A stretch of DNA of 64,000 nt, from NCBI RefSeq assembly GCF_000820185.1, contig NZ_CDCA01000028.1, positions 310,001 through 374,000 on the forward strand, given 5' to 3'. This stretch comes from Aeromonas tecta. GTDB lineage: Bacteria > Pseudomonadota > Gammaproteobacteria > Enterobacterales > Aeromonadaceae. Below are positions 1 to 64,000 of this stretch, one piece after another. The first letter of the stretch is position 1. Each line of letters opens with the position of its first letter. The notes beneath the pieces are model-generated. The model was given only the letters and a program-made list of their open reading frames with translations, had not been told where the DNA came from and ran no database searches. Both the position numbers and the translations under genes were made by a program.

Positions 1-1
1 C

Positions 2-55
2 GAAGAGGCCGATCACGGTTTCAGGAACTCAACCGATGCGAATTCTGGTCAGTAA
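2..55 (+). CDS. truD: TruD C-terminal tail (partial, inferred)
   Basis: An open frame enters from the left edge and stops at a TAA that overlaps the first 20 bases of surE in another frame. In E. coli and relatives the tRNA pseudouridine-13 synthase gene truD lies directly upstream of surE with a short overlap, which is the only reason for the name. Just 17 residues are visible and they carry no diagnostic motif, so the identity rests on context. If right, truD and surE are translationally coupled. Confidence 0.35.
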
Positions 56-797
56 TGACGATGGAGTACACGCCGAGGGCATTCGTGCCCTCAGCAAGGC
101 GCTGACAGCCTGTGGCGAAGTCATTGTGGTGGCGCCGGATCGCAACCGCAGTGGCGCGAGTCACTCTCTGACGCTGGAAATGCCGTTGCGGGTCACCCGT
201 CTCAGCGATGCCGGCTTTCATGGCATCAAGAGCTATGCGGTCAAGGGCACGCCGACGGACTGCGTGCACCTGGCGGTCAACGAGCTGGTACGCCCGGAAC
301 CCGACATGGTGGTGGCCGGTATCAACCACGGCGCCAACCTGGGGGATGACGTCATCTACTCGGGCACGGTCGCGGCCGCGACCGAGGGACGCCACCTCGG
401 CTTCCCGTCGCTCGCCATCTCGCTGGTGGGCAAGACCCACTTCACCACGGCGGCTCACTATGCCGCCTTGCTGGTACGAGGCCTGATGCAGCACCCACTG
501 CCTGCCGACCAGATCCTCAACGTGAACGTACCCGACTTGCCCCTTGAGCAGATTAAGGGCATCAGGGTGACCCGGCTTGGCAATCGTCATCGCGCCGAGT
601 CGGTGATCCGCGCCGAGGACCCTCGTGGTCAGACTATCTACTGGATTGGCCCTCCCGGCAGCCAGCAGGATGCGGGGGAGGGCACGGATTTTGCGGCCAT
701 CGAACAGGGCTACGTCTCCATTACCCCATTGACCATCGACATGACTGCCTACAGCAGTCTGGCGGGTCTGGGAGCCTGGTTAGATCTGCAGGGATGA
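36..797 (+). CDS. surE: 5'/3'-nucleotidase SurE
   Basis: Survival protein SurE, a metal-dependent phosphatase acting on nucleoside monophosphates (and exopolyphosphate in E. coli) in stationary phase. The N-terminal signature [14 protein letters not shown] carries the paired Asp residues that bind the divalent metal, and the [19 protein letters not shown] segment is the conserved active-site region of the family. At 253 residues it has the usual length. It starts within the end of the upstream frame, and pcm follows after 4 bases, so surE-pcm form one translation unit as in E. coli. The downstream order (pcm, membrane protein, nlpD, rpoS) is the classic stationary-phase cluster. Confidence 0.97.
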
Positions 798-801
798 AGG
801 T

Positions 802-1419
802 GTGATCGTACAGCGCCTTTTGAACCAGCTGATTAGTCAGGACATTCGTGATTTCCGCGTGCTTGCGGCGATTGCGAAAGTGCCACGCCAGCTGTTTGTG
901 GACGAAGCCATGGCGCACAAGGCCTGGGACAACACCGCCTTGCCCATCGGCCACGGCCAGACCATCTCGCAGCCTTACATGGTGGCGCGGATGACCGAGC
1001 TGCTGATCCAGAATAATCCGGCCCATGTGCTGGAGATCGGCACTGGTTCCGGTTATCAGACCGCGGTGCTGGCCCATCTGGTGGAGCATGTCTACACGGT
1101 GGAGCGGATCAAGTCGCTGCAGTTCCTGGCCAGGCGCCGACTGCGTCAGCTCGACTTGCATAACGTCTCTGCTAAGCATGGCAACGGCTGGCTGGGCTGG
1201 CCCAACAAGGGACCCTTCGATGCCATTTTGGTGACGGCGGCGGCCAGCGAGATCCCCAAGGCGCTGACCGATCAGCTGGCCGAGGGCGGCCGTCTGGTGC
1301 TGCCGGTGGGTGACAGCCAGCAGACCCTGCAGCTCATCGAGCGCTCTGGCTCCCAACTGACCAGCCGGATCCTGGAGCCGGTGCGTTTTGTTCCTCTGAT
1401 CGACGGAGATGTTGAGTGA
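802..1419 (+). CDS. pcm: Protein-L-isoaspartate O-methyltransferase
   Basis: Repairs isoaspartyl residues in aged proteins by SAM-dependent methylation. The 205-residue protein begins at a GTG four bases after surE. Visible motifs are the substrate region around [17 protein letters not shown] motif [17 protein letters not shown], the following VYTVERI acidic SAM-ribose motif, and DAILVTAAA. Its stop codon overlaps the GTG of the next gene by four bases, implying coupled translation. Length and motif order match E. coli Pcm (208 residues). Confidence 0.96.
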
Positions 1420-1997
1420 AGCTGTTTTCCCGCCTCTATTCACTGGTGATGCAATGGGCTCGCCATAAATACGCCCCTTATTATCTGGCGATCACCGCCT
1501 TCATCGAATCGGTGTTCTGGCCTATTCCGGTGGATGTGATGCTGGCCCCCATGGCGCTGGGCAAACCCCAGCGCGCCTGGCACTACGCCGGTGTGGCGAC
1601 CCTGTTCTCGGTGCTGGGAGCCGTCTTTGGCTATCTGCTGGGTTACACCCTCTGGGATCCCGTGGTGCAACCGCTGGTGGTGTCGGTCGGTTATGAAGAC
1701 AAGATAGTGCTGGCCGAGCAGTGGTTTGAACAATGGGGCATCTGGGTTATTTTCATTGCCAGTTTCACGCCGATCCCCTACAAGGTGTTTACCGTCACGG
1801 CGGGCTTGCTCCACATGGCACTGTTGCCCTTCATCCTGACCTCGTTGATCGGTCGTGGCATGCGCTTCTTCCTGGTCGCAGGCTTGATGCGCTGGGGCGG
1901 CGAAAAGATGGAGCGCCGGCTGATGCACTATGTGGATGTGCTGGGCTGGCTCTGTATTGGTTTGGCCATTGCGGCCTATTTCTGGTTTAGTCGTTAA
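1416..1997 (+). CDS. YqaA-type (DedA/SNARE-associated) membrane protein
   Basis: A 193-residue integral membrane protein of the YqaA group within the SNARE-associated/DedA superfamily. The family hallmark is the stretch [18 protein letters not shown], whose Pro residues between helices resemble the DedA re-entrant loop. Four to five hydrophobic helices are visible, including an early one at about residues 20-45 and a last one at about 170-190. It starts at GTG overlapping the pcm stop, so it belongs to the surE-pcm transcription unit. Related DedA proteins are implicated in undecaprenyl phosphate or lipid flipping; that role here is only inferred. Confidence 0.85.
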
Positions 1998-2006
1998 GGA
2001 TCCACT

Positions 2007-3062
2007 ATGCGTTCGCGTGTTTGGCAAGGAAGTAGTGTCGTCGTGTTGTCATGGCTGCTGCTTGCCTGTTCTTCCAGCAAGACTGCTGCTCCTGTACAGA
2101 GTCTGGGCAACGATCCCGTTGCCTCGACCATTCCGGCTCGTCAAGGCATGACCAAACCGGTCATTGCGGGTGGTGGTTACACTGTGGTGAAAGGGGATAC
2201 CCTCTACTCCATCGCCTTCCGATCGGGCATGGATGTCGCATCCTTGGTCAGCCTCAATGGCATATCCCCCCCCTATAACATCTATCCGGGCCAACAGCTT
2301 CGGCTGGATGGCTCGTCGTCTGGCGTCGTAGCCAGTACGAGTAGCACCGTGAGTCGCGGCAGTGGCACCTATGAGGTGCGCCGTGGTGACACCCTGAGCA
2401 GCATCGGTCGCCAGTTCAATGTATCGAACCAGACGCTGGCCCAGCGTAACAATCTACAGGCACCTTATGGTCTGCATGTCGGCCAGGTACTCAGTGTGCC
2501 GTCGTCAGGCGCGACGGGCGGTGGTCAGGTAGTGGCGGCGACGGCGATTGCGAGCAACTCGGGTCCCAAGCCTATGGCCACCGCACCAGCAGGTACGACC
2601 ACCCCATTCATCGCACAAAAAAGCATTGCTCCGGCATCTTCAACAGCATACGCTCAGGTCAAAGAACAAAAAAGCAGCAACTCCCAGTCGAAACTCTCAT
2701 GGCACTGGCCGACACAAGGCCGGATCGTCGAAGGCTTCTCCGTTGCAGAACAAGGCAACAAGGGCATCGACATCTCGGGGCAGAAGGGGCAACCCATCTA
2801 CGCCGCGAGTGGCGGCAAGGTGGTCTATGCGGGTAGCGCACTGCGGGGTTATGGCAAGCTGATTATTCTCAAGCACGACGATGACTATCTCTCGGCCTAT
2901 GCCCATAACGACGAGTTACGGGTGAAGGAAGGGGACTCCGTCAAAGGAGGCACGGTTATCGCGAATATGGGTAGCACGGACGCACCGGATGTGCGCTTGC
3001 ACTTCGAAATCCGGTACAGAGGCAAGTCGATAAATCCGATGAGCTATTTGCCAAAGCGTTAA
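2007..3062 (+). CDS. nlpD: Murein hydrolase activator NlpD (LysM, degenerate M23 lipoprotein)
   Basis: Outer-membrane lipoprotein that activates the amidase AmiC during septal peptidoglycan splitting. The signal peptide ends in lipobox LLAC with Cys21 as the lipidation site. Two LysM domains follow (about residues 57-100 and 122-165, each with a GDTL core), then a low-complexity linker, then a C-terminal LytM/M23 domain (about 228-351). The zinc ligands of active M23 enzymes are lost: NKGIDI replaces HxGxD and RLHFE replaces HxH, as in E. coli NlpD, so it should regulate rather than cleave. rpoS follows after 46 bases; in E. coli the main rpoS promoter lies inside nlpD. Confidence 0.96.
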   Translation: MRSRVWQGSSVVVLSWLLLACSSSKTAAPVQSLGNDPVASTIPARQGMTKPVIAGGGYTVVKGDTLYSIAFRSGMDVASLVSLNGISPPYNIYPGQQLRLDGSSSGVVASTSSTVSRGSGTYEVRRGDTLSSIGRQFNVSNQTLAQRNNLQAPYGLHVGQVLSVPSSGATGGGQVVAATAIASNSGPKPMATAPAGTTTPFIAQKSIAPASSTAYAQVKEQKSSNSQSKLSWHWPTQGRIVEGFSVAEQGNKGIDISGQKGQPIYAASGGKVVYAGSALRGYGKLIILKHDDDYLSAYAHNDELRVKEGDSVKGGTVIANMGSTDAPDVRLHFEIRYRGKSINPMSYLPKR

Positions 3063-3108
3063 CCCAGAGAGCTAGGTCTTACTCTGGTTCAGGTCAGGGA
3101 GACATATC

Positions 3109-4092
3109 ATGAGCCAAGAACAACTGGTTATGCAGGATGCAGAGTTAGAGTTCGACGAAGAGCTGGAGTCTCAAGAGGAAGAAGAGGTTCAGGAGGTTGC
3201 CGCCGAGGCTGAGGAGACTATCTCCGACGAGCTCATGGTGCCCGAACTGAACAAGGTGATGGATGCCACCCAGCTCTATCTGGGGGAGATTGGATTCTCC
3301 CCCTTGCTCACGGCCGAAGAGGAAGTCTACTACGCCCGTCGTGCCTTGCGCGGTGATAAAGCGGCCCGCAAGCGCATGATCGAATCCAACCTGCGGCTGG
3401 TGGTCAAGATAGCCCGGCGCTACAACAACCGCGGCCTGGTGCTGCTGGATCTCATCGAAGAGGGCAACCTCGGTCTTATCCGCGCGGTCGAAAAATTCGA
3501 CCCCGAGCGCGGCTTCCGTTTCTCCACCTATGCCACCTGGTGGATCCGCCAGACCATAGAGCGGGCCATCATGAACCAGACCCGCACCATTCGCCTGCCC
3601 ATCCACGTGGTGAAGGAACTCAACGTCTACCTGCGTACCGCCCGCGAGCTCTCTCATCGCCTCGATCATGAGCCGACTGCAGAGGACATCGCCTTCGCGC
3701 TGGATCGCTCGGTCGATGACGTGAACCGCATGCTCAAGCTCAACGAGAAGATCACCTCGGTGGATACCCCCATCGGCGGCGATCGGGACAAGGCGCTGCT
3801 GGACGTGCTCTCCGATGAGCGTGGCATGGGGCCCGAGCTGGAGTCCCAGGACGATGATATGCGTGCCAGCATAGTGCACTGGCTGGAGGAGCTGAATCCC
3901 AAGCAGCGTGAGGTGCTGGCCCGTCGTTTTGGCTTGCTCGGCTACGAGCCTGCCACCCTAGAAGACGTGGGCGCCGAGATTGGGCTGACCCGGGAGCGGG
4001 TACGTCAGATCCAAGTCGAGGGACTGCGTCGCCTGCGGGAGATCCTGATGGGGCAAGGGCTATCTATAGAGGCATTGTTCCGTACCAACTAG
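3109..4092 (+). CDS. rpoS: RNA polymerase sigma factor RpoS (sigma-38)
   Basis: Stationary-phase/general stress sigma factor, 327 residues against 330 in E. coli. After a variable acidic N terminus the core starts with [11 protein letters not shown] (region 1.2), followed by the region 2 block [15 protein letters not shown]...[19 protein letters not shown] and [17 protein letters not shown] (regions 2.3-2.4, -10 recognition), region 3, and the region 4 helix-turn-helix [22 protein letters not shown] good ribosome-binding site (GGGAG) precedes the ATG. A strong hairpin terminator follows and is shared with convergent tsaD. Confidence 0.98.
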
Positions 4093-4112
4093 ACAATGCA
4101 GTCAGAAACAAC

Positions 4113-4138
4113 AAAAAGGGGCCATAGGCCCCTTTTTT
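4113..4138. terminator. Bidirectional terminator between rpoS and tsaD
   Basis: A run of A, an 8-bp GC-rich arm GGGGCC(…)GGCCCC with an ATA loop, then a run of T. Symmetric, so it can stop transcription from both rpoS and the convergent tsaD. Confidence 0.9.
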
Positions 4139-4160
4139 ATACTGTGATGGATCCTGTGGA

Positions 4161-5174
4161 TCACACCGGATCCAGGGTGTCCAACGGCCAACGTGGCACC
4201 GCCTTGATGATCAGCGGTTCAAACACGCCAGCCTTGAGGCGCTGCATGCCTGCGTAGGCGATCATGGCACCGTTGTCGGTGCAATATTCGGTGCGCGGAT
4301 AGAAGACTTCCCCCTTGAGGCTCTCCATCAACTCGGCCAGCTGGGCTCGCAGGTGACGGTTGGCGCTGACGCCACCGGCCACGACCAGGCGCTTGAGGCC
4401 GGTCTCCTTCAAGGCGCGGCGGCACTTGATGGCCAGGGTGTCGACCACGGCGTCTTCGAAGGCGCGGGCGATGTCGGCGCGGGTCTGCTCATCGCTGTCA
4501 TTGGCCGCAATGGTGTTGGCGGCAAAGGTCTTGAGGCCGGAGAAGCTCATGTCGAGGCCGGGTCTGTCGGTCATGGGACGCGGGAAGACGAAGCGTCCCG
4601 TGGTGCCCTTCTCCGCAAGGCGCGAGAGCAGGGGGCCGCCTGGATAGTCCAGCCCCATCAGCTTGGCGGTCTTGTCGAAGGCCTCACCGGCGGCATCATC
4701 GATGGATTCCCCCAGTAGCTGGTAGCTGCCGATGCCATCGACCCGCACCAGCATGGAGTGTCCACCGGAGACCAGCAGCGCCACGAAGGGAAATTCGGGG
4801 GCCCGCTCTTCCAGCATGGGGGCCAGCAGATGACCCTCCATGTGGTGCACGGCGATGGCGGGTTTGTTCCAGGCCATGGCCAGCGATCGGCCTATGGTCG
4901 CACCGACCAGAATGGCGCCAACCAGACCCGGCCCAGCGGTGTAGGCGATGCCGTCGATGTCATCTTTACCCAGTCCCGCCTCTTGCAATGCGGCCTGGAT
5001 CAAGGGGATCGTCTTGCGGACATGATCCCGGCTGGCAAGCTCGGGGACGACGCCGCCGTAGTCCGCATGCAGCTTGACCTGGCTGTATAACTGATGGGAA
5101 AGGATCCCTTTTTGATCATCGAAGATCGCGATCCCGGTTTCGTCACAGGATGTCTCTATGCCCAATACACGCAT
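4161..5174 (-). CDS. tsaD: tRNA N6-threonylcarbamoyladenosine transferase TsaD
   Basis: Catalytic subunit for t6A37 formation in ANN-decoding tRNAs, working with TsaB, TsaC and TsaE. The 337-residue protein opens with [20 protein letters not shown], the ASKHA phosphate loop, and holds the metal-binding HHMEGH motif near residue 110 and the late [10 protein letters not shown] motif whose Asp completes the iron site. Length equals E. coli TsaD (337). It is divergent from rpsU, the arrangement found in E. coli. Confidence 0.98.
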
Positions 5175-5253
5175 TGCTAAAAAATTTCACTGCTAAAATG
5201 AGACGGCTATGGTAACCTTCGCGGGTTTTTTAAACCAGAGCGATCTCTACGGG

Positions 5254-5283
5254 TTTACTTTCATTCCCTGTCCAGAGTATAAT
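5254..5283 (+). promoter_or_regulatory. Probable sigma-70 promoter of rpsU
   Basis: A perfect TATAAT (5278-5283) lies about 70 bases before the rpsU start, with TTTACT 18 bases upstream as a weak -35 box. The spacing and position fit the promoter of the macromolecular synthesis operon. Inferred from motif matching only. Confidence 0.55.
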
Positions 5284-5341
5284 TTCGCACCATTTTAAGA
5301 CATGCTGATCGACTGATGGTCAGCTAACAATATATCACTGA

Positions 5342-5569
<228 letters not shown>

Positions 5570-5583
5570 TCGGGGATAATGCC

Positions 5584-6027
5584 GTGTCTCTGAAGGATCA
5601 ACTCAAGGATCAACAAAAACTCGCCATGCTTGCCAGAGATAAGGCTCGCTTGGGGACGATCCGTTTGTTGATGGCAGAAATCAAGCAACGTGAAGTTGAT
5701 TCCCGTATCGAGCTCAATGATGAGGATATCCTCGCTGTCGTGACCAAGATGGTCAAACAGCGCCGCGATTCCATCAGCCAATTTGAAGCTGCCGGTCGTC
5801 AGGATCTTGCCGACAAAGAGTCTGCCGAGATCTTGGTGCTGCAGGAATTCCTGCCGCAACAGCTGACCGCAGACGAAATTGCCGCGTTGATCGAGCAAGC
5901 CATCACTGAAAGTGGTGCTGCCGTCATGGCTGATATGGGCAAGGTCATGGCTGTCTTGAAGCCGAAAATTCAGGGGCGTGCCGATGTCGGCGCCGTCAGT
6001 GCTCAGGTGAAAACCCGCTTGGCGTAA
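5584..6027 (+). CDS. yqeY: GatB/YqeY domain protein
   Basis: A 147-residue YqeY-family protein, related to the tRNA-binding tail domain of GatB. Recognisable features are the N-terminal helix SLKDQLKDQQKLAMLARDK, the DDEDILAVVTKMVKQRRDS-like central region and the terminal GADVGAVSAQVK motif seen in GatB/YqeY proteins. It starts at GTG 14 bases after rpsU. E. coli lacks a gene at this place between rpsU and dnaG, but many other gammaproteobacteria have it. Biochemical role unknown; a tRNA-related function is presumed from the domain. Confidence 0.9.
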   Translation: MSLKDQLKDQQKLAMLARDKARLGTIRLLMAEIKQREVDSRIELNDEDILAVVTKMVKQRRDSISQFEAAGRQDLADKESAEILVLQEFLPQQLTADEIAALIEQAITESGAAVMADMGKVMAVLKPKIQGRADVGAVSAQVKTRLA

Positions 6028-6054
6028 CAGGCATTTCTCTTGTTAGTCGAAAGA

Positions 6055-6093
6055 AGCCGTGCTTCCCTGTGAATGCGCGGCTTTTTTATTTTT
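6055..6093 (+). terminator. Intra-operon terminator/attenuator before dnaG
   Basis: An 8-bp stem AGCCGTGC/GCGCGGCT with one G-U pair and a 12-base loop, followed by TTTTTTATTTTT. It stands between yqeY and dnaG, as the well-known partial terminator between rpsU and dnaG does in E. coli, and likely lowers primase output relative to S21. Confidence 0.8.
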
Positions 6094-6116
6094 CAGGGTA
6101 ATGAAACAGGACGGTT

Positions 6117-7904
6117 ATGGCAGGCAGGATCCCACAATCCTTTATCGATGATCTGCTCGTACGCACCGATATCGTCGAGTTGATCGACTCGCGAGTGCGG
6201 CTGAAAAAGGCCGGTAAGAACTATCAGGCTTGCTGTCCTTTTCATAACGAAAAAAGCCCCTCTTTCACCGTCAGCCAGGAGAAGCAGTTTTATCACTGTT
6301 TCGGTTGTGGCGCCCACGGCAACGCCATCGGCTTTGTCATGGAGTACGACGGACTCGAATTTCCCGATGCCATCGAAGAGCTTGCCAGCATGCAGGGCAT
6401 GCAGGTGCCTCGTGAGCAGACGCTGGGCGGCTCAGCCAGCTCTCAGCCCGCCGTCAGCAAGGATCTCTATGAGCTGATGAACCAGATAGCCCGCTTCTAT
6501 GAGAGCACGCTCAAGAGCGCCCCTCAGGCGGTGGAATATCTGAAAGGGCGTGGTCTGACCGGAGAAGTGGTCAAGCGCTTCAATATCGGCTATGCCCCGA
6601 GTGACTGGGACCAGGTCAGGCGCCGCTTTGGCACCAGTCGGGATCATGAGCAGTTGCTCATCTCCGGCGGCATGCTGATCCCTCGCGACAGCGGTCCCGG
6701 CAGCTACGATCGCTTCCGTGATCGCATCATGTTCCCGATCCGTGACAAGCGGGGCCGGGTCATCGGCTTCGGTGGCCGGGTGCTAGGCGATGGCACACCG
6801 AAATACCTCAACTCGCCGGAAACCCCAATCTTCCACAAGGGGCGGGAGCTGTTCGGCCTCTACGAGGTGAAACAGGCGCACAAGGATCCTCGTCGGATCC
6901 TGGTGGTGGAGGGCTACATGGACGTGGTGGCGCTCGGGCAGTACGACATCGACTATGCCGTGGCCGCACTGGGGACGGCGACGACCAGCGACCATATCCA
7001 TACCCTGTTTCGCACTACGGCCGAGGTGGTTTGCTGCTACGACGGCGACAAGGCGGGTCGCGAGGCGGCCTGGCGGGCATTGGATAACGCGCTCTCCCAT
7101 CTGCAGGATGGGCGCGAACTCAAGTTCGTGTTTCTGCCAGACGGTGAGGATCCGGACTCCCTGGTGCGCCAGATTGGCAAGGAGGGGTTCGAAGCCTTGC
7201 TGGACGAGGCTCAGCCCTTCGCCGACTTTATGTTCGAGCGTCTGGGACGGGATGCGGCGCTCTCCGGTGAGGCTGGCAAGTTCGAGGTTGCCAACAAAGC
7301 TGCCGAACTGATCCGTCGGGTACCGGAAGGTTTCACCCGCGAAGGGCTGATTACCCGCCTCTCCAGCATGATGCGTTGGGGGGAGAACAAGCAGCGCATC
7401 GCCGAGTTGTTTGCCCGCAACAGCCAGCCCAAGGGGGAGCTGAACAAACCCAAGGCGGTCAAGTTGACGCCGCTGCGCCGTGCGCTGGCACTGATGATCC
7501 AGTACCCGGCGGTGACCGCCGAGCTACCGGCCATGCCGGAGCTTGCCGGGCTGCGGATGCAGGGCATCCAGTTCCTGCTGCAACTGCATCAGCAGATCCT
7601 GTCTCAACCAGGCATTACCACCGGCATCCTGCTGGAGCACTGGCGTGGTACCAAAGAGGGGGAGATCCTGGCCCAGCTGGCGATGCACGATCTGTTTGAA
7701 GAGATCAGACTCGACCAAGAGCCGGATATTCTGGGTGAACTGCAGGATACCTTCGTCGGTTTCATCAACCAGTTTTTGAAGCAACGGATCGAAGAGTTGC
7801 AGGCCAAGGTGGCTCAGGAAGGGCTAAGCTCTGAGGAGACGCGGGAGCTGATGATGTTGATCAGAGAGGTGCAGATTGAGAAAAGAAATGAGAGTGGGGC
7901 TTGA
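6117..7904 (+). CDS. dnaG: DNA primase
   Basis: Synthesises RNA primers at the replication fork in partnership with DnaB helicase. Domains in order: N-terminal CHC2 zinc domain (C40, H43, then C61 and C64 in the YHCFGCGAHGNA segment), the catalytic core with TOPRIM motifs VVEGYMDVVAL and YDGDKAGREAAWRA, and the C-terminal helicase-binding domain (from about residue 440). At 595 residues it is slightly longer than E. coli DnaG (581). The weak ribosome-binding context (CAGGACGGTT ATG) agrees with low expression. Confidence 0.98.
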   Translation: MAGRIPQSFIDDLLVRTDIVELIDSRVRLKKAGKNYQACCPFHNEKSPSFTVSQEKQFYHCFGCGAHGNAIGFVMEYDGLEFPDAIEELASMQGMQVPREQTLGGSASSQPAVSKDLYELMNQIARFYESTLKSAPQAVEYLKGRGLTGEVVKRFNIGYAPSDWDQVRRRFGTSRDHEQLLISGGMLIPRDSGPGSYDRFRDRIMFPIRDKRGRVIGFGGRVLGDGTPKYLNSPETPIFHKGRELFGLYEVKQAHKDPRRILVVEGYMDVVALGQYDIDYAVAALGTATTSDHIHTLFRTTAEVVCCYDGDKAGREAAWRALDNALSHLQDGRELKFVFLPDGEDPDSLVRQIGKEGFEALLDEAQPFADFMFERLGRDAALSGEAGKFEVANKAAELIRRVPEGFTREGLITRLSSMMRWGENKQRIAELFARNSQPKGELNKPKAVKLTPLRRALALMIQYPAVTAELPAMPELAGLRMQGIQFLLQLHQQILSQPGITTGILLEHWRGTKEGEILAQLAMHDLFEEIRLDQEPDILGELQDTFVGFINQFLKQRIEELQAKVAQEGLSSEETRELMMLIREVQIEKRNESGA

Positions 7905-8029
7905 TATTTGAGTGTTTAGTCTCAATATAAATACCGTTGCCCGAATCGACGGGATGAAAAGCAAATATTGTATAACCGCCTGGCCCCGACAATACAGCGG
8001 GCAGGGGTTTCTCATGACCGACGCCGCAA

Positions 8030-8056
8030 CCAGACATAGCATGTCTGGCGGTTTTC
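8030..8056 (+). terminator. Hairpin between dnaG and rpoD
   Basis: A perfect 8-bp inverted repeat CCAGACAT/ATGTCTGG with an AGC loop, followed by CGGTTTTCTATT. It can terminate part of the dnaG transcripts and leave rpoD to its own promoters. Confidence 0.65.
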
Positions 8057-8126
8057 TATTAGAATTGGCTATTTGCGCAGCAGCGCACTGTACGCGCAAC
8101 CTAGCAACACCAACCGGATGAGTTCT

Positions 8127-9980
8127 ATGGAGCAAACCCCGCAGTCTCAGCTTAAACTCCTCGTTGCCAAAGGTAAAGAACAGGGCTACCTGACCTATGC
8201 CGAGGTGAACGATCACCTCCCGCAAGACATCGTCGACTCTGACCAGATCGAAGACATCATCCAGATGATCAACGATATGGGTATCCAGGTAGTGGAAAAC
8301 GCCCCGGATGCCGATGATCTGATCATGGCCGAAGGTGGTACCGCCGATGAGGACGCTGCCGAAGCAGCGGCCCAGGCTCTGGCATCTGTTGAATCTGAGA
8401 TTGGTCGCACGACCGATCCCGTCCGCATGTACATGCGGGAAATGGGTACCGTCGAACTGCTGACCCGTGAAGGCGAAATCGACATCGCCAAGCGGATCGA
8501 AGACGGTATCAACCAGGTACAAAGCTCCGTTGCCGAGTACCCTGAAGCCATCACTTACCTGCTCGAACAGTACGACAAGTACGAAGCCGAGCAGCTGCGT
8601 CTGTCTGACATCATCTCCGGCTTTATCGATCCGAACGAAGCGGATGACGTGGCACCGACTGCTACCCATATCGGCTCTGAGCTCAGCGAAGACGATCTGG
8701 CTGACGAAGACGAAGAAGACGAAGACGAAGACGGGGATGGCGACGACGCCGAAGACGAAGGGGACGGTGGTCCGGATCCTGAAGTCGCTCGTGAGAAGTT
8801 CGGCGAACTGCGTGCCCAGTACGAAGTCACCCGTCTCTCCATTCAGAAGAATGGCCGTGCCCACGACGATACCCAGGCCGCTATTGCCCAGCTGGCCGAT
8901 GTGTTCCGTCAATTCCGCCTGATGCCCAAGCAGTTCGATCGCCTGGTCAACAACATGCGCGAAATGATGGAGCGGGTCCGCGTGCAGGAACGCATCATCA
9001 TGAAACTCTGCGTTGAGCAGGCCAAGATGCCGAAGAAAACCTTCGTCGCGGCCTTCACCAACAACGAGTGCGAAACTGCCTGGTTTGAATACCAGAAGCA
9101 GGCCGGCAAGGCGTGGTCTCCTCGTCTGCTGGAGATGGACGAAGACGTGCTGCGTGCCATCGGCAAGTTGCAGCAGATTGAAGAGGAAACCGGCCTCTCC
9201 ATCGCCCAGATCAAGGACATCAACCGTCGCATGAGCATCGGTGAGGCCAAGGCCCGCCGTGCAAAGAAAGAGATGGTCGAAGCGAACTTGCGTCTGGTTA
9301 TCTCCATCGCCAAGAAATACACCAACCGTGGTCTGCAATTCCTAGATCTGATCCAGGAGGGCAACATCGGTCTGATGAAGGCGGTGGACAAGTTTGAATA
9401 CCGTCGTGGCTACAAGTTCTCGACCTATGCCACCTGGTGGATCCGTCAGGCCATTACCCGCTCCATCGCGGATCAGGCCCGTACCATCCGTATCCCGGTG
9501 CACATGATCGAAACCATCAACAAGCTCAACCGTATCTCCCGTCAGATGCTGCAGGAGATGGGTCGTGAACCGAACCCGGAAGAGCTGGCGATGCGCATGG
9601 GCATGCCGGAAGACAAGATCCGCAAGGTATTGAAGATCGCCAAAGAGCCCATCTCCATGGAGACGCCAATCGGTGATGATGAAGATTCCCACTTGGGCGA
9701 CTTCATCGAAGATACCACCCTGGCCCTGCCGGCGGATGCGGCGACCAGTGAGAGCCTGCGCAACGCGACCCGCGAAGTGCTGGCTGGCCTGACTGCCCGT
9801 GAAGCCAAGGTGCTGCGGATGCGTTTCGGTATCGACATGAACACTGACCACACCCTCGAGGAAGTGGGCAAGCAGTTCGACGTGACCCGTGAGCGTATTC
9901 GTCAGATCGAAGCCAAGGCCTTGCGCAAACTGCGCCACCCGAGCCGCTCGGAAGTACTGCGCAGCTTCCTGGACGAATAG
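8127..9980 (+). CDS. rpoD: RNA polymerase sigma factor RpoD (sigma-70)
   Basis: Primary sigma factor. The start at [20 protein letters not shown] is chosen because E. coli RpoD begins with the same sequence; the frame stays open 18 codons further upstream without support. The protein has 617 residues (E. coli 613). Visible parts: region 1.1, region 1.2 ([20 protein letters not shown]), the acidic spacer rich in Asp/Glu inside the non-conserved region, region 2 ([20 protein letters not shown]), region 3, and region 4.2 ([20 protein letters not shown]). Last gene of the macromolecular synthesis operon. Confidence 0.99.
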
Positions 9981-10007
9981 TCCTGAAAGCAGCCAGTAAG
10001 CCTTGTC

Positions 10008-10036
10008 AAAAAGCCCCGCGATGCGGGGCTTTGTTT
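10008..10036 (+). terminator. rpoD terminator
   Basis: A-rich left flank, GCCCCGC/GCGGGGC stem with a GAT loop, then TTTGTTTT. Ends the rpsU-dnaG-rpoD operon. Confidence 0.9.
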
Positions 10037-10168
10037 TATCCGGGTTGTTGGCAGCGCGGGGATCACAGATATTGGCGGAGGCTGTACAAAATCTCGGCAA
10101 GTGGTTGATCTGCCTATGGACGAGGTATCTCCCATCCCCTATAATCCACGCCGCAAAAGCAAGATTCT

Positions 10169-10245
10169 GGCCCCTTAGCTCAGTTGGTTAGAGCAGTCGA
10201 CTCATAATCGATTGGTCGCCTGTTCAAGTCAGGCAGGGGCCACCA
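10169..10245 (+). tRNA. ileX: tRNA-Ile2 (anticodon CAT, lysidine type)
   Basis: A full cloverleaf of 77 bases with encoded CCA. Acceptor stem GGCCCCT/AGGGGCC, D arm GCTC/GAGC, anticodon stem GTCGA/TCGAT (one G-U pair) with loop CTCATAA, T arm GCCTG/CAGGC. The CAT anticodon would read as Met, but body and location match E. coli ileX, the minor isoleucine tRNA downstream of rpoD, whose wobble C is changed to lysidine by TilS so that it reads AUA. Elongator and initiator tRNA-Met are rejected because the acceptor stem does not fit. Confidence 0.93.
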
Positions 10246-10251
10246 AATTCA

Positions 10252-10282
10252 GACAAAGCCGCTCATCATGAGCGGCTTTGTC
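10252..10282. terminator. Bidirectional terminator after tRNA-Ile2
   Basis: Perfect inverted repeat with 15-base arms (GACAAAGCCGCTCAT and its complement) around a single C. T-rich ends on both sides serve the tRNA and the convergent TPR gene. Confidence 0.8.
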
Positions 10283-10294
10283 GTTTCTGGCGTT

Positions 10295-10765
10295 TCACCA
10301 GCGCCTGTCCAGATCCTCGGCATAGAGCGCCATGGCGCGACGGTATGTGATGAGGGATGGATCCGCGGTGGTCGCGGCCAACACCGTCAGCAGGCTCTCC
10401 ATCCCCTCCTTGTGCTGCCCCAGGTTGTAACAGGTCATGGCACGAAACACCTTGAATTCATTGGCATCGGGGAAGCGGGCCTGTGCCTGGTCGAAGGCGG
10501 CCAGCGCCTCGGCATACTGGCCGGTGCTGCGATAGGAGCTGCCCAGACCGAGCCAGGCGCCACGCAGCGAGGTTTCGCTCAATCCCAGTGCGATCGCCTT
10601 CTGGTAGAGGGGGATGGCCTGAGTCTCGCGCCCCAAATTGTCGTGCAATCCGGCCACTTCGTAATGCAGCTCGGCATGCTGTGGATGCTCCACGAGCTGC
10701 AGCAGACCGTGCTGACGAGCCTCTTCAATCCTGCCCTCGGCCTTGAGGGCTTCCAGTTGTTTCAT
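10295..10765 (-). CDS. Tetratricopeptide repeat protein
   Basis: A 156-residue soluble protein composed of TPR helix pairs: residues about 33-66 (AELHYEVAGLHDNLGRETQA and following), 67-100 (LGLGSSYRSTGQYAEALAAF) and a third unit at 101-134. There is no signal peptide or membrane segment. TPR proteins act as protein-binding scaffolds; the partner cannot be told. It is a single gene flanked by terminators on the left and an intergenic stretch of nearly 300 bases on the right. Homologues annotated only as TPR proteins are common in Aeromonas and Vibrio, so no specific role is proposed. Confidence 0.8.
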   Translation of the reverse strand: MKQLEALKAEGRIEEARQHGLLQLVEHPQHAELHYEVAGLHDNLGRETQAIPLYQKAIALGLSETSLRGAWLGLGSSYRSTGQYAEALAAFDQAQARFPDANEFKVFRAMTCYNLGQHKEGMESLLTVLAATTADPSLITYRRAMALYAEDLDRRW

Positions 10766-10981
10766 ATGCGCTCCTGTATGGATGTGTCGACTCAGTATGC
10801 CTGTGAGCCGAGCGGCTGCAAACGGGGAAAGAGGCGCGGTCGTCTGCTTTCAGAGGACTGAGGTTCGCTGCACACCAGCGTTGCGAATGTGACGAAGCAT
10901 CTAGATCTGCGTCGTCTCCTGCGCCGACCCACAGGCCATAGCCCCCTGACTGGACTTGGGCGCCGGGGGATCCATCTCATG

Positions 10982-11013
10982 AAAAAGGCCTCCTGCCCGG
11001 GTGGGGAGGAGGC
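10982..11013 (-). terminator. Alpha-amylase terminator
   Basis: On the minus strand an 8-bp stem GGCCTCCT/AGGAGGCC with a C-rich loop, followed by TTTTTC. It lies about 50 bases past the amylase stop. The remaining bases between the TPR gene and this site show no gene. Confidence 0.8.
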
Positions 11014-11061
11014 CATGCTGGCGAGCGTGCCAACCAAGGGCGCCTGGCGCCCCTTTGGGGC

Positions 11062-13638
11062 TTACTGGGCGCTCAGGTTGTAGGCCAGGGTCTGGTCATT
11101 GAAGCGCACCAGATAGGCGCCGACCAGGGCGGTGGTGATGTCGGCGCCGGTCAGCTCGGCCACCCCGTCCTTGTTGCTGTCACCGTAGTTCTGGGTCCAG
11201 TCGCCCTTGACGTCGAACTTGAAGCGCTGGGCACCGCTGGCATCCCCTGCTCCGGTGAAGGTGATGCTGGCCTGCCAAAGGTGATCGGCCACCAGGGTCA
11301 TGGGGGTGGCGCCCCAGTTGTTGGGCGTGCCGCGCAGGCTCAGGCTGGGGAAGGTCTTCGCGTAGCCGACGCTGACCGGGGTCAGGCTGTAGGCCAGAGT
11401 CTGATCGTTGAAGCGCACCCGATACTGGCCGATGACGGCGGTGAGGATGTCATTGCCGGCGAGCTCGGCCACCCCATCCTTGTTGTTGTCACCGTAGTTC
11501 TGGCTCCAGTCCCCTTTGACGTCGAACTTGAAGCGCTGATTGGCCTGACCGTCGAAGCTGACGAGCGCCTCCCACTGGTTGTCGGCCACCAGCGTCATGG
11601 CCAGCGAACCCCAGCTGTTGGGGGTGCCACGCAGGTGCAGGGTGGGCAGCACGCTGGAATAGCTGCCGTTGCTGTCGGTGACGTTCACGGTGGCGCTGGC
11701 ACTGGCGCTCAGTCCCTCGGCGTCGGTGACGGTCACGGTGACGGTGTGGCTGCCCAGGGTATCGAACAGCACTGTCTCCGTCTTGCCGCTGCCACCGGTG
11801 GACCAGCTGTAGCTCGTCACGCCGACGTCATCGCTGGAGGCGGAGGCGTCGAACACTAGACTCTCCCCCAGCTTGGCGTTGATGGACTTGGGCGAGATGG
11901 CTGCGACGGGCGCCTGGTTGCTGCTCAGTGCCGTCAGGCTGTAGCTGAGGTCGCTCTCCTTGAGGGCGATGCGATACTGACCGGCGCCGCTGAACAGTAT
12001 GTCCTTGCTGCTGCCCTTGTCGGCGATGCCATCCCCTTCGGTATCACCGTAGCTCTCGGTCCAGTTGCCAAAGACGTCGAACTTGAAGCGCTGGGCCCCG
12101 GTCGCGTCACCGGCGCCACTGAAGGTGATGGTGGCGGACCAGACGCGGTTGGCATCGACCTGCATAGGTGTATTGCCCCAGGCATTGTGGGTGCCGCGGA
12201 TGTTCAGGCTGCTGAACTTGTTGCCCGGCAGGGTAGTGCCGCCACAGGGGCTGGTCTTGGTGCAACCGGCCAGGATGGCGGCGGCCTTCATGCCCGCCAG
12301 GTTCAGGCTGGCCTTGCCACTGGCATCGACCTGGATGTAGGCGCCGCTACAATAGTCACTGCCAGCCAGGATGTTGCAGTATTCCCCTGCGGGTAGACCG
12401 GTCGGGACCGAGGCCACCAGGCTGGTGCTCTCGTTGTTGATGGCGACGAAGCCCTTGTTGCCCCGGCTGAAGGCGACCTGGTTGTTGCCGTTGTCCCACC
12501 AGTTGCTGACCGCCGTGCCCTCGGTGCGGTTGTTGAACAGGGCCATGTTCATGATGGTCGGGCGGCGCTGCTCGCAGTTCCACTGGCTGTCGGAGCAGGG
12601 CGTGCTGGCCGGCGCGCCTTTATCGGTTTCGTACTTGCCCATGTCGGCGAAGCGGTAACCGGACATCACCTGTTTCCAGCCATAGGGCCAAGCCAGCATG
12701 AAGACGTTGGCCAGCTCATAGCGGGCGCCGTTCATGAAGGTGAGCATGCCGCCGCCACCGTGGCCGCGCTCGCGGTCGTGGTTCACCACGAAGATGAAGG
12801 ACTTGTCGGAGGGGAGCAGGCCCCAGCTCTCGCCGAAGGTCTTGAGGTTCTTGATCTGGCCGTTGAAGTTGGCGGCCAAGTCGGTGCCGAACTTGAAGTC
12901 GGTGACTCTGTCGATATAGGTGTAGCGATTGGGCTGGATCTCGGCGGATTCACCGCCGGCGCCGATCACCTCCAGATAGGCCTTGGGGCTGCCCGCCTTG
13001 TCGAGGATTGCCTTTACCTCGCTCGGGGCCATGTGCTTGGCCGCATCGATACGAAAACCGGCGACGCCCCAACCGAGCAGGGTCTTCATGTAGCTGGCTA
13101 TCTGATCCTGCACGTAGGCGGAGCCGGTGTTGAGATCCGGCATGCCGTAGAGGGCGCCATTCCAGACGTTGTTGCTGTCGCCGTAGTTGGTGATGTCGCC
13201 GCTGTGGTGGAAGTCGTTGTAGCCGAACTGGGGATACTGGAACTGGCCCGAGTTGTAGCTGCCACCGCCGGTGGCACTGCCGGAGCCTGAGGCGAGCTGG
13301 TTGAAGACGGCGTCGGCGTAAACCTTGACCCCGGCGGCGTTACAGCGGGCGATCATGCTCCTGAGCTCCGCCTCGCTGCCGCCGAAGCTGTTGAAATTCT
13401 TGAAGCTGACGGGTTGGTAGACGGTCCACCAGTACTCGCTACCCTGCTTGTGTTCGGCCGGCGGGGTGATCTGGACACCGCCAAAGCCTTTGGGACCGAG
13501 CACGGTCTCGCACTCGTTGGCGACGTCGTTGAACTTCCATTGGAACAGATGGACCATGACCCCTTCGGCGCTGGCAGTCTGGCTGAATGCGCCGAGTGCC
13601 GCGGAGAGCAGGGCGGTTCGAAACAGTGTGTTGTGCAT
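11062..13638 (-). CDS. Secreted alpha-amylase with PKD and three repeated C-terminal modules
   Basis: Extracellular starch-degrading enzyme of 858 residues. The start MHNTLFRTALLSAALG is preferred over an upstream ATG because it gives a clean signal peptide cut after ASA and has a GAAGGGA site ahead. The GH13 barrel spans about residues 25-465, with nucleophile Asp in GFRIDAAKH, acid/base Glu in YLEVIG and the third Asp in FVVNHDRERGH. Then come a repeat module (about 476-568), a PKD domain (about 572-655) and two more copies of the module (about 666-755 and 764-858). Each module carries RGTxNxWG and QRFKFDVxGxW motifs, resembling a starch-binding domain. Export through the type II system is inferred. 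Confidence 0.93.
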   Translation of the reverse strand: MHNTLFRTALLSAALGAFSQTASAEGVMVHLFQWKFNDVANECETVLGPKGFGGVQITPPAEHKQGSEYWWTVYQPVSFKNFNSFGGSEAELRSMIARCNAAGVKVYADAVFNQLASGSGSATGGGSYNSGQFQYPQFGYNDFHHSGDITNYGDSNNVWNGALYGMPDLNTGSAYVQDQIASYMKTLLGWGVAGFRIDAAKHMAPSEVKAILDKAGSPKAYLEVIGAGGESAEIQPNRYTYIDRVTDFKFGTDLAANFNGQIKNLKTFGESWGLLPSDKSFIFVVNHDRERGHGGGGMLTFMNGARYELANVFMLAWPYGWKQVMSGYRFADMGKYETDKGAPASTPCSDSQWNCEQRRPTIMNMALFNNRTEGTAVSNWWDNGNNQVAFSRGNKGFVAINNESTSLVASVPTGLPAGEYCNILAGSDYCSGAYIQVDASGKASLNLAGMKAAAILAGCTKTSPCGGTTLPGNKFSSLNIRGTHNAWGNTPMQVDANRVWSATITFSGAGDATGAQRFKFDVFGNWTESYGDTEGDGIADKGSSKDILFSGAGQYRIALKESDLSYSLTALSSNQAPVAAISPKSINAKLGESLVFDASASSDDVGVTSYSWSTGGSGKTETVLFDTLGSHTVTVTVTDAEGLSASASATVNVTDSNGSYSSVLPTLHLRGTPNSWGSLAMTLVADNQWEALVSFDGQANQRFKFDVKGDWSQNYGDNNKDGVAELAGNDILTAVIGQYRVRFNDQTLAYSLTPVSVGYAKTFPSLSLRGTPNNWGATPMTLVADHLWQASITFTGAGDASGAQRFKFDVKGDWTQNYGDSNKDGVAELTGADITTALVGAYLVRFNDQTLAYNLSAQ

Positions 13639-13779
13639 GACGATTTTCCCTTCGATGTTGTTATTGGTTCTCACTGTCTGTATGTCGAACGGACGACGAA
13701 CAACCTCGTTCGGTCAGTAGCATTGATGAAATCGAGGTGGTTGAAAATCGAACAGCGGGATTTAGTTAAGAACTGTGAA

Positions 13780-13793
13780 TGAAAATGTTTTCA
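13780..13793. promoter_or_regulatory. Possible operator upstream of alpha-amylase
   Basis: The near-perfect palindrome TGAAAATGTTTTCA lies about 140 bases ahead of the amylase start. Such a site could bind a LacI-type or catabolite regulator, but no regulator gene is adjacent and no clear MalT or CRP consensus was found. Low-confidence call. Confidence 0.25.
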
Positions 13794-13893
13794 TATAAGG
13801 CCGTCTAATCGGCTGATGGGCGTCAACGTCATGCAGGGGGAGGTCAGTGGAGGAACAAAAGAGGGGAGAGGCAAGGGTCGGGCGTTAAAGTGG

Positions 13894-13915
13894 ACGGGCA
13901 CCCGCGGGTGCCCGT
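13894..13915 (-). terminator. Palindromic hairpin after the cytochrome b gene
   Basis: A perfect 22-base palindrome ACGGGCACCCG/CGGGTGCCCGT right after the cytochrome b561-like stop on the minus strand. The following bases have only a short T run, so termination may be imperfect. Confidence 0.6.
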
Positions 13916-13920
13916 GCGCA

Positions 13921-14478
13921 TCAGGGCTGTGTCTCTTGCCGGGGAGCAGGGGTCCCGGCCGGACGCCGCAGCGGCAACATGCGCGCCGCCAGATTGCTGC
14001 GCTGGCGCCAGGAGGTGAGGACGATGGCGCACAGGTGCAGGGCTATCATGGCCTGCAGCGCCCAGGTGCACCACTGGTGCCAGTCATCGGCGCCGAGTTC
14101 GAACCCGAGCTCGGTGTTCTGGAACCAGCCACTGCCGGCGGTGGCGAGGATGACCAGCCAGAGTGCCCAGACCGCCAGCTTGCCGCTGCCGTGATGGCCG
14201 GGGGCGGCGGGCGCGCGCTCACGCAGGGCCTGGCTCTGCTGGGCGAATTCGCCGCGCTTGGGGATGAGGGCGCTCAGGCGGGCATGGCCTTTGGCGAAGG
14301 AGAGGCCCCAGCCCAGCCGGACGCTTATCAGAATGATGGCCAGATAGCCGAGCCGCTCGTGCCAGGTTTCCCCTGCCTCGTTGAACCAGAGGTTGGCGAC
14401 GCAAGCGGCCGCCACACCCCAGTGGGTGAGGCGGACCAGGTTATCCCAGCGAAAAGGATCAGCCTTTCTGCTTGGCAT
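13921..14478 (-). CDS. Cytochrome b561-like membrane protein
   Basis: A 185-residue protein of the bacterial cytochrome b561 (Ni-hydrogenase b-type) group, with four predicted membrane helices and His residues placed to bind haem b: His in VRLTHWGVAAACV (helix 1), His in TWHERLGY (helix 2) and His pairs in DDWHQWCTWALQ and IALHLCAI (helices 3-4). Its start overlaps the end of the cytochrome b562 gene by 20 bases, so the two are co-translated and probably exchange electrons in or at the inner membrane. The physiological donor and acceptor are unknown. Confidence 0.85.
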   Translation of the reverse strand: MPSRKADPFRWDNLVRLTHWGVAAACVANLWFNEAGETWHERLGYLAIILISVRLGWGLSFAKGHARLSALIPKRGEFAQQSQALRERAPAAPGHHGSGKLAVWALWLVILATAGSGWFQNTELGFELGADDWHQWCTWALQAMIALHLCAIVLTSWRQRSNLAARMLPLRRPAGTPAPRQETQP

Positions 14479-14833
14479 AGGTGTGGTACTCCTTCTTCAG
14501 GTCATTGACCTTGGCCAGGTGGGCGCGGGCCTTCTCCTGATCACCGGCCTGCAGGGCGGCCAGGCTGGCATCCAGCTCACCTTGTACCTCGTTCATGCCT
14601 TCCAGGAACTTCTCCTTCTTGGCGTCCGGCATCTTCTTCTCTTTGGCGACATCGAGCTGGGCCTTCATCTCCTTGATGTGCTTCTCCATGGTGGCGGTAT
14701 CGTCAGCCTTGAGGGCCTGCTTGTAGTTGAAGCCGATCTTCTTCATCGGTTGCTCCAGTTCACCGGCCATGGCGGGCAGGGTCAGCAGGCCGAACATCAG
14801 AGGCAGCAGCAGGGGGCGCACGGTTTTCAACAT
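14459..14833 (-). CDS. cybC: Periplasmic cytochrome b562
   Basis: A small soluble four-helix-bundle haem protein. The signal peptide ends LTLPAMA, and the mature chain has axial Met at position 7 (LEQPMKKI) exactly as in E. coli cytochrome b562, with the second ligand His117 of the precursor in KKEYHTYAKQKG at the C terminus. Total 124 residues, close to the family norm of about 128. It is the first gene of a two-gene unit with the overlapping b561-like membrane cytochrome, which suggests a local electron-transfer pair. Confidence 0.92.
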   Translation of the reverse strand: MLKTVRPLLLPLMFGLLTLPAMAGELEQPMKKIGFNYKQALKADDTATMEKHIKEMKAQLDVAKEKKMPDAKKEKFLEGMNEVQGELDASLAALQAGDQEKARAHLAKVNDLKKEYHTYAKQKG

Positions 14834-15041
14834 GGGATTTCCTTATGGGACGACGACATTGTGGGTTCTTATGGCACTCATATGAGTGCGGTTAATTTAG
14901 CATGATGCCATGAAAGTCGGTCAATTGTATGGATAAACTGCGACCAATTGTGACTAAGTGTGCGCATTGTGCTGACGAGATGTAGCCAGCCAGTGAGGAA
15001 GACCTGCGGGGCCTCAGGCCTGAAACTGCCGTCACGGGCAG

Positions 15042-15063
15042 CAAAAAGGGCCCGCAGGCCCTG
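15042..15063 (-). terminator. purD terminator
   Basis: On the minus strand, stem GGGCCTG/…GGGCCC followed by TTTTTGC, about 30 bases past the purD stop. The rest of the 260-base gap towards cybC shows no gene. Confidence 0.8.
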
Positions 15064-15092
15064 ATGGTTAATTCGCTGGTAACAAGTCTGAC

Positions 15093-16382
15093 TTACTGCG
15101 CCTGTTCACGCTCTATGGCGCGCCAGCCGATGTCATTGCGATAGAAGACCCCATCCCACTGGATGCGGGCCGCCAGCAGGTAGGCGCGGCGCTGCGCCTC
15201 GGCGACCGTGTGGCCGAGGGCGGTGGCGCACAGCACCCGGCCACCGGCGGTGACGACCGTATCCCCTTCGAGGCGGGAGCCGGCATGGAACACCTTCTCG
15301 CCGCTCGCCTCTTCCACCGGCAGCCCGCTGATGGCCTTGCCCTGGACATAGTCACCGGGGTAGCCGGCGGCGGCCAGTACCACGCCGATGGCGACGCGGG
15401 GATCATAGATGGCTTCCACCTGATCCAGCTTGCCGGCGCAGGCAGCCAGGCACAGCTCCACCAGATCGGAGCGCATGCGCAGCATGATGGGCTGGGTCTC
15501 GGGATCGCCGAAGCGGCAGTTGAACTCGATCACCTTGGGGTTGCCCTGGCCATCGATCATCAGACCGGCGTAGAGGAAACCGGTGTAGACGTTGCCCTCG
15601 GCGGCCATGCCCCGCACGGTGGGCATGATCACCTGTTCCATCACGCGTCGGTGTACCGCATCGGTCACCACGGGGGCCGGGGAGTAGGCGCCCATGCCGC
15701 CGGTGTTGAGGCCGGTGTCGCCATCGCCAACCCGCTTGTGATCCTGGCTGGTGGCCATGGGCAGCACGTGCTCGCCGTCCACCATGACGATGAAGCTCGC
15801 CTCTTCCCCGTCCAGAAACTCCTCGATCACCACCCGGGCGCCGGCATCACCGAACGCATTGCCGGACAGCATGTCCCGTACCGCGTCCTCTGCTTCAGCC
15901 AGAGTCATGGCGACGATGACGCCCTTGCCGGCGGCCAAACCATCGGCCTTGATGACGATGGGAGCGCCCTTCTCGCGCAGGTAGGCGAGCGCAGGCTCCA
16001 CCTCGGTGAAGTTCTGATAGTCGGCGGTCGGGATGGCGTGACGGGCCAGGAAGTCCTTGGCGAACGCCTTGGAGCCTTCCAGTTGAGCCGCTTTGGCCGT
16101 CGGGCCGAAGACGGCGAGCCCCTCGGCGCGAAACGCATCGACCACCCCTTTCACCAGCGGCGCTTCCGGCCCGACGATGGTGAGGCCAATCTGCTGCTGC
16201 TTGGCAAACGCCAGCAGGGCCGGGATGTCGGTGGGCTCGATGGCGACGTTCTCGATGCTGCCTTCGTGGGCCGTGCCGGCATTGCCGGGGGCGACGAACA
16301 CCCGGGTCACCATGGGGGACTGTTTGGCCTTCCAGGCCAGGGCATGTTCACGGCCACCATTACCAATGATCAGTACTTTCAT
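15093..16382 (-). CDS. purD: Phosphoribosylamine-glycine ligase
   Basis: GAR synthetase, the second step of de novo purine synthesis: phosphoribosylamine plus glycine and ATP to GAR. The ATP-grasp protein has 429 residues, equal to E. coli PurD. Landmarks are MKVLIIGNGGREHALAWK at the N terminus, the GPEAPLVKGVVD loop, the ATP-binding KADGLAAGKGVIVA motif and the metal-binding EFNCRFGDPETQ motif. It lies downstream of purH, as in the E. coli purHD operon, but a hairpin terminator stands in the 107-base gap. Confidence 0.98.
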   Translation of the reverse strand: MKVLIIGNGGREHALAWKAKQSPMVTRVFVAPGNAGTAHEGSIENVAIEPTDIPALLAFAKQQQIGLTIVGPEAPLVKGVVDAFRAEGLAVFGPTAKAAQLEGSKAFAKDFLARHAIPTADYQNFTEVEPALAYLREKGAPIVIKADGLAAGKGVIVAMTLAEAEDAVRDMLSGNAFGDAGARVVIEEFLDGEEASFIVMVDGEHVLPMATSQDHKRVGDGDTGLNTGGMGAYSPAPVVTDAVHRRVMEQVIMPTVRGMAAEGNVYTGFLYAGLMIDGQGNPKVIEFNCRFGDPETQPIMLRMRSDLVELCLAACAGKLDQVEAIYDPRVAIGVVLAAAGYPGDYVQGKAISGLPVEEASGEKVFHAGSRLEGDTVVTAGGRVLCATALGHTVAEAQRRAYLLAARIQWDGVFYRNDIGWRAIEREQAQ

Positions 16383-16462
16383 CGTCTCGCTCGCTTCTAT
16401 TCGTGATAACCAGCTGCATGTGCAGGTGAAAACCAGTCAGTTGACCTAGTCCGTTGCAAAGA

Positions 16463-16482
16463 GGGCCACCCTGGGGTGGCCC
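16463..16482 (-). terminator. Hairpin terminator between purH and purD
   Basis: 8-bp stem GGGCCACC/GGTGGCCC with a 4-base loop, followed on the minus strand by TCTTTGC. Likely partial, since purD has no obvious separate promoter. Confidence 0.65.
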
Positions 16483-16489
16483 TGACGCA

Positions 16490-18082
16490 TCAGTGACGGA
16501 AGTGGCGCATGTTGGTGAACAGCATGCACATGCCGTGCTCGTCGGCAGCGTCGATCACTTCCTGATCGCGCATCGAGCCACCTGGCTGGATGACGCAGGC
16601 GATGCCGGCGGCGGCGGCGGCATCGATGCCGTCGCGGAACGGGAAGAAGGCGTCGGAAGCCATGACGGAGCCCGCCACTACCAGCCCTTCATCCTCGGCT
16701 TTGATGCCGGCGATTTTGGCGGAGTAGACCCGGCTCATCTGGCCGGCGCCGACGCCTATGGTCTGGCCCGCCTTGGCGTAAACGATGGCGTTGGACTTGA
16801 CGAACTTGGCGACCTTCCAGCAGAACAGCAGATCTTTCAGTTCTGCCTCGGTCGGCTGGCGCTTGCTAACGACCTTCAGGTCCCCCAGCGTCACCATGCC
16901 CAGATCGCGTTCCTGCACCAGCAGGCCGCCGTTGACGCGTTTCAGATCAAACCCTTGCGCCGGCGCCGTCCACTGACCGCATTCCAGCAGACGCACGTTC
17001 TGTTTGGCGGCCACGACGTCGCGGGCTTCCTGGCTCACCGAGGGGGCGATGATCACTTCCACGAACTGGCGTTCGACGATGGCTTTCGCGGTGGCGCCGT
17101 CCAGTTCACGGTTGAAGGCGATGATGCCACCGAAGGCGGAGGTGGGGTCGGTCTGCCAGGCGCGCTCGTAGGCCGCCAGCAGGTCGTCACCGATGGCCAC
17201 GCCGCAGGGGTTGGCGTGCTTGACGATGACGCAGGCCGGTTCATCGAACTCTTTCACGCATTCCAGCGCCGCGTCGGTGTCGGCGATGTTGTTGTAGGAG
17301 AGCGCCTTGCCCTGCAGCTGGACGGCGCTTGCCACCGAACCGGTTGCGGCATGCTCTTCGGCATAGAAGGCGGCAGCCTGATGGCTGTTCTCGCCATAGC
17401 GCATGTCCTGCTTCTTGATGAACTGGCTGTTGAAGGTGCGTGGGAAGCGGGACTCGGCGTCGCCTTCCTTGTTGTCGCCGTAGCTCGGTACCAGGGTGCC
17501 GAAGTAGTTGGCGATCATGCCGTCGTAGGCGGCGGTGTGCTCGAAGGCGGCGATGGCCAGATCGAAGCGGGTGGTGAGGGTCAGGCTGTTACCGTTGCCG
17601 TCCATCTCGGCGATCACTCGGCCGTAATCGGCTGCCTTGACGACGATAGTCACGTCTTTGTGGTTCTTGGCGGCGGAGCGCACCATGGTCGGGCCACCGA
17701 TGTCGATGTTTTCGACCGCATCTTCCAGGGTGCAGCCTGGCTTGGCGACGGTGGCAGCGAAGGGATAGAGATTGACGACAACCATGTCGATGGGGGAGAT
17801 AGCGTGCTGGGCCATGATGGCGTCATCCCGATCGCGGCGGCCGAGAATGCCACCGTGCACCTTGGGATGCAGGGTCTTGACGCGACCATCCATCATCTCG
17901 GGGAATCCGGTGTAGTCGGAGACCTCGGTCACCGGCAGACCCGCCTCGGCGAGCAACTTGGCGGTGCCACCGGTGGAGAGCAGGGCCACGCCACGTTCAA
18001 CGAGGGCTTCGGCAAATTCCAGGATGCCGGTCTTGTCAGACACACTCAGCAGTGCACGGCGAATGGGTCGAGCTTGTTCCAT
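16490..18082 (-). CDS. purH: Bifunctional AICAR transformylase/IMP cyclohydrolase
   Basis: Catalyses the last two steps of IMP synthesis. The start [19 protein letters not shown] is taken because E. coli PurH begins in the same register; a GAGGA site lies 10-11 bases upstream, and the longer upstream frame is unsupported. Length is then 530 residues (E. coli 529). The N-terminal IMP cyclohydrolase part contains STGGTAKLL and [14 protein letters not shown], and the C-terminal transformylase part contains the conserved KHANPCG motif and the [10 protein letters not shown] region. First gene of purHD. Confidence 0.98.
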
Positions 18083-18324
18083 CACACTATCGTCCTCAGC
18101 ATAACGGGGACCGTTCCATGGGAGGCGAGGCTCAACACAGAGAGTCCCCAAATAAATGGAAGTGGGGGATTTCGCAAATCACTCTCACCCAACAGCCCGG
18201 GGCTTGGCAAAAGTATTTTAGGAAATGCCCGCTTGATGCGACGCTCTCTTGTGGGCGCGTATTCTACACAAAAAATGTGAGCCGTGGTGGATTTTTTAAG
18301 GAGGCAAAGCCTTATCTGGTGCGG

Positions 18325-18365
18325 TGTTAAACGTTTTCTGGTGATTTTTTGTGAAACGTTTGTCT
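18325..18365. promoter_or_regulatory. Two PurR-like boxes in the purH/zntR intergenic region
   Basis: Two copies of the palindromic core AAACGTTT (18329-18336 and 18354-18361), 25 bases apart centre to centre. The core is that of the gammaproteobacterial PurR operator (AnGCAAACGTTTNCNT); outer positions match only in part. They lie about 250 bases upstream of purH, which is far for repression, so the purH promoter may lie further up than expected. The 420-base purH-zntR gap holds no other gene. Confidence 0.45.
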
Positions 18366-18504
18366 TTTCAGCATTTTGACGGGAAATCACCATGCCTGCC
18401 GCTTTTATCTACTGCTTTCCTGCCTTTGGCTGGCAATCGACAGGCAAAGGGGCGATAGTGAGAACCGGTTTTTATTGAGTACCAACTCCAGTGGGAGAGT
18501 GGAC

Positions 18505-18942
18505 ATGTATCGGATTGGAGAACTGGCCAAGGCGTGCGGGGTCAAGGCGGACACCCTGCGTTTTTACGAGAAGAACGGCCTTATCTCGCCCGGCCTTCGC
18601 AACGAGTCTGGTTACCGCCTCTATGGCGAGCAGGACAGACGGCGGCTGGAATTTATCATCCGTGCCAAGTCGGTGGGGTTCTCCCTTGCCGATATCGGTG
18701 AGCTGCTGGATCTCGATACCAACAAGGCCAGGGTGACCTGCCAGGAGGTGAAGGCGGTGGCCGATGCCAAGCTGGCGCAGGTGGAGCAGAAGATCCACGA
18801 ACTGACCCGTTTTCGCGAGAACCTGCGTGAGCTCTCCAACATCTGTTGCGGTGGCCCGCGCTCGGCCGAGCACTGCGCCATCCTCGAGACTCTGGAGTCG
18901 GGGGCGCCGGCCCAGCATGAGCATCACGACCATGAGCACTGA
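18505..18942 (+). CDS. zntR: Zn(II)-responsive MerR-family regulator ZntR
   Basis: Transcription activator that normally controls the zinc-exporting ATPase ZntA. The start MYRIGELAKACGVKADTLRF aligns with E. coli ZntR; the upstream part of the frame is not used. It has the MerR winged helix (1-70), the dimerisation helix, and metal ligands Cys79, Cys114, Cys115 and Cys124 at the E. coli positions. His119 of E. coli is Arg here, while His123 is nearby, and a His-rich tail HEHHDHEH ends the protein. No zntA is adjacent. A RibD-like reductase follows after 4 bases. Confidence 0.9.
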   Translation: MYRIGELAKACGVKADTLRFYEKNGLISPGLRNESGYRLYGEQDRRRLEFIIRAKSVGFSLADIGELLDLDTNKARVTCQEVKAVADAKLAQVEQKIHELTRFRENLRELSNICCGGPRSAEHCAILETLESGAPAQHEHHDHEH

Positions 18943-18946
18943 TCCC

Positions 18947-19489
18947 ATGAACGCGGCGCAGCAGCGCCCCCGGATCAGTGCCTTTCTGGCGCTCTCCCTC
19001 GATGGCTTTATCGCCGGGGAAGACGGGGCTCTGGAGTGGCTGACGCCCTATGACGGCGACTCTCAGGACGAAACCGGTTACAGCGCCCTGATGGCAAGCG
19101 CGGATGCGCTGCTGATGGGCCGCAACAGCTACGAGACGGTACTCGCCTTCCCGGAGTGGCCCTACGGCGACAAACCGGTGGTGGTGTTGACCCACAGGCC
19201 GGCCGAGCCTAGTGCCAAGGTCTCCTTCAGGCAAGGAGAGCTTGGGCAGGTGCTGACAGATCTGTGGCAGGAGGGGGCACGTCATCTCTATCTGGATGGT
19301 GGCGAGGTGGTACGGCAAGGTTTGCAGGCCGGGCTGGTGGATGAGCTGACCCTGTTCTGGGTGCCCGTGGTGCTGGACAAGGGCGTCTCGCTGTTTGGGG
19401 GCGAGCCGCTGCCTGGGCGGCTCATCCCAGTCTCCAGCACTGTGCTGGCAAGCGGTCTGGTGAGGGTGAGCTACCGGCCGGCGCCCTGA
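18947..19489 (+). CDS. Dihydrofolate reductase/RibD C-terminal family protein
   Basis: About 180 residues with the RibD C-terminal/DHFR-like fold: N-terminal strand ISAFLALSLDGFIAG, the DALLMGRNSYETV nucleotide-binding turn, and the glycine-rich HLYLDGGEVVRQGL motif for NADPH. Proteins of this YyaP/YwjB-like group are reductases of unknown substrate and not true folate or riboflavin enzymes. The start is uncertain; three in-frame ATGs exist, two inside the end of zntR. The one four bases past the zntR stop is chosen as translationally coupled, though none has a good ribosome-binding site. Confidence 0.75.
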   Translation: MNAAQQRPRISAFLALSLDGFIAGEDGALEWLTPYDGDSQDETGYSALMASADALLMGRNSYETVLAFPEWPYGDKPVVVLTHRPAEPSAKVSFRQGELGQVLTDLWQEGARHLYLDGGEVVRQGLQAGLVDELTLFWVPVVLDKGVSLFGGEPLPGRLIPVSSTVLASGLVRVSYRPAP

Positions 19490-19501
19490 TCCAGGGCAAC
19501 C

Positions 19502-19529
19502 CGCTGCCGAGCGCTTGCACTCGGCAGCG
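19502..19529. terminator. GC-rich hairpin after the RibD-like gene
   Basis: 10-bp arms CGCTGCCGAG/CTCGGCAGCG with an 8-base loop, a few bases past the stop codon. It lacks a T run, so its terminator activity is uncertain. Confidence 0.45.
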
Positions 19530-19608
19530 CGGAGGCGCACAATCTGCGCGTTTTTATTTACTCTGGCGTATTTTTAGCCAGTTCCAACGACATAAGCAGG
19601 AGCCAAAT

Positions 19609-19824
19609 ATGGCCAAGAGGAAGCGGGTCGATATCATCGACCAGGCCCATGATCATGGGCGGGGCATCATTCAGGACAATCATCTGAAGGCGCTGGTCAC
19701 CTCAACCCTGTTTCAGGCCAGGGTCGAGCCGAGCAAGAAGGGCAAGGGCAGTTACCAGCGCAAGGCCAAGCATGGCCAGCGGTGGGAGCCCGGCCAACAG
19801 CAGATGATGAGCGTCTGCTGCTGA
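19609..19824 (+). CDS. arfA: Alternative ribosome-rescue factor ArfA
   Basis: Rescues ribosomes stalled on non-stop mRNA by recruiting release factor 2, as a backup to tmRNA. The 71-residue protein has the ArfA core: IIQDNHLKALVTSTLFQARV aligns with the E. coli segment from GQIKDNAIEAL, followed by the KKGKGSYQRKAKHG motif that enters the mRNA channel. The tail ends in hydrophobic MMSVCC. A good GGAG site precedes the ATG. A 7-bp hairpin lies within the last codons, the arrangement through which E. coli arfA mRNA is cut so that ArfA itself is made from a non-stop message. Confidence 0.92.
   Translation: MAKRKRVDIIDQAHDHGRGIIQDNHLKALVTSTLFQARVEPSKKGKGSYQRKAKHGQRWEPGQQQMMSVCC
19798..19820 (+). 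promoter_or_regulatory. In-ORF hairpin at the arfA 3' end
   Basis: CAGCAGA/TCTGCTG arms with a 9-base loop, located just before the TGA stop. In E. coli and other genera a hairpin here is an RNase III site or terminator that truncates the message, giving an unstable or short ArfA whose full synthesis depends on tmRNA activity. The same logic is inferred here. Confidence 0.6.
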
Positions 19825-19845
19825 GCGGGTTTCTACCCCGTTGAA

Positions 19846-19887
19846 CAGAAACAATCAGGGCGCCCATGGGCGCCCTGATTGTTTCTG
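19846..19887. terminator. Perfect 42-base palindromic terminator, arfA/hemW
   Basis: A 21-base arm CAGAAACAATCAGGGCGCCCA is followed directly by its exact complement, giving a 19-bp stem with a CATG loop and TTGTTTCT/T-rich tails on both strands. It separates convergent arfA and hemW. Confidence 0.9.
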
Positions 19888-19943
19888 GCAAGCTGGCGTG
19901 GCTGAACTGCTCACGGCGTCGCAGCAAGACGGTGAACCAGTGC

Positions 19944-21089
19944 TTACTCGTCCATAAAGAGCTCGAGCAAGACGTTGAGGTAGCGATGACCGAGGGAGGT
20001 CAGCTGCCAGCTGTCGCCGAGATCCTCGATCAGCTCCTTGGTCTGGGCGATGGTCAGCATGGTCTCCACCCGCTCAAGCTCAAGGCCGGTGTAGGCCTCG
20101 AACTCCGCCTTGGGTGCCGGTTCAAACAATCTGAACCGGTTCATAAAGTATTCGAGGGGCAGATCGTCCTCGGTCACCGTCCACTGGTTATCCAGGTAGG
20201 GGCGGGCGGGATCCAGGTAGCCTTTCGGGTGTTTCACCTTGGCACTGCGCAGGATCTGCTGGTTGGCGAGATCAGTGACCTTGCCGTGGGCGCCGCAGCC
20301 GATCCCCAGATAGTCGCCGAAGCGCCAGTAGTTGAGGTTGTGGCGGCACTGATAGCCTGGCTTGGCGTAGGCCGAGATCTCGTACTGCTGGTAACCCTGG
20401 GCGGTGAGCATGGCGTGGCCCTGCTCGTAGATGTCCCACAGGGTGTCATCTTCCGGTAGCTTGGGCGGCTTGGAGGCGAAGGCAGTGTTCGGCTCTATGG
20501 TTAGCTGATACCAGGACAGGTGCGGCGGTGCGCAGTCGATGGCCTGTTGCAGGTCATAGAGGGCGTCTTCCAGGCTCTGATCCGGCAGGCCGTGCATCAG
20601 ATCCAGGTTGAAGGTGGGAAGGGCTATGGCGTGAGCCAGCTCGGCCGCCTTGCGCGCCTCCTCTGGCCCGTGGATGCGGCCGAGGCGGGTCAGTTTTTCC
20701 TGCTGGAAGCTCTGCACCCCGATGGAGATGCGGTTGATGCCCGCGCGCTGGAAGCCGGCGAACTTGTCCGCCTCCACCGTGCCCGGATTCGCCTCCATGG
20801 TGATCTCGCAGTCAGCAGTGAGCGCGATGCGGGCCCTGACCCCGTCCAGCAAGGTCTGCATGGCCTCGACGCTCAGCAGGCTGGGGGTGCCTCCGCCGAT
20901 GAAGATGGAGGAGAGTGGACGCCCCTGTGCCCACTTAAGATCGAGATCCAGATCCTCCAGCAGGGCCGCCACATATTCGAGGTGTGGCAACTCCCCCTTC
21001 TGGGCGTGGGAGTTGAAGTCGCAGTAGGGGCACTTCTGGACGCACCAGGGCACATGGATATAGAGGGAGAGGGGCGGCAGTTGCAGCAT
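19944..21089 (-). CDS. hemW: Radical SAM haem chaperone HemW
   Basis: HemW inserts haem into respiratory proteins; it is related to HemN but lacks coproporphyrinogen dehydrogenase activity. The start MLQLPPLSLYIHVPWC matches E. coli HemW, and 30 extra upstream codons are discarded. The radical SAM Cys motif is CVQKCPYCDF (CxxxCxxC), followed by IFIGGGTPSLL and ITMEANPGTVE. The 381 residues compare with 378 in E. coli. rdgB lies upstream on the same strand, an order conserved in E. coli, with a hairpin in the 160-base gap. Confidence 0.96.
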   Translation of the reverse strand: MLQLPPLSLYIHVPWCVQKCPYCDFNSHAQKGELPHLEYVAALLEDLDLDLKWAQGRPLSSIFIGGGTPSLLSVEAMQTLLDGVRARIALTADCEITMEANPGTVEADKFAGFQRAGINRISIGVQSFQQEKLTRLGRIHGPEEARKAAELAHAIALPTFNLDLMHGLPDQSLEDALYDLQQAIDCAPPHLSWYQLTIEPNTAFASKPPKLPEDDTLWDIYEQGHAMLTAQGYQQYEISAYAKPGYQCRHNLNYWRFGDYLGIGCGAHGKVTDLANQQILRSAKVKHPKGYLDPARPYLDNQWTVTEDDLPLEYFMNRFRLFEPAPKAEFEAYTGLELERVETMLTIAQTKELIEDLGDSWQLTSLGHRYLNVLLELFMDE

Positions 21090-21177
21090 GGGGCTTCCAG
21101 TAATCAAAGCGGGGGGCGATTGGGCTGACCCCGTTGTAAATGACAATGCGTATTCGTTGGTCAGCGGTGCACTAAGC

Positions 21178-21204
21178 ACAATGGGGGCTGACGGCCCCCA
21201 TTGT
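21178..21204. terminator. Hairpin between rdgB and hemW
   Basis: Stem ACAATGGGGGC/GCCCCCATTGT with a short loop. No T run follows on the minus strand, so it may act as an RNA-stabilising or weakly terminating structure between rdgB and hemW. Confidence 0.5.
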
Positions 21205-21249
21205 AGATGAAATGCGCTCCGGAGTATTCCGGCGATCGGCTGTGCAGGC

Positions 21250-21846
21250 TCAGTGCGCCGCGGCCAATGCGGCTTTCAGCTTGGCCAGCGCCTGACCACG
21301 GTGACTGAGCTGGTTCTTCAGCTCGCTCGGCATCTGGGCGGAGGTGCAGTCGTGATCGGGTACGAAGAACACAGGATCATAGCCAAAGCCGTGTTGGCCG
21401 CGCGGTTCATCGAGGATGGTCCCCTCCCAGCTGGCCTGGCAGATGATGGGGGTGGGGTCATCGGCGTGGCGCATGTAAACCAGCACACACCAGAAACGGG
21501 CGCTCTTGAGGTAGTCGGGCGCGCCCTTGAGCTCTTCAAGCAGCTTGTCGATGTTCTCCTTGTCGCTGGCGCCCACACCGGCGAAGCGGGCGGAGTAGAC
21601 GCCGGGGCGGCCGTGCAGCAGGTCCACTTCCAGACCCGAGTCGTCGGCGACGGCGGGCAGGCCGGTGATGCGGGCGGCGTGGCGGGCCTTGATGATGGCA
21701 TTCTCGACGAAGGTGGTGCCGGTCTCTTCGGCATCGGAGACCGCGAACTCGCTCTGCGGGATCACCTGGATCTTCATATCGGCCAGCATGGCGGCCAATT
21801 CCTTCACCTTTTTCTGGTTACCTGTTGCCAGGACAAGCTTGCTCAT
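21250..21846 (-). CDS. rdgB: XTP/dITP pyrophosphatase RdgB
   Basis: House-cleaning enzyme (Ham1 family) that hydrolyses dITP, XTP and dHAPTP to monophosphates. It begins at MSKLVLATGNQKKVKELA, preceded by a GGAGG site, and has 198 residues (E. coli 197). Family motifs seen: N-terminal ATGNxxK substrate loop, ADDSGLEVDLLHGRPGVYSAR in the middle, and DEPRGQHGFGYDPVFFVPD towards the end, ending SHRGQALAKL. Upstream of hemW on the same strand. Confidence 0.97.
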   Translation of the reverse strand: MSKLVLATGNQKKVKELAAMLADMKIQVIPQSEFAVSDAEETGTTFVENAIIKARHAARITGLPAVADDSGLEVDLLHGRPGVYSARFAGVGASDKENIDKLLEELKGAPDYLKSARFWCVLVYMRHADDPTPIICQASWEGTILDEPRGQHGFGYDPVFFVPDHDCTSAQMPSELKNQLSHRGQALAKLKAALAAAH

Positions 21847-22081
21847 CACGCACCTCCGCAAAAATAATCTGCGCATTCTATGCGGGGTGAGCGTTTAGTC
21901 AAAGCGCCAATTAGTCGCTACAGGGGCCACACCTGGCCACCACTGAACTGGCAGGAGGAGTGGATAAAATACATCTTTCCACAGAGGAATAACCCAAGTG
22001 ATTAAATACCATTTCAATTCATTACTCTGAGTCAGTAGACTCGCGCACCAATTGATTTCCCACTACGGCTTGAGGTGACTG

Positions 22082-23248
22082 ATGCCATTGATTCTTCTGC
22101 TTGTACTCCTGGTGCTGTTCAGTCCGCTGGCCATCGACATCTATTTGCCTGCCATCCCGCAGATGGCCGAGCGGCTCGGCGCCGAGGTCACCCTGATGCA
22201 AGGCACCATCACCTGGTTCCTGTTCAGCATGGGGCTGGGCCAACTGCTGGTAGGGCCGCTCGCCGACCGTTACGGCCGCAAACCCATCGCCCTCGGTGGC
22301 GTGCTGCTCTACGGCCTGAGTGCGCTGGCCGCCGGTTTTGCCGCAAGTCTCGGTGAGCTGATGCTGGCGCGAGTGCTGCAAGGCTTCGGCGCTTGTGCCA
22401 CCTCGGTCGCCGCCTTCTCGGTGGTGCGTGACAGCTATGGCCCCAAGAAGAGTGGCCAGATGATCTCCTACCTCAATGGTGCCATCTGCTTCATTCCCGC
22501 CCTGGCACCCCTGCTCGGCGGCTGGCTCACCGCCAAGGCAGGCTGGTCGGCGAACTTCTGGTTTATGGCCGGTTATGCAGTCATCGTCGGCAGCTGGCTG
22601 CTGTGGCGTATGCCGGAGACCCGTCCGGAAGAGACCAGCAGCAGCGGCCCGCTCATCAGCTGGTCCCGCTACAGCCCTGTGCTGCGCTCCCCCAGCTTCC
22701 TGTTCAACGCCAGCCTCTGCATGTTGGCGATGGCGGTGATCCTGGCCTATGTCACCGCCGCGCCGGTGCAGCTGATGGTGAAGCTGGGTCTCGACATGAA
22801 CGGCTTTAGCTACTGGTTCACCGCCAACGCGGCCCTGAACATCCTGGCCTGCTTCCTGGCGCCGCGCTTCATCGCCAAGGTAGGCCCGAGACGCACCCTG
22901 CGTATCGGCCTGCTGGTGATCTCCTTGTCTGCCATCGCGCTGACCCTGGTGCAACACATCGACCACCCGCTTGCCATGATGGGCCCGGTGTTCTTCTCCA
23001 GCATCGGCTTCGCCATGGTACTGGGAGCGGCGGCCGGCATGGCGCTGGCACCCTTCGGTCATTGTGCTGGCACTGCTGCGGCACTGCTCGGGTTGTTCCA
23101 GATGAGTGGTTCAGGCGCCCTGGTGGGGATCACCGGTTGGCTGATGCCAGATCCCCTCAGCCAGCTGGCGCTGCACATGTGGCTGCTGTTGCCGCCACTG
23201 TTGCTGTTGCTGACCCGGCGTGGTCGCAGCCTCTGCCTGCAGCCTTGA
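22082..23248 (+). CDS. Bcr/CflA-type multidrug efflux MFS transporter
   Basis: A 388-residue inner-membrane drug:proton antiporter with twelve predicted helices. Motifs: the DIYLPAIPQMA stretch at the end of helix 1 typical of Bcr/CflA transporters, the MFS motif A GPLADRYGRKPIAL between helices 2 and 3, and the ARVLQGFGACATSVAAFSVVRD antiporter region. A GAGG site lies ahead of the ATG. It stands alone between rdgB (divergent) and an oxidoreductase. Substrates cannot be predicted. Confidence 0.88.
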   Translation: MPLILLLVLLVLFSPLAIDIYLPAIPQMAERLGAEVTLMQGTITWFLFSMGLGQLLVGPLADRYGRKPIALGGVLLYGLSALAAGFAASLGELMLARVLQGFGACATSVAAFSVVRDSYGPKKSGQMISYLNGAICFIPALAPLLGGWLTAKAGWSANFWFMAGYAVIVGSWLLWRMPETRPEETSSSGPLISWSRYSPVLRSPSFLFNASLCMLAMAVILAYVTAAPVQLMVKLGLDMNGFSYWFTANAALNILACFLAPRFIAKVGPRRTLRIGLLVISLSAIALTLVQHIDHPLAMMGPVFFSSIGFAMVLGAAAGMALAPFGHCAGTAAALLGLFQMSGSGALVGITGWLMPDPLSQLALHMWLLLPPLLLLLTRRGRSLCLQP

Positions 23249-23325
23249 TGATGGGGGCTCGGTTCCCCCGGATTTGATGGATAACGCGGCTGTACTGGCA
23301 ATAAATCCTGTGCTCTGATGGGCAC

Positions 23326-23354
23326 AAGCGGGGGCTTCGGCCCCCTTGTTTTTT
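23326..23354 (+). terminator. Terminator after the Bcr/CflA gene
   Basis: GGGGGC/GCCCCC stem closed by the stable TTCG tetraloop, followed by TTGTTTTTT. Confidence 0.9.
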
Positions 23355-23423
23355 GGGCGAGAGCTCAGCAGACGCTTATCATAATGGACAGAGTTTTATG
23401 GACAGAGTTCAGCGGAGAATCCC

Positions 23424-24473
23424 ATGAGTCACACAATCAACGCCGCCCTGGTGGGCTATGGCTTTGCAGGCCAAACCTTTCATGCCCCCTTCCTGACCAG
23501 CACGCCGGGCCTCGCCTTGCGCTGGGTGGTGAGCCGGGATGCAGCCAAGGTACAGGCCGAGTTGCCCGGTTGCCAGGTCGGCACCCTGGCGCAGGTACTG
23601 GCCGACGAGAGCGTCGATCTGGTGGTGATCGCCACTCCGAACGATACCCATGCTCCCATCGCCCGTCAGGCGTTGCTGGCTGGCAAGCACGTGGTGATCG
23701 ACAAGCCGTTCGCGCTGGATCTGGCAGAAGCCGAAGCCTTGGTAGAGCTTGCCGAGAAGCAGCAACGGCTGCTCAGCATCTTCCACAACCGACGCTGGGA
23801 CGGGGACTTCCTCACCGTGCGGCGCCTGCTGGCCGAAGGCGCGCTGGGCCAGATCGCTCAGTTCGAATCCCATTTCGACCGCTATCGTCCCGAGGTGCGC
23901 CAGCGCTGGCGGGAAGCGGGCGGCCCGGGTTCGGGTCTCTGGTTCGATCTCGGCCCCCACATCCTCGACCAGTCGCTGCAACTGTTCGGTCAACCGGACT
24001 GGATCCAGGCCGATCTCGCCGAGCAGCGTCCCGGCGCCCTGAGCGATGACTACTTCCACGTGGTGCTGGGCTACGGCCAGCTTCGGGTGATCCTGCACGG
24101 CAGCTGTCTGGTGTCGGCCACCATGCCCCGCTTCGTCATTCACGGCAGCACGGGTTCCTTCATCAAGTTCGGCATGGACGTGCAGGAGGAGCAGCTCAAG
24201 GCCGGCCTGCGTCCGCCTGTGGCGAACTGGGGCCAGGATCCCGAGCCTGGCATGATCAGCCGCATTCAGGATGGTCAAGTGCAGCAACAGGCCGTTGCCG
24301 GTGAGGCGGGTGACTACGGCGCTTACTACCGCGGGGTCTGCGCCGCCATCAGAGGGGAGGGCAGCAACCCAGTGCCGGCACCGGAAGCGTTGGCGGTGAT
24401 GGCGTTGCTGGATCTGGCCAGAGAGAGCCACGTTCAGGGGCGGCGGCTGGCTTGTCAGAAGTTGTCTGACTGA
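23424..24473 (+). CDS. Gfo/Idh/MocA family oxidoreductase (YdgJ-like)
   Basis: An NAD(P)-dependent dehydrogenase of 349 residues. The N-terminal Rossmann fold shows the pattern AALVGYGFAGQTFHAPF; the catalytic signature of the family appears as KHVVIDKPFALDL (the EKP motif, here DKP), and GLWFDLGPHILDQSLQLFG carries the conserved His of the C-terminal domain. Closest in pattern to E. coli YdgJ, a presumed sugar or polyol oxidoreductase. The gene is alone; substrate unknown. Confidence 0.85.
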   Translation: MSHTINAALVGYGFAGQTFHAPFLTSTPGLALRWVVSRDAAKVQAELPGCQVGTLAQVLADESVDLVVIATPNDTHAPIARQALLAGKHVVIDKPFALDLAEAEALVELAEKQQRLLSIFHNRRWDGDFLTVRRLLAEGALGQIAQFESHFDRYRPEVRQRWREAGGPGSGLWFDLGPHILDQSLQLFGQPDWIQADLAEQRPGALSDDYFHVVLGYGQLRVILHGSCLVSATMPRFVIHGSTGSFIKFGMDVQEEQLKAGLRPPVANWGQDPEPGMISRIQDGQVQQQAVAGEAGDYGAYYRGVCAAIRGEGSNPVPAPEALAVMALLDLARESHVQGRRLACQKLSD

Positions 24474-24781
24474 AGCGGGTTCTGCGGGTCTATACCGGTG
24501 GGTTGAAATGGAAACTAATGACTAACAATTGTCATAAAAACGGCGTTTTGTTATGCAAAAGTGCATTTTTTATGGTGCATTGTATTAACATTCGTCGTTG
24601 CAGTAGTTCTTTTCATCCAGCCCACGAGAAAATATCATTGTGATACGCGTTTTCATTGGCTGTGTATGGCGTTATATTTCGCGCGTCTCTTGGCTCCCGT
24701 TCTGATGGATTTTCCACGGGGACAAGACGCACAGTGATGGCCCTGACGGCCGTCTCTCCATCTTTATTTGAGGATATGTAC
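24474..24781. other. Intergenic region upstream of the repeat lipoprotein
   Basis: About 300 bases without a convincing gene. The first part is AT-rich (TGACTAACAATTGTCATAA and GTGCATTTTTTATGGTGCA near 24515-24585), then more GC-rich. The lipoprotein frame is open through the last 120 bases but has no support there, so this is probably promoter plus leader. Confidence 0.5.
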
Positions 24782-25027
24782 ATGAACAAAGTACTGGTAG
24801 CCGGTATCCTGGGTCTGATGTTGACCGCTTGTGGTCAGAAAGAAGAAGCCGCCGCTCCGGCCGCTACTCCGGCCGCCGACGTTGCTGCAACCGTTGAGAA
24901 GGCTGCTTCCGATGCTTCCGCAACCGTAGAGAAGGCTGCTTCTGAAGCTTCTGCTACCGTTGAGAAAGCTGCCGAAGACGTGGCCACCAAGGTCGACGCT
25001 GCAGTGAGCGATGCCAAGGCCAACTAA
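24782..25027 (+). CDS. Small lipoprotein built of 11-residue repeats
   Basis: An 81-residue exported lipoprotein. Signal peptide MNKVLVAGILGLMLTAC has a clear lipobox LTAC. After an Ala/Pro linker the rest consists of four consecutive 11-residue units of the type ATVEKAASDAS: the first three nearly identical, the last (ATKVDAAVSDA) diverged. An 11-residue Ala-rich periodicity suggests a long amphipathic helix or right-handed coiled coil, comparable in concept to Lpp. The start at the second of two close ATGs (GAGG site 8 bases ahead) gives the proper signal peptide. Function unknown. Confidence 0.8.
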   Translation: MNKVLVAGILGLMLTACGQKEEAAAPAATPAADVAATVEKAASDASATVEKAASEASATVEKAAEDVATKVDAAVSDAKAN

Positions 25028-25043
25028 GCCTGCACCTCATCTG

Positions 25044-25080
25044 AAAACGGGCCCGACGCTAGCGTCGGGCCCGTTTTTTT
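25044..25080 (+). terminator. Terminator after the repeat lipoprotein
   Basis: A perfect palindrome with 17-base arms (AAAACGGGCCCGACGCT and complement) and a trailing run of T. Probably also serves convergent nfeD. Confidence 0.92.
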
Positions 25081-25132
25081 ATGGCCATATTGTGAGATTC
25101 ACACATGGCCCGCATACCTTGATTGGGTCAGA

Positions 25133-25588
25133 TCAGGCCAACGGCTCCACCAGCAGGATGTGGGAGTCGGAGCCTACCACCTTGACCCGGCTGCCTGCCG
25201 GCAAGGAGTGGGAGCAGCGCACCGTCCAGACGGTGTCGTCCAGATGGACCCGGCTCATGCCCTGGCGCACCTCGTCCAGCAGGGTCAACTCCCGCCCCAG
25301 ATAGCTCTGCATCCGCTCGTTGATGGGCGCGGCGGCATCCTGCCCCGAGCGATCGCGCTGATGCTGCCAGCGCCACCAAGCCCAGGTGGTGAGCAGAGAT
25401 TGCGCCGCAAACAGCAGCAACTGTGCCTGCCAGCCGAAGGGCCACAGCAGCAGCAGCAGTCCCACTTCCAGTGCGGCTATACCGGTCCAGAGTAGAAACC
25501 CCACCGACCCCAGCACTTCGATGGCCAGCAGCACGCAGCCCAGGCCCATCCAGTGCCAGTGGGTCAGCCCCTCCAGCAGGGCAGTCAT
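25133..25588 (-). CDS. NfeD-family membrane protein (YbbJ-like)
   Basis: A 151-residue protein with two or three N-terminal membrane helices (about residues 10-70) and a C-terminal OB-fold-like domain beginning near [15 protein letters not shown] and ending [17 protein letters not shown]. NfeD proteins of this length pair with SPFH/band-7 proteins; here the start overlaps the end of the qmcA-like gene by four bases, matching E. coli qmcA-ybbJ. A role in membrane-domain organisation or membrane-protein quality control is inferred from the partner. Confidence 0.9.
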
Positions 25589-26508
25589 GACTTGCTACTC
25601 TTACCATCCTTGTTGAACAGCTCGGCCATGCCCGCGACCGAGCCTATCAGGCTACCCGCCTCCAGCGGCATCATGATGATCTTGCTGTTGGGACCTTCAC
25701 CGATGCGGGCCAGGGCCTCGGTGTATTTCTGCGCCACGAAGTAGTTGATGGCCTGCATATCCCCTTCCGCGATGGCTCTGGAGACCATATGGGTCGCCTT
25801 GGCTTCCGCCTCGGCGGCACGCTCCCGCGCCTCGGCGGCGAGGAAGGCGGCCTGACGCTCACCTTCGGCTTTCAGGATCTGGGACTGCTTCTCCCCTTCG
25901 GCCTTCAGGATCCGGGACTGGCGCACCCCTTCGGCCTCCAGTACTTCCGCGCGTTTTTGCCGCTCGGCCTTCATCTGGGCGTTCATGGCGTCGATCAGCG
26001 CCATCGGCGGGCGCACATCCTTGATCTCGATCCGGGTCACCTTGATGCCCCAGGGGGCGGTGGCGGCATCCATGGTGCGCAGCAGTTTCTCGTTGATGGT
26101 GTCGCGCTGGGAGAGCATTTCGTCCAGCTCCATGGCGCCGAGCACGGTCCGCATGTTGGTCATGGTCAGGTTGCGGATGGCGCTGGTGAGATCGTTGACC
26201 TCGTAGCCAGCTTTGCGCGCGTCGACTACCTGCACGAAGCTGATGGCGTCGATGGTGACGTTGGCGTTGTCGCGGGAGATCACCTCTTGGGCCGGGATGT
26301 CCAGCACCTGCTCCATCATGATGATCTTGTGGCCGACCCTGTCCACATAGGGAATGAGCAGGTTGAGGCCGGGGGAGAGGGTGCGGGTGTAGCGGCCGAA
26401 GCGCTCTACCGTCCAGTTATAACCCTGCGGCACTATCTTGATGCCGGCACTCAGGGTGGCGAGCACCAGGAATACGAAGATCCCCAATACAATCAATGAC
26501 TCATTCAT
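25585..26508 (-). CDS. qmcA: SPFH/band 7 membrane protein QmcA
   Basis: A 307-residue prohibitin/stomatin-type protein anchored by an N-terminal membrane helix (about residues 4-24). The band-7 core begins [29 protein letters not shown] and runs to about residue 190, followed by a charged coiled coil with repeated [12 protein letters not shown]-like units and a C-terminal oligomerisation part. E. coli QmcA (305 residues) contacts the FtsH-HflKC machinery. Co-translated with the NfeD gene that follows. Confidence 0.95.
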
Positions 26509-26706
26509 TATTAAGCTCCTTATGAAACACTTTCACTAGCCTAGGGTCTGGTGCGCGGCACCACAAGGACATTCGTTCGGCTTTGCCACGACATGGCTTT
26601 GCTAATTACCAAAACGCATTAAAGAGCATTTTTTATTATTTTGAAGGAATAAGGAGCCTGCCTATAGTCGCCCCAGTTGTAGTCGTGTGCCGAGGAGTGG
26701 GCCCTG

Positions 26707-28134
26707 ATGGATTATTTACCTATGTTCGCCAAGTTGGAAGGCCGCTCGGTACTGCTGGTAGGCGGGGGCGAGGTTGCCCTGCGCAAGGCGCGTCTGCTGT
26801 TGGCCGCCGGTGCCAGGCTGACCCTCATCTCCCCTGAGCTTGAAGCGGGCTTCCACGAATTCAGCGGCCGTTTCACCCACCTGGCGGAGCGTTTCACTCC
26901 TGCCCATCTGACTGGCCAAATTCTGGTGGTGGCCGCCACCGACGATCTCGAGGTTAATGCTCTGGTCTACCAGAGTGCCAACCGGCTCGGGCTCTTCGTC
27001 AATGTGGTGGACGATCCGGTACGCTCCAGCTTTATCTTCCCTTCGATCATCGATCGCAGTCCCATCATGGTCGCCGTCTCCAGCGGTGGCAAGGCGCCGG
27101 TACTGGTGCGGCTGTTGCGTGAGCGGCTCGAGAGCCTGCTGCCCCGTCATCTGGGCGGTCTGGCAGAACTGTCCGGTCGGATACGCGGCAGGGCCAAGCA
27201 AGTGCTGGCATCCATTTCCGATCGCCGCCGTTTCTGGGAGCGAGCCTTTGCCTCCAATACCCTCGGTAGCCTCGTCGAGAAGCAGGATTGGCAAGGGGCC
27301 GAACACTGGCTCAATGAGGATCTCGACAAGGCGCAGAGCGAGGTCGGTGAAGTGGTACTGGTGGGTGCGGGGCCAGGCGATCCGGGCCTCTTGACCCTCA
27401 AGGCGCTGCAACAGATCCAGCAGGCGGAAGTGGTGCTTTACGATCAACTGGTCTCCCCCGAGATCCTGGATCTGGTGCGACGCGACGCCACCCTGGTATC
27501 GGTTGGCAAGAAGGCCGGCGCCCATAGCGTGCCACAGGAAGAGACTAACCGACTGCTGGTGGAATACGCCAAGGCCGGCAACCGGGTGGTGCGCCTCAAG
27601 GGCGGCGATCCCTTCATGTTCGGTCGTGGTGGCGAGGAGTTGGAAGTGCTGGCCGCCGAGGGTATTCCCTTCTCGGTGGTGCCGGGTATCACGGCCGCCG
27701 CCGGTGCCACCGCCTACGCCGGCATTCCACTCACCCACCGTGATTATGCCCAGAGCGCCGTCTTCATCACCGGCCATTGTCAGGGGGATGGCAAGGAGCC
27801 GGACTGGCAGCAGCTCGCCGTGACCCGCCAGACTCTGGTGATTTACATGGGGCTGATGCGCTCCGAGCACATTCAACAGCAACTGGTGAGCCATGGCCGA
27901 AGCCGAGCCACTCCCATAGCCATCATCGAGCGCGGCACCCAGCCCTGTCAGCGCGTGCTGACTGGGACGCTGAACGAACTCGCCACGCTGGCCAGCCAGG
28001 TCGAGAGCCCGTCGCTGATCGTCATCGGCGAGGTAGTTTCCTTACGCGAGCAACTCGCCTGGTTTGGCGAGCATGGGAGCGCGCTGACGGCCGATGTGGG
28101 CAAGACAGATCTGAAGCTGGTCAGCCTGGCCTGA
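26707..28134 (+). CDS. cysG: Sirohaem synthase CysG
   Basis: Trifunctional enzyme that makes sirohaem, the cofactor of sulfite and nitrite reductases, from uroporphyrinogen III. The N-terminal half (CysG_N: dehydrogenase and ferrochelatase) has the NAD-binding [18 protein letters not shown] motif. The C-terminal half is the SAM-dependent methyltransferase, starting [19 protein letters not shown], with [18 protein letters not shown] and [21 protein letters not shown]. 475 residues. A GAGGAG site precedes it. It heads cysG-cysD-cysN-cysC, linking cofactor supply to sulfate activation. Confidence 0.98.
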
Positions 28135-28239
28135 GACATCTGCTGTTAAAGACGAATCGATTTTCCGGCGCTGCAGACGCGGCGCCGCACTGAACCCAAG
28201 GCGCGCCAAGGCGTGCTGGTAATGACTGAGGACCGAGAC

Positions 28240-29148
28240 ATGGATCGTGAAAGATTAACCCACCTGCAGCAGCTGGAAGCCGAGAGCATCCACATCATCC
28301 GCGAGGTGGCTGCCGAATTTGAAAACCCGGTGATGATGTACTCCATCGGCAAGGACTCCTCCGTCATGCTGCACCTGGCCCGCAAGGCCTTCTACCCGGG
28401 CAAGATCCCTTTCCCGTTGCTGCACGTCGACACCAACTGGAAGTTCAAGGAGATGATCAAGTTCCGGGACGAGACCGCCGCCAAGTACGGACTGGATCTC
28501 ATCGTCCACAAGAACCCGGACGGTCTGGCCATGAACATCAACCCCTTCGTGCACGGCAGCGGCAAGCACACCGACATCATGAAGACCGAGGGGCTCAAGC
28601 AGGCGCTGAACAAGTACGGTTTCGACGCCGCCTTCGGTGGCGCGCGCCGGGATGAGGAGAAATCCCGCGCCAAGGAGCGGGTCTACTCCTTCCGTGACAA
28701 GTCCCACCGCTGGGATCCCAAGAACCAGCGCCCCGAGCTGTGGCGCGTCTACAACGGTCAGGTCAACAAGGGGGAGAGCATCCGGGTGTTCCCGCTCTCC
28801 AACTGGACCGAGCTCGATATCTGGCAATACATCTACCTGGAAAACATCGACATAGTGCCGCTCTACTTTGCGGCCATGCGCCCGGTAGTGGAGCGCAGCG
28901 GCATCAAGATCATGGTGGATGACGAGCGCATGCCCATAGGCCCGGAAGACGAGGTGAAGCAGGAGCTGGTGCGCTTCCGCACCCTCGGCTGCTATCCGCT
29001 GACCGGGGCCATCGAGTCCGATGCCACCACCCTGACCGAGATCATCGAGGAGATGTTGCTGACCACCTCGAGCGAGCGGCAGGGACGGCTCATCGACCAC
29101 GATCAGGCGGGCTCCATGGAGCAGAAGAAGCGTCAGGGCTATTTCTAA
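28240..29148 (+). CDS. cysD: Sulfate adenylyltransferase subunit 2
   Basis: Adenylylating subunit of ATP sulfurylase (ATP + sulfate to APS). The start [20 protein letters not shown] matches E. coli CysD and has GAGG upstream. 302 residues plus stop. Visible are the PP-loop [18 protein letters not shown], the [16 protein letters not shown] motif and the terminal [15 protein letters not shown] found in all CysD proteins. cysN follows after 24 bases. Confidence 0.98.
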
Positions 29149-29172
29149 AAAAATGTTCTAAGGGATCGACAC

Positions 29173-30615
29173 ATGAACAACCACATTCAGACCGCCATCA
29201 CCGAACAGGGCATCGAAGCCTACCTGCACGCCCAGCAGCACAAGAGTCTGCTGCGTTTTCTCACCTGCGGCAGCGTGGATGACGGCAAGAGCACCCTGAT
29301 CGGCCGCCTGCTGCACGACTCCCAGCAGATCTATGAAGATCAGCTCAAGGCGCTGGAGTCCGACAGCCAGAAGCTCGGCACCACGGGCGAGAAGCTCGAC
29401 TTGGCGCTGCTGGTAGACGGCCTGCAGGCCGAACGCGAGCAGGGCATCACCATCGACGTGGCCTATCGCTATTTCTCTACGGCGAAGCGCAAATTTATCA
29501 TCTCGGACACCCCGGGCCATGAGCAGTACACCCGCAACATGGCCACCGGCGCCTCCACCTGCGATCTCGCCATCATCCTCATCGATGCCCGCAAGGGGGT
29601 GCTGGATCAGACCCGTCGCCACAGCTTTATTGCGAGCCTGCTTGGCATCAAGCAGTTCGTGGTGGCAGTCAACAAGATGGATCTGGTGGAGTTCAGCCAG
29701 CAGGTATTCGATCGCATCAGCGCCGAGTATCGCGAGTTCGCCAAGAATCTCAGCGTCGACAACATCCAGATAGTGCCGGTCTCGGCGCTGGATGGGGACA
29801 ACGTGGTCAACCAAAGTGACAAGCTGGCTTGGTATCAAGGGGAGACCTTGCTCTCTCTGCTGGAAACGGCCGAGGTGGAGCGCGAGCTGGAACGCCACCC
29901 GGTGCGTCTGCCTGTGCAGTATGTGAGCCGCCCGAACCTGGATTTCCGTGGCTTCGCGGGCACCCTCGCATCCGGCATTCTGCGAGTGGGCGACACCCTG
30001 GCGGTGCTGCCGTCCGGCAAGCAGAGCAAGGTGACGCGCATCGTCACCTTCGACGGGGATCTGGAGTACGCCCTGCCGGGTCAGGCCATCACAGTCACCT
30101 TCGCGGACGAGATCGACATCAGTCGGGGTGATCTCTTGGTGGACGCCGCTCGCCAGCCCAAGGTGACCCAGAACGTGCTGGCTCACATCGTCTGGATGGG
30201 GGAAGAGTCCCTGCAGCCGGGCCGGGTCTATGACATCAAGCTGGCCACCAAGAAGACCCGTGGCCAGGTGGAGGCCATTCGCCATCGCATCGAGATCAAC
30301 AAGCTGGACGAGCTGGACGCGAGCGAACTGAAGCTCAACGAGATAGGCCTGTGCGAACTGAGCCTGACCGATCCGGTGGCGTTCGATCCCTACACGGATA
30401 TCCGCGACACCGGCAGCTTCATCCTGATCGATCGGCTGACCAACGTCACCGTCGGCGCTGGCATGATAGTGGAAGGGTTGGCGGCCCAGGTGGTGACTCT
30501 TGCTGGCAAAGCAGGGCAGTACAGCGAGTTCGAAATAGAGCTCAACGCCCTGGTGCGCAAGCACTTCTCCCACTGGCAGGCGCTGGCAGTCGGCAACGAC
30601 AGCGGCAAGCAATAG
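29173..30615 (+). CDS. cysN: Sulfate adenylyltransferase subunit 1 (GTPase)
   Basis: GTPase subunit that drives APS formation by CysD. 480 residues (E. coli 475). An EF-Tu-like G domain is evident: G1 [15 protein letters not shown], the G2 region with [14 protein letters not shown]3 [14 protein letters not shown]4 NKMDLV. Domain II/III beta barrels follow. No fused APS kinase domain is present; cysC is a separate gene about 190 bases further on. Confidence 0.98.
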
Positions 30616-30624
30616 AGCCTGGTA

Positions 30625-30755
30625 CCCTCTCCCTCGGGAGAGGGCACGATGAAGATCTTCCCCCTCATCCCCAGTCCTTCTCCCGCTGATTAAAAAAGAG
30701 AGGGAGAAGGGGGTTAATATTCCCTCTCCCTCAGGGAGAGGGTTAGGGTGAGGGG
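30625..30755. repeat. REP/MITE-like inverted repeat between cysN and cysC
   Basis: A composite of imperfect inverted copies of a CCCTCTCCCTC(A)GGGAGAGGG hairpin followed by TTAGGGTGAGGGG. One copy is at 30625-30645 and a well-kept copy at 30722-30755; between them lie degenerate opposite-strand segments (CCCCCTCATCCCCAGTCC, AGAGGGAGAAGGGGG). Such CCCTCTCCC/GGTGAGGGG units are dispersed repeats in many proteobacteria. It sits inside the cys operon and could form mRNA hairpins that lower cysC expression or stabilise upstream RNA. Confidence 0.7.
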
Positions 30756-30806
30756 ACTCGTTGGCTCCTTCCCATGTGGATGAACCTGAGTGACCGAGGA
30801 GTTAGG

Positions 30807-31400
30807 ATGGGTAATATCGTGTGGCATCAGCATGCCGTCAGCAAGCAGAGCCGAGCGCAGTTGAAGGAGCAGAAACCGCTGGTGCTCTGGTTTACCGGGC
30901 TGTCCGGGGCGGGCAAATCCACCCTGGCGGGGGCGCTGGAGCAGGCGCTGGCGGCCGAGGGAAAGCACACCTATCTGCTGGATGGAGATAACGTGCGCCA
31001 CGGCCTCTGTGGTGATCTCGGCTTCGACGATGCTGCCAGGCAGGAGAATATCCGACGGGTTGGCGAAGTGGCGAAATTAATGGTGGATGCGGGTCTAATC
31101 GTCCTCACCGCCTTTATCTCGCCGTTTCGCGCCGAGAGGGATCTGGTGAGAAGTCTCTTGGGGGCGGACGAGTTTGTCGAGGTGTTTGTAGATGCGCCGC
31201 TCTCCGTTTGTGAAGAGCGCGACCCCAAGGGGCTCTACAAGAAGGCCAGAGCAGGGGAGATCCGCAATTTTACCGGCATCGACTCCGCCTATGAGGCGCC
31301 GGAGCAGCCCGAGATCCATCTGCTTAACGCCGGCAAACCGGTAGAAGCGCTGGTGGATGAGTTGCTGACCGCCCTGCGGCAGGGGAGGTTAATTGACTAA
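30807..31400 (+). CDS. cysC: Adenylylsulfate (APS) kinase
   Basis: Phosphorylates APS to PAPS. 197 residues, start [16 protein letters not shown] as in E. coli CysC (MTNIVWHQHPVS) with a GAGGAG site upstream. Motifs: Walker [32 protein letters not shown], the APS-binding [20 protein letters not shown], and [19 protein letters not shown]. Final gene of the sulfate activation cluster; a terminator follows. Confidence 0.98.
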
Positions 31401-31431
31401 GGTTGATTGTCCATTCCGAGGACTGATATCA

Positions 31432-31460
31432 GAGGGGCGCTTGCCCCCTTGTTTATTGTT
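31432..31460 (+). terminator. cysC terminator
   Basis: Short GGGGC/GCCCC stem with a GCTT loop, then CTTGTTTATTGTTTTT. It marks the left edge of the AT-rich island. Confidence 0.7.
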
Positions 31461-31973
31461 TTTCAATTATTTTGCCTATTGGCAGCGACTCCATTAATAA
31501 AGCGGAGCACTTACCCTTTTTTTCTTATTTCCCCACAACGATTATCTTGCCACCGGAACCATTTATCTGTTGAACGTTTTTTAGGTTATTAGGGTAATAA
31601 ACGTAGTCACCGTCAAGTGTGGGAAGTTCTCGGTTCAACTCCTAGTATATATCTAGTACCCAATCCCTACGGAGTTCCACACGCTTTTCGGGTTGTGGTG
31701 AGTGGTTTGTATTTACGTGGTAAAAGAGAGCCCATCAATCGAGCAGGTACTCTCGCCAATCAGATAGCCGTACGATTTCTCTCGAGTCGGTCACAAGGTC
31801 GAATGGACAGCGTAGATGTAATGTCCAGCCTCACTGTGGTTGCGCTATCATCCCTGATAGTGTTCCTGATCTTGCACCTTTCCCTCGGCGGAGTAGAGGG
31901 GGGAGCCAAGACCATGCCCGTTTGTGACTATGGGAACAGTTTGCCAATCTGTTAGTCGCGATGTCCCAATAGC
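31461..31973. other. Intergenic stretch at the left side of the AT-rich island
   Basis: About 510 bases between cysC and the viperin gene. It is AT-rich at first (31480-31650) and then mixed. An open frame of 112 codons on the plus strand (31617-31955) has no ribosome-binding site, an irregular composition and no recognisable family, so it is not called as a gene. A GTGTGG/CCACAC inverted pair (about 31615-31681) is noted. Possibly decayed mobile DNA. Confidence 0.4.
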
Positions 31974-32858
31974 TTACTCCTCCTCCAATACCCTATAGCG
32001 CTGGGAAAATTTGATGGCATCAAATCCGGTTTCAGCTAAGCTCTGGTCAATCGGGGTGGTCAGCAAAGGGGGGCTCTTAAAGTATCCATGTGTCTTACTC
32101 CTATTTTGGAAAAAGGCGCCATCGGGGCTTAGCATTAGATAGGAGTTAGTCATCGAATCGTTATTTTCCACCGACATAACCTGCGACAGCGCTTGATGAC
32201 GTGCAACAAAGGAAGCAAACTGCTGGTCGCTGATGGCTTGAATTGAATCAAATACCGGCAACACCCGCAGCACCTTCCACTTGTTGGGTTTAAGTGTGCT
32301 AATCAATGCTGTAAAATCCTCATCGACATTGAATAGGTTTACCACCGTATTTATCTTCAGTTTTGTGGCGGGTGAATGGCTTTTAACTTGCTGAAAAATA
32401 GATTGTAAGCGCTCTGCGGACAGAACGTTGCCTGACGTTGTGAGCCGGCCTATCTGTTGCTGCCCTTCCAAATGGCACGTGTCGTAGCTAATCCCCAATA
32501 ACTGCAGTTTATGGCTGTGTTCGGCGATGAATTGGTCGCTGATTAAATGTCCATTAGTGATTATGGATGTTTTGAGGCCAAGTTCAATAGCGTAATCCAG
32601 CGCCTCAACAAACCGTTGCTTAAGTAGTAAAGGTTCTCCACCAGCAAAATTTAGCCGCACACTCTGGTATTGAAGTTTATCCTGGATAGGATTGGGCGAA
32701 AAAAAATAGTCTGCCAACTTGGCAAGAACTTGCTTCATGTCATCCAAATTACGATGTAGCTCGTTGGGCATAGCCCATTTTGCATAACAGTAATGGCAAT
32801 CGTAATTGCATTTTTCGGTAATGTGGTAGTTGATAACTAACTGATTTACTTTGCTCAT
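31974..32858 (-). CDS. Prokaryotic viperin homologue (radical SAM antiviral enzyme)
   Basis: A 294-residue radical SAM enzyme matching viperin rather than generic radical SAM proteins. NYHITEKCNYDCHYCYAKW holds the cluster Cys17, Cys21, Cys24 in CxxxCxxC; NFAGGEP (73-76 GGEP) binds SAM; SIITNGHLIS, LLGISYD, the KINTVVNLFNVDED block (168-181), PNKWKVLRVLPV and NDSMTNSYLMLSPDG align in order with human viperin (KINSVINRFNVEED, PVRWKVFQCL, KDSYLILDE). Viperins convert CTP, GTP or UTP to 3'-deoxy-3',4'-didehydro chain terminators that block phage polymerases. There is no N-terminal amphipathic helix, so it is cytosolic. It lies in an AT-rich island next to a SLATT gene. No adjacent nucleotide kinase, which some viperins have, is seen. 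Confidence 0.9.
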   Translation of the reverse strand: MSKVNQLVINYHITEKCNYDCHYCYAKWAMPNELHRNLDDMKQVLAKLADYFFSPNPIQDKLQYQSVRLNFAGGEPLLLKQRFVEALDYAIELGLKTSIITNGHLISDQFIAEHSHKLQLLGISYDTCHLEGQQQIGRLTTSGNVLSAERLQSIFQQVKSHSPATKLKINTVVNLFNVDEDFTALISTLKPNKWKVLRVLPVFDSIQAISDQQFASFVARHQALSQVMSVENNDSMTNSYLMLSPDGAFFQNRSKTHGYFKSPPLLTTPIDQSLAETGFDAIKFSQRYRVLEEE

Positions 32859-33522
32859 AACACCGTTCTAATATGATTCCATAATCGTGGGCATTAGCTT
32901 AAGCGACATCTTACTAAAACACCTCTGTAGCTTGACACCTCAGAGAGATATAGAGGCTAGGATACTTATACTTGATCGCTATATATTCTAATTCTGTTTC
33001 TCACATCTTGTTGTTAATTAACCTGGCACCATCATTGTTCCTTACATCGAATGGAGTGGTTGCACGCCGATCTATTGGCTATTACGTGATGCTCGGATAA
33101 TAATAATGAATACCTTATTTCATTCCCGTTTGAGTTCAAGCGAAGGTATTGTTATCTGTAATAGTGTTTCCTGTGACAATTTTTGAAAAGTGTTACGGTA
33201 TTTTCAGCTATACCTTCCCCCTTACCCTTCAGCATCTCAACGTGATGAACCTTAACATATGGGAGTCTAGCTATTTTTGAAGTAAACAAATTTTTATTTT
33301 TCAGTCATAATATGTACTATTCGTTCTCTTTTAAATATGAGTGGTGACCCTTGAACTCCTTCATATCAAAATGATCTGATCTCTTTTATATAAATAGTTA
33401 TATATTAATGTGGGTATAATCTCTGTCACCTAGATTGAGATATCGTTTCATAAGCACTGAAAATGCTTCAAGCCAGAGCTAATAAGTGTTATGAATCTCT
33501 CAGTAGATAATTTATCATTGTT
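32859..33522. other. AT-rich gap between the SLATT and viperin genes
   Basis: About 660 bases with no open frame above roughly 30 codons. It contains several inverted repeats, such as AATACCTT/AAGGTATT (33108-33149), GGTAT/ATACC (33197-33214) and AAGCA/TGCTT (33454-33470). It must hold the viperin promoter on the minus strand. A non-coding RNA is possible but not shown. Confidence 0.45.
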
Positions 33523-34122
33523 TTATTTTATATTTGAAAGAAGGTGATAAAAAACGTATGTAACAAATGAAATAGCCACTATGTAATGTGTATATCCTAG
33601 CCACATGAAAAATTGTGCTTTAATGTATAACCAAAGATAGGAAGGCCAGTCATTGAACCGCTCAGGTTTGTAAAGAAGTCTGGTGAAAAGATAGTCTATC
33701 GGTTTGTGGTTTTCGTATTTCTCCAATATACTGTAATACTCTTCAACTAGTTCATAATATTTATTATAGTCTTCAGGAAAGCCTCGTAATTTACGAGCGA
33801 ATTTACCAAGTTCCACGCCGCTCCGATGCATCGCCTCCGCGCGAGATACAAAATTTTCTTGACCAAGCAATAAAGAGTATACAAGCACCATGACTGCAAG
33901 TATTGCTTGAAAACTATTAAGTAACTTCTCAGAAATGCTTATCTCTACTCCATATGCTTGGAAAAGAGGAATGAAAATCAATGCAGCTGATATAAATGCC
34001 ACTGTCCACTGTGAGACCTTTTGGTGAGTCGAAAGCCTTTCGTTAGCTATATATCTTGACTTTGTTGTTAATTTTGTGCGTCTCAACAACTCTTTGATTT
34101 CACTATTTTCTAATTCAGCCAT
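33523..34122 (-). CDS. SLATT-domain 2-TM protein, putative defence effector
   Basis: A 199-residue membrane protein with a basic/charged N-terminal helix, two adjacent membrane helices (about 39-57 and 70-86), then the amphipathic RAEAMHRSGVELGKFARKLRG helix, and a third hydrophobic segment near the C terminus (about 172-194). The order 2TM followed by A-x-x-hH-x-x-x-xEL helix is that of SLATT proteins (SMODS- and SLOG-associating 2TM effectors, probably the SLATT_5 type), proposed to form pores when a partner senses infection. No SMODS synthetase, SLOG gene or reverse transcriptase is adjacent. Same strand as, and upstream of, the viperin homologue. AT-rich, unlike flanking genes. Confidence 0.75.
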   Translation of the reverse strand: MAELENSEIKELLRRTKLTTKSRYIANERLSTHQKVSQWTVAFISAALIFIPLFQAYGVEISISEKLLNSFQAILAVMVLVYSLLLGQENFVSRAEAMHRSGVELGKFARKLRGFPEDYNKYYELVEEYYSILEKYENHKPIDYLFTRLLYKPERFNDWPSYLWLYIKAQFFMWLGYTHYIVAISFVTYVFYHLLSNIK

Positions 34123-34208
34123 TTTTCCACCTCTTCGCTATAAGAGTGACTAGATGGAGAGCAGTGCAAATATGTTATGAGCAATTTCCATCTAATACTG
34201 TATAACTT

Positions 34209-34222
34209 ATGACAATTGTCAT
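34209..34222. promoter_or_regulatory. Palindrome in the SLATT gene upstream region
   Basis: The perfect palindrome ATGACAATTGTCAT lies about 90 bases before the SLATT start, next to TACTGTATA, which resembles half a LexA box. A weak -35/-10 pair on the minus strand (TTTTCA, 17 bases, TATACA) overlaps both. It could be an operator for an unlinked regulator. Confidence 0.35.
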
Positions 34223-34824
34223 GAAAAATATACATTAAATAAAACTGTTAACGGCCACTCTCCTGAAGCAGAACTTGTTCGCTTGATGTACTCTTTTTGT
34301 TTCAGAATTAAGCCATCATAGAATGACTGTAAAGGTGTTAGCCATAGCAAGAGTAGGCAAGGCTACCGCCCCTGAATTCCAGCCTCCAGCCTGCTGCTCT
34401 TTCCCTGCGGTGTTGCTCTGGTCTGGTACATGGCTGACTCTGACGAGAGGTGATCCTGATGGCTATGTTACCGAACGGAGCCGGTTAGGGAAGGGGAATT
34501 GGATAATTTCTCGGGTAAGATCAATAAATTGAGCCGCTATGGGGTTGTGGTCGAGCGGTGGGGGTATCTCAACGCCCTTACTTTCTCAACGCTCGTAGCG
34601 TATTTGGACGGGGCAATTAATTCCGGGATGTCACTCTGTTGAGTGAGGTGTAGTGCAGACGTCATGGTGAGGGCATCAAGACTGGGGCAGTGATGGCGGG
34701 GGCGTACCCATCCTGCCAGAACCGCATTTCCCACAAGATATAAATGGGCCCGCTGCCGGTGACGACAGGGGTCCTTCTTTGTTGTTAGCGCACGGTCTTT
34801 AGGTCTGGTTTCCTCTGCGGAGGC
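34223..34824. other. Gene-free region between the SLATT gene and the chemoreceptor
   Basis: About 600 bases. The left part is AT-rich, while from about 34320 composition returns towards the genomic norm. Short frames (about 65-70 codons on each strand) have no ribosome-binding site or family match and are not called. It may be degraded coding sequence at the right border of the island. Confidence 0.4.
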
Positions 34825-36453
34825 TCAGCGGGCGAGTAGGGGTTGGGCGCTGACCAGGGCCGAACTGGCAGCATGGGGGGCGGGGCGTTGCTGGAATTGG
34901 CGCACCAGCCGCTCCAGTTCGTTCAACTGCCGTACCAGTGCGATGACGCCCTGCACCGCGTGCTGGCTGCCCAGACTGGAGTCATCGGCGAGGCTCTTGA
35001 TGCTGAGCACGTTGCGGTTGATGTCCATGGTGACCTGGGACTGCTCCTGCACCGCCTGGGCAATCTGGCTGCTGCCGGCGGCCACCTGTAGCAGCATGTC
35101 GTTGATCTTCTGCAAGACATCGCCGGTGGCAGAGGCCTTGAGGTGGCAGCTGGCCGAGAGCCGCTCCCCCTTCTCCATCGCCTGCTCCGCATCCCCGGCA
35201 CTGCCCTGCAACAGACTGATCATCTGCTGGATCTCGCCGGTGGAGGATTGGGTCTTGATGGCGAGGGTGCGGATCTCGTCCGCCACCACCGAGAAGCCAC
35301 GGCCCGCCTCACCGGCGCGGGCGGCCTCGATGGCGGCGTTGAGGGCCAGCAGGTTGGTCTGGTTGGCGATGTTGTTGATCACATCCAGGATGCCGTCGAT
35401 GGCCCGGCACTGTGCGGCCAGGGTGTTGATCACTCCCTTGGAGGTGACCAGCTCGCTGTGCATCCCCTCCACCGCGCTGATGGTGTCCAGCACGCTGCGA
35501 TTGCCTTCATTGAACAGGCCGGTGGTCTCGTCCAGCCGATCGGAAGAGGCGGTGGAGCTGTGGGAGACTTCGCGAATGGACTCTGCCATTTCGGTGATGG
35601 CGGTGGCGACCTGATTGGTCTGCGCCTGTTGTTGTTGCAGGTTGTCGGTGATGCTCTCGGCGTTGTGCAAGTCCGTCTGCGCGGAGCGCAAGATCTGCTG
35701 GCAAGTTTGCTGGGTGCGGGCCAGCACGGCGTTGAACTCGGCCTGGTTCATCTGCATGGCGAGTTCGATGGCGGCGATATGGTCGACCCGACCGGTGTAG
35801 AGAAGTTGCATCAGCGGGTTGTCGAAGCGGCGGCGTGCCTGCGTGCCGAGCCGGCTGAGGCGACGTGAGAGGGCGTAGCCGATCAGGGCTGCGCCGGCCA
35901 GTGGCAGGGCGGCCAATAGCAGCGGCCAGCTCAGACCATGCTGATAACCCAGCGCCATCATGGCCCCCAGGCTGAGCAGCAGGCAGAGATTGAGCATCAG
36001 GGCATGGGAGAAGGTGGGCAGGCGCAGGGCCAGGGGCTGCTGCCCCTCCCGCAGTTGGGCATAGACCTTCTCGGCTCGTTGTTTCAACGCCTCATCGGGG
36101 GCGGTGCGCACCGATTGATACTCCACCACCTTGCCGCTGGCATCCTGGATGGGGGTGACGAAGGCGCTGACCCAGTAGTGATCGCCATTCTTGCAGCGGT
36201 TCTTCACCGGGCCCATCCAGCTCTTGCCCTCCCGGATATGGCTCCACATATCGGCGAAGGCTTGAGTGGGCATGTCGGGGTGGCGCACCAGGTTGTGCGG
36301 CGCCCCTTGCAGCTCCTCCAGCGCGAAGCCCGCAATGGTGCAGAACTCGTCATTGGCATGGGTGATGCGGCTCTCCAGATCCGTGGTGGAGATGAGGTTC
36401 TGATGAGCCGGGTAGAGACGCTCACGCTGGGTAACGGGTTGGTTGACTCTCAT
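34825..36453 (-). CDS. Aer-like PAS chemoreceptor
   Basis: A 542-residue methyl-accepting chemotaxis protein of the aerotaxis type. The N-terminal PAS domain (about 10-125) carries [16 protein letters not shown], the NLVRHPDMP motif and [12 protein letters not shown], all close to E. coli Aer, whose PAS domain binds FAD and reports redox state. A hydrophobic hairpin near 150-195 anchors it in the membrane without a periplasmic sensor. The cytoplasmic signalling tip [21 protein letters not shown] is canonical. No C-terminal pentapeptide for CheR docking is visible. Ligand inferred to be redox/oxygen. Confidence 0.92.
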
Positions 36454-36677
36454 GGGGTGTTCCGGCTGGGACTATGGGCGATGAGTGCTGTCTGCAAGCG
36501 GTGCACCAGAGTGGCGGAGCATGGCAAAAATAGCGGGATGAGCGGGCGTTGTCCGACGAGGGTCGGTCACGCAGGGAGCTTGAAGCGAGTCGGTGTTGGC
36601 AGGGTGCTGAATCGATTCGCTTTTTGGGAGCTGTTTTGGGAATGGGCGGCGGGGTTTTGCAATTTGACAAGGGGGAA

Positions 36678-36703
36678 GGCCGGAGCCCGCAAGGGCCCCG
36701 GCC
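36678..36703 (-). terminator. Terminator of the TIGR03899 gene
   Basis: Minus-strand stem GGCCGGGGCCC/GGGCTCCGGCC with a TTGC loop followed by TTCCCCCTTGT. Lies just past the stop codon. Confidence 0.75.
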
Positions 36704-36707
36704 AGGG

Positions 36708-37559
36708 TCAGGGCTGGCCCTGTGGTTCATCGGTCGGGGTCAGCATCAGGGTCTCTATCTGCAGGTTGGTGACCAGCAGGGTCTTCAAGTCTTGCAGGTA
36801 CTCCTCCAGCGGCGGCTCTTGCAGCAACTGGGCGAGCTCATTGCCGACCGGGGTGAGGCGGTAGTAGAGCAGGGTGAGGTTGCTCTGGCGCTGGCGCAGG
36901 CGCCAGCGCTGATTGCCGAAGGCCAGCTCGACCCCATCGGCGGGCAACGGGCCGGATTCGAGTTCCCCTCGGTGCAGCAGGCCGAGATCGAACAGCAGCA
37001 GCAAGGCGCTGTAGGGCATCCGGTATTTGCCGAGCCCCATGCGGGTGACCTTGGCCCGGCTGAGCAGGCTGGCGCCCTTGTGCATGCCCAGTAGCAGGCG
37101 CTGCTCGTCGCTGCCCTCATAGTGGCAGGAGAGGGCGCAGATGCGCTGGAACAGCTGGGCCTCGCGCTGGGTCATCTCCTTGAGGGTGCTGAGGGCGCGG
37201 ATGGAGAAGCGGCCGGGGGTCGCCACTTCCAGGGCGAAGATCCGCCCCCACAGCTGCTGCATGGGCACCATGCTGATATCTTCGGCCAGTTGCAGGAAGC
37301 GGGTCAGCCAGTCGCTGTCCATCTCGCCGCCGGCGGCCGTCTCCTCGCAGTGGCGCGCCGCCATCACCATGATGGATTCCAGGTTGCGCTGACGGGTGGC
37401 CTGATCCGCCAGCTGGCGGAAGGTGGCGCGCTGCTCGAAGGTGCTGTCGCTGTTGCGAGTCAGCATGCCATCGATGTTGCGACTGCGGGCCAGGCGCAGG
37501 GTCTGCTCCTGACTGCTTAAGATGGAACTCTCTTTCTTGGGGGGCGGAAGATCGGCCAT
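36708..37559 (-). CDS. TIGR03899 family protein
   Basis: A soluble protein of 283 residues starting MADLPPPKKESSILSSQEQTL; a GGAG site lies ahead and the longer upstream frame is unsupported. Conserved stretches such as AARHCEETAAGGEMDSDWLTRFLQLAEDISMVPMQQLWGRI fit the uncharacterised TIGR03899 family of Vibrio, Aeromonas and relatives, which resembles the DUF2806 region (a helix bundle followed by a C-terminal winged-helix-like part). No catalytic motif is evident. It is a single gene between the chemoreceptor and the zinc cluster. Function unknown. Confidence 0.75.
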   Translation of the reverse strand: MADLPPPKKESSILSSQEQTLRLARSRNIDGMLTRNSDSTFEQRATFRQLADQATRQRNLESIMVMAARHCEETAAGGEMDSDWLTRFLQLAEDISMVPMQQLWGRIFALEVATPGRFSIRALSTLKEMTQREAQLFQRICALSCHYEGSDEQRLLLGMHKGASLLSRAKVTRMGLGKYRMPYSALLLLFDLGLLHRGELESGPLPADGVELAFGNQRWRLRQRQSNLTLLYYRLTPVGNELAQLLQEPPLEEYLQDLKTLLVTNLQIETLMLTPTDEPQGQP

Positions 37560-37671
37560 GCTGGCTCCGTGATGGCAGGGGGGGATCAGGCTGGTATTCA
37601 ATGTTACCCCAACCGGGCGGGCGAGCAATCCCTCAGGCGGGGCCCGGTCCTCTATGTGCAGGCCGGATAAC

Positions 37672-37695
37672 AAAAAGGCCTCCCAGAGGAGGCCA
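37672..37695 (-). terminator. Terminator of the zinc-linked cluster
   Basis: Minus-strand GGCCTCC/GGAGGCC stem with a TCTG loop followed by TTTTTG, 50 bases past the DUF3299 stop. Confidence 0.85.
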
Positions 37696-37741
37696 TTTTA
37701 TGGTTTATCAAGGCGCCAGGCGCGGTCGATGCTATAGGCGC

Positions 37742-38218
37742 TCACTCCTCGTAGACGCTGACGTCGGTCGCCTCCATGGAGTAGGAGGCGGTGGCCATCT
37801 CGTGGCTGGAACTGATGGTGCGCATCTTGCCCTTCACCCAGATGGCGTCCCACAGGTCATCCACCGGCGCCCCCTTGGGGTAGCTCACATAGATCACCTG
37901 GTTAGTCGGCGGCGGCGGCACGTGGATGCAGGCGCCAAAGTAGGGCACCAACAGGAAGGCGGTGACCTTCTTGGCATCTCCCTCCAGCGGCACCACGAAG
38001 CCCGGGATGCGTAGCTCCTGGTTGTCCAGCTTCTTGTTGACCCCGCCGACCGGTTGCGGCACCGACGCCAGGTTGCCGTCGTGGCTGACCTGTGGCGGTG
38101 GTAGCAGTTTTTCACCCTCTGGAATGAGTACATCCCAGTCGATTGTTTTGTAATCTACGGCATGGGCAGGCAAAGCCAACACTCCCAACAGCACGGTCAG
38201 CACTCGCCACATCGTCAT
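37742..38218 (-). CDS. DUF3299 exported protein
   Basis: A protein of about 158 residues with a signal peptide (MTMWRVLTVLLGVLALPAHA). The diagnostic DUF3299 motif is LVPYFGACIHVPPPPTNQV, which contains one Cys and one His that could bind metal, preceded by RIPGFVVPLEGDA. The start at the ATG after AAAGGAAAT is chosen; an alternative start seven codons upstream overlaps the stop of a duplicated permease remnant. Last gene of a cluster with a ZrgA-like protein and an ABC transporter; DUF3299 genes recur next to such transporters, so a periplasmic role in zinc handling is inferred. Confidence 0.85.
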   Translation of the reverse strand: MTMWRVLTVLLGVLALPAHAVDYKTIDWDVLIPEGEKLLPPPQVSHDGNLASVPQPVGGVNKKLDNQELRIPGFVVPLEGDAKKVTAFLLVPYFGACIHVPPPPTNQVIYVSYPKGAPVDDLWDAIWVKGKMRTISSSHEMATASYSMEATDVSVYEE

Positions 38219-38235
38219 ATTTCCTTTGGTTATCG

Positions 38236-38300
38236 TCATACCCGGATACTCATACTGTCGCTCGGGCTGTAGCGCGTGATGGACGCGAGCGGCGGGCGGT
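38236..38300 (-). pseudogene. Duplicated remnant of the ABC permease 3' end
   Basis: In one minus-strand frame this piece reads RYSPSDSMSIRV-stop, nearly identical to the real permease end RYSLSDGMSIRV-stop about 90 bases upstream. The DNA match runs over about 45 bases and includes the following ATGACGAT junction. It is a decayed tandem duplicate of the permease tail, left between the permease and the DUF3299 gene, perhaps after loss of a second permease copy. Confidence 0.75.
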
Positions 38301-38326
38301 TTGGTGAATCGGTTTGTCCCATATCG

Positions 38327-39574
38327 TCATACTCGAATGCTCATGCCATCGCTCAGGCTGTAGCGATACGCGCGGGCGGCGGGCAGCAGCCCGATCACCA
38401 TGCCTGCCAGCCACACCAGTCCCAGCAGTTGCCATTCGTAGGCGCTCGGCAGGCCCAGGCCAAGTTGCAGGCCATAGTGGCTGAGCAGCCAGGGGGTGGC
38501 AAGCAGTTGTCCTAGATAGAGCACCCCGACCCCGAGGGCGATACCGAAGGTGGTGAGGGCCATGGCCTCCAGCGCCAGCAGCAGGAACAGATGGGACGGA
38601 CCGGCGCCGAGGGAGCGCAAGATGGCGAGCTCACGGCGCCGCTCGTTGAGCCCCGCCAGCAGGGTAGTCAGCATGCCGATGAGGCCCGCCACCACCACGA
38701 AGCCGGCGATGACCGAGAGCGCCGTTTCCATCACGCTCATCATGCCCCACAGCTCCTGCAGGGCAGCCCCCGGCAAGATGGCCATCAGCGGCTCGCCGGT
38801 ATAGGTGTTGATGCCGCGCTGCAGCTGGAACGCCAATATCCGGTTGCTCAGACCCACCATGAAGGCGGTGATGGTCTTGGGGGTGAGATCCTGGGCCAGT
38901 GCCTGCTCGGCGGTGACGTTCTTGCTGTGGCGACCGGTGTCCCAGCCGAGGTGGATGGCTTCGATGCCGGCCAGCGGCACGTGCACGGTACGATCGACCG
39001 GGGTACCGGTCGGCGCCAGGATCCCCACCACCTTGAACGGCAGATTGTCGTGCTGGCTGAACGAGGTGTTGCCGGCGCCGTGGGCGAGGATGATGGATTG
39101 ACCCAGCTTGTAGCCGAGTTTCTCCGCCACCTGGGCACCGAGTACCGCCTCGAACGGCGTCTCGAACGGGTGTCCTTCCCGCATCTGTAAGGATTGCTGC
39201 TGGCCATATTTCAGGTGAGTGAAGTAGTCGCCATTGGTGCCGAGCACCCTGAAGCCCTTGTGGGAATCCCCGAGAGAGATAGGAATGGTCCAGGCGATAC
39301 CGGGGCGCTGCTTGATGGCCTGATAGGCATCCCAGCCCACGTTGTTGGTGGGGTTGCCGATGCGAAACACCGAGTAGAGCAGCAGGTTCACCTGGCCGGA
39401 GCGGGCGCCGACGATGAGATCGGTACCGGAGACAGTGTTGGCAAAGCTCTCGCGTGCCTCGGTGCGCACTCGCTCCACCCCGAGCAGCAGGGTGACGCTG
39501 ATGGCCACGGCCAGCAGGGTGAGGCCTGCGGTGAGGCGGCGGGCCCAGAGGCTTTGCAGGGCGAGTTTCAGCAT
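38327..39574 (-). CDS. ABC transporter permease (FtsX/MacB type)
   Basis: A 415-residue permease of the FtsX-like family: one N-terminal membrane helix (about 15-35), a large periplasmic MacB-type core domain (about 40-270), then three helices in the C-terminal FtsX domain (about 285-400) with LNERRRELAILRSLGAGP, the coupling segment that contacts the ATPase. Pairs with the ATP-binding protein encoded upstream. Transporters of this type usually act on periplasmic proteins or lipids rather than import ions directly. Context with ZrgA-like and DUF3299 proteins suggests a zinc-linked function as described for the zrg cluster of Vibrio cholerae. Confidence 0.88.
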   Translation of the reverse strand: MLKLALQSLWARRLTAGLTLLAVAISVTLLLGVERVRTEARESFANTVSGTDLIVGARSGQVNLLLYSVFRIGNPTNNVGWDAYQAIKQRPGIAWTIPISLGDSHKGFRVLGTNGDYFTHLKYGQQQSLQMREGHPFETPFEAVLGAQVAEKLGYKLGQSIILAHGAGNTSFSQHDNLPFKVVGILAPTGTPVDRTVHVPLAGIEAIHLGWDTGRHSKNVTAEQALAQDLTPKTITAFMVGLSNRILAFQLQRGINTYTGEPLMAILPGAALQELWGMMSVMETALSVIAGFVVVAGLIGMLTTLLAGLNERRRELAILRSLGAGPSHLFLLLALEAMALTTFGIALGVGVLYLGQLLATPWLLSHYGLQLGLGLPSAYEWQLLGLVWLAGMVIGLLPAARAYRYSLSDGMSIRV

Positions 39575-39653
39575 GGCGACCTCCGCGTTCTGGATGGCTG
39601 GCTGGCAGCCAGCAGTGGCCCCCTTGGGCAGAGGCTCTGGTTATAAAACATCA

Positions 39654-40340
39654 TCATGCAGCCCTCCGGTTGAGCCGTTGCAGGTTTTCCACCCGGGGGA
39701 AGAGCGGTTCGAGATAAGGATCGTGGCTGACGAAGATGAGGGTCGAGCCCTGCTTGTCGCACTCCTCGAACAACAGCTTGATAAAGGCGGCTCTGTTGTC
39801 GGTATCCAGCGCCGAGGTAGGCTCGTCGGCGATCACCAGCGGCGGTGAGCCGATCAGTGCCCTGGCGGCGGCGACCCGCTGTTGCTGGCCGATGCTCAGG
39901 GCATGGACCGGCCTGTGCAGTGCCTCGTCTGGCAGCTGCAACTCCCCCAGCAGGCGACGAGCTTCCTGTTCTGGACTGCCGCGCAGGCGGGATCGTTTCT
40001 CCTGGGAGAATGTGAGCGCCGTAGTGACATTATCCAGTACAGATAAAAAAGGCAGCAGATTGAACTGCTGGAAGATGTAACCCAGATTGGCCGCCCGGAA
40101 ATGATCACGGGCCCGGCCGGAGAGCTGGGCCAAGGGTTGGCCCAGCACTTCCAGGGTGCCGTGGTTGGCAGTCTGGATCCCGGCAAGCAGCCCGAGCAGG
40201 GTCGACTTGCCGGAGCCCGAAGGCCCCTTGATAAACACCCGCTCTCCTTGCGTGATGCGCAGGGCGGGCAGATCGAGTACAGCCTCGCCACCTGGCCAGG
40301 AGAAGGCCAGATCGCGGATCTCAACCACGGCGTTGTTCAT
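39654..40340 (-). CDS. ABC transporter ATP-binding protein (LolD/MacB type)
   Basis: A 228-residue ATPase with Walker A GPSGSGKST, Q-loop YIFQQFNLL, signature HALSIGQQQRVAAARAL (a variant of LSGGQ), Walker B PPLVIADEP and the H-loop VSHD. It belongs with the FtsX-type permease downstream (gap about 80 bases). Its start lies five bases after the ZrgA-like stop, so the two are co-translated. Confidence 0.92.
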   Translation of the reverse strand: MNNAVVEIRDLAFSWPGGEAVLDLPALRITQGERVFIKGPSGSGKSTLLGLLAGIQTANHGTLEVLGQPLAQLSGRARDHFRAANLGYIFQQFNLLPFLSVLDNVTTALTFSQEKRSRLRGSPEQEARRLLGELQLPDEALHRPVHALSIGQQQRVAAARALIGSPPLVIADEPTSALDTDNRAAFIKLLFEECDKQGSTLIFVSHDPYLEPLFPRVENLQRLNRRAA

Positions 40341-40344
40341 GGGA

Positions 40345-40902
40345 TCACCAGCTCAGTTTGTAGGCGGAGGGGGTCAGCTCGGCTGCGGTCTGACCGCTGG
40401 GCAAGATGCCCTGCACGCTCAGCTTTTCCAGGCTCGGGTAGACGGTAAACAGGGTGGCTTCAAGACCACTGAGTTTGGCTGGGGTCGCGCAGGTGTAGGT
40501 GTACATGGCACCCATGTCGGCGTGACCGTCTTCGTGGTGGTGCTCATCCTTGGCGCCGTCAGCCTTGTCATGGTCGTGATCGTCCTTAGGGGCATTGAGC
40601 TCCTGCTGGGTCAGGGAACAACCGGCGGCGGGATCGAGGCGGAACAGGGTATCCGGTTGTTTGAGCTGGGCCATGGCCTTGGCATATTGCGCCTTCTCGG
40701 CATCGGTCTTGGCGGCATGCTCGAAGCCCACCAGATCGGCGGCGGGGGCCAGCAGCTCTATCATCAGCTGGTTGCCATCGAGCACCAGATTGAGGTGGCC
40801 GTGACCGTGCTCGTGAGCACCGTGGCCGTGGCTCTCGTGTTCATCGTGGTTGGCTTGCACGCCAAAGGCGGCGGCCGCCAGTAACAGGGTGACTGCTTTC
40901 AT
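40345..40902 (-). CDS. zrgA: ZrgA-like His-rich periplasmic protein (DUF2796)
   Basis: A 185-residue exported protein with signal peptide ending VQA and two metal-binding His clusters: HDEHESHGHGAHEHGHGH right after the signal, and DDHDHDK…DEHHHEDGH in the middle. The segment LVLDGNQLMIELLAPAADLV followed by GFEHAAKTDAEK is the DUF2796/ZrgA signature. In Vibrio cholerae ZrgA is the periplasmic protein of a Zur-controlled zinc uptake system. Here it directly precedes an ABC ATPase and permease, which supports the same role. Confidence 0.88.
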   Translation of the reverse strand: MKAVTLLLAAAAFGVQANHDEHESHGHGAHEHGHGHLNLVLDGNQLMIELLAPAADLVGFEHAAKTDAEKAQYAKAMAQLKQPDTLFRLDPAAGCSLTQQELNAPKDDHDHDKADGAKDEHHHEDGHADMGAMYTYTCATPAKLSGLEATLFTVYPSLEKLSVQGILPSGQTAAELTPSAYKLSW

Positions 40903-40925
40903 CGTTAATCCTTTTAAACCATTAA

Positions 40926-41231
40926 TTAATAGGGAAAATAATCAGTAGTGGAAACGATGAAAACGGGCGGGGCACGGATGCTGTAATGGCGTGAAGGGGT
41001 TTTGACTACGACAGGAAAGACGGGGATGACAGGCAGGTAGGCGACAAACAGTGACGGAAGTGCGGGCGGCGTGGGCGTCAGGGCCAGCTTGCCATCCAGG
41101 TGGAGAGCGCAGATGAGGCAGTGGTGGTCATGGCTCGGCAGATCCGCTTCCAGCGGATGCTGTGCCAGTGCCGGTTGCGACCACAACCAGCCGAGCAGCA
41201 ACAACCAGATTTTCAGCTTGGTACGACCCAT
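40926..41231 (-). CDS. Small exported protein with His/Cys motif
   Basis: About 101 residues from MGRTKLKIWLLLLGWL (AGGG site ahead; a longer start at 41255 lies within a hairpin and is less likely). A signal peptide ends QPALA. The mature part begins with HPLEADLPSHDHHCLICALH, where His and the CxxC pair could bind metal, and then has a proline-rich hydrophobic stretch. No family is recognised with confidence. Placed between ytfJ and the ZrgA-like gene, only 24 bases from the latter, so likely part of the zinc response. Confidence 0.65.
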   Translation of the reverse strand: MGRTKLKIWLLLLGWLWSQPALAQHPLEADLPSHDHHCLICALHLDGKLALTPTPPALPSLFVAYLPVIPVFPVVVKTPSRHYSIRAPPVFIVSTTDYFPY

Positions 41232-41243
41232 AGACCCTTTTGG

Positions 41244-41266
41244 AAAGGGCGCCATCAGCGCCCTTT
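41244..41266. terminator. Hairpin between ytfJ and the small His/Cys gene
   Basis: 9-bp stem AAAGGGCGC/GCGCCCTTT with a five-base loop; T runs on both sides are weak. Could attenuate transcription from the Zur-controlled promoter into the transporter genes. Confidence 0.5.
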
Positions 41267-41275
41267 CTCTCTGAT

Positions 41276-41818
41276 TCAGAGATGGGACTTGATGAGCCCC
41301 ATCACCTTGGTGATGTCGGTGGCATCGAGCTGGCCGTCTTTGGCGAACAGCACCTTGCCTTCTTTATCCAGCAGTATGATGGCCGAACTCTCCGGGGCAA
41401 GATCCCAGGCGTTGCGGGCCATGCCCTTGGCATCCAGCACCATGGCGGACCAGGGGAACTCTTTCTTGCTGTCTTCGGCGCTGCTCTTCACAAAGTCGGA
41501 GGTGCCCCAGATGGCGTCATTGCTGTTGATGATGGTGACGGTCTGGTACTGATCGTGGGGCAACTTGGCCGCCTTGATCGCCTCGATCATGGGAGCATTC
41601 AGCTCCTTGGCGCTGGAGCGACCCGCGATGTGCTGGATCAGAAATACCTTTCCAGTCAGCACCTTGCTCTGCCATGGCTGGTAGCTGATCGCCTTGTCCT
41701 GCAGCACCAGTTCGCCCTTGTCGCCGATATTGACCAGCGGTACCTGGGCAGCTTCCTTGATGTTGTGGGCCATGACCAGGCTTGGCAGCAGCGCCAAGGT
41801 AAGTACGAGATGTTTCAT
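41276..41818 (-). CDS. ytfJ: YtfJ-family periplasmic protein
   Basis: A 180-residue exported protein with a short signal peptide ending LVMA. It aligns along its length with E. coli YtfJ: VPLVNIGDKGELVLQDKAI, the VFLIQHIAGRSSAKELNAPM motif, and KLPHDQYQTVTIINSNDAIW. The fold is thioredoxin-like but there is no CxxC, so it is not a typical redox enzyme. AGGAG lies ahead of the start, and a near-consensus Zur operator ends 18 bases before the ATG. First gene of the zinc-linked cluster. Confidence 0.88.
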   Translation of the reverse strand: MKHLVLTLALLPSLVMAHNIKEAAQVPLVNIGDKGELVLQDKAISYQPWQSKVLTGKVFLIQHIAGRSSAKELNAPMIEAIKAAKLPHDQYQTVTIINSNDAIWGTSDFVKSSAEDSKKEFPWSAMVLDAKGMARNAWDLAPESSAIILLDKEGKVLFAKDGQLDATDITKVMGLIKSHL

Positions 41819-41835
41819 CCTGATGACACTCCTTT

Positions 41836-41848
41836 GTTATGTTATAAC
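41836..41848. promoter_or_regulatory. Zur box upstream of ytfJ and the zinc cluster
   Basis: GTTATGTTATAAC matches 11 of 12 defined positions of the Zur core GTTATANTATAAC, and the flank GATTTC approximates the outer ATTTC of the 23-base consensus with one extra base. It lies just ahead of the ytfJ ribosome-binding site, a position suited to repression by zinc-loaded Zur. Confidence 0.7.
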
Positions 41849-42038
41849 GATTTCACGATTGAGGGAATGGGGGCGTACTCATCCTAAACTGATCGGATCT
41901 GTTTAAAAAGTGTTAAATAAAATGGTGCAGGCTCGAGTGACGCTGCTGGTAAGCGCAGGTCTCTGCTCGCAAGGGCGGTCAGGATGGCACGCAGTCGATA
42001 AAAATCAATTTGTTATCAACTGGTTTGATGAGTTGAAC

Positions 42039-42917
42039 TCAGTAGAGCGGTTCACTGACCAGCGGGATCTGGGCCATGGTCATCTGCTGAGCCAGCAGAG
42101 GAGAGCCGGTCAGCAACACATGGCGTTGGTTGTCGATCACCACTGTGTCGCCTTTCAGCCCGCTATCGGCGGTGATGGCGAGCCAGGCCGGCGAGACGCT
42201 GCCGATGCTGATGTTGGGATAGATGATGCTGAGCATGTACTGGGGCGCCAGCTCGGCCAGCAGGCTGGCCATCAGCAGCGCCTTCTCGTCGCTGTCGGCC
42301 TTGTTGTCCTGCAGTGCCTGCAGGGGCGGGGCGAAGTGATCCATCTGCTCAGGGGGAGTGGGGATGGCGTTCAACCACTCCTGCAGCAGATGCACGCTGG
42401 TGGCGAGATCCTTGGCCGAGAACTGCTGGGCCAGCGGCTTCAGATCCCCCTTGAATTGGTAGAACAGCTGGGAGTAATTGGGCCTCACACAGGGCAGTTT
42501 GCGATTGGCCGGATGCACGCAGGGAAGTACCCGCATCTCATAGAAGGCATCTTCCTGATATTGCTGATAGGCCAGCCAGAACTGGGTCGACTCCTGGCTG
42601 TCGTCATGCAGGGTGAAGGCTTGCTCCAGATTGCGAAACTTGGTGGCGGTCTCGGGGCTGCTCTGGTTGATCTGGTTGATGCTGTTGTAGAGCCGAGGGC
42701 TGATATAGGAGTAGAGAGTCTCTAGCGGATAGTTGAGAGAGGCGTCGAGCAGGGTCATCTCGTGGCGACTGGCGGAGATAACGCGCTCATCCGTATTCAG
42801 CTGCAGGTGCTTCTGTTGACCATCGGCGGACAGCCATTGCCAGCTGAAACTGACCTCCTGAGCGTTGGCCACAGTGCCAAATACTAGACTCCACAGCAGG
42901 CCCTGTGCCAGTTTCAT
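42039..42917 (-). CDS. Exported protein of unknown function
   Basis: A 292-residue protein with a signal peptide (cut after VANA). The mature part is soluble, with two Cys in the duplicated-looking segment VLPCVHPANRKLPCVRPN (a possible disulfide). The stretch SDEKALLMASLLAELAPQYMLSIIYP recalls the helix of transglutaminase-like domains (usually CxDKALLLAALLR), but the catalytic Cys is absent and no His/Asp pattern is clear, so no enzymatic role is claimed. It stands alone. Function unknown. Confidence 0.7.
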   Translation of the reverse strand: MKLAQGLLWSLVFGTVANAQEVSFSWQWLSADGQQKHLQLNTDERVISASRHEMTLLDASLNYPLETLYSYISPRLYNSINQINQSSPETATKFRNLEQAFTLHDDSQESTQFWLAYQQYQEDAFYEMRVLPCVHPANRKLPCVRPNYSQLFYQFKGDLKPLAQQFSAKDLATSVHLLQEWLNAIPTPPEQMDHFAPPLQALQDNKADSDEKALLMASLLAELAPQYMLSIIYPNISIGSVSPAWLAITADSGLKGDTVVIDNQRHVLLTGSPLLAQQMTMAQIPLVSEPLY

Positions 42918-43057
42918 GATGATGCCTCCTGCGCCGATAGATAATAAACAACTAGGTGAGACGGCTGAATTTGGATTACTTCAATTGCATTGAATTTGGT
43001 AATAGTCTGATAAAGCTTTAAATTTAATTTTTAAAATAAGTCGCACGGGGAACGATC

Positions 43058-43405
43058 ATGAAGCCTATTTCGATGCTCTTGCTGATATCTGTCACGCTAC
43101 CGGCCCTGGCGGGGCAGGTTTTCGTCAATCAGGGCATGTCCACGGCGGACACCTTTGCCCTGCGGGATCAGCTGGCGCGGGAACATGAATGGCAGGAGTG
43201 GCTGCGTTTCCAGCAGGCGGTCAAATGGTTGGAAGTTCTGCCGGTCAACTGCGATCTGGTAGGCGGTGCAGGCGGTGACTACCGCTGTGGTGATGACTAC
43301 TATCGCCCCTATCGGCAGAATGGGCGCGACCTCTATATACAGGGGGATCCGGCCGGGGTGATGCCGGGTCAGCACCCGCAGCGAGGTATAAAAAAGGCGC
43401 CCTGA
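43058..43405 (+). CDS. Small exported protein of unknown function
   Basis: A 115-residue protein with signal peptide MKPISMLLLISVTLPALA. The mature part has charged helical residues followed by a Gly/Tyr-rich tail with two Cys (PVNCDLVGGAGGDYRCGDD) that may form a disulfide. GGGG/GGAAC upstream gives a fair ribosome-binding site. The stop codon lies inside the shared terminator with ppa. No family recognised. Confidence 0.65.
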   Translation: MKPISMLLLISVTLPALAGQVFVNQGMSTADTFALRDQLAREHEWQEWLRFQQAVKWLEVLPVNCDLVGGAGGDYRCGDDYYRPYRQNGRDLYIQGDPAGVMPGQHPQRGIKKAP

Positions 43406-43417
43406 GGCGCCTTTTTT
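43390..43417. terminator. Bidirectional terminator, small exported gene/ppa
   Basis: AAAAAGGCGCC/GGCGCCTTTTTT with a CTGA loop, serving both convergent genes; it contains the stop codon of the plus-strand gene. Confidence 0.92.
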
Positions 43418-43430
43418 GCGAGAGATACGC

Positions 43431-43964
43431 TTACTTGGCGGCAGCGTAACGCTCGGCAGAGGTGACGATCTCGGCTTCGGCGGCAGCCTTGTCGCCCCAA
43501 CCTTCCACCTTGACCCATTTGCCTGCTTCCAGCTCTTTGTAGCGCTCGAAGAAGTGCTGGATCTGGGCTTTCAGCAGCTCAGGCAGATCGTTCACATCCT
43601 TGATGTGATCGTATTGCTTGGTCAGCTTGGAGTGCGGAACGGCCACGATCTTGGCATCTTCGCCAGATTCGTCGGTCATCTTCAGCACGCCGACCGGGCG
43701 GCAGCGAATGACGGAACCAGCCAGCAGCGGGTAAGGAGTCGGTACCAGCACATCGACCGGATCCCCATCCAGAGACAGAGTCGCGTTCACGTAGCCGTAG
43801 TTGCACGGGTAGAACATCGGGGTGGACATGAAGCGATCAACGAAGATGGCACCGCTGTCTTTGTCGACTTCGTATTTGATCGGGTCGGCGTTTTGCGGGA
43901 TTTCGATGATGACGTAGATGTCGTCAGGCAGGCTCTTGCCAGCCGGTACCAGGTTCAGGCTCAT
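43431..43964 (-). CDS. ppa: Inorganic pyrophosphatase
   Basis: Family I soluble pyrophosphatase that hydrolyses PPi from biosynthetic reactions. The start [20 protein letters not shown] (AAGGAA site ahead) matches E. coli Ppa; 177 residues. The active-site signature DGDPVDVLV, the [10 protein letters not shown] segment and Asp/Glu metal ligands are present. Confidence 0.98.
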
Positions 43965-44142
43965 GACGTTTCCTTTGCGTGTTGGAGTCAAGTTTGCAGG
44001 CCGATATTATAGCGATGTCGAAACAAATGACCATATTTCGCGGCCACTGCGACAGACTTGGTGTCCGTCATGCTGCTTGGGTCTGCCAAATCGTTGCCAG
44101 CTTGGTAGAATGCGCACTCCCTTTACTGGAAAAGGCAGTGGT

Positions 44143-45510
44143 ATGCACATTCATATTCTCGGGATCTGCGGCACCTTCATGGGTGGTCTGGCGGTGTTGG
44201 CAAAGCAGCTCGGTTACCGGGTGACCGGCTCGGACGCCAACGTGTATCCCCCCATGAGCACCCAGCTCGAGCAGCAGGGCATCGAGTTGACCGAGGGTTA
44301 TGATCCGTCCCAGCTCAGCCCCGCGCCGGATCTGGTGGTGATCGGCAACGCCATGAGCCGTGGCAACCCCTGCGTGGAATATGTGCTGGATCGCAACCTG
44401 CCTTATATCTCGGGCCCGCAGTGGCTGCTCGAGCATGTGCTGAAAGATCGCTGGGTGCTGGCCGTGGCGGGCACCCATGGCAAGACCACCACCGCCAGCA
44501 TGCTGGCCTGGGTGCTGGAGTACGCCAAGCTGGAACCTGGCTTCCTCATCGGTGGCGTGCCGGGTAACTTCCCGGTCTCCGCCCGCTTGGGCGACGCCCC
44601 CTTCTTCGTCATCGAGGCGGACGAGTATGACTGCGCCTTCTTCGACAAGCGCTCCAAGTTTGTGCACTACCATCCGCGCACCCTGATCATGAACAACCTG
44701 GAGTTTGACCACGCGGACATCTTCCCGGATCTCGCCGCCATCCAGCGCCAGTTCCATCACCTGATGCGCACCGTGCCAAGCAATGGCCGGGTGCTGTTCC
44801 CACAGGCCGATCACAATCTCAGCGCCGTGCGTGAGATGGGCTGCTGGAGCGAGGTGGAGCTGGTAGGTCAGGACGACGCCAAGTGGAAGGCGGTCAAGCT
44901 GGCGGATGACGGCTCGGTGTTCGAGGTGTGGCTCGATGGCGTCAAGCAGGGCGAGGTGCACTGGGAGTGCATCGGCGAGCACAACGTCAACAATGGCCTG
45001 ATGGCCATCGCCGCAGCCCGTCATGCCGGTGTCATGGTGAAGCACGGGATTGCCGCCCTGTGCCTGTTCAAATCCCCCAAACGGCGCATGGAGCTCAAAG
45101 GCGAGGTAGCCGGTGTCAGCGTCTATGACGACTTCGCCCATCACCCGACCGCCATCGAGACTACCCTCGGCGGCCTGCGTGCCAAGGTGGGCAAGGCCCG
45201 CATCCTGGCGGTGCTGGAGCCGCGCTCCAACACCATGAAGCTGGGTGTGCACAAGGCAGAGCTGGCCGCTTGCTTCGACGGCGCCGACCAGGTGTTCTTC
45301 TTCCAGCCCTCCAATATCGGCTGGGATCTGGGGGAGGTGACGAGTCATATGCGTCGCCCGGCGACCGTGTTTGGCGAGCTGGATGCGCTGATCGCGCAAC
45401 TGGTGGCCGAGAGCCGTCCGGGGGATCATATTCTGATCATGAGCAACGGCGGCTTTGGCGGTATTCATGACAAACTGCTTGCCCGCCTCCAGCAGAAGAT
45501 CGCGAGTTAA
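44143..45510 (+). CDS. mpl: UDP-MurNAc:L-Ala-gamma-D-Glu-meso-DAP ligase
   Basis: Murein peptide ligase that recycles tripeptide into UDP-MurNAc-tripeptide. The start [20 protein letters not shown] is that of E. coli Mpl; 75 upstream codons of open frame are discarded, and an AAGG site precedes the ATG. Mur ligase motifs: ATP loop [35 protein letters not shown], and the C-terminal [16 protein letters not shown]. 455 residues (E. coli 457). ubiX follows immediately. Confidence 0.97.
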
Positions 45511-45511
45511 C

Positions 45512-46123
45512 ATGGATAAACAGATCACTTTGGCGCTGACGGGGGCTTCTGGCGCTCCCTATGCACTGCGTTTGCTCCAATGCCTGGTACAAGCCGATTA
45601 TCGGGTCTATCTGCTGGCCTCCTCGGCCGCCCGAGTGGTGCTCAAAACCGAGCAGCAGGTGGATTGGCCGGGCTCCCCCAAGGAGCTGTCTGCCTATCTG
45701 TGCCGCCAATATGGTGCAAAGGAGGGGCAGATAGTGGCTTGCGGCAAGGAGGAGTGGTTTTCGCCGGTGGCGTCGGGGTCGGCGGCGCCCAAGCAGATGG
45801 TGGTCTGTCCCTGCTCCATGGGCACTGTCTCCGCCATCGCCAACGGCACCTCCGACAATTTGCTGGAGCGGGCGGCGGACGTGGTGATCAAGGAGCGCGG
45901 TCAGCTCATCCTGGTGCCGCGAGAGAGCCCGTTTTCGGCGATCCATCTGGAGAACATGCTGAAACTGGCGCGGCTCGGGGTGACCATCATGCCGGCGGCC
46001 CCCGGTTTTTATCACGAGCCCAAGAGCATCGAGGATCTGGTGGATTTCATGGTGGCGCGGATCCTGGATCACCTCGGTATCAAGCAGAGCCTGACCGAGC
46101 GCTGGGGCTATGCCAAGCCTTGA
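45512..46123 (+). CDS. ubiX: Flavin prenyltransferase UbiX
   Basis: Makes prenylated FMN, the cofactor used by UbiD in ubiquinone synthesis. 203 residues, starting one base after the mpl stop. Flavoprotein motifs: [16 protein letters not shown] near the N terminus, [28 protein letters not shown], and the late [26 protein letters not shown]. The gene is likely translationally coupled to mpl. Confidence 0.96.
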
Positions 46124-46145
46124 TGTGAGCGGATAGCAGACAAAC

Positions 46146-46185
46146 AAAAGCGGCGCCGACCACAAGAGTCCGGCGCCGCTTTTTA
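46146..46185. terminator. Bidirectional terminator, ubiX/litR
   Basis: AAAAGCGGCGCCG/CGGCGCCGCTTTTT stem with a 12-base loop between the convergent genes. Confidence 0.88.
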
Positions 46186-46198
46186 TTGGCGAGGCGGG

Positions 46199-46813
46199 TT
46201 ATGCCGCCTGGATGGGGGCCGTCACATACTTGAACAGGAAATCAGTCACCTCTTCCCGGGATGGGCGTTGCGGTTGATTGATCATCTGCATCATGACATA
46301 GCCAAACCCGGTCAGGGAGCGGGCCAGATCCTGCGCCGACAGCACGCTCTGGATCTCGCCACTGTCCATAGCTGCTTGCAGGTGGGAGGCGATGCGTTCC
46401 AGCGCCTTGTCCAGCAAGCGGGTGTAGCGGGGCCAGACTTCTTCCCGCACCGATGAACTCCATTCCAGCCAGATACTGGCATGGTCCGGTCTGTCATAGG
46501 CGGCATCGACGAACAGCTTCACGTGACGGTGAATGCTGTCGTTGACCGGGCCCTGGCCAGCATAAGCCTGCTCGAGGATTTGTTGCACAAAGCCCTCGAT
46601 CTCGGCCAACACCTCATCGACCAGATCTTCCCGGGTGTTGAAGTAGTTGAACACGGTCGCGACCGATACCTTGGCCTGCTCTGCGATCTCGGCATGTCCC
46701 GCACGGCCAATGCCGCGACGGGAGAATACCTCGATGGCACACTCCATTAGTTGATCACGGCGAGCCTCCGGCGAAAGCCGGGTCCGACGTCTTATTTCTG
46801 CGCGTGGTTCCAT
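46199..46813 (-). CDS. litR: LuxR/HapR/LitR-type TetR-family quorum-sensing regulator
   Basis: A 204-residue TetR-family protein of the Vibrio LuxR/HapR/SmcR/LitR group. RTRLSPEARRDQLMECAIEVFSRRGIGRAG and VSVATVFNYFNTREDLVDEVL match the Vibrio harveyi LuxR helix-turn-helix region almost residue for residue (RTRLSP…EVFARRGIGRGG; VSVATVFNYFPTREDLVDEVL), while the ligand domain keeps IWLEWSSSVREEVWP. These regulators are the output of quorum sensing and control biofilm, proteases and motility. It is divergent from hpt, as hapR is in Vibrio. Confidence 0.93.
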   Translation of the reverse strand: MEPRAEIRRRTRLSPEARRDQLMECAIEVFSRRGIGRAGHAEIAEQAKVSVATVFNYFNTREDLVDEVLAEIEGFVQQILEQAYAGQGPVNDSIHRHVKLFVDAAYDRPDHASIWLEWSSSVREEVWPRYTRLLDKALERIASHLQAAMDSGEIQSVLSAQDLARSLTGFGYVMMQMINQPQRPSREEVTDFLFKYVTAPIQAA

Positions 46814-46831
46814 AGTTTTTTCATCTAATAG

Positions 46832-46853
46832 TTATTGATTATGGTGTTTATAG
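46832..46853. promoter_or_regulatory. Possible LitR autoregulatory site
   Basis: TTATTGATTATGGTGTTTATAG keeps the left half TTATTGAT of the LuxR/HapR-family operator (TTATTGATAAATTTATCAATAA) and part of the right half. It is about 20 bases upstream of the litR start, where Vibrio homologues autorepress. Confidence 0.35.
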
Positions 46854-46969
46854 TATTGTCACCGATAATGCCGAAAGGCTTGCTAACTCTATCAATTAAA
46901 ATAAGCCGATAAAAGCATCACGTATGCCTGACGCCTTAGGGCTGTAATGGTAGAATCCTCGGTTTTGAT

Positions 46970-47004
46970 GTTAATGAACGGCCAATAACCCTTTGGCCAT
47001 TAAT
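46970..47004 (+). promoter_or_regulatory. Hairpin in the hpt leader
   Basis: Inverted repeat TTAATG…GGCCA/TGGCC-ATTAA ends just before the hpt ribosome-binding site (GGAG). It could affect hpt translation. No known riboswitch consensus is recognised. Confidence 0.3.
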
Positions 47005-47014
47005 GGAGTATGTG

Positions 47015-47545
47015 ATGAAACACACTGTCGAGGTGATGATCTCCGAGGCCGACGTGGCCGCCCGGATCGCCAAATTGGGTGAAGAGATCACCGCCCGTTA
47101 CCAGGGTTCCGATGAAGTGGTCATGATTGGCCTCTTGCGCGGCTCCTGTGTCTTCCTGGCCGATCTGTGCCGTCAGACCCAACTGCCCATCACCCTGGAC
47201 TTTATGACCGCCTCCAGCTATGGCTCCGGCATGCACAGCACCCGTGACGTGCGCATCCTCAAAGATCTGGATGATGACATCAAGGGCAAAGACATCGTGC
47301 TGGTCGAAGACATCATCGATACCGGCTACACCCTCAACAAGGTGCGCGAGATCCTCTCTCTGCGTGAGCCAAAATCTCTGGCCATCTGTACCCTGCTGGA
47401 CAAGCCGTCCCGCCGTGAGGTGCATGTGCCGGTCGACTGGATCGGTTTCTCCATTCCGGACGAATTCGTGGTGGGCTGTGGTATCGACTACGCCCAGAAG
47501 TATCGTAATCTGCCGTTTATCGGCAAGGTAGTTCCGCAAGAATAA
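47015..47545 (+). CDS. hpt: Hypoxanthine phosphoribosyltransferase
   Basis: Purine salvage enzyme converting hypoxanthine (and guanine weakly) with PRPP to nucleotides. The start [18 protein letters not shown] aligns with E. coli Hpt, with GGAG seven bases before it. The PRPP loop is [13 protein letters not shown], and the base-binding region is [27 protein letters not shown]. 176 residues. Divergent from litR. Confidence 0.97.
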
Positions 47546-47598
47546 GCCAGGCTCGGAAGTGACAAAGGCAGGATGGCCGCCCGCCATCGACTGTCTAC

Positions 47599-47620
47599 AG
47601 GCGGCCTTGGCCGCCTTTTC
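47599..47620 (+). terminator. hpt terminator
   Basis: GGCGGCC/GGCCGCC stem with a two-base minimal loop followed by TTTTCTGT, between hpt and yadG. Confidence 0.75.
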
Positions 47621-47656
47621 TGTCTCGAGATGGGCTATTCCATCACAGGGGTTGCA

Positions 47657-48574
47657 ATGAACGCATTGGAAATCAGCGGCCTGAAAAAGACCTATCAGGG
47701 GGGCATCGAAGCCCTTAAGGGCATCGATCTCACCGTCAAGCAGGGGGACTTCTTCGCCCTGCTCGGCCCGAACGGGGCGGGCAAGTCCACCACCATCGGC
47801 ATCATCAGTTCGCTGGTGAACAAGAGTGCCGGCAAGGTGAAGGTATTCGGCTACGATATCGACGGCCAGCTGGAGCATGCCAAGGCCCAGCTCGGTCTGG
47901 TGCCGCAAGAGTTCAACTTCAGCCAGTTCGAGAAGGTGAGCCAGATAGTCACCCATCAGGCCGGTTTCTATGGCGTGCCGAGCGGCGAGGCCAAGGTGCG
48001 CGCCGAGAAATACCTGCGTCAGCTCGATCTGTGGGACAAGCGCGACATGGCGGCCCGCACCCTCTCCGGCGGCATGAAGCGCCGTCTGATGATCGCCCGC
48101 GCCCTGATGCATGAGCCCAAGCTGCTGATCCTGGATGAGCCGACCGCCGGGGTCGACATCGAGATCCGCCGCTCCATGTGGCAGTTCCTGCAACAGCTCA
48201 ACGAGCAGGGCGTCACCATCATACTCACCACCCACTACCTGGAAGAGGCGGAGATGCTGTGCCGCAACATCGGCATCATCGACAAGGGGCGGCTGATTGA
48301 AAATACCAGCATGAAAAACCTGCTCGGCAAGCTGGGCCGCGAGACCTTCATGCTGGACCTGGCCCCCGGCTCCGCCGTGCCCAATGTGCCCGAGTTTCAG
48401 GGCCGCATGCAGGATGAGCGCACCCTGGAGGTGGATCTGGACAAGAGCCAGTCCCTCAACAGCCTGTTTGAGCAACTCTCCGCCCAGGGCGTGCAGGTGC
48501 TCAGCATGCGCAACAAGGCCAACCGGCTGGAAGAGTTGTTCGTCAATCTGGTGGAAGAGGGTCGCAAGGCATGA
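47657..48574 (+). CDS. yadG: ABC transporter ATP-binding protein YadG
   Basis: ATPase of a two-component ABC-2 exporter. Start MNALEISGLKKTYQGGIEAL with AGGGG ahead; 305 residues (E. coli 308). Motifs: Walker A GPNGAGKSTT, Q-loop LVPQEFNFSQFE, signature RTLSGGMKRRLMIARAL, Walker B KLLILDEPTAGVD, H-loop TTHYLEEAE. The permease yadH follows after 46 bases. Substrate unknown; the pair and its neighbour hpt are conserved as in E. coli. Confidence 0.95.
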   Translation: MNALEISGLKKTYQGGIEALKGIDLTVKQGDFFALLGPNGAGKSTTIGIISSLVNKSAGKVKVFGYDIDGQLEHAKAQLGLVPQEFNFSQFEKVSQIVTHQAGFYGVPSGEAKVRAEKYLRQLDLWDKRDMAARTLSGGMKRRLMIARALMHEPKLLILDEPTAGVDIEIRRSMWQFLQQLNEQGVTIILTTHYLEEAEMLCRNIGIIDKGRLIENTSMKNLLGKLGRETFMLDLAPGSAVPNVPEFQGRMQDERTLEVDLDKSQSLNSLFEQLSAQGVQVLSMRNKANRLEELFVNLVEEGRKA

Positions 48575-48620
48575 ATTTCAAGATTGAGTGCATCACTTTG
48601 CTGATAGAGGGTTGTAATCC

Positions 48621-49394
48621 ATGAACGCCAACACCTATTACATCGCCTTCAAGAGCATATTGACCAAGGAAGTGGTGCGTTTCACCCGGATCTGGCTGCA
48701 GACGCTGGTGCCGCCGGCCATCACCATGAGCCTCTACTTCGTCATCTTCGGCAACCTCATAGGTTCGCGCATCGGTGAGATGGGGGGCTTCAGCTACATG
48801 GAGTTCATCGTGCCCGGCCTCATCATGATGTCGGTCATCACCAACGCCTACTCCAACGTTGCCTCCTCCTTCTTTAGCGCCAAGTTCCAGCGCAACGTGG
48901 AGGAGCTGCTGGTGGCGCCGGTGCCGAACTACGTCATCATCGCCGGTTACGTGGGCGGTGGGGTGGCCCGTGGCCTCTGTGTCGGCCTCATCGTCACGCT
49001 AGTGTCGCTGTTCTTCGTGCCGCTGCAGATCCATCATCTGTTCAGCGTCTGCTTCACCGTGCTGCTGACCGCCATCCTGTTCTCGCTGGCGGGGCTGATC
49101 AACGCGGTGTTTGCCAAGACCTTCGACGACATCAGCATCATCCCGACCTTCGTGCTGACGCCGCTCACCTACCTTGGCGGGGTATTTTACTCCATTACCC
49201 TGCTGCCGCCGTTCTGGCAGGGGGTCTCCCAGGTGAACCCGATCATCTACATGGTGAACGCGTTCCGCTACGGCTTCCTCGGCATCTCGGACGTGCCGCT
49301 CGGCACCGCCTACCTCATCATCATCGGCTTTATTGTGGTGTTCTACGCCCTGGCCTGGTGGCTCATCTCCCGCGGCACCGGGCTGCGGCACTGA
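48621..49394 (+). CDS. yadH: ABC-2 type permease YadH
   Basis: A 257-residue inner-membrane protein with six predicted helices and the ABC-2 signature in its second half (FDDISIIPTFVLTPLTYLGGVFYSI). Partner of YadG. A GGAGG-poor but adequate GAGGGTTG region precedes the ATG. The export substrate is unknown. Confidence 0.95.
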   Translation: MNANTYYIAFKSILTKEVVRFTRIWLQTLVPPAITMSLYFVIFGNLIGSRIGEMGGFSYMEFIVPGLIMMSVITNAYSNVASSFFSAKFQRNVEELLVAPVPNYVIIAGYVGGGVARGLCVGLIVTLVSLFFVPLQIHHLFSVCFTVLLTAILFSLAGLINAVFAKTFDDISIIPTFVLTPLTYLGGVFYSITLLPPFWQGVSQVNPIIYMVNAFRYGFLGISDVPLGTAYLIIIGFIVVFYALAWWLISRGTGLRH

Positions 49395-49405
49395 GTTTCA
49401 GCCAT

Positions 49406-49433
49406 GAAAAAGGCGCCTGCGGGCGCCTTTTCT
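49406..49433. terminator. Bidirectional terminator, yadH/ABM gene
   Basis: AAAAAGGCGCC/GGCGCCTTTTC stem with a short TGCG loop between convergent genes. Confidence 0.9.
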
Positions 49434-49449
49434 TTGCTCATCGCCCGCT

Positions 49450-49797
49450 TCAGAGGGCAGGGGCATCGTAGCCTTCGGGCTCGTCGCTGTAGATGCAGAC
49501 GTTCCACTTGGCCGCCAGGCCGTCATCGGCGAGGCAATAGCGCTCGAAGAACGCCTTGATCTCGGCACGCTGGCAGTGCGCCTCGAAGCTCGCCATGTCG
49601 CGCCAGATCTCGTTGAAGGCGATGGGGAAACTCTCGCCACCGGCGAAGGGGCTAGGGATGTGGCGGGTGACAATGTACTGCTGGCAGCCATCCTCTCGCA
49701 GGGTGTTGGGCTCCAGCCCCTGCAACACCTGGAACAGGGCCTGCTCCTGACCCTCTTTGGGCTGGAACTGGGCGATGCAATAAACCTTCTTGGACAT
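49450..49797 (-). CDS. Antibiotic biosynthesis monooxygenase-domain protein
   Basis: A 115-residue ABM-fold (dimeric alpha-beta barrel) protein: YCIAQFQPKEGQEQALFQVLQGL and PIAFNEIWRDMASFEAHCQ match the YgiN-like group, for which quinol monooxygenase or small-molecule oxygenase roles are proposed. It starts 17 bases after panC and is probably transcribed with panBC, though no metabolic link to pantothenate is obvious. Confidence 0.78.
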   Translation of the reverse strand: MSKKVYCIAQFQPKEGQEQALFQVLQGLEPNTLREDGCQQYIVTRHIPSPFAGGESFPIAFNEIWRDMASFEAHCQRAEIKAFFERYCLADDGLAAKWNVCIYSDEPEGYDAPAL

Positions 49798-49814
49798 AAC
49801 AATTTCCTCTGGGA

Positions 49815-50672
49815 TCAGGCCTGCTGGCGGGTGACCACGCGGTTGTCGATGAGACGGGCCTTGCCGAGATAGGCCGCCATCAGGATCACCAGCCGTTCGC
49901 TGCTGGCGCTGGCTGATTCCAGGGTATCGGCATCGACGATGTCGATGGCATCGGTCTGGAAACCGGCGTTGTCGAGGCGCTGGCTGGCCTGGGCCACCAG
50001 AGAGGGCAGGTGGTGATCGCCAGCTTCAATCTGCTCGGCAATCCAGTTCATAGTACGGGCCAGCTCGGGGGCCAGGGCGCGCTCGGCGGCGCTGAGATAG
50101 CCGTTGCGCGAAGAGAGCGCCAGGCCATCGTCGGCTCGCACCGTGGGCACGCCGACGATCTGCACCGGCATGGCCATGTCTGCCACCATCTTGCGGATCA
50201 GTGCCAGCTGCTGGTAATCCTTCTGGCCGAAGCAGGCCACGTCCGGCTGCACCAGATTGAACAGCTTGGCGACGACGGTGCTGACACCACGGAAGTGACC
50301 GGGACGCAGGGCGCCTTCCAGCAGGCCGGAGAGGCCAGGCACCTCGACGAAGGTCTGGCTGGCCAGACCCTGGGGATACATCAGCTCGGGGGTCGGGGTG
50401 AACACCAGATCCACGCCGGCGGCTTGCAGGGCGGCGCAGTCCTGCTCCAGGGTGCGCGGGTAGTTGGCGAGATCCTCGGCCTTGTCGAACTGCAAGGGAT
50501 TGACGAAGATGCTGACCACCACCTTCTCGCCGTGGCTGCGGGCCTGTTCAACCAGAGTGAGATGGCCCTGATGCAGATTGCCCATGGTGGGCACGAATGC
50601 GATGACGCGCCCTTCGCGGCGCCATTGACCGATCTGCTCACGCAGCGCGGCGGGATTATTAACGACCAACAT
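49815..50672 (-). CDS. panC: Pantothenate synthetase
   Basis: Joins pantoate and beta-alanine with ATP to make pantothenate, the CoA precursor. The ATG preceded by AAGGTG eight bases away is chosen over an in-frame TTG two codons upstream. 285 residues. Nucleotidyl-transferase motifs: [14 protein letters not shown] (HxGH), [12 protein letters not shown], and [14 protein letters not shown] near residue 150; the late [12 protein letters not shown] is also diagnostic. Confidence 0.97.
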
Positions 50673-50733
50673 CAGCAATTCACCTTCAGATATATCAAAG
50701 AGAGGGACGAAATCGACCAGGTAAGAATAGCGA

Positions 50734-50755
50734 AGCGGGGGCCTGTGCCCCCGCT
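50734..50755. terminator. Hairpin between panB and panC
   Basis: AGCGGGGGC/GCCCCCGCT arms with a CTGT loop. The minus-strand tail TCGCTATTC has few T, so it is more likely an attenuator or RNA-processing structure than a full stop. Confidence 0.5.
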
Positions 50756-50774
50756 CTTGCCCTGAGGCGTGTAA

Positions 50775-51569
50775 TCAGTTGAAGCAGTGTTCGGGGCCCG
50801 GGAAGGTGCCTTCGCTGACCTCCTTCACATAGAGGCGGATGGCGGCATGCATGTCACCGGTCTCGGCCAGGAAGTTCTTGGTGAACTTGGGCACATAGCC
50901 GGAGGTGATGCCGAAGGCATCGTGCATCACCAGGATCTGGCCGTCGGTGGCGGGACCGGCCCCGATGCCGATGACCGGGATGCGCAGCGCCTTGGTGATG
51001 CGCTCGGCCAGGGCGACCGGTACGCATTCCAGTACTAGCAGCTGGATGCCGGCGGCTTGCAGCTCGAGGGCCTGACGATACATCTCCTGCGCCTGGAACT
51101 CGTCGCGGCCCTGGATCTTGAAGCCACCAAACACGTGTACGGACTGCGGGGTCAGGCCGAGGTGACCGCAGACCGGCACGCCGTTGCGGGTCAGGTGGCG
51201 GATGCTGTCACACAGCCAGTCGCCCCCTTCCATCTTCACCATGCGAGCGCCAGCAGCCATCAGGCGGGCGGCATTCTGGTAGGTCTGCTCCGGGGTGGCG
51301 TAGCTCATGAACGGCATGTCGCTCACCACCAGCGCCTTGCTGGTGCCACGCACCACGCAGCGGGTGTGGTAGACCATCTCATCCATGTTGACGCCCAGGG
51401 TGTCTTCCCCCCCTTGCAGCACCATGCCGAGAGAGTCACCGATCAGCAGCACCTGAGCGCCTTCATCGTCAAACAGCTTGGCGAAGCTGGCGTCATAGGC
51501 GGTGATGGCGGTGATTTTTTGGCCGTCTTGCTTCATCTTCAGCAGGCCTGTGGTGGTGATCTTGCTCAT
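50775..51569 (-). CDS. panB: 3-methyl-2-oxobutanoate hydroxymethyltransferase
   Basis: First committed step of pantothenate synthesis: ketoisovalerate to ketopantoate with methylene-tetrahydrofolate. 264 residues, equal to E. coli PanB. The start [19 protein letters not shown] has an AGGAG site. Motifs include [33 protein letters not shown] (metal Asp) and [19 protein letters not shown]. Confidence 0.98.
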
Positions 51570-51679
51570 AACGTTGCTCCTACTCGCCCATCAGGGTAGC
51601 GATGGCGGTGAATGACTGACGGGGTGATGCTGGTTGCAGCAAGAGGGCGGTGGCTATCTGGCACATGGCATCGACTCGT

Positions 51680-52177
51680 CTACGCACCCGTGGCGTCGGC
51701 AATGATCTCGAGACCATTGCGCGGGCAGCGGGCGACCAGTTCGGCGAGCGGGGTACCGCAGGGCAGTACCAGAGCGGGTGCAAGTTCGGCGAGAGGGAGC
51801 AGGACGAATTCCCGCTCCTTCATGCCGTAGTGGGGAACGGTCAGGCGTTCATGCTGGATGCGTTGCTCGCCATAGAGCAGCAGATCCAGATCCAGGGTCC
51901 TTGGACCCCAACGCTCGTCCTTGCGCACACGTCCCTGTTCCAACTCGATTCTTTGCAATTCATCCAGCAAGGCCAGGGGGCCGAGCCGGGTGTGCAGTCG
52001 CACCACGGCATTGACGTAGTCCGGCTGATCGGCAGGGCCCATGGGGCGGCTGCCGTAAAGTGGCGAGGCCTGTTGCAGCTCGGTCTGCGGCAGCGCCGCC
52101 AACGCGATGACGGCGCGCCTGGCCTGGGCGATGGGATCCCCCAGGTTGGAGCCGATGGCAACGAAGACCTCGGTCAT
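51680..52177 (-). CDS. folK: 2-amino-4-hydroxy-6-hydroxymethyldihydropteridine pyrophosphokinase
   Basis: HPPK of folate synthesis. The start MTEVFVAIGSNLGDPIAQAR lies seven bases after the pcnB stop; a long upstream extension inside pcnB is rejected. 165 residues (E. coli 159). The signature RWGPRTLDLDLLLYG (metal-binding Asp pair) and the substrate region GPADQPDYVNAVV are present. Confidence 0.97.
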   Translation of the reverse strand: MTEVFVAIGSNLGDPIAQARRAVIALAALPQTELQQASPLYGSRPMGPADQPDYVNAVVRLHTRLGPLALLDELQRIELEQGRVRKDERWGPRTLDLDLLLYGEQRIQHERLTVPHYGMKEREFVLLPLAELAPALVLPCGTPLAELVARCPRNGLEIIADATGA

Positions 52178-52184
52178 CAGAGGA

Positions 52185-53645
52185 TCACTCGGCCGCTTTG
52201 GGTTTGCGGCGGCGGGGACGACGGCGATTGCGGCTGTTGGTGCCACGTTTCTCACCGTCACCGCTACGCGGTTCAGTGGCCGGGGCGCGTTCACCGCTCG
52301 CAGGACGACGAGTCGCTTCCCGCTGCAGCTGCGGGCGCACATCCGGGTTGGATTCCACATAGCGCTCCCACCAGCTGGCGAGCTCGCCCAGGCCCCGTTC
52401 GACCCGGTTGCGCAGCAACAGGAAGTCAAAGGCCGCGCGGAACTTCGGATGCTCCATGGCGCGTTCTGGGTGACGGCCTTGGCGACGAGTCAGTCGCTGC
52501 TGCAGTGCCCAGATGTCACGTACGTCCGTGGTGAAGCGGCGCGGCACGGCGATGATGCGCACCTGAGCGTCCAGCACTTCGTTGATGGCCAGCATGAAAG
52601 CATCGTGCCAGGGCAGGCCGCTCTCATTTTCCAGCACACGGGCGCGGGCTTCGACCGCTCCCCACAGCAGGGCGGCGTAGAGGAAGGCGGGGGTAACCCG
52701 CTTGTCTTCACGCACCCGGGTGTCGGTGTCGGTCAGGGCATGCTCGATGAACTGCTCGAACGGCGAGTTGCCGTGCGGGGTGAACAGCGCGGCGACCTGC
52801 GGGAACAGCGGCTGGAACAGCCCGTATTCGCGCAGCAGCTTGTAGGTCGCCAGACCATCGCCGGCGAGGAACAACTTGAGTGTCTCTTCAAACAGGCGGG
52901 CGGCGGGAATGTCCTGCAGCAGCGGTGCCAGCTCCTTGATGGGAGCGGCGGTGCGTGGGCTGATGGTCATGTCCAGCTTGGCGGCGAAGCGCACGGCGCG
53001 CAGCATCCGCACCGGATCTTCCCGGTAACGGGTCTCGGGGTCACCGATCAGCTCCAGCTTGCGCTGGGCGAGATCCTCGATGCCACCCTCGAAATCGTGC
53101 AGGGTGAAGTCCCGGGCACTGTAGTAGAGGGCGTTGACGGTAAAGTCACGGCGCTCGGCATCCTCTTCGATGGTGCCATAGACGTTGTCACGCAGCAGCA
53201 TGCCTTCATCCGACTGGGCCGACACATGCTTGCTGGTATTGACCTGATGGTGGTGACCCCGGAAGGTGGCCACTTCGATCACGTCACGACCAAAGACGAT
53301 GTGAGCCAAGCGGAAGCGGCGGCCGATCAGGCGGCAGTTGCTGAACAATGCCTTGATCTGCTCCGGCGTCGCGTTGGTGGCGATGTCGAAATCCTTTGGC
53401 GTCTTCCCGAGCAGAATATCCCGAACTCCACCACCGACCAGGTAGGCGTCATAGCCGCCCTTGTTCAGGCGGTAGAGCACCTTGAGTGCATTCTCGCTGA
53501 TCTCTTTGCGCGAGATGGGGTGCTGGTCACGGCTTAAGGTACGACGCTGGCCGGCTACGTGGGCCGGCAGGGTTGATTCCACCGACTGCTCGCTGTCATC
53601 CTTGCCAAGCACCTTGCGGCAAAAGTTTGCGATCTGGGAAAAAAT
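52185..53645 (-). CDS. pcnB: Poly(A) polymerase I, apparent AUU start
   Basis: Adds 3' poly(A) tails that mark RNA for decay. Alignment to E. coli PcnB places the first codon at ATT in [14 protein letters not shown] (E. coli starts AUU in [14 protein letters not shown]), with AGAGGTG a few bases upstream; the nearest ATG is five codons further up and overlaps that ribosome-binding site. From ATT the product has 486 residues (E. coli about 465). Nucleotidyltransferase motifs are [20 protein letters not shown], with [22 protein letters not shown] and [18 protein letters not shown]; the C terminus is basic. The operon continues folK-panB-panC. Confidence 0.93.
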
Positions 53646-53702
53646 GGTACACCTCTTCATGACTTCAAATTGACGGGAGGCCAAAAAATAGCGGCCTATC
53701 AT

Positions 53703-53955
53703 AGCTCAGGCTTGACCAAATGAGAAACTGTGCGGTCTGCTCACCTGGTTTGGACCTGCTTGCCTAAAAAATTGAGCGGTCTATTCATCTAGCTCAGGCT
53801 TGATCAAATGAGAAACTGTGCGGTCTGCTCACCTGGTTTGGACCTGCTTGTCTAAAAAATTGAGCGGTCTCTTCATCTAGCTCAGGCTTGACCAAATGAG
53901 AAACTGTGTGGTCAGTACCCTCAGTTTGGCTCTGGCCAGGTAAAAACGAGAGCGC
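53703..53955. repeat. 88-bp tandem repeats between gluQ and pcnB
   Basis: Two adjacent units of exactly 88 bases (53703-53790 and 53791-53878) differ at only three positions. A third unit begins at 53879, is near-identical for about 35 bases (AGCTCAGGCTTGACCAAATG onwards), then drifts up to the gluQ stop. Each unit contains TGCGGTCTGC and GAGCGGTCT. On the minus strand each carries TGAGC…GCTCA followed by ATTTTTTAG, which looks like a weak intrinsic terminator. No coding potential. Confidence 0.9.
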
Positions 53956-53960
53956 TCCCT

Positions 53961-54869
53961 TTACTTGGTTTCCAGGGCCAACTTCTGTTGGCGGGGAACC
54001 CTATCCAGCCGCCAGTGTGCGATTCCCCAGCCGATCATCTCCTCGATGGTACAGGCCATCAGCTCGGCGGGTGGGCGCTGGCCGAGGAAGGCGAGCGCCT
54101 GCCACAGCGCCGGTCGCACCTCGTCCAGCGCCAGTGCCGGGGCGTGGTTCTGCTTGGAGAGCTTGTTGCCATCGGCCAGCACCGCCAGCGGCAAATGTAC
54201 CCAGTCGGGCACGGTGGCTCCCAGGGTCTGGTAGAGTGCAATCTGGCGCACCGTGGGCTCCAGCAGATCGGCGCCGCGCACTATCTCGGTAATACCGCTG
54301 TCCATGTCATCCACCACTACCGCCAGGTTATAGGCGTAGAGCCCGTCCCGGCGGCGAACGATGAAGTCCTCCTCCGCCAGTTCGGCAGGCACCGCGATGC
54401 GGCCTTGCAGCGCATCGTCGAAATGGTAGACGGGCCTATGTTGGCGCAGCCGGGCGGCGCACTCCTCTGGCGGCAGCCCCAGGCTGCGGCAGTGACCGCC
54501 ATAGAAGCCACCAGCGGCCATGATCTCGCGCCGGGTGCAGCGGCACCAGTAGAGATCTCCCGCCCGGTAGAGTCGCTCGATGATCTCGTCATAGCGGCCG
54601 TGGCGCTGACTCTGGAACATCACTTCCCCATCCCAGTAGAGGCCATGGGCCTCCAGGGTGCGGAGGATAAGCTCACTGGCGCCGACCATCTCCCGCGGCG
54701 GATCTATGTCTTCGATGCGTACCAGCCAGCGTCCCGCTTGCGACCTGGCCTGCAAGAAGCTGCCGAGGGCGGCAATCAGCGAGCCAAAGTGGAGCGGGCC
54801 CGAAGGGGAGGGGGCAAAACGGCCGACATAGGGTTGCGTGCGGGGCGAGGAAGCTGGAGTCATGACCAT
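53961..54869 (-). CDS. gluQ: Glutamyl-Q tRNA(Asp) synthetase
   Basis: Truncated GluRS paralogue that attaches glutamate to queuosine in tRNA-Asp. Up to 302 residues. Class I motifs: [20 protein letters not shown] (HIGH-type HFGS) and the [11 protein letters not shown] (KMSKS-type) loop. The zinc-binding pattern [19 protein letters not shown] is typical of GluQ. The exact start is unsure: two ATGs two codons apart, neither with a good ribosome-binding site. Located between dksA and pcnB as in E. coli. Confidence 0.95.
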
Positions 54870-54931
54870 GGAGATTCGGGTGGGCGGTGCATTGAGGCAA
54901 CATTCTGGGACTGTGGTGCTGAAAGCTCAAT

Positions 54932-54962
54932 AAAAAAGGGAGCCCGCAAGCTCCCTTTTTCT
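54932..54962 (-). terminator. dksA terminator
   Basis: AAAAAAGGGAGC/GCTCCCTTTTT stem with a CCGCAA-type loop; on the minus strand it follows the dksA stop by about 20 bases. Confidence 0.88.
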
Positions 54963-54982
54963 GTCTATGTCGAGGGTCGGCA

Positions 54983-55432
54983 TCAGCCAGCCATCTGCTT
55001 TTCCTTGATTTCAGCCAGCGTCTTGCAGTCGACACAGAGGTCGGCAGTCGGACGGGCTTCCAGGCGACGAATACCAATTTCGATACCGCAATGTTCGCAG
55101 TAACCAAAGTCGTCTTCTTCGAGGAGCAGCAAGGTCTTCTCGATCTTCTTGATCAGCTTGCGTTCACGGTCGCGGGTGCGCAGCTCGAGCGCGAACTCTT
55201 CTTCCTGCGCGGCGCGATCGACTGGATCCGGGAAATTGGCAGCCTCATCCTTCATGTGGTCAACGGTGCGGTCAACTTCCTGCATCAGTTGGTTACGCCA
55301 GGCTCCCAGGATCTTGCGGAAATGAACCTTCTGTTGGTCATTCATGTACTCCTCACCGGCTTTGACCTGGTAAGGCTCGACACCCGCAATGGCCAGGGGG
55401 CCCAGAGATTTCCTGTTTTCGCCTGTTGGCAT
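54983..55432 (-). CDS. dksA: RNA polymerase-binding transcription factor DksA
   Basis: Binds the secondary channel of RNA polymerase and acts with ppGpp in the stringent response. 149 residues (E. coli 151). The coiled-coil tip sequence [20 protein letters not shown] includes the key Asp residues, and the zinc finger is [15 protein letters not shown]…CVDC. AGGAG precedes the ATG. Confidence 0.98.
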
Positions 55433-55551
55433 GCCCTGTCTCCTAATTCAGCACGCGACTCGTGCCATCCGTAAATTGAGGGCGGTATCTATAGCAGAAG
55501 GGTCAACTGGAGGCAAACAAGCCTTACCAATAATGTTACCCATCCCAGCAT

Positions 55552-56295
55552 TTATTCGCTGCCCTCGGGTTGCAGGTGGTCAGATTCAAACGGAATAAAG
55601 CTTTGAGCCACCATGCTCTGGACCCCAACATGGGGGCGATAGCATAAAATTTCAACCCCTGCCGCCATGGCTTGATCAATAAGCTGACTATAGTGCGGAT
55701 CTATATGGGCTGCCGGACGCATCCGCGCGATCCCCGAGTGCAACACCATGAATAACAACACAGCTCTGTGGCCTGCCGCCTTCATGGCCATTAATTCACG
55801 CAAGTGCTTGGCGCCGCGGGTGGTGACCGCATCGGGGAAGTAACCCATGCCAGGCTGTTCCCGCTCGTCGAGAAGGGTCACGGACTTGACCTCGATGTAG
55901 CAGCTCGGCTTGTCATCATCTTCCAGCAGCAGATCGATGCGGCTGTTCTCTTCGCCATATTTCACCTCGGTACGCAGCCTGGCGTACCCCGTCAGCGGGG
56001 CAAGCTGCCCTTGCTCGATCAGCTCTTTGGCAATCTGGTTGGCCCGCGCGGTGTTGACGCAGATGAAGTGGCCCGCCGGGCTTTCGGCGATCTCCCAGCT
56101 GTGGGCCAGCTTGCGCTTGGGGTTGTTTGAGGTGGAATACCAGACCCGGGTGCCCGGCTCGGCGCAGCCGGTCATGGCACCGGTGTTGGCGCAGTGGATG
56201 GTGATGGTCTCGCCACTGTCGAGCTGCACGTCGGTCAGGAAGCGTTTATAGCGGGAGACCAGCAGGCCGGATTGCAAAGGGGGATCGAAGATCAT
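55552..56295 (-). CDS. sfsA: Sugar fermentation stimulation protein SfsA
   Basis: A 247-residue SfsA family protein, starting [20 protein letters not shown]; the upstream open frame is an artefact of the opposite region. Conserved stretches [34 protein letters not shown] and [12 protein letters not shown] resemble a nuclease-like (PD-(D/E)xK-type) arrangement with an N-terminal OB-like domain. E. coli SfsA was reported to bind DNA and affect maltose metabolism; the molecular role is still unclear. Lies between thpR and dksA, as in E. coli. Confidence 0.93.
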
Positions 56296-56374
56296 GGGGC
56301 TCTGTTCTCTATGGTGTCTTGGTGTGGCGGGTGGCCAATCCGTGGGCCGGATAGCGCAGGGGAAGCGATATGCA

Positions 56375-56926
56375 TCAGACCGGCTGCTCGCTCGGTGCTG
56401 CTTCGGCGGCCTTGCTGCGGGCCCGCAGGGGCCAGCAGGCAAGCGGCTCGTATTGAACCCCCACCGGGGTGCTGACGGACTGATAGAGGCAGAAGCTATC
56501 GGCCTGCAGCACCAGATCCGGCGCCGGCAGCTCGGCGGGGGCTTCGCTCGCCTTGCGCGACAGGGTGACGTGGGGACGATAGCCCTGCTCGCCATTGCCA
56601 AGTCCCAGTTTCTCACCGTGGCGGCGCAGGGCCTTGGCCAGCACATTCAACTCGTTCGGCCACTCGCGCGGCCCCACCCAGGCGGCCTTGGCACGGTTGA
56701 ACCAACCGGTCTGATCCAGCCGGATGCTCAGTGGCGGGCAGTGTTGACGCTCGGCGGCGGCCATCAGCCGGGCCAGGGTGACCTCGTCGGCATCGCCGAG
56801 AAAGGCCAGGGTCAGGTGCAGATTGGCCGCCGGCACCGGCAGACCGGGCCAGGGGCGCTGTTCACGCCACTCGGTCAGGGTGGGGGCGAGCTCGTGCAGG
56901 GGCAGGGCGAAGAAGAGTCTTGGCAT
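56375..56926 (-). CDS. thpR: RNA 2',3'-cyclic phosphodiesterase (2H family)
   Basis: A 183-residue 2H phosphoesterase (LigT/ThpR). The two catalytic HxT motifs are seen as [11 protein letters not shown] (residue about 37) and [11 protein letters not shown] (about 118). The family opens 2',3'-cyclic phosphates and in vitro ligates tRNA halves. Divergent from hrpB and upstream of sfsA, the same arrangement as in E. coli. Confidence 0.92.
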
Positions 56927-57081
56927 GCGGGTAATCTGGCCTCGTTGCGCGCAGGGATTGCCCCCATTCTATGGCAGCCAGCCGGCTCCTGTCTCGCCGG
57001 CGCGATCCACTCACGGTGGCAGCAGATGCTATGGCAGAATAGACGCCGCTTTTAAGGTCACCACAGAAGGTTCTCGCCGCT

Positions 57082-59535
57082 TTGTCCCAACTCCCCATCG
57101 TTTCGGTGCTGCCCGAGCTGTTTGATGCCATCGACACTCATGCCAGCGTGATCCTGCAGGCGCCCCCCGGCGCGGGCAAGTCGACCCTGCTGCCGCTGGA
57201 GCTGGTGCGCCAGCACCGGTTGCACGGTCGCATCATCATGCTGGAGCCACGCCGGCTGGCGGCGCGCAACATCGCCAGCTTCCTGGCCCGCCAGCTGGGG
57301 GAGAAGGTGGGAGATCGCATCGGGCTGCGGGTGCGCGGCGAGAGTAGGGTCAGTGCCAAGACCCGGCTCGAGATCGTCACCGAAGGGGTGCTGACCCGGA
57401 TGCTGCAGCAAGACCCCGAGCTCGCGGGCGTCTCGCTGGTGATCTTCGATGAGTTCCACGAGCGCAGCCTGCATGCCGACACTGCTCTGGCCTTCGCCAT
57501 TGAGAGTCAACAGGGGCTGCGAGACGATCTCAAGCTGCTGATCATGTCCGCCACCCTGGATGGCATGGCGCTGGAGAGCCTTCTGCCGGATGCGCCGGTC
57601 ATCCGTTCCGAGGGGCGCGGCTTTCCCATCGACTACCACTATCGCCCCGCCAATCGCCAGCAGTGGCTGGAGCCACAGGTGGGCGCCGTGGTGTTGGAGG
57701 CGCTGGCCAGTCACGCCGGCAGTGCCCTGGTATTCCTGCCGGGGCAGGGGGAGATAGAGCGGCTGGCGCAATGGTTGGAGGGGCGGTTGCCGGACGATGT
57801 GCGCCTCGCCCCGCTCTATGGCCGCCTCGACATGGCGGCCCAGCAGGCCGCCATCGAGCCAGCGCCGGCGGGCAGCCGCAAGTTGGTGCTCACCACCAAT
57901 GTGGCGGAAACCTCCCTCACCATCGAAGGGGTCTCGGTCGTCATCGACAGCGGGCTGGAGCGGCGCGCCTCCTTCGATCTGAAAAGTGGGGTCACCCGGC
58001 TGGAGACCCGCCAGATTGCCAGAGCCTCCGCCACCCAGCGGGCCGGCCGCGCCGGCCGTCTCGGCCCTGGCGTCTGCTACCGGCTGTGGAGCAGCGAGGT
58101 GCAGGATCGCCTCGCCGAGCAGAGCCCGCCCGATATCCTGACCCAGGAGCTGACCGGTCTGCTGCTGGATGCCGCCCAGTGGGGCGCCAGGGTGGAGAGC
58201 CTGCCCTTGTTGGACTCGCCCCCTGCCGCCGCCGTGGCCAGCGCCCAGCGCTTGTTGGTGGCGCTCGGCGCCATGCAGCCTGAAGCGGATCAACAACTTA
58301 CCCCTCAGGGGCGGGCCATGGCGGCCTTCGGTACCCACCCCCGGCTGGCGCGGCTGTTGCTGCGCGCCCGGGCGCTGGAGACAGAGGGTCTGACAGGGAT
58401 TGTCGCCGATGCCGCTTATCTGGTGGCGCTGCTGGAAGAAGATCTGCGAGGATCGGAGCGCCTGTCTGTGCTGTTCCATCGCCGCCTGGGGGCCCTGCGC
58501 CAGGGCGCCGCCCGCTGGTTTGAGCGGCTCGGCGTGCGCCCCGGGCAGGCTCAGGGCCAATGGTTGGGGCTGCTCTGCGCCCTCGCCTGGCCGGACAGGA
58601 TCGGCAAGTTGCGCAGTGCCAGCCGTTATCAGCTCAGTGGTGGGGTGAGCTGCGATCTGGTAGAAGGTCACCCCTGTCAGGGACAAGCGGCGATCGTCGC
58701 CGTGGAGATGGGCCAGAATGAGCGCGGCAGCCGCATCTTCATCGCCGAGCCGGTGGAGTTGGACGAGCTGGTACGTTTGCTGCCCGAGCTGGTGAGCGAA
58801 CGGCAGTGGTTTGACTGGGACGAGCGCGAAGAGCGGGTGCGCGCCGAGCGCCAGCAGGTGCTCGGCGAACTGGTACTGAGCCAGCGTCCGCTGACCGAGT
58901 TGTCGGACGAGCAGAAGGGGCGCTGCCTGCTGCAAGGCATTCGCCGCAAGGGGCTACACGTGCTGTCCTGGGATGAGAGCAGCGAAGGATTGCTTGCCCG
59001 GCTGCGCTGCGCCGCCGACTGGTTGCCGGACGAGGGGTGGCCTGCCATGGACGAGGAGAGCCTGCTGGCTCGGCTGGAAGAGTGGCTGTTGCCCGCGGTG
59101 GCGGGCATGACCCGACTGGAGCAGCTCAAGCGGCTCAAGCTGTCTGATATACTGCGCCAGTCCTTGCCCTGGCCACTGCCCAAGCGGCTGGACGAGGCGC
59201 TGCCGAGCCACTTTACCGCCCCCACCGGCAGCCGGGTGCGCATTCGCTATCAGCCGGGTCAGGCGCCGGTGATCCCGGTGCGCATCCAGGAGATGTTCGG
59301 CCAGGCCAGTACCCCCTGCGTGGCCGATGGCCGGGTGGCGCTGGTGGTGGAGCTGCTCTCCCCGGCCCAGCGGCCGCTGCAGATCACCGCGGATCTCGCC
59401 GCCTTCTGGGCCGGCTCCTACGCGCTGGTGAAAAAAGAGATGAAGGGGCGCTATCCCCGCCACTATTGGCCGGACAACCCGCTGGAGGCGATGCCGACCA
59501 AGGTCACCAAGAAGCGGATGGGATTGCAGGAATAA
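57082..59535 (+). CDS. hrpB: ATP-dependent helicase HrpB
   Basis: A DEAH-type helicase of 817 residues. The start is a TTG giving MSQLPIVSVLPELFDAID, which aligns with E. coli HrpB (MSSLPVAAVLPELLTALD); AAGG lies about 10 bases ahead. Motifs: Walker A APPGAGKSTLLPL, DEAH-type box FDEFHERSLHAD, motif III MSATLDG, motif V LTTNVAETSLTIEGV, motif VI QRAGRAGRLGPG, then HA2 and the HrpB C-terminal domain. Cellular role is unclear, perhaps in RNA metabolism. mrcB follows 105 bases later. Confidence 0.95.
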   Translation: MSQLPIVSVLPELFDAIDTHASVILQAPPGAGKSTLLPLELVRQHRLHGRIIMLEPRRLAARNIASFLARQLGEKVGDRIGLRVRGESRVSAKTRLEIVTEGVLTRMLQQDPELAGVSLVIFDEFHERSLHADTALAFAIESQQGLRDDLKLLIMSATLDGMALESLLPDAPVIRSEGRGFPIDYHYRPANRQQWLEPQVGAVVLEALASHAGSALVFLPGQGEIERLAQWLEGRLPDDVRLAPLYGRLDMAAQQAAIEPAPAGSRKLVLTTNVAETSLTIEGVSVVIDSGLERRASFDLKSGVTRLETRQIARASATQRAGRAGRLGPGVCYRLWSSEVQDRLAEQSPPDILTQELTGLLLDAAQWGARVESLPLLDSPPAAAVASAQRLLVALGAMQPEADQQLTPQGRAMAAFGTHPRLARLLLRARALETEGLTGIVADAAYLVALLEEDLRGSERLSVLFHRRLGALRQGAARWFERLGVRPGQAQGQWLGLLCALAWPDRIGKLRSASRYQLSGGVSCDLVEGHPCQGQAAIVAVEMGQNERGSRIFIAEPVELDELVRLLPELVSERQWFDWDEREERVRAERQQVLGELVLSQRPLTELSDEQKGRCLLQGIRRKGLHVLSWDESSEGLLARLRCAADWLPDEGWPAMDEESLLARLEEWLLPAVAGMTRLEQLKRLKLSDILRQSLPWPLPKRLDEALPSHFTAPTGSRVRIRYQPGQAPVIPVRIQEMFGQASTPCVADGRVALVVELLSPAQRPLQITADLAAFWAGSYALVKKEMKGRYPRHYWPDNPLEAMPTKVTKKRMGLQE

Positions 59536-59640
59536 CGGGTATTGAGTGCCCGGCCGTTGGTTCGATAAGCCGCGCAGCGGCGTACTCGGACGAGCGCGAA
59601 CACGACATTACAAAGTAGAAAGGAAAGGCAAAGAGGATTT

Positions 59641-61962
59641 ATGGCAACGCAACAACGCAAGCGTACCCCCAAGAAGGCGGCGCCCAAAGGCACCCTTTGG
59701 CGCAAGCTGTTCTGGCTTGGCTTCAAGCTGTCCCTGGTGGTGGGGGCCTTCATGGTGGTATTTGGCATCTACCTCGATACCAAGGTACGCGAGCGCTTCG
59801 ACGGCGAGAAGTGGCAGTTGCCGGTGATGGTCTATAGCCGTCCGCTGGAGCTCTACCCCAGCCAGCGCCTCTCCCAGGCCCAGATGATGCGCGAGCTCAA
59901 CATGTTGAGCTACAAGCAGGTTCGCCAGCCGCACACCCCGGGGGAATATGCGGTCAACGGCAACAAGATCGAGCTGATCCGCCGTCCGTTTGCCTTCTCG
60001 GACGGTGCCGACGGGGCCCGTGGTTTGCGGCTGACCTTCAACGGCGCACGGCTGGAGGGGATCCAGTCCCTGGAGAACCAGCGCCAGCTCGGTTACGCCC
60101 AGATGGACCCGGTGTTGCTCGACCGACTCAACACCGAGGATCGGGAGGATCGCCTGCTGGTGCGCATCGCCGAGGTGCCGGACAGCCTGCTGATCACCCT
60201 GCTCACCACCGAGGATAGAGACTTCTACCAGCACGGCGGCGTCTCGCCGGTGGCCATCATGCGAGCCATGGTTGCCAACGTGCTGGCCGGTCGCACCGTG
60301 CAGGGCGGCAGTACCCTCACCCAGCAGCTGGCCAAGAACTTCTTCCTGACCCGCGAGCGCAGCCTGTGGCGCAAGGCCCAGGAAGCCTACATGGCGGTGC
60401 TGATCGATTATCGCTACAGCAAGGACGAGATCCTGGAGGCCTACCTCAACGAGGTCTATCTGGGGCAGAACTTCTCGCAAGGGGTCTATGGCTTCGGGCT
60501 CGCCTCTTACTTCTACTTCGGCATCCCGGTCAACGAGCTGGACATCGATCAGGTGGCCCTGCTGGTGGGCATGGTGAAGGGCCCCTCCTATTACGATCCC
60601 TGGCGCTTCCCGGATCGGGCCAAGGCACGCCGGGATCTGGTACTCAAGCTGTTGATGGATCACGGCAGCCTGCAACCGGCCGAGTATGAGCTGGCCAGCA
60701 AGCAGCCCCTTGGCATCATCACCCGTGGTCAGATGAGCTATGGCCGCACCCCGGCCTTCATGGGCCTGCTCAAGCGCGAGATCCAGAGCCGCTTCGGCCC
60801 GGATCTGCTCAAGCAGTCCGGCCTCAAGATCTTCACCAGCCTGGATCCCATCGCCCAGCATGCCGCCGAGCAGGCGGTGCAGTCGGGTCTGGCCACCATC
60901 GAGAAGCAGCGTGGCAAAAAGAAGCTGGAGGCGGCCATGGTGGTCTCCGACTGGCACAAGGGGGAAGTGGTCGCCATGGTGGGTGGCCGGGATCCGCGCT
61001 ACGCCGGCTTCAACCGCGCGCTGGATGCCCGCCGTCAGATAGGCTCCCTGGTCAAGCCGGCGGTCTATCTCACCGGTCTCTCCAACGGCCTGACTTTGGG
61101 CACGCCACTCAAGGATCAACCTATTCGCATTCGCGGCCAGGATGGCCAAGTCTGGACGCCCCAGAACTACGATCGCAAGTTCCGCCAGAGTGTGCCGCTG
61201 ATGGAGGCGCTGGCCAGCTCCCTCAACGTGCCGACCGTCAACCTCGGTCTGCAGGTGGGGCTGGACAAGGTGGTCGACACCCTGCACAAGCTGGGGGTGG
61301 AGCAGGAGATCCAACCCTATCCGTCGCTGGTGCTGGGGGCGGTGGCGCTGTCACCGATGGAGGTGAACCAGATGTATCTGCCCATCGCCAACCAGGGGCT
61401 GACCCAGCCGCTGTCGGCCATCCGTGCGGTGATCAACAGCGATGGCAGCCTGCTCTATCAGCACGATCAGGCCGCCAAGCGAGTGGCGGATCCCCAGGCC
61501 AGCTGGCTGACCCTGTTCGCCATGTCCAAGACGGTGAGTCAGGGCACGGCCCGCGCCCTGAGCGCCAAGTTCCCCGGGGCCACCATGGCCGCCAAGACAG
61601 GGACCACCAACGAGTTGCGTGACTCCTGGTTTACCGGGCTCGACAACAACGAACTGGTGAGCATCTGGGTGGGCCGCGACGACAACACCCCGGCCGGGCT
61701 GACCGGTGCCAGCGGCGCTCTGCAGCTGTTCAGTGGCTACATGAGCCAGCGCGGAGTCAACAGCCTGGCGCTGAACATGCCGGAAGGGGTGAGCTGGGCC
61801 AACTTCTCCCGTACCAGCGGCGTCCGAGTTGCCAGCGATTGCCCCGGCAGCATGCAGGTGCCGGCCAAGCTGGCCGGGTTGGGCGAGCCCATGAGCTGCG
61901 CCAGTCCTGTCGCCAACCCGGCCAACGCGCTGGATAACTGGTTCAGCGGTTTCTTCAACTAA
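59641..61962 (+). CDS. mrcB: Penicillin-binding protein 1B
   Basis: Bifunctional peptidoglycan synthase of 773 residues. A basic cytoplasmic tail and one membrane helix (about 20-42) are followed by a UB2H-like region, where LpoB binds in E. coli, the GT51 glycosyltransferase with EDRDFYQHGG and GGSTLTQQLAKNFF, and the transpeptidase with SxxK (SLVKPAVYL, Ser near 468), SSLN and AKTGTTNELRDSW. AGAGGA precedes the ATG. Shorter than E. coli MrcB (844), mainly at the C terminus and tail. Confidence 0.97.
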   Translation: MATQQRKRTPKKAAPKGTLWRKLFWLGFKLSLVVGAFMVVFGIYLDTKVRERFDGEKWQLPVMVYSRPLELYPSQRLSQAQMMRELNMLSYKQVRQPHTPGEYAVNGNKIELIRRPFAFSDGADGARGLRLTFNGARLEGIQSLENQRQLGYAQMDPVLLDRLNTEDREDRLLVRIAEVPDSLLITLLTTEDRDFYQHGGVSPVAIMRAMVANVLAGRTVQGGSTLTQQLAKNFFLTRERSLWRKAQEAYMAVLIDYRYSKDEILEAYLNEVYLGQNFSQGVYGFGLASYFYFGIPVNELDIDQVALLVGMVKGPSYYDPWRFPDRAKARRDLVLKLLMDHGSLQPAEYELASKQPLGIITRGQMSYGRTPAFMGLLKREIQSRFGPDLLKQSGLKIFTSLDPIAQHAAEQAVQSGLATIEKQRGKKKLEAAMVVSDWHKGEVVAMVGGRDPRYAGFNRALDARRQIGSLVKPAVYLTGLSNGLTLGTPLKDQPIRIRGQDGQVWTPQNYDRKFRQSVPLMEALASSLNVPTVNLGLQVGLDKVVDTLHKLGVEQEIQPYPSLVLGAVALSPMEVNQMYLPIANQGLTQPLSAIRAVINSDGSLLYQHDQAAKRVADPQASWLTLFAMSKTVSQGTARALSAKFPGATMAAKTGTTNELRDSWFTGLDNNELVSIWVGRDDNTPAGLTGASGALQLFSGYMSQRGVNSLALNMPEGVSWANFSRTSGVRVASDCPGSMQVPAKLAGLGEPMSCASPVANPANALDNWFSGFFN

Positions 61963-61966
61963 CGAG

Positions 61967-61990
61967 ACGGGCGGCCTGGCCGCCCGTTGT
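61967..61990 (+). terminator. mrcB terminator
   Basis: ACGGGCGGC/GCCGCCCGT stem with a CTG loop and TGTTAT tail; it sits just ahead of the gloA2 ribosome-binding site. Confidence 0.7.
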
Positions 61991-62002
61991 TATGGAGTGG
62001 AT

Positions 62003-62404
62003 ATGACGGTTCCCCTCTTTGATGGCATCCACCATGTGGCCATCATCGCCAGCGACTATGCGCGCTCGCGCCACTTCTATCATCAGGTGCTGGGGCTGCC
62101 CATCATCAATGAGACCCTGCGCGAGGCGCGCCAATCCTGGAAACTGGATCTGGCACTGCCTGATGGCAGCCAGCTGGAGTTGTTCAGCTTCCCGACGCCC
62201 CCGGCGCGGCCCTCAAGGCCGGAGGCCTGCGGCCTGCGCCACCTGGCATTTCGGGTGGGAGATCTGGATAAGGTCATCGCTCACCTGCAACAGCACGGGA
62301 TCGAGGTGGAGGCAGTCAGGGTGGACGAGCTGACCGGTCGGCGCTTTACCTTCTTCGCCGATCCGGATGACCTGCCATTGGAGCTGTATGAGGTAGAGAG
62401 TTAG
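62003..62404 (+). CDS. gloA2: VOC-family protein GloA2/YaeR
   Basis: A 133-residue glyoxalase/bleomycin-resistance fold protein. DGIHHVAIIASDYARSRHFY, LELFSFPTPPARPSRPEACG, LRHLAFRV and RFTFFADPDDLPLELYE match E. coli YaeR closely, including the His and Glu positions that bind metal in VOC enzymes. The ATG with GGAG five bases ahead is preferred over the GTG two codons upstream. Substrate unknown. Confidence 0.9.
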   Translation: MTVPLFDGIHHVAIIASDYARSRHFYHQVLGLPIINETLREARQSWKLDLALPDGSQLELFSFPTPPARPSRPEACGLRHLAFRVGDLDKVIAHLQQHGIEVEAVRVDELTGRRFTFFADPDDLPLELYEVES

Positions 62405-62441
62405 TCTGTTTTGTGATGTTTTACTTGTCTCTTTGACTGAT

Positions 62442-62475
62442 AAAAAGCCGCCCGGCAAACCGGGCGGCTTTTTTC
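62442..62475. terminator. Bidirectional terminator, gloA2/mdtI
   Basis: AAAAGCCGCCCGG/CCGGGCGGCTTTTTT stem with a four-base loop between convergent genes. Confidence 0.93.
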
Positions 62476-62493
62476 ATGCCATTTCTGAGTGGA

Positions 62494-62814
62494 TCATGCG
62501 GTGGTCAGCAGCGCCACGGCCAGCGCCATCACCAGAATGCCAGCCCAGCCGATGGGTTTGAGCCGCTCGCCAAACAGCAGCAGGCCGCCGAGTGCGGTAC
62601 CGAGGATGCCGATGGCGCCCCAGGTGGCATAGGCGATGGCGAGATCTATCTTGCCGGTGCTCACCGCCTCGGAGAGCAGGGTGAAGGCGCACAGCACCAG
62701 CAGGATGCCGAGAAAGCCCCAGCCCTTGTAGCGAAAGCCGACCGAGCGGTTGATGGCCATGTTGGCGCCTATGTCCAGCAAGGCCGCGCCCAGTACGATG
62801 ATCAATGGGTGCAT
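62494..62814 (-). CDS. mdtI: SMR-family transporter subunit, MdtI-like
   Basis: A 106-residue protein with four membrane helices. The conserved AIAYATWGAIGILGTALGG segment and GERLKPIGWAGILVMALAV match the small multidrug resistance family and, together with the overlapping partner gene, the MdtI subunit of the spermidine exporter MdtJI. The membrane-embedded acidic residue in helix 1 appears as Asp (LLDIGAN) rather than the usual Glu. Confidence 0.8.
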   Translation of the reverse strand: MHPLIIVLGAALLDIGANMAINRSVGFRYKGWGFLGILLVLCAFTLLSEAVSTGKIDLAIAYATWGAIGILGTALGGLLLFGERLKPIGWAGILVMALAVALLTTA

Positions 62815-63194
62815 ACGGCCTCCTGCTGCTTGCTGGGCGGTGCGACCTCGTCATGGGTCTCGCCCATCGTCACCATAACAATGCCCACTATTGCCAGCGC
62901 CAGGCCGATCAGCTCCTGAGTGCTGATGTCGTAATCCAGAAACAGCATGGAGACGAGGGTGATGAGCCCTATCCCCAGCCCCTCCCACAAGGCGAACGCA
63001 ATACCAATGGAAATTGTTTTGGCGGCTTTGGCCAACATCAGATAGGAGAGGGCGATCAGTATCCACATGGGCAGATAGTTGAGCCAGCTCGCCTCGTTGT
63101 CGGGAATGAAGGCCATGGAGGAGGTACCGACGACCTCGGTCAGAATGGCACCGGTCAGAAAAATCCGGGCCAAAAGCATGCGACTGAATAACAT
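62802..63194 (-). CDS. mdtJ: SMR-family transporter subunit, MdtJ-like
   Basis: A 130-residue four-helix SMR protein. ILTEVVGTSSMAF carries the essential helix 1 Glu, and ISIGIAFALWEGLGIGLITLVSMLF resembles MdtJ ([20 protein letters not shown]). The start MLFSRMLLARIF, with AAGGA eight bases ahead, is chosen over a longer frame. Its end overlaps the mdtI start by 13 bases, so the heteromeric pair is translated together. In E. coli MdtJI exports spermidine. Confidence 0.85.
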   Translation of the reverse strand: MLFSRMLLARIFLTGAILTEVVGTSSMAFIPDNEASWLNYLPMWILIALSYLMLAKAAKTISIGIAFALWEGLGIGLITLVSMLFLDYDISTQELIGLALAIVGIVMVTMGETHDEVAPPSKQQEAVCTH

Positions 63195-63351
63195 ATAACG
63201 ATCCTTTTGTTGCTGCGACCAGGGAATGATAGCCGTGGCAAATTGAGGCGTTGGTGTCGCTGAGCATCGATTAATCAGACGCCAAGGGTTTGCCTCACGC
63301 CCAGCGGGCAAGCTAAGGTAGAGATCGGATACTCCGCAGTCAGCCGCCGTT

Positions 63352-64000
63352 ATGAAGCTTAATCAGATACAACTCTTTGTAGAATCAGCAGACAGTGGCT
63401 CTATCGCCAATGCAGCCAGGCGGCTTGGCAAGAGTCGCAGCGCGGTCAGCACGGCGATCGCCGCGCTGGAAGTCGAGCTTGGCGTCGACCTTTTTGAACG
63501 AGGGGCAAACCGGAGCCGGCTGACCGAGATAGGTGAACAGGTGCTGGACGACTGCAAGCGACTGTTGCAGGCGGCCAACAGCCTGCAACTCAAGTGCGAG
63601 CACCATGCCTCGGGGGCCGAGGTGGCGCTGCGGGTGGCGCGGGACGACGCCATCCCGGAATCGGTCTGGCGCGACATGCTGGGTACTCTGCGCCGTCAGT
63701 TCCCCGGCACCAGTATCTCGCTGGTGCTGGCGTCGCCCCCGGAGTTGCCCGCCCTGGTCGAAGAGGGCTTTGTGGACGCCGCCTTCGGCCTCATCACCGA
63801 GGAGCAGGAGCGCAGTGGTCTCAATATCGATGTGCTCAACCCGATCCGCACCCTGATGGTGGTGGCGCCGAGTCACCCGCTGGCGAGCCTGAAACGGGTG
63901 CTGCAGCAGGATTTGACCGGTCACACCCAGGTCACCCTCTCCTACGTTGACGAGTTCTCCCTCAAGAGCCTGTTGCCCATCGGCGGGCAGCACATCGGCC
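63352..64000 (+). CDS. LysR-family transcriptional regulator (partial, cut by window end)
   Basis: 216 codons are visible before the window ends. The N-terminal winged helix reads MKLNQIQLFVESADSGSIAN…RLGKSRSAVSTAIAALEVEL, the usual LysR helix-turn-helix, followed by a linker helix and the start of the periplasmic-binding-like effector domain (VALRVARDDAIPE, LPALVEEGFVDAAFGL). It is divergent from mdtJI across about 160 bases, a layout in which LysR proteins often control the neighbour. No ligand can be inferred. Confidence 0.9.
   Translation, partial: MKLNQIQLFVESADSGSIANAARRLGKSRSAVSTAIAALEVELGVDLFERGANRSRLTEIGEQVLDDCKRLLQAANSLQLKCEHHASGAEVALRVARDDAIPESVWRDMLGTLRRQFPGTSISLVLASPPELPALVEEGFVDAAFGLITEEQERSGLNIDVLNPIRTLMVVAPSHPLASLKRVLQQDLTGHTQVTLSYVDEFSLKSLLPIGGQHIG

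Follow-up and report, generated by a model that had tools for sequence, protein, structure and literature searches.

Why does a stack of 88-bp repeats stand between gluQ and pcnB, the gene for poly(A) polymerase I (PAP I), in Aeromonas tecta? The repeats lie in a 64,000-nucleotide stretch of contig NZ_CDCA01000028.1 (here called the window). An earlier note on this DNA had suggested that they may be weak terminators or RNA-processing sites ahead of pcnB. Below, we consider what the units are copies of, how they vary among relatives, and what they might do.

The repeat array and its surroundings

On the minus strand the genes run dksA, gluQ, the gap, and pcnB, the order also found in E. coli (dksA-gluQRS-pcnB-folK). 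In the window, pcnB occupies 52185–53645 and has 68% DNA identity to E. coli pcnB over 839/901 bases, and the upstream gene, gluQ (glutamyl-Q tRNA(Asp) synthetase), occupies 53961–54869, its position in the gene order being shared with E. coli. The start codon of pcnB is probably AUU (53645–53643) with GAGGTG as the Shine-Dalgarno sequence upstream of it (53655–53650), as in E. coli, for which an AUU start is reported in an excerpt of one paper (PMC9764084). The sequence GAGGTGNNNCATT is present in all 34 Aeromonas gaps compared here, and an ATG just before the Shine-Dalgarno sequence in only 21/34. In the 27 Enterobacteriaceae loci read (see below), pcnB has a Shine-Dalgarno sequence plus ATT or ATC. 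By eye, the pcnB start region is also similar in Photobacterium and Colwellia.

The 34 gluQ–pcnB gaps comprise 27 plus those of 7 further Aeromonas genomes, the window's own among the 7 (22 of 29 further gaps were merged as identical to gaps among the 27). They hold 33 different sequences, two gaps being identical. Three other loci (L029, L041, and L050) yielded no gap because gluQ or pcnB was unmatched.

The gap in the window contains three in-register 88-bp units at 53702–53965, all read on the minus strand and spaced 88 and 88 bp apart. Unit 1 (53702–53789) is nearest to pcnB, and its edge falls at the start of the proximal −10 box described below; it is followed by unit 2 (53790–53877) and unit 3 (53878–53965), which are 97% and 72% identical to it, respectively. 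Tandem Repeats Finder reports 53702–53913 with a period of 88 and 95% matches, and among its nine rows the array alone has a period greater than 33 bp (its own 44-bp sub-period aside). A repeat of this length that is so nearly perfect excludes chance. Thus, the tandem repeats described in the earlier note are real, including the 97% identity of two units, and they lie where it placed them, although the extent it gave (53703–53955) misses one base on the pcnB side and ten on the gluQ side. The decay that it described in the third unit is uneven: a single mismatch separates the first 36 bp from unit 1, whereas the remainder is diverged and overlaps the end of gluQ, running into its stop codon. 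Elsewhere in the window, there are 33-bp repeats at 24887–24972 and 25852–25941 (2.6 and 2.7 copies), whose period is a multiple of three, so they possibly lie in coding sequence.

The TGAGC/GCTCA motif followed by a T-run, said to occur in each unit, is indeed present on the minus strand, but only twice: TGAGC...GCTCA followed by ATTTTTTAG lies across the boundary between units 3 and 2 and across that between units 2 and 1, so that the TGAGC/GCTCA-ATTTTTT element belongs to the two unit junctions and not to every unit. The TGAGC closest to pcnB is followed by TATGATAGGCCGCTATTTTTT and lacks GCTCA.

The region matches a single place in the 4.75-Mb genome (E up to 0.001), and genome-wide matches to a 21-base core pattern (up to three mismatches) are the three array copies themselves, with none for the reversed control. 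A dispersed repeat of the REP or ERIC kind was rejected on these grounds, and the element is tied to pcnB, the outcome that the earlier note had set against a genome-wide dispersed repeat. The T-run block alone occurs at chance level genome-wide (6 matches vs. 7 for the control). Known structured RNAs were also considered and rejected, as a search of Rfam up to E 5 gave nothing within the array; its only, weak match (E 0.75) falls outside, at 54930–55009.

The units are copies of the pcnB promoter segment

In the window, the proximal pcnB promoter consists of a −35 box TTCTCA (53726–53721), 17 bp, a sigma-70-like −10 hexamer TATGAT (53703–53698), 8 bp, and then the presumed start, A (53689), and a tract of six T (53688–53683). 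The two boxes give 9/12 matches to sigma-70 at a spacing within 16–18 bp, and the proximal copy scores equally in 34/34 Aeromonas gaps. Across these gaps, the −35 box is TTTTCA in 23, TTCTCA in 10 (the window's included), and TTCGCA in one; the −10 box is TATGAT in 29 and TATCAT in five; the spacer is 17 bp; and N8 then A plus T5–7 follows the −10 in all 34. Searched for across whole genomes, the −10/T-tract block is present in 37/37 from Aeromonas, and the genome of the window has two matches to TATNAT-N8-ATTTTTT (none to the control). The proximal copy is expected to be the working promoter of pcnB, with its start at 53689. One sobria-like genome (G029:C44) has a further exact match to the promoter pattern, inside a long open frame that reads like an acyltransferase; we attribute it to chance.

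A profile built from the 34 proximal promoters, which match it by construction, finds the two upstream units of the window at E 4e-10, and also the upstream units of relatives. Promoter and upstream units have in common the −35 box, the spacer, and the GAGCTA and CCGCT..TTTTT blocks. What is repeated, in other words, is the −35 side of the pcnB promoter together with the T-tract of its start region and ~40 bp of linker. Unit 1 accordingly carries the −35 box and spacer of the presumed working promoter, the linker, and the T-run at its upstream junction; unit 2 is an upstream promoter copy, and the well-kept 36 bp of unit 3 are the −35 side of another.

The upstream copies have lost a usable −10. 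In the window, TAGATG takes the place of the −10 of unit 2 at its junction with unit 1, and again that of unit 3 at its junction with unit 2. A sigma-70 −10 hexamer should have A2 and T6, yet T6 is present in 0/22 upstream units (from 14/34 gaps), compared with 34/34 gaps for the proximal promoter. The hexamers found instead are TATGCA (five units), TATGCG (four), TATCGG (four), CAGGGG (two), TAGATG (two), and five others once each, and in different clades small insertions of different lengths are present at the upstream −10. Most likely, these copies would be inactive, or nearly so, by themselves. Thirteen of the 22 carry TAGACCGC, for which the proximal form is TAGGCCGC or TAAGCCGC; this variant is distributed over the window's lineage and the veronii/dhakensis group.

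Copy number and linkers vary between lineages

The number of full units per Aeromonas gap ranges from 1 to 4. Two or more are present in 11/34 gaps and one full module in 23/34, where modules matched over most of the profile are counted; by anchor count, 14/34 gaps have at least one upstream unit. Aeromonas lacus has two full units vs. four in a close relative (L003) at a divergence of 0.08 at 4-fold sites of pcnB, so that repeat number differs between close lineages, as it does in variable-number repeats. Copy number is therefore variable between Aeromonas lineages, as the earlier note had thought possible for strains, the differences seen here being between species (the collections used have one genome per species). 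Multi-copy gaps occur in two parts of the pcnB tree, and the fewest state changes that account for them are four, two of which are forced by well-supported branches (the forks around the window lack resolution). By eye, the gap of A. aquatica opens with a window-type linker right after the gluQ stop, and it looks like a contracted array.

The period is 87–90 bp in 21/22 upstream units, the other being that of A. eucrenophila (97 bp). Linkers fall into types that are 0.36–0.76 alike, often only about half, and the arrays of A. sobria and A. australiensis each mix different types, a sign of recombination. Moreover, in 20/22 upstream units the left half is nearer to the proximal copy of its own genome (0–5 differences/22) than to the average of the others, as homogenization would give, with a contribution from shared descent.

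Two other features were seen at these loci. In A. bivalvium (L061, gap positions 79–103) there is a different duplication, in which GATAGGCCGCTGTTTT is repeated downstream from the promoter start region. In L048 and L013, the first ~400 bases show that an A. dhakensis contig opens with an inverted fold-back of part of gluQ, which is either an assembly artefact or a real inversion.

A probable labile duplication of a promoter segment

We think it reasonably probable that the array is a labile, mostly nonfunctional tandem duplication of the pcnB promoter segment, in which the proximal copy alone works. DNA copying most likely left the array behind as a changeable remnant, which would not be a series of transcription stop signals, and its own function is most likely none or slight. 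The event, tandem duplication, is an ordinary one; the place is unusual, in that a promoter segment was duplicated and only one copy looks able to work.

The proposed history begins with a locus-bound tandem duplication of the segment made up of the −35 box, the spacer, the start-region T-tract, and the ~40-bp linker. Only the copy nearest to pcnB would retain its −10 and start pcnB transcription, and the upstream copies would have lost theirs through small insertions or substitutions, not the same ones in every lineage. Copy number would then move up and down as the 88-bp units slip or recombine unequally, a process that would also homogenize the sequence upstream of the −10. Selection probably acts against extra active promoters, since cells keep PAP I scarce and an excess is toxic, as described in excerpts of two papers (PMC9764084, PMC11760895).

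The array provides a natural series of one to four copies of a promoter segment at a gene whose product stays scarce, and it could show how promoter duplications get silenced. Variable-number tandem repeats in promoters are familiar in bacteria, for example, in the phase-variable adhesin promoters of Haemophilus. As there, direct repeats lie by a promoter and their copy number differs between lineages; the Aeromonas unit differs from the Haemophilus repeats in that it is taken from the promoter itself, is 88 bp long, and has a broken −10. A literature search on promoter repeats returned nothing on point, and among the papers listed for Aeromonas and pcnB none was on the pcnB promoter, judging by titles and the beginnings of abstracts.

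Constraint on the upstream units

Among 43 pairs of upstream units of the same linker type from different species, divergence is 0.082 in the core, 0.097 in the linker, and 0.223 in the −10 region. At 4-fold sites of pcnB it is 0.173, so the upstream units diverge about half as fast; the pairs are non-independent, and typing linkers by sequence biases the set toward similar pairs. This slow divergence of the whole unit could fit selection on the whole unit, typing bias, or gene conversion. Together with the upstream-specific TAGACCGC and a period held at 87–90 bp despite unlike linkers, it leaves room for a function.

One such function would be that of a regulatory array of many sites, in which the repeated core is bound by a DNA-binding protein, or by RNA polymerase itself at −35-like decoys, and copy number tunes the proximal promoter. 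We consider this unlikely, although the regular period, the whole-unit divergence below that of 4-fold sites, the retention of the −35/spacer and CCGCT..TTTTT blocks, and the presence of TAGACCGC in 13/22 units all speak for it. However, within linker types the core is hardly better kept than the linker, contrary to what a specific binding site there would lead one to expect, and outside the array the genome has no match to the 21-base core with up to three mismatches, which would be unusual for the site of a regulator. Furthermore, 88 bp does not correspond to an integral number of helical turns, and 23/34 gaps have one full module only.

The promoter in Enterobacteriaceae and a possible link to UTP

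The proximal promoter that a labile duplication would have left in charge of pcnB is also found outside the genus. In E. coli, located through pcnB similarity, TTCTCA-17-TATGAT-TAGCCGCT-A-T7 stands at the same place. In a sample of Enterobacteriaceae (the family of Serratia symbiotica), the core with up to three mismatches was present in 33/60 genomes, whereas a control pattern matched once in 2/60; 32/35 genomes of at least 3 Mb had the core, and 24 of the 27 misses were smaller genomes. From the 33 matching genomes we obtained 30 loci (three genomes gave none). TAT[GC]AT-N8-[AG]T4–8 was found within 260 nt upstream of pcnB in 27/30, a rate that is biased because the loci were fetched by the core pattern, with A in 19 and G in eight. 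TTCTCA, which is outside the fetching pattern, was found in 25 of the 27 promoters read, and in 7/27 the intact promoter core lies 115–218 bp before the start codon. Outside the 27 are L136, which has a changed −10, and L134 and L147, in which the stretch was misread, the pcnB match beginning at residue 29.

The Aeromonas locus is thus like the pcnB region of E. coli and other Enterobacteriaceae in its gene order (dksA-gluQ-pcnB) and in its TTCTCA-17-TATGAT-N8-A-T-tract promoter. The Enterobacteriaceae loci differ in that they lack the 88-bp array, with one module within 260 nt upstream of pcnB in 27/30, none in 3/30, and two in none of the 30. Conservation across the class was considered and rejected: in a class-wide sample the core with up to two mismatches was found in 1/369 genomes, the window's own, and with up to three mismatches in 0/3 more distant relatives (Photobacterium, Thalassomonas, and Gilliamella). 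By eye, the gaps of such distant relatives have a different start region.

UTP-dependent reiterative transcription is favored by an A start, an 8-bp spacer, and a T-run in the first transcribed bases, according to an excerpt of one paper (PMC6245113). The presumed start A, 8-bp spacer, and early T-run at pcnB are like those of pyrBI, codBA, upp, and carAB of E. coli; unlike these, pcnB is no pyrimidine gene, and it has upstream copies that are without a −10. In reiterative-transcription promoters of the codBA type, a purine lies 7–9 bp past the −10 and a T-tract follows. By sequence alone, this arrangement is present in 34/34 Aeromonas gaps and 27/30 Enterobacteriaceae loci.

The conserved T-tract in the start region suggests that pcnB may sense UTP through reiterative transcription, and the start region may be regarded as a candidate for a UTP-sensing, reiterative-transcription start. 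If this were true, RNA 3′-tailing and decay would be coupled to the pyrimidine pool via PAP I synthesis. The retention of a T-tract at pcnB in two families raises the specific and cheaply testable question of whether the nucleotide pool controls the poly(A)-adding enzyme by way of transcript slippage; our literature search found no paper joining pcnB and reiterative transcription. The wider proposal, that the start region is UTP sensitive and that in some Aeromonas the −10-less copies damp or buffer the promoter as a cis element of variable copy number, strikes us as decidedly unlikely.

Terminators and additional promoters

It is highly unlikely, in our judgment, that the units act as weak terminators or RNA-processing sites and so keep transcription of gluQ from running on into pcnB. 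The case for it is that hairpin-capable sequence does precede the T-runs. The hairpins before 26 upstream T-runs average −9.6 kcal/mol, compared with −6.2 for shuffled sequence (mean p 0.25), and those formed by CGGTTTTT...AGACCG in relatives of the veronii/dhakensis group range from −8.6 to −19.0 kcal/mol. However, p < 0.05 holds for only 4/26, all from related sequences, and there is no excess if hairpins are required to lie no more than 2 nt from the T-run (mean −2.9 vs. −3.7 in shuffles; 25 T-runs, the window's absent). These tests shuffle only the 48–50 nt before the T-run; a first count of terminators (96 found, 40 "expected") was discarded, as its shuffles destroyed the T-runs.

In the window itself, the best hairpins before the two upstream T-runs, −4.0 kcal/mol (p 0.61) and −6.8 kcal/mol (p 0.16), are no better than those of dinucleotide shuffles and fall short of an intrinsic terminator, for which the dksA terminator 1 kb away (−11.2 kcal/mol) served as control. 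Of the hairpins listed, those of the window and of A. eucrenophila alone use the TGAGC/GCTCA stem. A pattern scan of 53500–54200 finds two terminator-like sites (0.8 in shuffles); of these, the site on the same strand as pcnB is none other than the proximal promoter.

A conserved RNA structure was rejected as well, as RNAalifold on 22 upstream units gave only a 3-bp helix (−2.1 kcal/mol). Folded singly, the units of the window have z-scores of −2.1, −0.8, and −0.8 (−0.2 for an offset stretch); unit 1 alone folds somewhat better than shuffles, 8/200 of which were as good. Moreover, the T-run of the array lines up with the T-tract in the start region of the pcnB promoter, which accounts for it better than a terminator tail does. 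The terminator reading mistakes the one for the other; it does not stand for the window, and for the relatives in the veronii/dhakensis group it is weak at best.

The control lies at 54932–54960, between dksA and gluQ, where there is a terminator-like GGGAGC...GCTCCC plus T-run. It resembles the terminator downstream from dksA that controls gluQ in Shigella, as reported in an excerpt of one paper (PMC3542578), and it is unlike the array hairpins in being upstream of gluQ, outside the array, and stronger.

Finally, it is scarcely credible that the upstream copies also start pcnB transcripts, even though they keep −35-like boxes and the spacer and E. coli pcnB has three sigma-70 and two sigma-S promoters (excerpt of PMC9764084), since no upstream unit has the last T of the −10, in none of the 34 gaps does the best upstream score for sigma-70-type hexamers fall in the top 10% of 200 shuffles, and the highest score within 400 nt upstream of the proximal promoter is 8.5 (A. 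lusitana) vs. 9.5 for the proximal copy.
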